This document shows, piece after piece, positions 1-10,099 of a stretch of 10,099 bases of DNA (position 1 is its first letter; the number at the start of each line of letters is the position of its first letter). Where the stretch lies: the NCBI GenBank assembly GCA_003553165.1, contig PUOZ01000345.1, forward strand, positions 1 to 10,099, given 5' to 3'. The DNA is from Thioalkalivibrio sp. (GTDB taxonomy: Bacteria; Pseudomonadota; Gammaproteobacteria; Ectothiorhodospirales; Ectothiorhodospiraceae). The notes below the pieces were generated by a model. The model was not told the DNA's origin and ran no database searches. It worked only from the letters and a program-made list of their open reading frames with translations. A program made the translations under genes and the position numbers.

Positions 1-456
1 AACTGGGTCCAGCGCAACAACCGCATCGTCTTTCCCTACCTGCAGCCGGCGCGGCTTGCCCCATCCGACTACCAGCGGTTTATTCCAGCGGGACAGCACA
101 TCGGTGTAAAGATGCCGGGATTCAGCCAGCCGGTTGAGACCCTGTCCACCCAACTCGTACTGGCTGGACCCGCACCGCCAGACGATGTGAGGCTGTCGAC
201 CCAGGGCCCGGGAGCGAGCTTCGTCCCCCGTGCGCTCCCGTTGACCGACCAGGCGGTCGAGCGCATCAATGCCGCCACCGGAAGAACCGAGGATATCTTC
301 CCGGTCCTGCCGCAGGCACGCGCATTGGCCCCGCGATTGCCACCGCCGGCGGAGCCTCTGAATCCCTCGCCGGCCGCATCCGCCCTGTCCGTGCTGGCGT
401 TGGCGCTGCTGATCTGGATCGTCTGGCTGATGCTCCGACCGATGCGTCGGGATTGA
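1..456 (+). CDS. 3' end of an unrecognised C-terminally membrane-anchored protein
   Basis: The open frame enters from the left edge (frame 1, first codon at base 1) and ends at TGA 454-456, giving 151 visible residues. The true start lies outside the window; the Met at base 112 is internal, because the frame is open and protein-like before it. The visible part is a soluble stretch, then a proline/alanine-rich linker (PRLPPPAEP), then one hydrophobic segment (ALSVLALALLIWIVWLML) followed by a basic end (RPMRRD). That pattern suggests one C-terminal membrane anchor with a short cytoplasmic tail, the rest being periplasmic. I do not recognise the family. It is the only plus-strand gene I accept here and is convergent with the carboxysome side, so it is probably unrelated to it. 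Confidence that it is coding is fairly high because the composition is coherent and ends in a clean anchor plus tail. Confidence 0.7.
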   Translation, partial: NWVQRNNRIVFPYLQPARLAPSDYQRFIPAGQHIGVKMPGFSQPVETLSTQLVLAGPAPPDDVRLSTQGPGASFVPRALPLTDQAVERINAATGRTEDIFPVLPQARALAPRLPPPAEPLNPSPAASALSVLALALLIWIVWLMLRPMRRD

Positions 457-564
457 GCGAAAGGGCCGAATGTCCGCGCAACGATGGGGTACAGCGAGCG
501 AGGCCCTTGCTCCGATCCTGCGGGGCGCTTCGGTCGAGGGCGCCATGAAGTAAAGGTCAACCCT

Positions 565-703
565 TATTTGGCAGCCCACCCCGGCATTTCGAGGTCTACT
601 GACACCCCAAAACCAAAGAATCGTCACTTTGTAGTGCCACACGGCGATTTTTCGAAACGCAAGACACTGTTCTGCAAGGATTGTTTATTCGGGCTGCCAA
701 ATA
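565..703. repeat. 139-bp GC-poor segment bounded by perfect 13-bp inverted repeats
   Basis: TATTTGGCAGCCC at 565-577 is the exact reverse complement of GGGCTGCCAAATA at 691-703, with 113 bp between. The pentamer GGTCA occurs at 555-559 and again at 709-713, exactly 5 bases outside each arm, which could be a target-site duplication if the ends extend imperfectly outward. The interior is GC-poor relative to its surroundings and has no credible coding frame. This fits a small non-autonomous element or an insertion-sequence relic, but a long-loop bidirectional terminator or chance remain possible. The repeat itself is directly seen; its mobility is inference. Confidence 0.5.
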
Positions 704-755
704 TCACGGGTCAGGTCGCCGACAGGGCTCGCCTCCCACAAGGGACGGGCATGCA

Positions 756-771
756 GGGGGGCGTAGCCCCC
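756..771. terminator. GC-only hairpin, possible bidirectional terminator element
   Basis: GGGGGC and GCCCCC form a 6-bp stem around a 3-base GTA loop in the convergent gap. There is no T-run on either strand, so it is not a classical intrinsic terminator. The position, between two gene ends, is the main argument. Confidence 0.25.
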
Positions 772-797
772 ATCAGTACCGGTAGGGAGGAGCGCGG

Positions 798-820
798 CGG
801 CTGCAGGAACGACGCAGCCG
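798..820 (-). terminator. Hairpin just downstream of the DUF1566 gene
   Basis: CGGCTGC (798-804) pairs with GCAGCCG (814-820), a 7-bp stem with a 9-base loop, starting 23 bases after the stop codon of the minus-strand DUF1566 gene. No T-tract follows on the minus strand, so it may only be a 3'-end stabiliser. Confidence 0.3.
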
Positions 821-843
821 TCCTCGTCTTCGCGATGGTCCGG

Positions 844-1323
844 TTACCCGTCATCACGTAAGAGGCGGACCTCGAAACGCTGGCGCTTGTGCCGCCAGTT
901 GCTGAAGCCGTTGGCGAAGTGGACGCTCCAGGCGTAGAACGCATCGTAGGCGGCTTCGGAGGATGACCAGTAATTGGAAGGGGGGGTGTTGGGAAACGCC
1001 TCGGGATTGATGGCGGGGTTGAATACCCGGTACTCCACCAGCGTCTGCAGTTCCCCGACTGTCGGCAGGCGCCAACTGTCGTTGCCAGCGAGGTCGGATT
1101 CGAGATTGATGGCCTGGTCCCAGGTGTACCGATTGGGAAGGCCTGCGCAACCGCTTCCGGTCCATTTCTGCCCCTTGCTGCAACGCATCCACTGCAGACC
1201 CGTTTCGCGATCCAGGACCACGGCGCCGTCCTCGATGACCTCAAAGCGTGTGTCGGCCGGGTCCGCCGATGCGACCGAGTGGCCAGCCAGCAGCAGTGCA
1301 AACCCCGCGATCAGAAACTTCAT
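844..1323 (-). CDS. Secreted DUF1566 (Lcl C-terminal-like) domain protein
   Basis: The product is 159 aa. Residues 1-20 are a clear Sec signal peptide: a Lys near the start, a hydrophobic core (FLIAGFALLLAG) and an ASA cleavage site before DPADTRF. The rest is a single DUF1566 domain with its usual landmarks: TGLQWMRC (about 41-48), SWRLPTVGELQTLVEYR (about 83-99), NYWSSS (about 117-122), AWSVHFANGF (about 131-140) and a closing VRLLRDDG. Cys48 and Cys59 could form a disulfide in the periplasm. The domain is widespread in proteobacterial secreted proteins and its biochemical role is not established. The start is chosen from an excellent AAGGAG ribosome site 6 nt upstream and the signal peptide. 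It lies downstream of cbbR on the same strand but across a 270-bp gap, so it is probably a separate unit with no evident CCM role. Confidence 0.85.
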   Translation of the reverse strand: MKFLIAGFALLLAGHSVASADPADTRFEVIEDGAVVLDRETGLQWMRCSKGQKWTGSGCAGLPNRYTWDQAINLESDLAGNDSWRLPTVGELQTLVEYRVFNPAINPEAFPNTPPSNYWSSSEAAYDAFYAWSVHFANGFSNWRHKRQRFEVRLLRDDG

Positions 1324-1329
1324 CCCATT

Positions 1330-1335
1330 CTCCTT
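1330..1335 (-). promoter_or_regulatory. Ribosome binding site of the DUF1566 gene
   Basis: On the minus strand this reads AAGGAG, 6 nt before the ATG at 1323, preceded by an A-rich run. It is the strongest Shine-Dalgarno match in the window and fixes the start. Confidence 0.75.
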
Positions 1336-1450
1336 TTTTTATCGGTTCGATGCCGGACGGGGCGCACGACGCGTTCGACCGGTCTACGCCCATCGGCGCT
1401 TGAAAGCCGGCTATGGGCAGGAAGTGAGCATAGCAAAAGCCGGCACCTGC

Positions 1451-1479
1451 GGGCGACGGGCCACCCTGTTTTGTCGCCC
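1451..1479 (-). terminator. Candidate hairpin downstream of cbbR
   Basis: GGGCGAC (1451-1457) pairs with GTCGCCC (1473-1479) around a 15-base loop, about 118 bases past the cbbR stop. There is no downstream T-tract on the minus strand. It is plausible as part of the 3' end of the operon but weak alone. Confidence 0.25.
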
Positions 1480-1596
1480 TTGCGCGCGGACCTGCGGGGT
1501 ACGGGAAGTAGCGCTGGCACGGGTTGCGCTTCCTGTTGCGGAACGGAGACGTTCGCGCGGATCATCCTCGGGCAGCTGTATGCGTGGGGGTCGCCG

Positions 1597-2610
1597 TCAG
1601 CGATTCAGGTTCTGCTGGAAGTCCTCCATCATCCTGTCGATGTGCGCACGCACGCGGGCCTCGTCCTGGATGGCGAATTCGAGGAAGGTCTTGGCGACGA
1701 TGGACAGGACCTTGCGCCGCGGGTGCACGATGTGCCACTGGCGCAGTATGGGGAATTCGGCAACATCCAGGAGCGCGATCGGGCCGCAGGTTCCCTCGGC
1801 GCTCAGGGTATGCAGCGAGAGGACGGCGATCCCGAGTCCGCCGATCACCGCCTGCTTGATGGCCTCGTTGCTGCCGAGGTCCATACGAATCTTCGGCTGC
1901 ATGCCATGCTGTTCGAACAGCTTCAGCGTCGCCTCGCGGATGCCGGAGCCCGGTTCGCGCATCAGGAAATATTCCTTGGCGAGGCGCTGGATGGGGATGT
2001 TTCGTTTGCCGACCAGGGGATGATCGCGCCGGGCCATGACCACCAGCGGATTGGGCGCGAACGGGTACACGGCGACGTCGTTCAGTTGGTCCGGCACATG
2101 CCCGATGATGTAGAGGTCGTCGTCGTTGTTGGCAAGCCGCGCCAGTACCCGATCGTAGTTGCTGACCTCCAGCGAGAGTTCGACCTGGGGGTACTTGCGG
2201 GCGAACTGCCCCAGGATGCTCGGCGCCAGGTACTGTGCGGTGGTGATCACCGCCAGTCGCAGCCGTCCGCGCTTCAGACCGTGGAGGTCGGCGAGCTTCA
2301 TCTCCAGGTTGGTCAGGGATCCGAGGATTTCCCGGCAGGTGTCGTAGAGTTCACGACCGACCTCGGTGGGGAAGACCTTGCGCCCGATCTGCTCGAACAG
2401 GGGCATGCCCACGGCATCGGAGAGCTTCTTGATCTGGATCGAGACCGTCGGCTGGGTCAGGAAAAGTGCTTCGGCGGCCTGAGTGAAACTGCCCAGCCGC
2501 ACGATCGCCTCGAAGACCTGCAGCTGGCGGAGCGTGGCGTGCCGGATCAGGTGTCCCGGCAGCTCCGACTTGAGCATGATCTGGGGCTGCGCCGGATCCT
2601 TGCCGCTCAT
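1597..2610 (-). CDS. cbbR: LysR-type regulator, CbbR family
   Basis: The product is 337 aa from the chosen start. CbbR proteins control Calvin-cycle and CCM operons by binding T-N11-A sites and responding to metabolites of carbon fixation. The N-terminal winged helix-turn-helix (about residues 24-85) begins HATLRQLQVFEAI and contains GSFTQAAEALFLTQPTVSIQIKKL, the standard LysR recognition region. The rest is the two-lobe effector domain (for example LKRGRLRLAVITTAQYLAP, then GLGIAVLSLHTL). The start at 2610 is preferred because GGAAG lies 5 nt upstream; an in-frame ATG at 2622 and another at 2577 have poorer sites. It follows sbtB by about 60 bases on the same strand, whereas cbbR genes are often divergent from their target. 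CbbR is preferred over a generic LysR call because of its CCM context and its CbbR-like N-terminus. Confidence in LysR is very high, in CbbR high. Confidence 0.88.
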   Translation of the reverse strand: MSGKDPAQPQIMLKSELPGHLIRHATLRQLQVFEAIVRLGSFTQAAEALFLTQPTVSIQIKKLSDAVGMPLFEQIGRKVFPTEVGRELYDTCREILGSLTNLEMKLADLHGLKRGRLRLAVITTAQYLAPSILGQFARKYPQVELSLEVSNYDRVLARLANNDDDLYIIGHVPDQLNDVAVYPFAPNPLVVMARRDHPLVGKRNIPIQRLAKEYFLMREPGSGIREATLKLFEQHGMQPKIRMDLGSNEAIKQAVIGGLGIAVLSLHTLSAEGTCGPIALLDVAEFPILRQWHIVHPRRKVLSIVAKTFLEFAIQDEARVRAHIDRMMEDFQQNLNR

Positions 2611-2671
2611 CCCGGCTTCCATCTGCGGTTCATCGAGACCGGCAGGGTGGCCGGGCGCTGGGGCTGGCGGG

Positions 2672-2962
2672 TCAATTCTGCAGTTCGACGGGCGCGGTGT
2701 ACATCAGCAGCCCGTAATCCTGCTCGTAGGCTGACTGAAGGCGCTGGACGATGCGTTGGCACAGCTCTGCATTGCCAACGACTTCGATGCGGATGTTGCC
2801 GCCCTGGGTCCACCTCCCGGCGCGGGTTCCATGTGTGCCACGGCCCCGGGCCTCGGTGATGGTATAGCCCTTTGCGCCCAGATCCATGATCTCGTCGATC
2901 AGGATGTCTTCCAGGACGGTCTCACTGATGATGACAAGGAGAGTCATGGGCTGCGAAGTCAT
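2672..2962 (-). CDS. sbtB: PII-like bicarbonate transporter regulator SbtB
   Basis: The product is 96 aa with a PII-like ferredoxin-fold. SbtB proteins form trimers that bind adenine nucleotides, including cAMP in cyanobacteria, and control SbtA through the T-loop. MTLLVIISETVLEDILIDEI is the first strand-helix unit. KGYTITEARGRGTHGTRAG and the following WTQGGNIRIEVVG form the T-loop region (about 31-63). CQRIVQRLQSAYEQDYGLLMY is the second helix-strand. It ends at APVELQN, so the cysteine-containing C-terminal extension (CGPxGC) of many cyanobacterial SbtB proteins is absent. The start at 2962 is chosen because GGAG lies 10 nt upstream inside the 3' end of sbtA; the next ATG (2947) has no such site. 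It begins only 5 nt after the sbtA stop, so translational coupling is likely. SbtB rather than GlnB/GlnK is inferred from the pairing with SbtA and the non-canonical T-loop. Confidence 0.9.
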   Translation of the reverse strand: MTSQPMTLLVIISETVLEDILIDEIMDLGAKGYTITEARGRGTHGTRAGRWTQGGNIRIEVVGNAELCQRIVQRLQSAYEQDYGLLMYTAPVELQN

Positions 2963-2967
2963 AGCGA

Positions 2968-3912
2968 TCACGCTCCGAAGGAATGTAGGAACTGAGCCAT
3001 CCAGAGGTAAATCGGGATTCCCAGGAAGATATTGAACGGGAAGGTGATGCCCAGCGCGGCGCCGATGGAAAGCGCCGGATTGGCCTTTGGCACTGCGATG
3101 CGCATGGCCGCGGGAGCGGCAATGTACGAGGCGCTGGCATACAGTGTCGCCAGGAGCATTGTGCCACCGACCGACAGCCCCAGCATCCAGCCGAGCAGGG
3201 TACCGAGGATGGCCGAAAGCAGGGGAGTGAGGATGGCAAAACTGACCAGAAACACGCCATAGCTCCGCAGCCCCGCGATTCGGCCCGCCGCGACAAGACC
3301 CATTTCGAGTAGAAACAGTGCGAGGATTCCCTTGAACAGGTCGAAGAACAGGATGTCGAGCGGCTTGATGCCTTCCGCACCGGCGACGAAACCGATCACC
3401 AGACCGCCTGCGAGCAGCAGGATGCTTTTGCCGAACAAGACCTCGTGCGCAAGTCTTCCCCATTGTGTGTGGCCGGAGCCGCGGCGGGCCAGCACGACAC
3501 CGATCACCAGCGCAGGGATCTCCAGAAGGACAAGGAACACGATCATGTAGCCTTCGAAGTCGATGTCCTCCTGCATCAGCAGGGCCACGGCCACGGAGAA
3601 GGTGACAACGCTCACAGATCCGTAGTGGGCGGCGATGGACGCCGAGTCCGCACGGGTCATGCGGCCCAGCAGACGCAGTACCGGGAAGGACAGCAGTGGA
3701 ATCAGCGCGCCGACCGCGAGGATCAGAAGGGCGGGGACCAGCAGCTGAACCAGCGGGAACTCGGCCAGTTTCACCCCGCCCTGGAGGCCGATCGCAAGCA
3801 GCAGAAAGATCGAAAGGGCCTCGTAGATCGAGCCGGGGATCTTCAGGTCGGACCGGACCAGACCCGCGAACACCCCAAGCAGAAAGAACAGCACCACAGG
3901 TTCAAATTGCAT
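2968..3912 (-). CDS. sbtA: SbtA-family sodium-dependent bicarbonate transporter
   Basis: The product is 314 aa and almost entirely membrane-embedded, with about ten hydrophobic helices. The family takes up bicarbonate with sodium at the inner membrane and so feeds the cytosolic pool that carboxysomes use. Family landmarks are the N-terminal LFFLLGVFAGLVRSDLKIP, the small-residue segment HYGSVSVVTFSVA (about 97-109) and the matching LYASASYIAAPAAMRIAVP (about 257-275), which correspond to the two inverted-repeat substrate-site helices. It ends FPFNIFLGIPIYLWMAQFLHSFGA. It is shorter than cyanobacterial SbtA (about 370 aa), mainly because the central cytoplasmic loop (around ARRGSGHTQWG) is short. 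AGGA lies about 8 nt before the ATG. It is followed immediately by sbtB, the normal pairing. Sodium dependence is taken from the family and not seen directly. Confidence 0.93.
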   Translation of the reverse strand: MQFEPVVLFFLLGVFAGLVRSDLKIPGSIYEALSIFLLLAIGLQGGVKLAEFPLVQLLVPALLILAVGALIPLLSFPVLRLLGRMTRADSASIAAHYGSVSVVTFSVAVALLMQEDIDFEGYMIVFLVLLEIPALVIGVVLARRGSGHTQWGRLAHEVLFGKSILLLAGGLVIGFVAGAEGIKPLDILFFDLFKGILALFLLEMGLVAAGRIAGLRSYGVFLVSFAILTPLLSAILGTLLGWMLGLSVGGTMLLATLYASASYIAAPAAMRIAVPKANPALSIGAALGITFPFNIFLGIPIYLWMAQFLHSFGA

Positions 3913-3960
3913 CGCCGGTTTCCTGTGCGAGTGGTTCGGGAGGCTGCGGGTCAGTCAGGG

Positions 3961-4785
3961 TCATTCGGCCCACCGGCCCAGATAGGCATCGATGATAGCA
4001 ATGACGGCCTGGGCCTTGATCACCAGACCCAGGTCGATCATTTCCGCGGTCGTGACCGTGCCTCCCGGGGTCGCCGGTACGGGTCCCGGCACGAGTTCGT
4101 TCGTCTCCTCGCGGAAGAAGACCGCGGCAATCACGCCGGCGAACAGGAACTTGCGGCCTACGCTCTGGGTCGGGCGCATGTAGTCGGGCTGGTAGACGAA
4201 CACGGGGCTGCCGCTGGATCCGGGGTAGACGGCGGCATCGATCAGAAACTCCGGGCGTCCCTCGAAGTCGAGGAACATCGGGGTGGCGGTCGTGCCGCGG
4301 CGCATGATCGGCATCAGGTTCACGTGGTCCCAGACGCCGCTGGGGTAGCCGACGAACAGCACTTCCTCCAGTGCGTCCAGGGCCCTTAGCGCGGCGGCGT
4401 CGGGGCACAGCCGGCTGTCGATGACGTGGTAATAGAGTTCAACGCCCTGGTCGCGGGCCGCCTGCTCGAGGGGGCGCATCGGGACGATCGCGAGGTCCAC
4501 CTCGGGGTCCGGATGCAAAAACCAGGCATGCGGGAAGTCGTCGATGTTGAGCTGGAAACGCTGCCCGATCAACGGTTGGCCGTTGCGTTTCTGAGTGAAC
4601 ACGAGCCCGCCGCTGCGCACACCCTCGACGAGGTGGCGATTGGTGACGATGAAAGTGAAGGTCCCCCGCCGGTGGGTGTGGCTGACGACGAAGGCGGTAC
4701 CGGAACCCTCGCTGCCGTCCTCGAGGACAGTGTCGACCCGGATGGTGTTGAACAGCAGTTTCTTGCTCAGAGAGTTGACGTCCAT
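3961..4785 (-). CDS. Cytosolic trypsin-like serine protease within the CCM operon
   Basis: The product is 274 aa with a chymotrypsin/trypsin-like (S1, HtrA-type) fold. All three catalytic positions are visible: His51 in IVTNRHLVEG, Asp97 in PEVDLAIVPM and Ser191 in YPGSSGSPVF. The leading GSGTAFVVS (about 27-35) is the usual first barrel strand of this family. No PDZ domain, signal peptide or membrane segment is present, so it should act in the cytosol. The C-terminal 60 residues (about 215-274, ending IIDAYLGRWAE) follow the barrel and are unassigned. It starts 7 nt after cbbO with no clear ribosome site, suggesting translational coupling, and sbtA follows after 48 nt. I know of no established protease role in alpha-carboxysome function. 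Candidate targets are CCM proteins such as CsoS2, CbbO, CbbQ or SbtA/SbtB, but this is inference. Protease fold confidence is high; substrate is unknown. Confidence 0.88.
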   Translation of the reverse strand: MDVNSLSKKLLFNTIRVDTVLEDGSEGSGTAFVVSHTHRRGTFTFIVTNRHLVEGVRSGGLVFTQKRNGQPLIGQRFQLNIDDFPHAWFLHPDPEVDLAIVPMRPLEQAARDQGVELYYHVIDSRLCPDAAALRALDALEEVLFVGYPSGVWDHVNLMPIMRRGTTATPMFLDFEGRPEFLIDAAVYPGSSGSPVFVYQPDYMRPTQSVGRKFLFAGVIAAVFFREETNELVPGPVPATPGGTVTTAEMIDLGLVIKAQAVIAIIDAYLGRWAE

Positions 4786-4792
4786 GGCGGGT

Positions 4793-7147
4793 TTACCGGG
4801 TCAGGCCCATGTACAGCATGGGCAGCTTCTCGGGCAGTCGCTCCACCTGATCGAGCACGGTGAAATGGTTCATGCCGAAGATCCTCGAGACGTATTGATC
4901 CGCATGCGGATCCAGTGACAGCGCGTAGGTGGTGATGCCGTTTCGCGCCAGCTCCTCCACCGCGCGCTTGGCATCGTGACGGAGATACTGCGGGTCACGC
5001 ACATCGTTGTCGGCCGGTTCACCGTCGGTGATGACGAACAGGATCTTCTTGTTCTTCGGTTGCTGCCCCAGATACGTGCCGGCATGGCGGAGCGCCGCGC
5101 CCATGCGCGTCGAGTACGAACCCTGCATGCCGGCGAGCCGCGCCTTCACGAGGTCGTTGTAGGGTTGGTCGAAGTCCTGGAAACGATAGTAGTGCACGTC
5201 GTGCCGGCCATCGGAACAGAAGCCATGAAGGGCGAAGGGGTCGCCGATCCGATCGAGCGCGTCCGACAGCAGGACGGTGGCGGACCGTGTCAGGTCCATG
5301 ATGCTGTATTCCTGGCCGCGCACCTTGTCGTTCGCGGACTCCGACATGTCCAGGAGCACCATCACCGCGAGATCCCGAACATTGCGCTTGTAGCGCATCA
5401 TGATCCGGGTATCGGGGTGCTGTCCGGTGCGGATGTCCACCATCGCGCGGACCGCCGCGTTGATGTCCAGCTCGTCCCCGTCCTCCTGGCGGCGCAGGCG
5501 CTGCATGCCCTGTGGAATCATGGATTCGATGAGGAACTTGAGGCGGGAGATCACGGGCTTGTGGTCCTCGATGATCTTCTCGATCAGTTCCAGATCCCCC
5601 AGCTTGGGTTTCCGCTCCAGAACCGTCACCCAGCTCGGGCGGTCGAGCTGGATCTGGTAGTCCCATTCGTGATAGTGGAAGGGATCGGAGACGGGCGTCT
5701 TGCCCTCGAGTTCATTGATGGTCACGCCTTCCTGATCCAGGTAGAACTCGGTCGGCAGCACCCAGATCTCCTGGGCGTCGTCGCCGGCGAACTCGTAGTC
5801 GAGCGTGTTCACCATTTCGATCACGCTGACCGTCTTGCGCACCTGCTTCGGGGCCCAGGTCGCCTCCAGCGCCGCCTCGAGGTCGTATTCCGCGGATTCC
5901 CATACGGTGCGGTTGTCGTCGCGGTAGGGCGCGCGGAGCACATCGGTGCGGGGGTTGAACCCGGGCAGGGGCAGGGTGGCGAGACTGTGGGCCAGGTCGA
6001 CGCCGATGTTCCAGCTGATCTGGTTGCTGGAGAGGTCCTGCTCGGCGCGGAACAGGGACAGCCCCTGCTGGACCCAGGGGTGGGGATCCCGGGAGTCGGG
6101 TTCGAGGAGGGCGCGTGCGAGGCGATTCAGAAGATCGCCAACGCTCTGCGGGTCGCCGTAATCGGCAGGCGGATGCAGTGCGAGCCAGGTGGTTCGCATA
6201 TTGGGAAACTGCTCACAGGCAAGCGCCTCCACACGGGCGTCTTCCACCGCCTCGATGATGGCCATCTGCGTAGTGTCCAGCGTTTCCATGGACAGCGGTT
6301 GCCGGGTGAACACCAGATGCGCCGCGCAGTGATTGGCGGCCGCCCGGTAGAGTTCCAGGCCGGATACCACCTGGTCATCCGGCGTCTCGTCGCCCAGGGG
6401 GCGGTAATCGTCATAGGCATCCGCGATATGGATGACGAAGCGTTCGATATAGGGTTTCAGGCCCTCGCGGCTCTCGTAGTCCCCGGCGGTCGGGCGCAGG
6501 AAGAAATCCCGTCCCCACATCGCGCGCAGGTAGATGTTGAGCCGCCGTTGCACGTCGACGAACAGGGTGCCCTTGCGTTCGCCCTGGAGTACCGACAGGG
6601 CATCGGGACTTTCCAGCGAGAAGTACCGGACCTGGCCTTCGAAATCGGTTTTGTACGCTTGTGCGCCCCAGTTCACCCAGCGGCGAAAACCACCCAGCGT
6701 GAGCTGCGTCAGCAGTTGGTCCAGGTGCTCAAGCATCGGCCGCATGCCGCGGGGTGCCTGGGCCAGCATCACTTGAAGGACGTTCAGGTAGGATCGGAAG
6801 AGGCTTTCGTCCCCGAGCCGTGCCGCCGCCAGCGGTGCGGTCCCGACGATGAGGGTCAGGACCTGGCCGGACGTCTTCGATGCCATGCCGAGCAGAAAGG
6901 TCACGACATCAGGCAGGGTCTCCTCGCCGATGGCGCGGGCGACCTCCGGCATTTCCTGCAGATAGGTGACCACCAGCTCCGGATCCCGGTTGAGGTGATG
7001 CAGCGCGACCGCGCCCTTCAGGTAGTTGTCCAGGCCCCGGGAGGAGAAGACGCGCGCAGCCTCGTTCCAGGAGCCGCGAAGGACATCCTGGGCATTGTGC
7101 GGAAGGTCTTCGAGGATCTCCGCATAATCTTCGAGATGAATGGCCAT
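4793..7147 (-). CDS. cbbO: CbbO, VWA-domain subunit of the CbbQO RuBisCO activase
   Basis: The product is 784 aa, the usual size for the family. CbbO is the substrate adaptor of the CbbQ AAA+ ring: it binds RuBisCO through its C-terminal von Willebrand A domain so that inhibitory sugar phosphates can be removed from the active site. The long helical N-terminal region (about 1-560) is the part known to engage CbbQ. The VWA domain (about 590-775) has an intact metal site: DMSES at 600-604, Thr680 in SYSTRMG and Asp708 in VITDGEPAD. The start MAIHLEDYAEILEDLP matches the family, although the ribosome site is poor and a strong hairpin ends only 10 bases before the ATG, so translation may be limited. 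It sits 40 nt after cbbQ. The CbbQ:CbbO ratio is known to be 6:1, so lower expression of this gene would make sense. NorD-type proteins are related, but the CCM context decides. Confidence 0.93.
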   Translation of the reverse strand: MAIHLEDYAEILEDLPHNAQDVLRGSWNEAARVFSSRGLDNYLKGAVALHHLNRDPELVVTYLQEMPEVARAIGEETLPDVVTFLLGMASKTSGQVLTLIVGTAPLAAARLGDESLFRSYLNVLQVMLAQAPRGMRPMLEHLDQLLTQLTLGGFRRWVNWGAQAYKTDFEGQVRYFSLESPDALSVLQGERKGTLFVDVQRRLNIYLRAMWGRDFFLRPTAGDYESREGLKPYIERFVIHIADAYDDYRPLGDETPDDQVVSGLELYRAAANHCAAHLVFTRQPLSMETLDTTQMAIIEAVEDARVEALACEQFPNMRTTWLALHPPADYGDPQSVGDLLNRLARALLEPDSRDPHPWVQQGLSLFRAEQDLSSNQISWNIGVDLAHSLATLPLPGFNPRTDVLRAPYRDDNRTVWESAEYDLEAALEATWAPKQVRKTVSVIEMVNTLDYEFAGDDAQEIWVLPTEFYLDQEGVTINELEGKTPVSDPFHYHEWDYQIQLDRPSWVTVLERKPKLGDLELIEKIIEDHKPVISRLKFLIESMIPQGMQRLRRQEDGDELDINAAVRAMVDIRTGQHPDTRIMMRYKRNVRDLAVMVLLDMSESANDKVRGQEYSIMDLTRSATVLLSDALDRIGDPFALHGFCSDGRHDVHYYRFQDFDQPYNDLVKARLAGMQGSYSTRMGAALRHAGTYLGQQPKNKKILFVITDGEPADNDVRDPQYLRHDAKRAVEELARNGITTYALSLDPHADQYVSRIFGMNHFTVLDQVERLPEKLPMLYMGLTR

Positions 7148-7157
7148 GGGGTTCAGT

Positions 7158-7180
7158 GTGCGCCGTCATGAACGGCGCAC
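7158..7180 (-). promoter_or_regulatory. Perfect 9-bp hairpin between cbbQ and cbbO
   Basis: GTGCGCCGT (7158-7166) and ACGGCGCAC (7172-7180) form a perfect GC-rich stem with a 5-base loop. It starts 7 bases after the cbbQ stop and ends 10 bases before the cbbO ATG, so it would cover the cbbO ribosome-binding region. No T-run follows, so it is more likely an mRNA stability or translation-tuning element than a terminator. Function is inferred. Confidence 0.6.
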
Positions 7181-7187
7181 GGTGCCC

Positions 7188-8096
7188 TCAGAAGTAGGTC
7201 GTGACGGCCGAGTCCAGGGCGTCACGCATGTCGGGATCGTCGGTGATCGGGCGGACCAGGGCCACGCGGCAGGCGGCCAGGGCCGGGACACCGTTCGCGA
7301 TCAGCGACCCGGCGTAGATCAGCATGCGGGTGGACAGACCCTCGTCGAGCCCGTGTCCCTTCAGGTTGCGCGCACGCTCGGCGATGTGCACGAGGTTTTT
7401 CGCGATGTCGATGCCGACCCCGGACTCGTGTGCCACGATCTCCGCCTCGACCTCGTGTTCGGGATAGTTGAAGTCCAACGCGCCGAAGCGCTGTTTGGTG
7501 GACTGCTTGAGGTCTTTCATCAGCGACTGGTAGCCGGGGTTGTACGAGATCACGACCTGGAAGTCCGGATGCGCCTCGATCAACTCGCCCTTCTTCTCCA
7601 GGGGCAGCACGCGCCGCGCGTCGGTCAGGGGATGAATGACCACGGTGGTGTCCTGGCGCGCCTCGACCACTTCGTCGAGGTAGCAGATCGCCCCATGGCG
7701 TGCCGCCGCCGCCAGCGGGCCATCCTGCCAACGCGTGCCATCGGCGTCGAGCAGGAATCGGCCGACCAGATCGGAGGCGGTCATGTCTTCGTTACAGGAA
7801 ACCGTGATCAGGGGCTTGCCCAGTTTCCAGGCCATGTATTCGACAAAGCGGGTCTTGCCGCAGCCGGTGGGACCCTTGAGCATCATGGGCATGCGTACGG
7901 AGTAGGCCGCCTCGTAAAGATCGACCTCATCGGCAACGGCGAGGTAGTACGGCTCTTCCCTGATGACATAGGGCGCAAGGACTTCCGCGGTCGCATGGTC
8001 TGCCGCGGGCCGGTAGGCAGCGGGCTGCCGGGCGGCCGAACGCGCGACGGTATCGCGGCGCGGGGCGTAGGTTCGCATGGTGGGTCGATTGGGCAT
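7188..8096 (-). CDS. cbbQ: CbbQ, AAA+ ATPase of the RuBisCO activase, with N-terminal extension
   Basis: The product is 302 aa, a MoxR/CbbQ-NirQ-NorQ AAA+ ATPase. It forms hexameric rings that with CbbO remodel inhibited RuBisCO; in Halothiobacillus CbbQ is carboxysome-associated. Visible motifs are Walker A GPTGCGKT (75-82), Walker B ICYLDEV (137-143), sensor-1 Asn186 in ISYNPG, a likely arginine finger in KQRF (Arg203) and a sensor-2-like STR (255-257). Usual length is about 265-270 aa; the excess is a basic, Arg/Ala/Pro-rich N-terminus of about 35 residues before [12 protein letters not shown]. The start at 8096 is supported by AGGTGA 6 nt upstream. An in-frame ATG at 8078 would still keep most of the extension, and no other Met occurs before residue 69. 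It follows mcdB by 24 nt and precedes cbbO by 40 nt. NorQ is less likely because no nor genes are present. Confidence 0.94.
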
Positions 8097-8120
8097 GTCA
8101 GTTCACCTGCAGGGTTGCAT

Positions 8121-8447
8121 TCAGTCCGGCCAGACGCGCTTGGGGAACAGGGCGCTTCCGCTCTCGGGGATCTCGTCGGGTTGGGGCTTCTGGGCGGCCG
8201 ACGCCTTCCGTGTGCCTGTCGACTCCGAGGCCTTCTTCTTCTGCGCCGCATCTGCCGGCTTCCTGGTGGCCGGTTTCTTCGGCGCGGCTTCTTTGCGAGG
8301 AGCCGCGGTTCGGGGCTTGGCGGCCGTGGCGGCGACCTTGTCAGCGGGCTTGGCCGCTGCAACCGCCGCCGGAGCGTCGGCGTCGGGATTCTGGGCCGCC
8401 TTGGCCTGGCGCACGCTGGCGGATAGCTTGTCCTTGGTGTTTGTCAT
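8121..8447 (-). CDS. mcdB: McdB-like carboxysome positioning protein
   Basis: The product is 108 aa. McdB is the carboxysome-bound partner that stimulates the McdA ATPase so that carboxysomes spread over the nucleoid. The match rests on context and architecture, not on a domain: it overlaps the mcdA stop by 4 bases (ATGA), has a short charged N-terminus (MTNTKDKLSASVRQAKAAQ), a disordered Ala/Lys/Pro-rich centre (about 29 alanines in all, with histone-H1-like AAPKKPATRKPADA) and a short C-terminus, LFPKRVWPD, with a Trp two residues from the last. A near-terminal Trp is characteristic of alpha-type McdB proteins. The centre lacks glutamine enrichment and has high positive charge, so it could also touch DNA or RNA. 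GAGGTG lies 8 nt before the ATG. Generic search tools may label this hypothetical. Confidence 0.82.
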   Translation of the reverse strand: MTNTKDKLSASVRQAKAAQNPDADAPAAVAAAKPADKVAATAAKPRTAAPRKEAAPKKPATRKPADAAQKKKASESTGTRKASAAQKPQPDEIPESGSALFPKRVWPD

Positions 8448-9079
8448 GGTGTAATCACCTCGTTGATGACGGCTTCGATTTCGGCCGCAGCCTGTGCCCC
8501 TCGGCCACCCAGTTGATACACGGATACGCCATCGAGCGCGGCGCCCCGGTATACCGCCCGTCGGCGCATCGCGGCGCCCAGCACCGGGATGTCAAATTCT
8601 TCCAGCGCCTCCCGCATCGACGCGGACAGTGCGCTTCTGGGCTCCATCTGGTTGAGGACCAGAAAGGCCTTGAGTTTCGGGTTCACCTTGCGGGCCTCCG
8701 CGATTTCCTGCGGCAGCCGCAGACTCGCCCACAGATCCACCGGCGACGGCAGGATGGGGATCAGCGCGATGTCGCAGGCGCGCAATGCCTGGAGGGACGC
8801 GTGGCTGTCGAGAGAGGGCGGACAGTCCAGTACGGTGTAGCGGTAGGCCTGGAAGCCCTTCTGCAGCGAGCGGGCATCCCATTTGCCGCTCATCTGCTTG
8901 ACCGTCGCCGGGAAGGGTGCGTTCCCCAGCGTGGCCCACTGCCGCGAAGAACCTTGCGGATCGAGGTCGATGACCACGGTGTCGCCACGGCGGGAGAGGC
9001 CCGCGCCAAGATTCATCGCGAGCGTCGTCTTGCCCGCGCCCCCCTTCTGGTTGACCACTGCGGTGACATGCGTGGCCAT
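8444..9079 (-). CDS. mcdA: McdA, ParA-type carboxysome positioning ATPase
   Basis: The product is 211 aa, a small ParA/MinD ATPase without an N-terminal DNA-binding domain. It carries the deviant Walker A KGGAGKTT (12-19) with the signature Lys12, a Walker A' region IDLDPQGSS (about 37-45) and Walker B VLDCPPS with Asp85. ATP-bound dimers of such proteins bind the nucleoid and are cleared by their cargo-bound partner, producing even spacing of carboxysomes. Basic residues such as RRRAVYRG near the C-terminal part could contribute to DNA binding. It starts one base after the acRAF stop and overlaps mcdB by 4 bases. A plasmid-type ParA is unlikely because there is no parB or origin nearby and the flanks are carboxysome genes. 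Confidence 0.92.
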   Translation of the reverse strand: MATHVTAVVNQKGGAGKTTLAMNLGAGLSRRGDTVVIDLDPQGSSRQWATLGNAPFPATVKQMSGKWDARSLQKGFQAYRYTVLDCPPSLDSHASLQALRACDIALIPILPSPVDLWASLRLPQEIAEARKVNPKLKAFLVLNQMEPRSALSASMREALEEFDIPVLGAAMRRRAVYRGAALDGVSVYQLGGRGAQAAAEIEAVINEVITP

Positions 9080-9080
9080 T

Positions 9081-9350
9081 TCAGGGTTCCGACGGTTCCA
9101 TCAGCGCATTGATGCGCGCGGCGAGATCCAGCTCGACCGAACCCAACTCGCTGCCATCGCCCGGCTCCAGCGTGATGTTGACATAGGTGGTGCCGAAATT
9201 GATGTTCTGCGGGTGCACGCCTACCTCTTCCGTCAACGCCGCGACGGCATCGAGGAAGACGCGCGTTTCGCCGTAGCGCTCGAACTCGAAGCGCCGAAAC
9301 AACGACGGAGGTCTACCGCGCGCTTCCCATCCCTCCGGCAGGTCAGCCAT
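9081..9350 (-). CDS. acRAF, alpha-carboxysome RuBisCO assembly factor
   Basis: The product is 89 aa, with a pterin-4a-carbinolamine dehydratase-like fold. This carboxysomal branch acts as a RuBisCO assembly chaperone and not as a dehydratase. The N-terminus LPEGWEARGRPPSLFRRFEF and the segment FLDAVAALTEEVGVHPQNINFGTTYVNITL (about 32-61) follow the fold. The active-site HH of true dehydratases is reduced to VGVHPQN, so one histidine is missing and catalysis is not expected. The ATG lies inside the end of the ferritin-like gene (8-base overlap), and the stop is one base before mcdA, so all three are probably translationally coupled. Function as a chaperone is taken from the known family. Confidence 0.92.
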   Translation of the reverse strand: MADLPEGWEARGRPPSLFRRFEFERYGETRVFLDAVAALTEEVGVHPQNINFGTTYVNITLEPGDGSELGSVELDLAARINALMEPSEP

Positions 9351-9780
9351 GTCCGTTCCGTGCTGCCATCATGCGGTCGATTTCCTGAACGTGCGCCAGT
9401 TCGTCTTCAAGGATCTCCTCAAACAGTTGCGCGGACTCCGCGTCGCGCATACGCCGCGCGTGAGCGACGGCTTCGCGGTAGACCTTCACCGCGTCGGCCT
9501 CGAGGATGCGGTTCGCAGCCAACAGATCATCCACGCTGCGCCCCAGCCGTGCCGGCGCCAGGTTCGTGGCGGCGGGTGCCACCCCGACCCGGATCAGGCG
9601 CTCCATGAGGCGCTCCGCATGCCCCAGTTCCTCGACGGCCTCGGCCCGCAGATACGTTGCAAGCGTCGCATCCCCCCACAGGTGTGCAAGCACGCTCTGC
9701 GCAAGGTATTGCTGCACGGCACTCATCTCATGAGTGAGCGCGCGCGACAGCCAGCCGATGGTCCGCGGATCGACGCTCAT
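9343..9780 (-). CDS. Bacterioferritin-like protein of the carboxysome operon
   Basis: The product is 145 aa, a four-helix ferritin-like protein. Every di-iron ligand of bacterioferritin is present and at the same numbering: Glu18 (LTHEMSAVQQYL), Glu51 and His54 (EELGH), Glu94 (RILEADAVKV), Glu127 and His130 (EDELAH). The position of the haem-ligating Met52 is a Leu, so inter-subunit haem binding of the classical type is not expected. It is slightly shorter than Bfr (about 158 aa), with a shorter C-terminal tail. Such genes sit next to csoS1 in many alpha-carboxysome operons; the role is not established, and iron or redox handling is the obvious guess. It begins 11 nt after csoS1 with TAGGA upstream, and overlaps acRAF by 8 bases. 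Confidence 0.9.
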   Translation of the reverse strand: MSVDPRTIGWLSRALTHEMSAVQQYLAQSVLAHLWGDATLATYLRAEAVEELGHAERLMERLIRVGVAPAATNLAPARLGRSVDDLLAANRILEADAVKVYREAVAHARRMRDAESAQLFEEILEDELAHVQEIDRMMAARNGHG

Positions 9781-9791
9781 CGAGCGGCGTC

Positions 9792-10099
9792 CTAACTGCG
9801 GGTCGAAGTGAGTTCGGCATCGCGGCCGCCGCCAACGGCAGACGGCTCGGTTGGCAGGATGCCTTCCACCTCGTTGTGCACGCGGGCGATGATGTGTGCG
9901 GCCACCAGGCCGTCACCCACGCGCTCGCAGGCATCGGCGCCCGCACGGACGGCCGCGTTGACCGCGCCGGTCTCGCCACGCACCAGCACGGTGACGTAGC
10001 CGCCGCCGACGAACTGGCGGCCGATCAGCCGGACTTCGGCGGCCTTGGTCATGGCGTCCGCTGCTTCAATCGCGGGAACCAGACCACGGGTCTCAATCA
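9792..10099 (-). CDS. csoS1: CsoS1 carboxysome shell hexamer protein (5' end outside the window)
   Basis: The visible 101 residues form a single BMC domain. The reading frame is open to the right edge (IETRGLVPAIEAADAM, then TKAAEVRLIGRQFVGGGYVT), so the true start, about ten residues further, lies outside. The KAAEVRLIG and GGGYVTVLVRGETGAVNAAV stretches are hallmark CsoS1 sequence, and hexamers of this protein tile the flat faces of the alpha-carboxysome shell with a small central pore. After the conserved NEVEGILP it has an extra tail of about 19 residues, making it resemble the longer CsoS1B paralogue, which is commonly the last of the tandem csoS1 copies before the ferritin-like gene. 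Assignment to a specific paralogue is inference; family identity is near certain. Confidence 0.96.
   Translation of the reverse strand, partial: IETRGLVPAIEAADAMTKAAEVRLIGRQFVGGGYVTVLVRGETGAVNAAVRAGADACERVGDGLVAAHIIARVHNEVEGILPTEPSAVGGGRDAELTSTRS

Follow-up and report, generated by a model that had tools for sequence, protein, structure and literature searches.

The gene at positions 3961 to 4785 of the window, the 10,099-nucleotide stretch of Thioalkalivibrio sp. DNA that was analysed, encodes a predicted cytosolic serine endopeptidase of HtrA/Deg fold without a PDZ domain, and it is a recurrent part of alpha-carboxysome (cso) operons in different lineages. We are confident that this protease serves the CO2-concentrating mechanism (CCM). 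Comparison of the operons of carriers and non-carriers leaves CbbQ–CbbO as the best remaining candidate for its target, which is our best guess.

The window covers the end of a cso operon on the minus strand. The genes follow each other in the order CsoS1-type gene, bacterioferritin-like gene, acRAF, ParA-type ATPase, small partner, cbbQ, cbbO, protease, sbtA, sbtB and cbbR, several of these names being given by position:

9792..10097, minus strand, CsoS1-type BMC shell gene, truncated at the edge of the window
9343..9780, minus strand, bacterioferritin-like gene of the cso locus
9081..9350, minus strand, gene resembling pterin dehydratase; its position suggests the Rubisco assembly factor acRAF
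8444..9079, minus strand, ParA-family ATPase, McdA by position
8121..8447, minus strand, small gene that follows the ParA-type ATPase; only its position suggests McdB
7188..8096, minus strand, cbbQ, AAA+ Rubisco activase (CbbQ_C match)
7992..8096, minus strand, Arg-rich N-terminal tail of CbbQ (about residues 1–35, MRTYAPRR motif), not seen where the protease is absent
4793..7147, minus strand, cbbO, VWA-domain adaptor of the Rubisco activase, directly upstream of the protease (gap 7 nt), named from its place and VWA domain
6365..6394, minus strand, CbbO loop, residues 252–261, present at least partly in 16/16 carrier rows and of similar length in 1/12 non-carrier rows
3961..4785, minus strand, protease gene, 274 aa from ATG to TGA, a single HtrA/Deg-type S1 serine protease domain
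4633..4635, minus strand, codon of catalytic His51, H in 151/151 rows
4495..4497, minus strand, codon of catalytic Asp97, D in 151/151 rows
4213..4215, minus strand, codon of catalytic Ser191 (GSSGSP), S in 151/151 rows
2968..3912, minus strand, sbtA, Na+-dependent bicarbonate transporter (PF05982), 48 nt from the protease
2672..2962, minus strand, sbtB, PII-like regulator
1597..2622, minus strand, cbbR-type LysR regulator

The ORF coordinates confirm the intact reading frame and both intergenic gaps (7 nt behind cbbO, 48 nt before sbtA) of the original prediction. The gene at 9792..10097 is presumably a CsoS1-type shell gene, judged by its place; its relatives sit in cso operons (L028–L042; loci are numbered L and genomes G), and in Nitrobacter hamburgensis annotated BMC genes are found there. 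Downstream of cbbR, both the window (844–1323, minus strand) and L036 (L036:13323-13844) encode a protein with an Lcl_C domain (PF07603).

The catalytic residues occur in the order and the motifs expected for S1 proteases, H51 in TNRHLVEG, D97 in VDLAIV and S191 in PGSSGSPVF. A 17-row alignment spanning close and distant relatives shows no variation at any of the three positions. In a 66-row alignment richer in distant relatives, H51 and D97 still never vary, while at least 90% of the rows, though not all, have S191. The triad that had been predicted is complete in 151 of 151 rows of the protease clade alignment, a set that contains duplicates and in which 120 rows are protein-database entries of unknown genomic context. 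Pfam assigns a sole domain, Trypsin_2 (PF13365; E 4.2e-10, 41 bits against a cut-off of 27.6), and the same search of the 274-aa protein found no PDZ domain, the C-terminal mark of HtrA/Deg proteins. A simple hydropathy test of the first 45 residues gave no export signal or membrane anchor (best 12-residue Kyte–Doolittle mean 1.18); both results agree with the predicted lack of PDZ domain and signal peptide. GC and GC3 (0.647/0.858) are similar to those of the neighbouring genes. The fold comparison with HtrA that had been suggested at the outset returned HtrA/Deg proteases as the top structural matches, covering residues 4–273 of 274, with low-confidence stretches of the model at residues 202–210 and 225–249. 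No match below E 0.6 was obtained in a sequence search of the PDB. The likeness to the HtrA/Deg proteases (S1C: DegP, DegQ, DegS and plant Deg2/Deg9) resides in the fold of the protease domain, whereas the window protease lacks their PDZ domain and signal peptide and has GSSGSP where HtrA has GNSGG. Since the best structural matches are HtrA/Deg proteins, cleavage after Lys or Arg is not to be assumed, and ‘trypsin-like’ describes the fold only. Judged from its conserved residues, the protein is very probably an active enzyme.

A scan of genome contigs identified 15 loci with the protease (56–97% identical), all 15 with cbbO and/or sbtA close by. CCM genes (cbbO, csoS1D, sbtA or other) are its neighbours in 27 of 27 distinct carrier genomes or records: these loci (L028–L042), the genomes G000, G106, G263, G358, G786 (where the protease is read for 72 residues, up to the contig end), G787, G793, G795, G796, G805 and G806, and a N. 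hamburgensis plasmid. Entries with identical coordinates were counted once (L028=G794, L029=G788, L030=G792, L031=G791, L036=G774). The gene is thus a recurrent member of CCM clusters, in line with the original prediction, which had not expected a housekeeping enzyme at this spot. In 22 of the 27 its place is at the operon's end, after cbbO or csoS1D. The arrangement cbbQ-cbbO-protease-sbtA-sbtB-cbbR is found in the window's genus and G106, cbbO-csoS1D-protease in L033, L034, L037, L041, G263, G358, G805, G806 and N. hamburgensis X14 plasmid 1, and cbbO-protease in L042. On the Nitrobacter plasmid the ‘serine protease’ (WP_011504801.1) comes after cbbLS-csoS2 and the remaining cso genes and starts 5 nt behind a csoS1D-like gene. 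The latter (L115; NC_007959.1 289639-290271) is annotated ‘hypothetical protein’ and is 91% identical to the csoS1D of L041; the cbbO of the same locus (NC_007959.1 287265-289625) is annotated ‘nitric oxide reductase activation protein NorD’.

The five exceptions (L032, L035, L038, L039 and L040) have the order protease-small ORF-sbtA-sbtB away from the cso operon. CsoS2 is present in all five genomes; in the L038 genome the cso operon ends ∼ 13 kb upstream of the protease cluster on the same contig, and in the L035 genome csoS1D lies ∼ 14 kb from it. An ORF of ∼ 100 aa separating the protease from sbtA or from a SulP transporter gene is conserved in L032:2814-3119, L033:9042-9344, L034:11069-11371, L035:10834-11118, L038:10833-11126, L039:1126-1410 and L040:1863-2147; L042 has a weakly similar ORF near SbtA (33%), and so has the non-carrier L114 beside csoS1D (31%). 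Neither Pfam nor PADLOC matches the L032 copy, and the ORF possibly encodes an unnamed CCM protein. L035:8688-9833 encodes a 381-aa protein that matches the algal-type beta carbonic anhydrase family LCIB_C_CA (PF18599; 26 vs 25 bits, just over the cut-off), and such a gene also lies beside or near the protease-sbtAB cluster in L032:376-1518, L038:6653-7768 and L040:503-855.

By record names, the carriers of the clade span Alpha-, Beta- and Gammaproteobacteria. In a class-wide draw the clade was found in 4 of 369 genomes (G000, G106, G263 and G358), all four with carboxysome genes. The culturable Ectothiorhodosinus mongolicus has a protein (P0035) identical to the copy of G106. CsoS2 occurs in 71 of the 369, including three of the four carriers, and the contig of G000 is itself a cso operon. 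Since only 3 of these 71 CsoS2-positive genomes carry the protease, it is an accessory and non-core part. A draw from the phylum gave matches in 20 of 398 genomes; apart from G000, the sole carrier of the clade in this draw, all are at most 36% identical or short pieces. Among 30 genomes of the window's genus, 11 have a tailed CbbQ (see below) together with the protease, 16 have a short CbbQ and no protease, and three have no CbbQ match. In G223, a CsoS2-positive member of the genus without the protease, cbbO runs directly into cbbR and CbbO is only 56% identical. The different CbbQ type of the non-carriers and the diverged CbbO of G223 suggest that there are two types of operon, not that the gene was lost at random. 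A diverged S1 protease was not detected at E ≤ 10 in 26 cso loci, 21 of them from non-carrier genomes. Two observations had been named beforehand as speaking against a CCM role. Random scatter of homologues is seen for the distant family (≤ 45% identity, L045–L056; their gene maps are rough gene calls with key genes placed by tblastn) and not for the orthologous clade, with its CCM neighbours in 27 of 27 carriers. Absence from close relatives holds in part, in that 16 genomes of the genus have a cso-like CbbQ and no protease, but it seems to follow the two operon types.

Purifying selection acts on the protease much as it does on cbbO and cbbQ. Its dN/dS values against L030 and L036 are 0.060 and 0.084, compared with 0.060 and 0.054 for CbbO, 0.078 and 0.073 for CbbQ, and 0.39 and 0.25 for the gene in the McdB position; these ratios are rough because synonymous sites are near saturation.

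The carrier CbbQ is distinguished by its N-terminus. With start codons picked by us, the cso CbbQ of carriers starts ∼ 70–90 residues before Walker A, and carries a motif resembling MRTY[AGS]PR[RQ] and a linker rich in Pro, Ala and Arg, whereas that of non-carriers starts ∼ 39–56 residues before it. Variants of the motif are RVYGPRR in G106 and, more loosely, MRRLTPKQ (L105), MRRFTPRQ (L106) and MRSASVKQ (L042). Counted by genome, the tail is present on the cso-type CbbQ of 24/24 readable carriers (window, L028–L031, L033, L034, L036, L037, L041, L042, L053 (G106), L104 (L038 genome), L105 (G263), L106 (G358), L109 (L039 genome), L115, G786, G787, G793, G795, G796, G805 and G806) and on 0/56 CbbQs read from non-carriers. 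Contig ends make the cso CbbQ unreadable in three carriers, the genomes of L032, L035 and L040; the tailless CbbQ of L032 itself (67% identical) was excluded as it does not belong to a cso operon. The 56 comprise 27 and 29 more, some not adjoining a cso operon; CsoS2 was checked in a minority of the 29, G322 lacks it, and G800 and G803, judged by alignment start only, are outside the count. The motif was also absent from the upstream-extended frames of several non-carrier CbbQs (90-odd residues examined). Among the 52 genomes of the orders of the window and G263, 16 have tail and protease, 32 have neither and a cso-like CbbQ (30 read, two judged by alignment start), and four have no CbbQ match and no clade protease (Fisher 4e-13 for the association, the genomes being related). 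By record names, tail and protease have stayed together across Alpha-, Beta- and Gammaproteobacteria, and the tail is kept in two genomes where the protease lies away from the cso operon (L104/L038 and L109/L039). A likeness of the tail to the CsoS2 Rubisco motif RxxxxxRRxxxxxxGK, as given in the available text of PMC10614612, was judged by eye only and is not claimed.

Alignment occupancy was compared for 11 families of the cso locus (8–18 carrier and 5–21 non-carrier rows each), and only the CbbQ tail and the 10-residue CbbO loop differ between carriers and non-carriers; McdB is represented by nine carrier rows and no non-carrier row, SbtB by one non-carrier row. Outside the cso genes, the SbtAs of carriers (13 rows) lack two internal segments of the non-carrier SbtAs (five rows, just 38–46% identical). 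A tree built from the CbbQ core, with the tail removed, places the 17 carrier rows in one clade (96/84); it leaves out L139, for which no anchor was found, L141 and duplicate copies of genomes that it already contains. Tail and protease may therefore share a single origin without touching each other, and their co-occurrence, which goes back to one shared origin, is suggestive of a link and no proof of it.

Wherever the cso operon is readable, CbbQ and CbbO are constant, besides the core shell genes. That CbbQ–CbbO is the direct target is quite possible on this evidence, if short of probable. Against it stand the single origin of the carrier CbbQs and the fact that SbtA differs between carriers and non-carriers too. 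Carboxysome-bearing relatives such as G223 live without the protease, and CbbQ and CbbO are not critical in H. neapolitanus according to the available text of a 2026 review (PMC12918739).

The protease might act on the carboxysome itself instead: CsoS2 (the disordered scaffold), CsoSCA or mis-assembled shell protein would be its substrates in quality control or turnover, for example at plentiful CO2. This is possible, though less than probable. The carriers possess carboxysome genes, the protease sits behind cbbO/csoS1D at the operon end in most of them, and HtrA-fold proteases are typically quality-control enzymes. Yet the occupancy comparison found no carrier-specific segment in CsoS2, CsoSCA, CsoS4A/B or CsoS1. 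Of the shell proteins, CsoS1D was found in 20 of 23 carrier genomes or records searched (one genome counted twice, as G774 and G377) and is missing from G106, G373 and G383; G106 is a single contig (99% complete), which disfavours CsoS1D as an obligatory target. A scan of csoS2 for heptamers of the form X-XXY-YYZ, followed closely by a stop in the -1 frame, showed that 9/13 carrier rows (L036, L104–L110 and L115) retain CCCAAA[A/G], the -1 stop coming three codons later. This signal is missing in L034 and L041 (both cut at the 5′ end), L042 (same heptamer, -1 stop after one codon) and L053 (none); 8/51 non-carrier rows have it, some genomes entering twice and two of the eight sites lying elsewhere in the gene. 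As most carriers keep the signal, the protease is not needed for short CsoS2, and we reject it as a stand-in for the frameshift. In L104–L110 and L115 the likely -1 frameshift site is at about codon 563–584 of the longer csoS2 frames.

That the protease controls the uptake of inorganic carbon through cleavage of SbtA, the SbtB/PII-like regulator or some other component of a transporter appears rather improbable. The gene order would suit it: the protease directly precedes sbtA in the window type, accompanies sbtAB away from the cso operon in the five exceptional loci, lies close to a SulP gene in L033 and L038 and is convergent with dabA-PII in L043, L197 and L198; the missing internal segments of the carrier SbtAs also point this way. 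These transporter neighbours vary, in contrast to the cbbO/csoS1D-protease order of the 22 carriers, and SbtA is absent from 4/19 carriers (G263, G358, G378 and G382). Because G263 and G358 are complete genomes, SbtA is disfavoured as the only or obligatory target. The proposal that the protease processes or turns over a CCM protein gains in part from its recurrence in CCM clusters, with SbtA disfavoured as an obligatory substrate.

The wider family is a candidate phage-defence family. The PADLOC profile PDC-S45, a single-gene system called hypothetical and a candidate only in the available part of PMC12429752, matches the protease over nearly its full length (E 2.4e-89, 297 bits), and more strongly matches L045 (326 bits) and L046 (394 bits). 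The protein resembles PDC-S45 in length and in its single domain, and differs in adjoining CCM genes in all 27 carriers where a location among defence genes would be expected. It groups with the other CCM copies in one clade (24 rows, SH-aLRT 96), and its distant relatives occur in varied surroundings, plasmids among them. The window's own genome also encodes another distant Trypsin_2-like protein, from a different subfamily (243 aa; L056, G000:C324:8992-9723), next to what we take to be an aminoacyl-tRNA synthetase-like gene. Since the wider family is a defence candidate, the protease looks like a co-opted branch of PDC-S45. A defence protease sitting in the operon by chance, as the profile match and the contexts of the distant relatives would allow, is very improbable: a gene merely carried along would scarcely be found beside CCM genes in every one of the 27 carriers, in three classes (by record names) and in differing arrangements, and the defence role of PDC-S45 is itself a candidate. 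The 50,697 phage records contained no close relative, only two records at 25% identity, and we reject a phage origin. That proteolytic activity has been lost and the protein is a binding or chaperone-like partner of operon proteins is hardly credible, for HtrA proteins can act as chaperones but a non-enzyme would have no need of His, Asp and Ser in 151/151 rows.

We return to CbbQ–CbbO as the target and propose the following. A branch of PDC-S45 would have been recruited into one lineage of alpha-carboxysome operons and since inherited, and transferred between classes of Proteobacteria, with the CCM module. The active protease would carry out limited cutting or turnover of CbbQ, via its Arg-rich, Pro/Ala-linked N-terminal tail, or of CbbO, and so set the amount of activase tethered to the carboxysome. 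As a whole, from recruitment to action on CbbQ–CbbO, this chain is tentative. CsoCbbQ is described as tightly bound to the carboxysome shell, in complex with CbbO, in the text available of PMC4633670, and for CsoSCA the available part of PMC10614612 describes a disordered N-terminal peptide that binds Rubisco and suffices for encapsulation. By analogy the CbbQ tail could do likewise and be removable by the protease. It might tether CbbQ–CbbO to Rubisco or the shell, working like the disordered CsoSCA N-terminus, and under changed conditions the protease might strip off the tail or remove the activase so tethered, which would place Rubisco repair under proteolytic control. We regard such a switch as unlikely.

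That established alpha-carboxysome biology has no protease component, as the original prediction held, agrees with the reviews and locus surveys in the parts available. The texts of PMC4207490, PMC12918739, PMC4633670, PMC5009743, PMC12429752, PMC10614612, PMC9164163 and PMC7714395 contain, as far as available, no mention of a protease in alpha-carboxysome loci. Within the same limits, Axen 2014 (PMC4207490) has a peptidase only for glycyl-radical loci and mentions neither protease nor trypsin, the 2026 review mentions neither protease nor proteolysis, the CsoCbbQ paper (PMC4633670) has ‘protease’ once, in its reference list, and the atypical-loci survey (PMC9164163) and the E. coli reconstitution (PMC7714395) have no such mention. 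The available part of Sutter 2021 (PMC8217296) has no mention of a protease, nor a passage on carboxysomes. Databases already label the gene ‘serine protease’. The peptidase of the glycyl-radical-enzyme microcompartments (PMC4207490, text seen in part) is likewise a peptidase gene of unclear role in a microcompartment locus, but that compartment is catabolic and the peptidase family is unnamed, so the comparison is by description only. The extended alpha-carboxysome locus (acRAF, McdAB, CbbQ, CbbO, CsoS1D, Dab and SbtB) has the same gene partners, but the protease and the N-terminal tail of CbbQ go unmentioned in its descriptions, as far as available, in PMC4633670 and PMC12918739.

A single genus with and without the protease-tail module offers a natural contrast. 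If the protease is indeed tied to the tailed Rubisco activase, there would be post-translational control in a CO2-fixing organelle, the alpha-carboxysome, which people try to move into crops, and a branch of a defence-candidate protease family would have a metabolic role.
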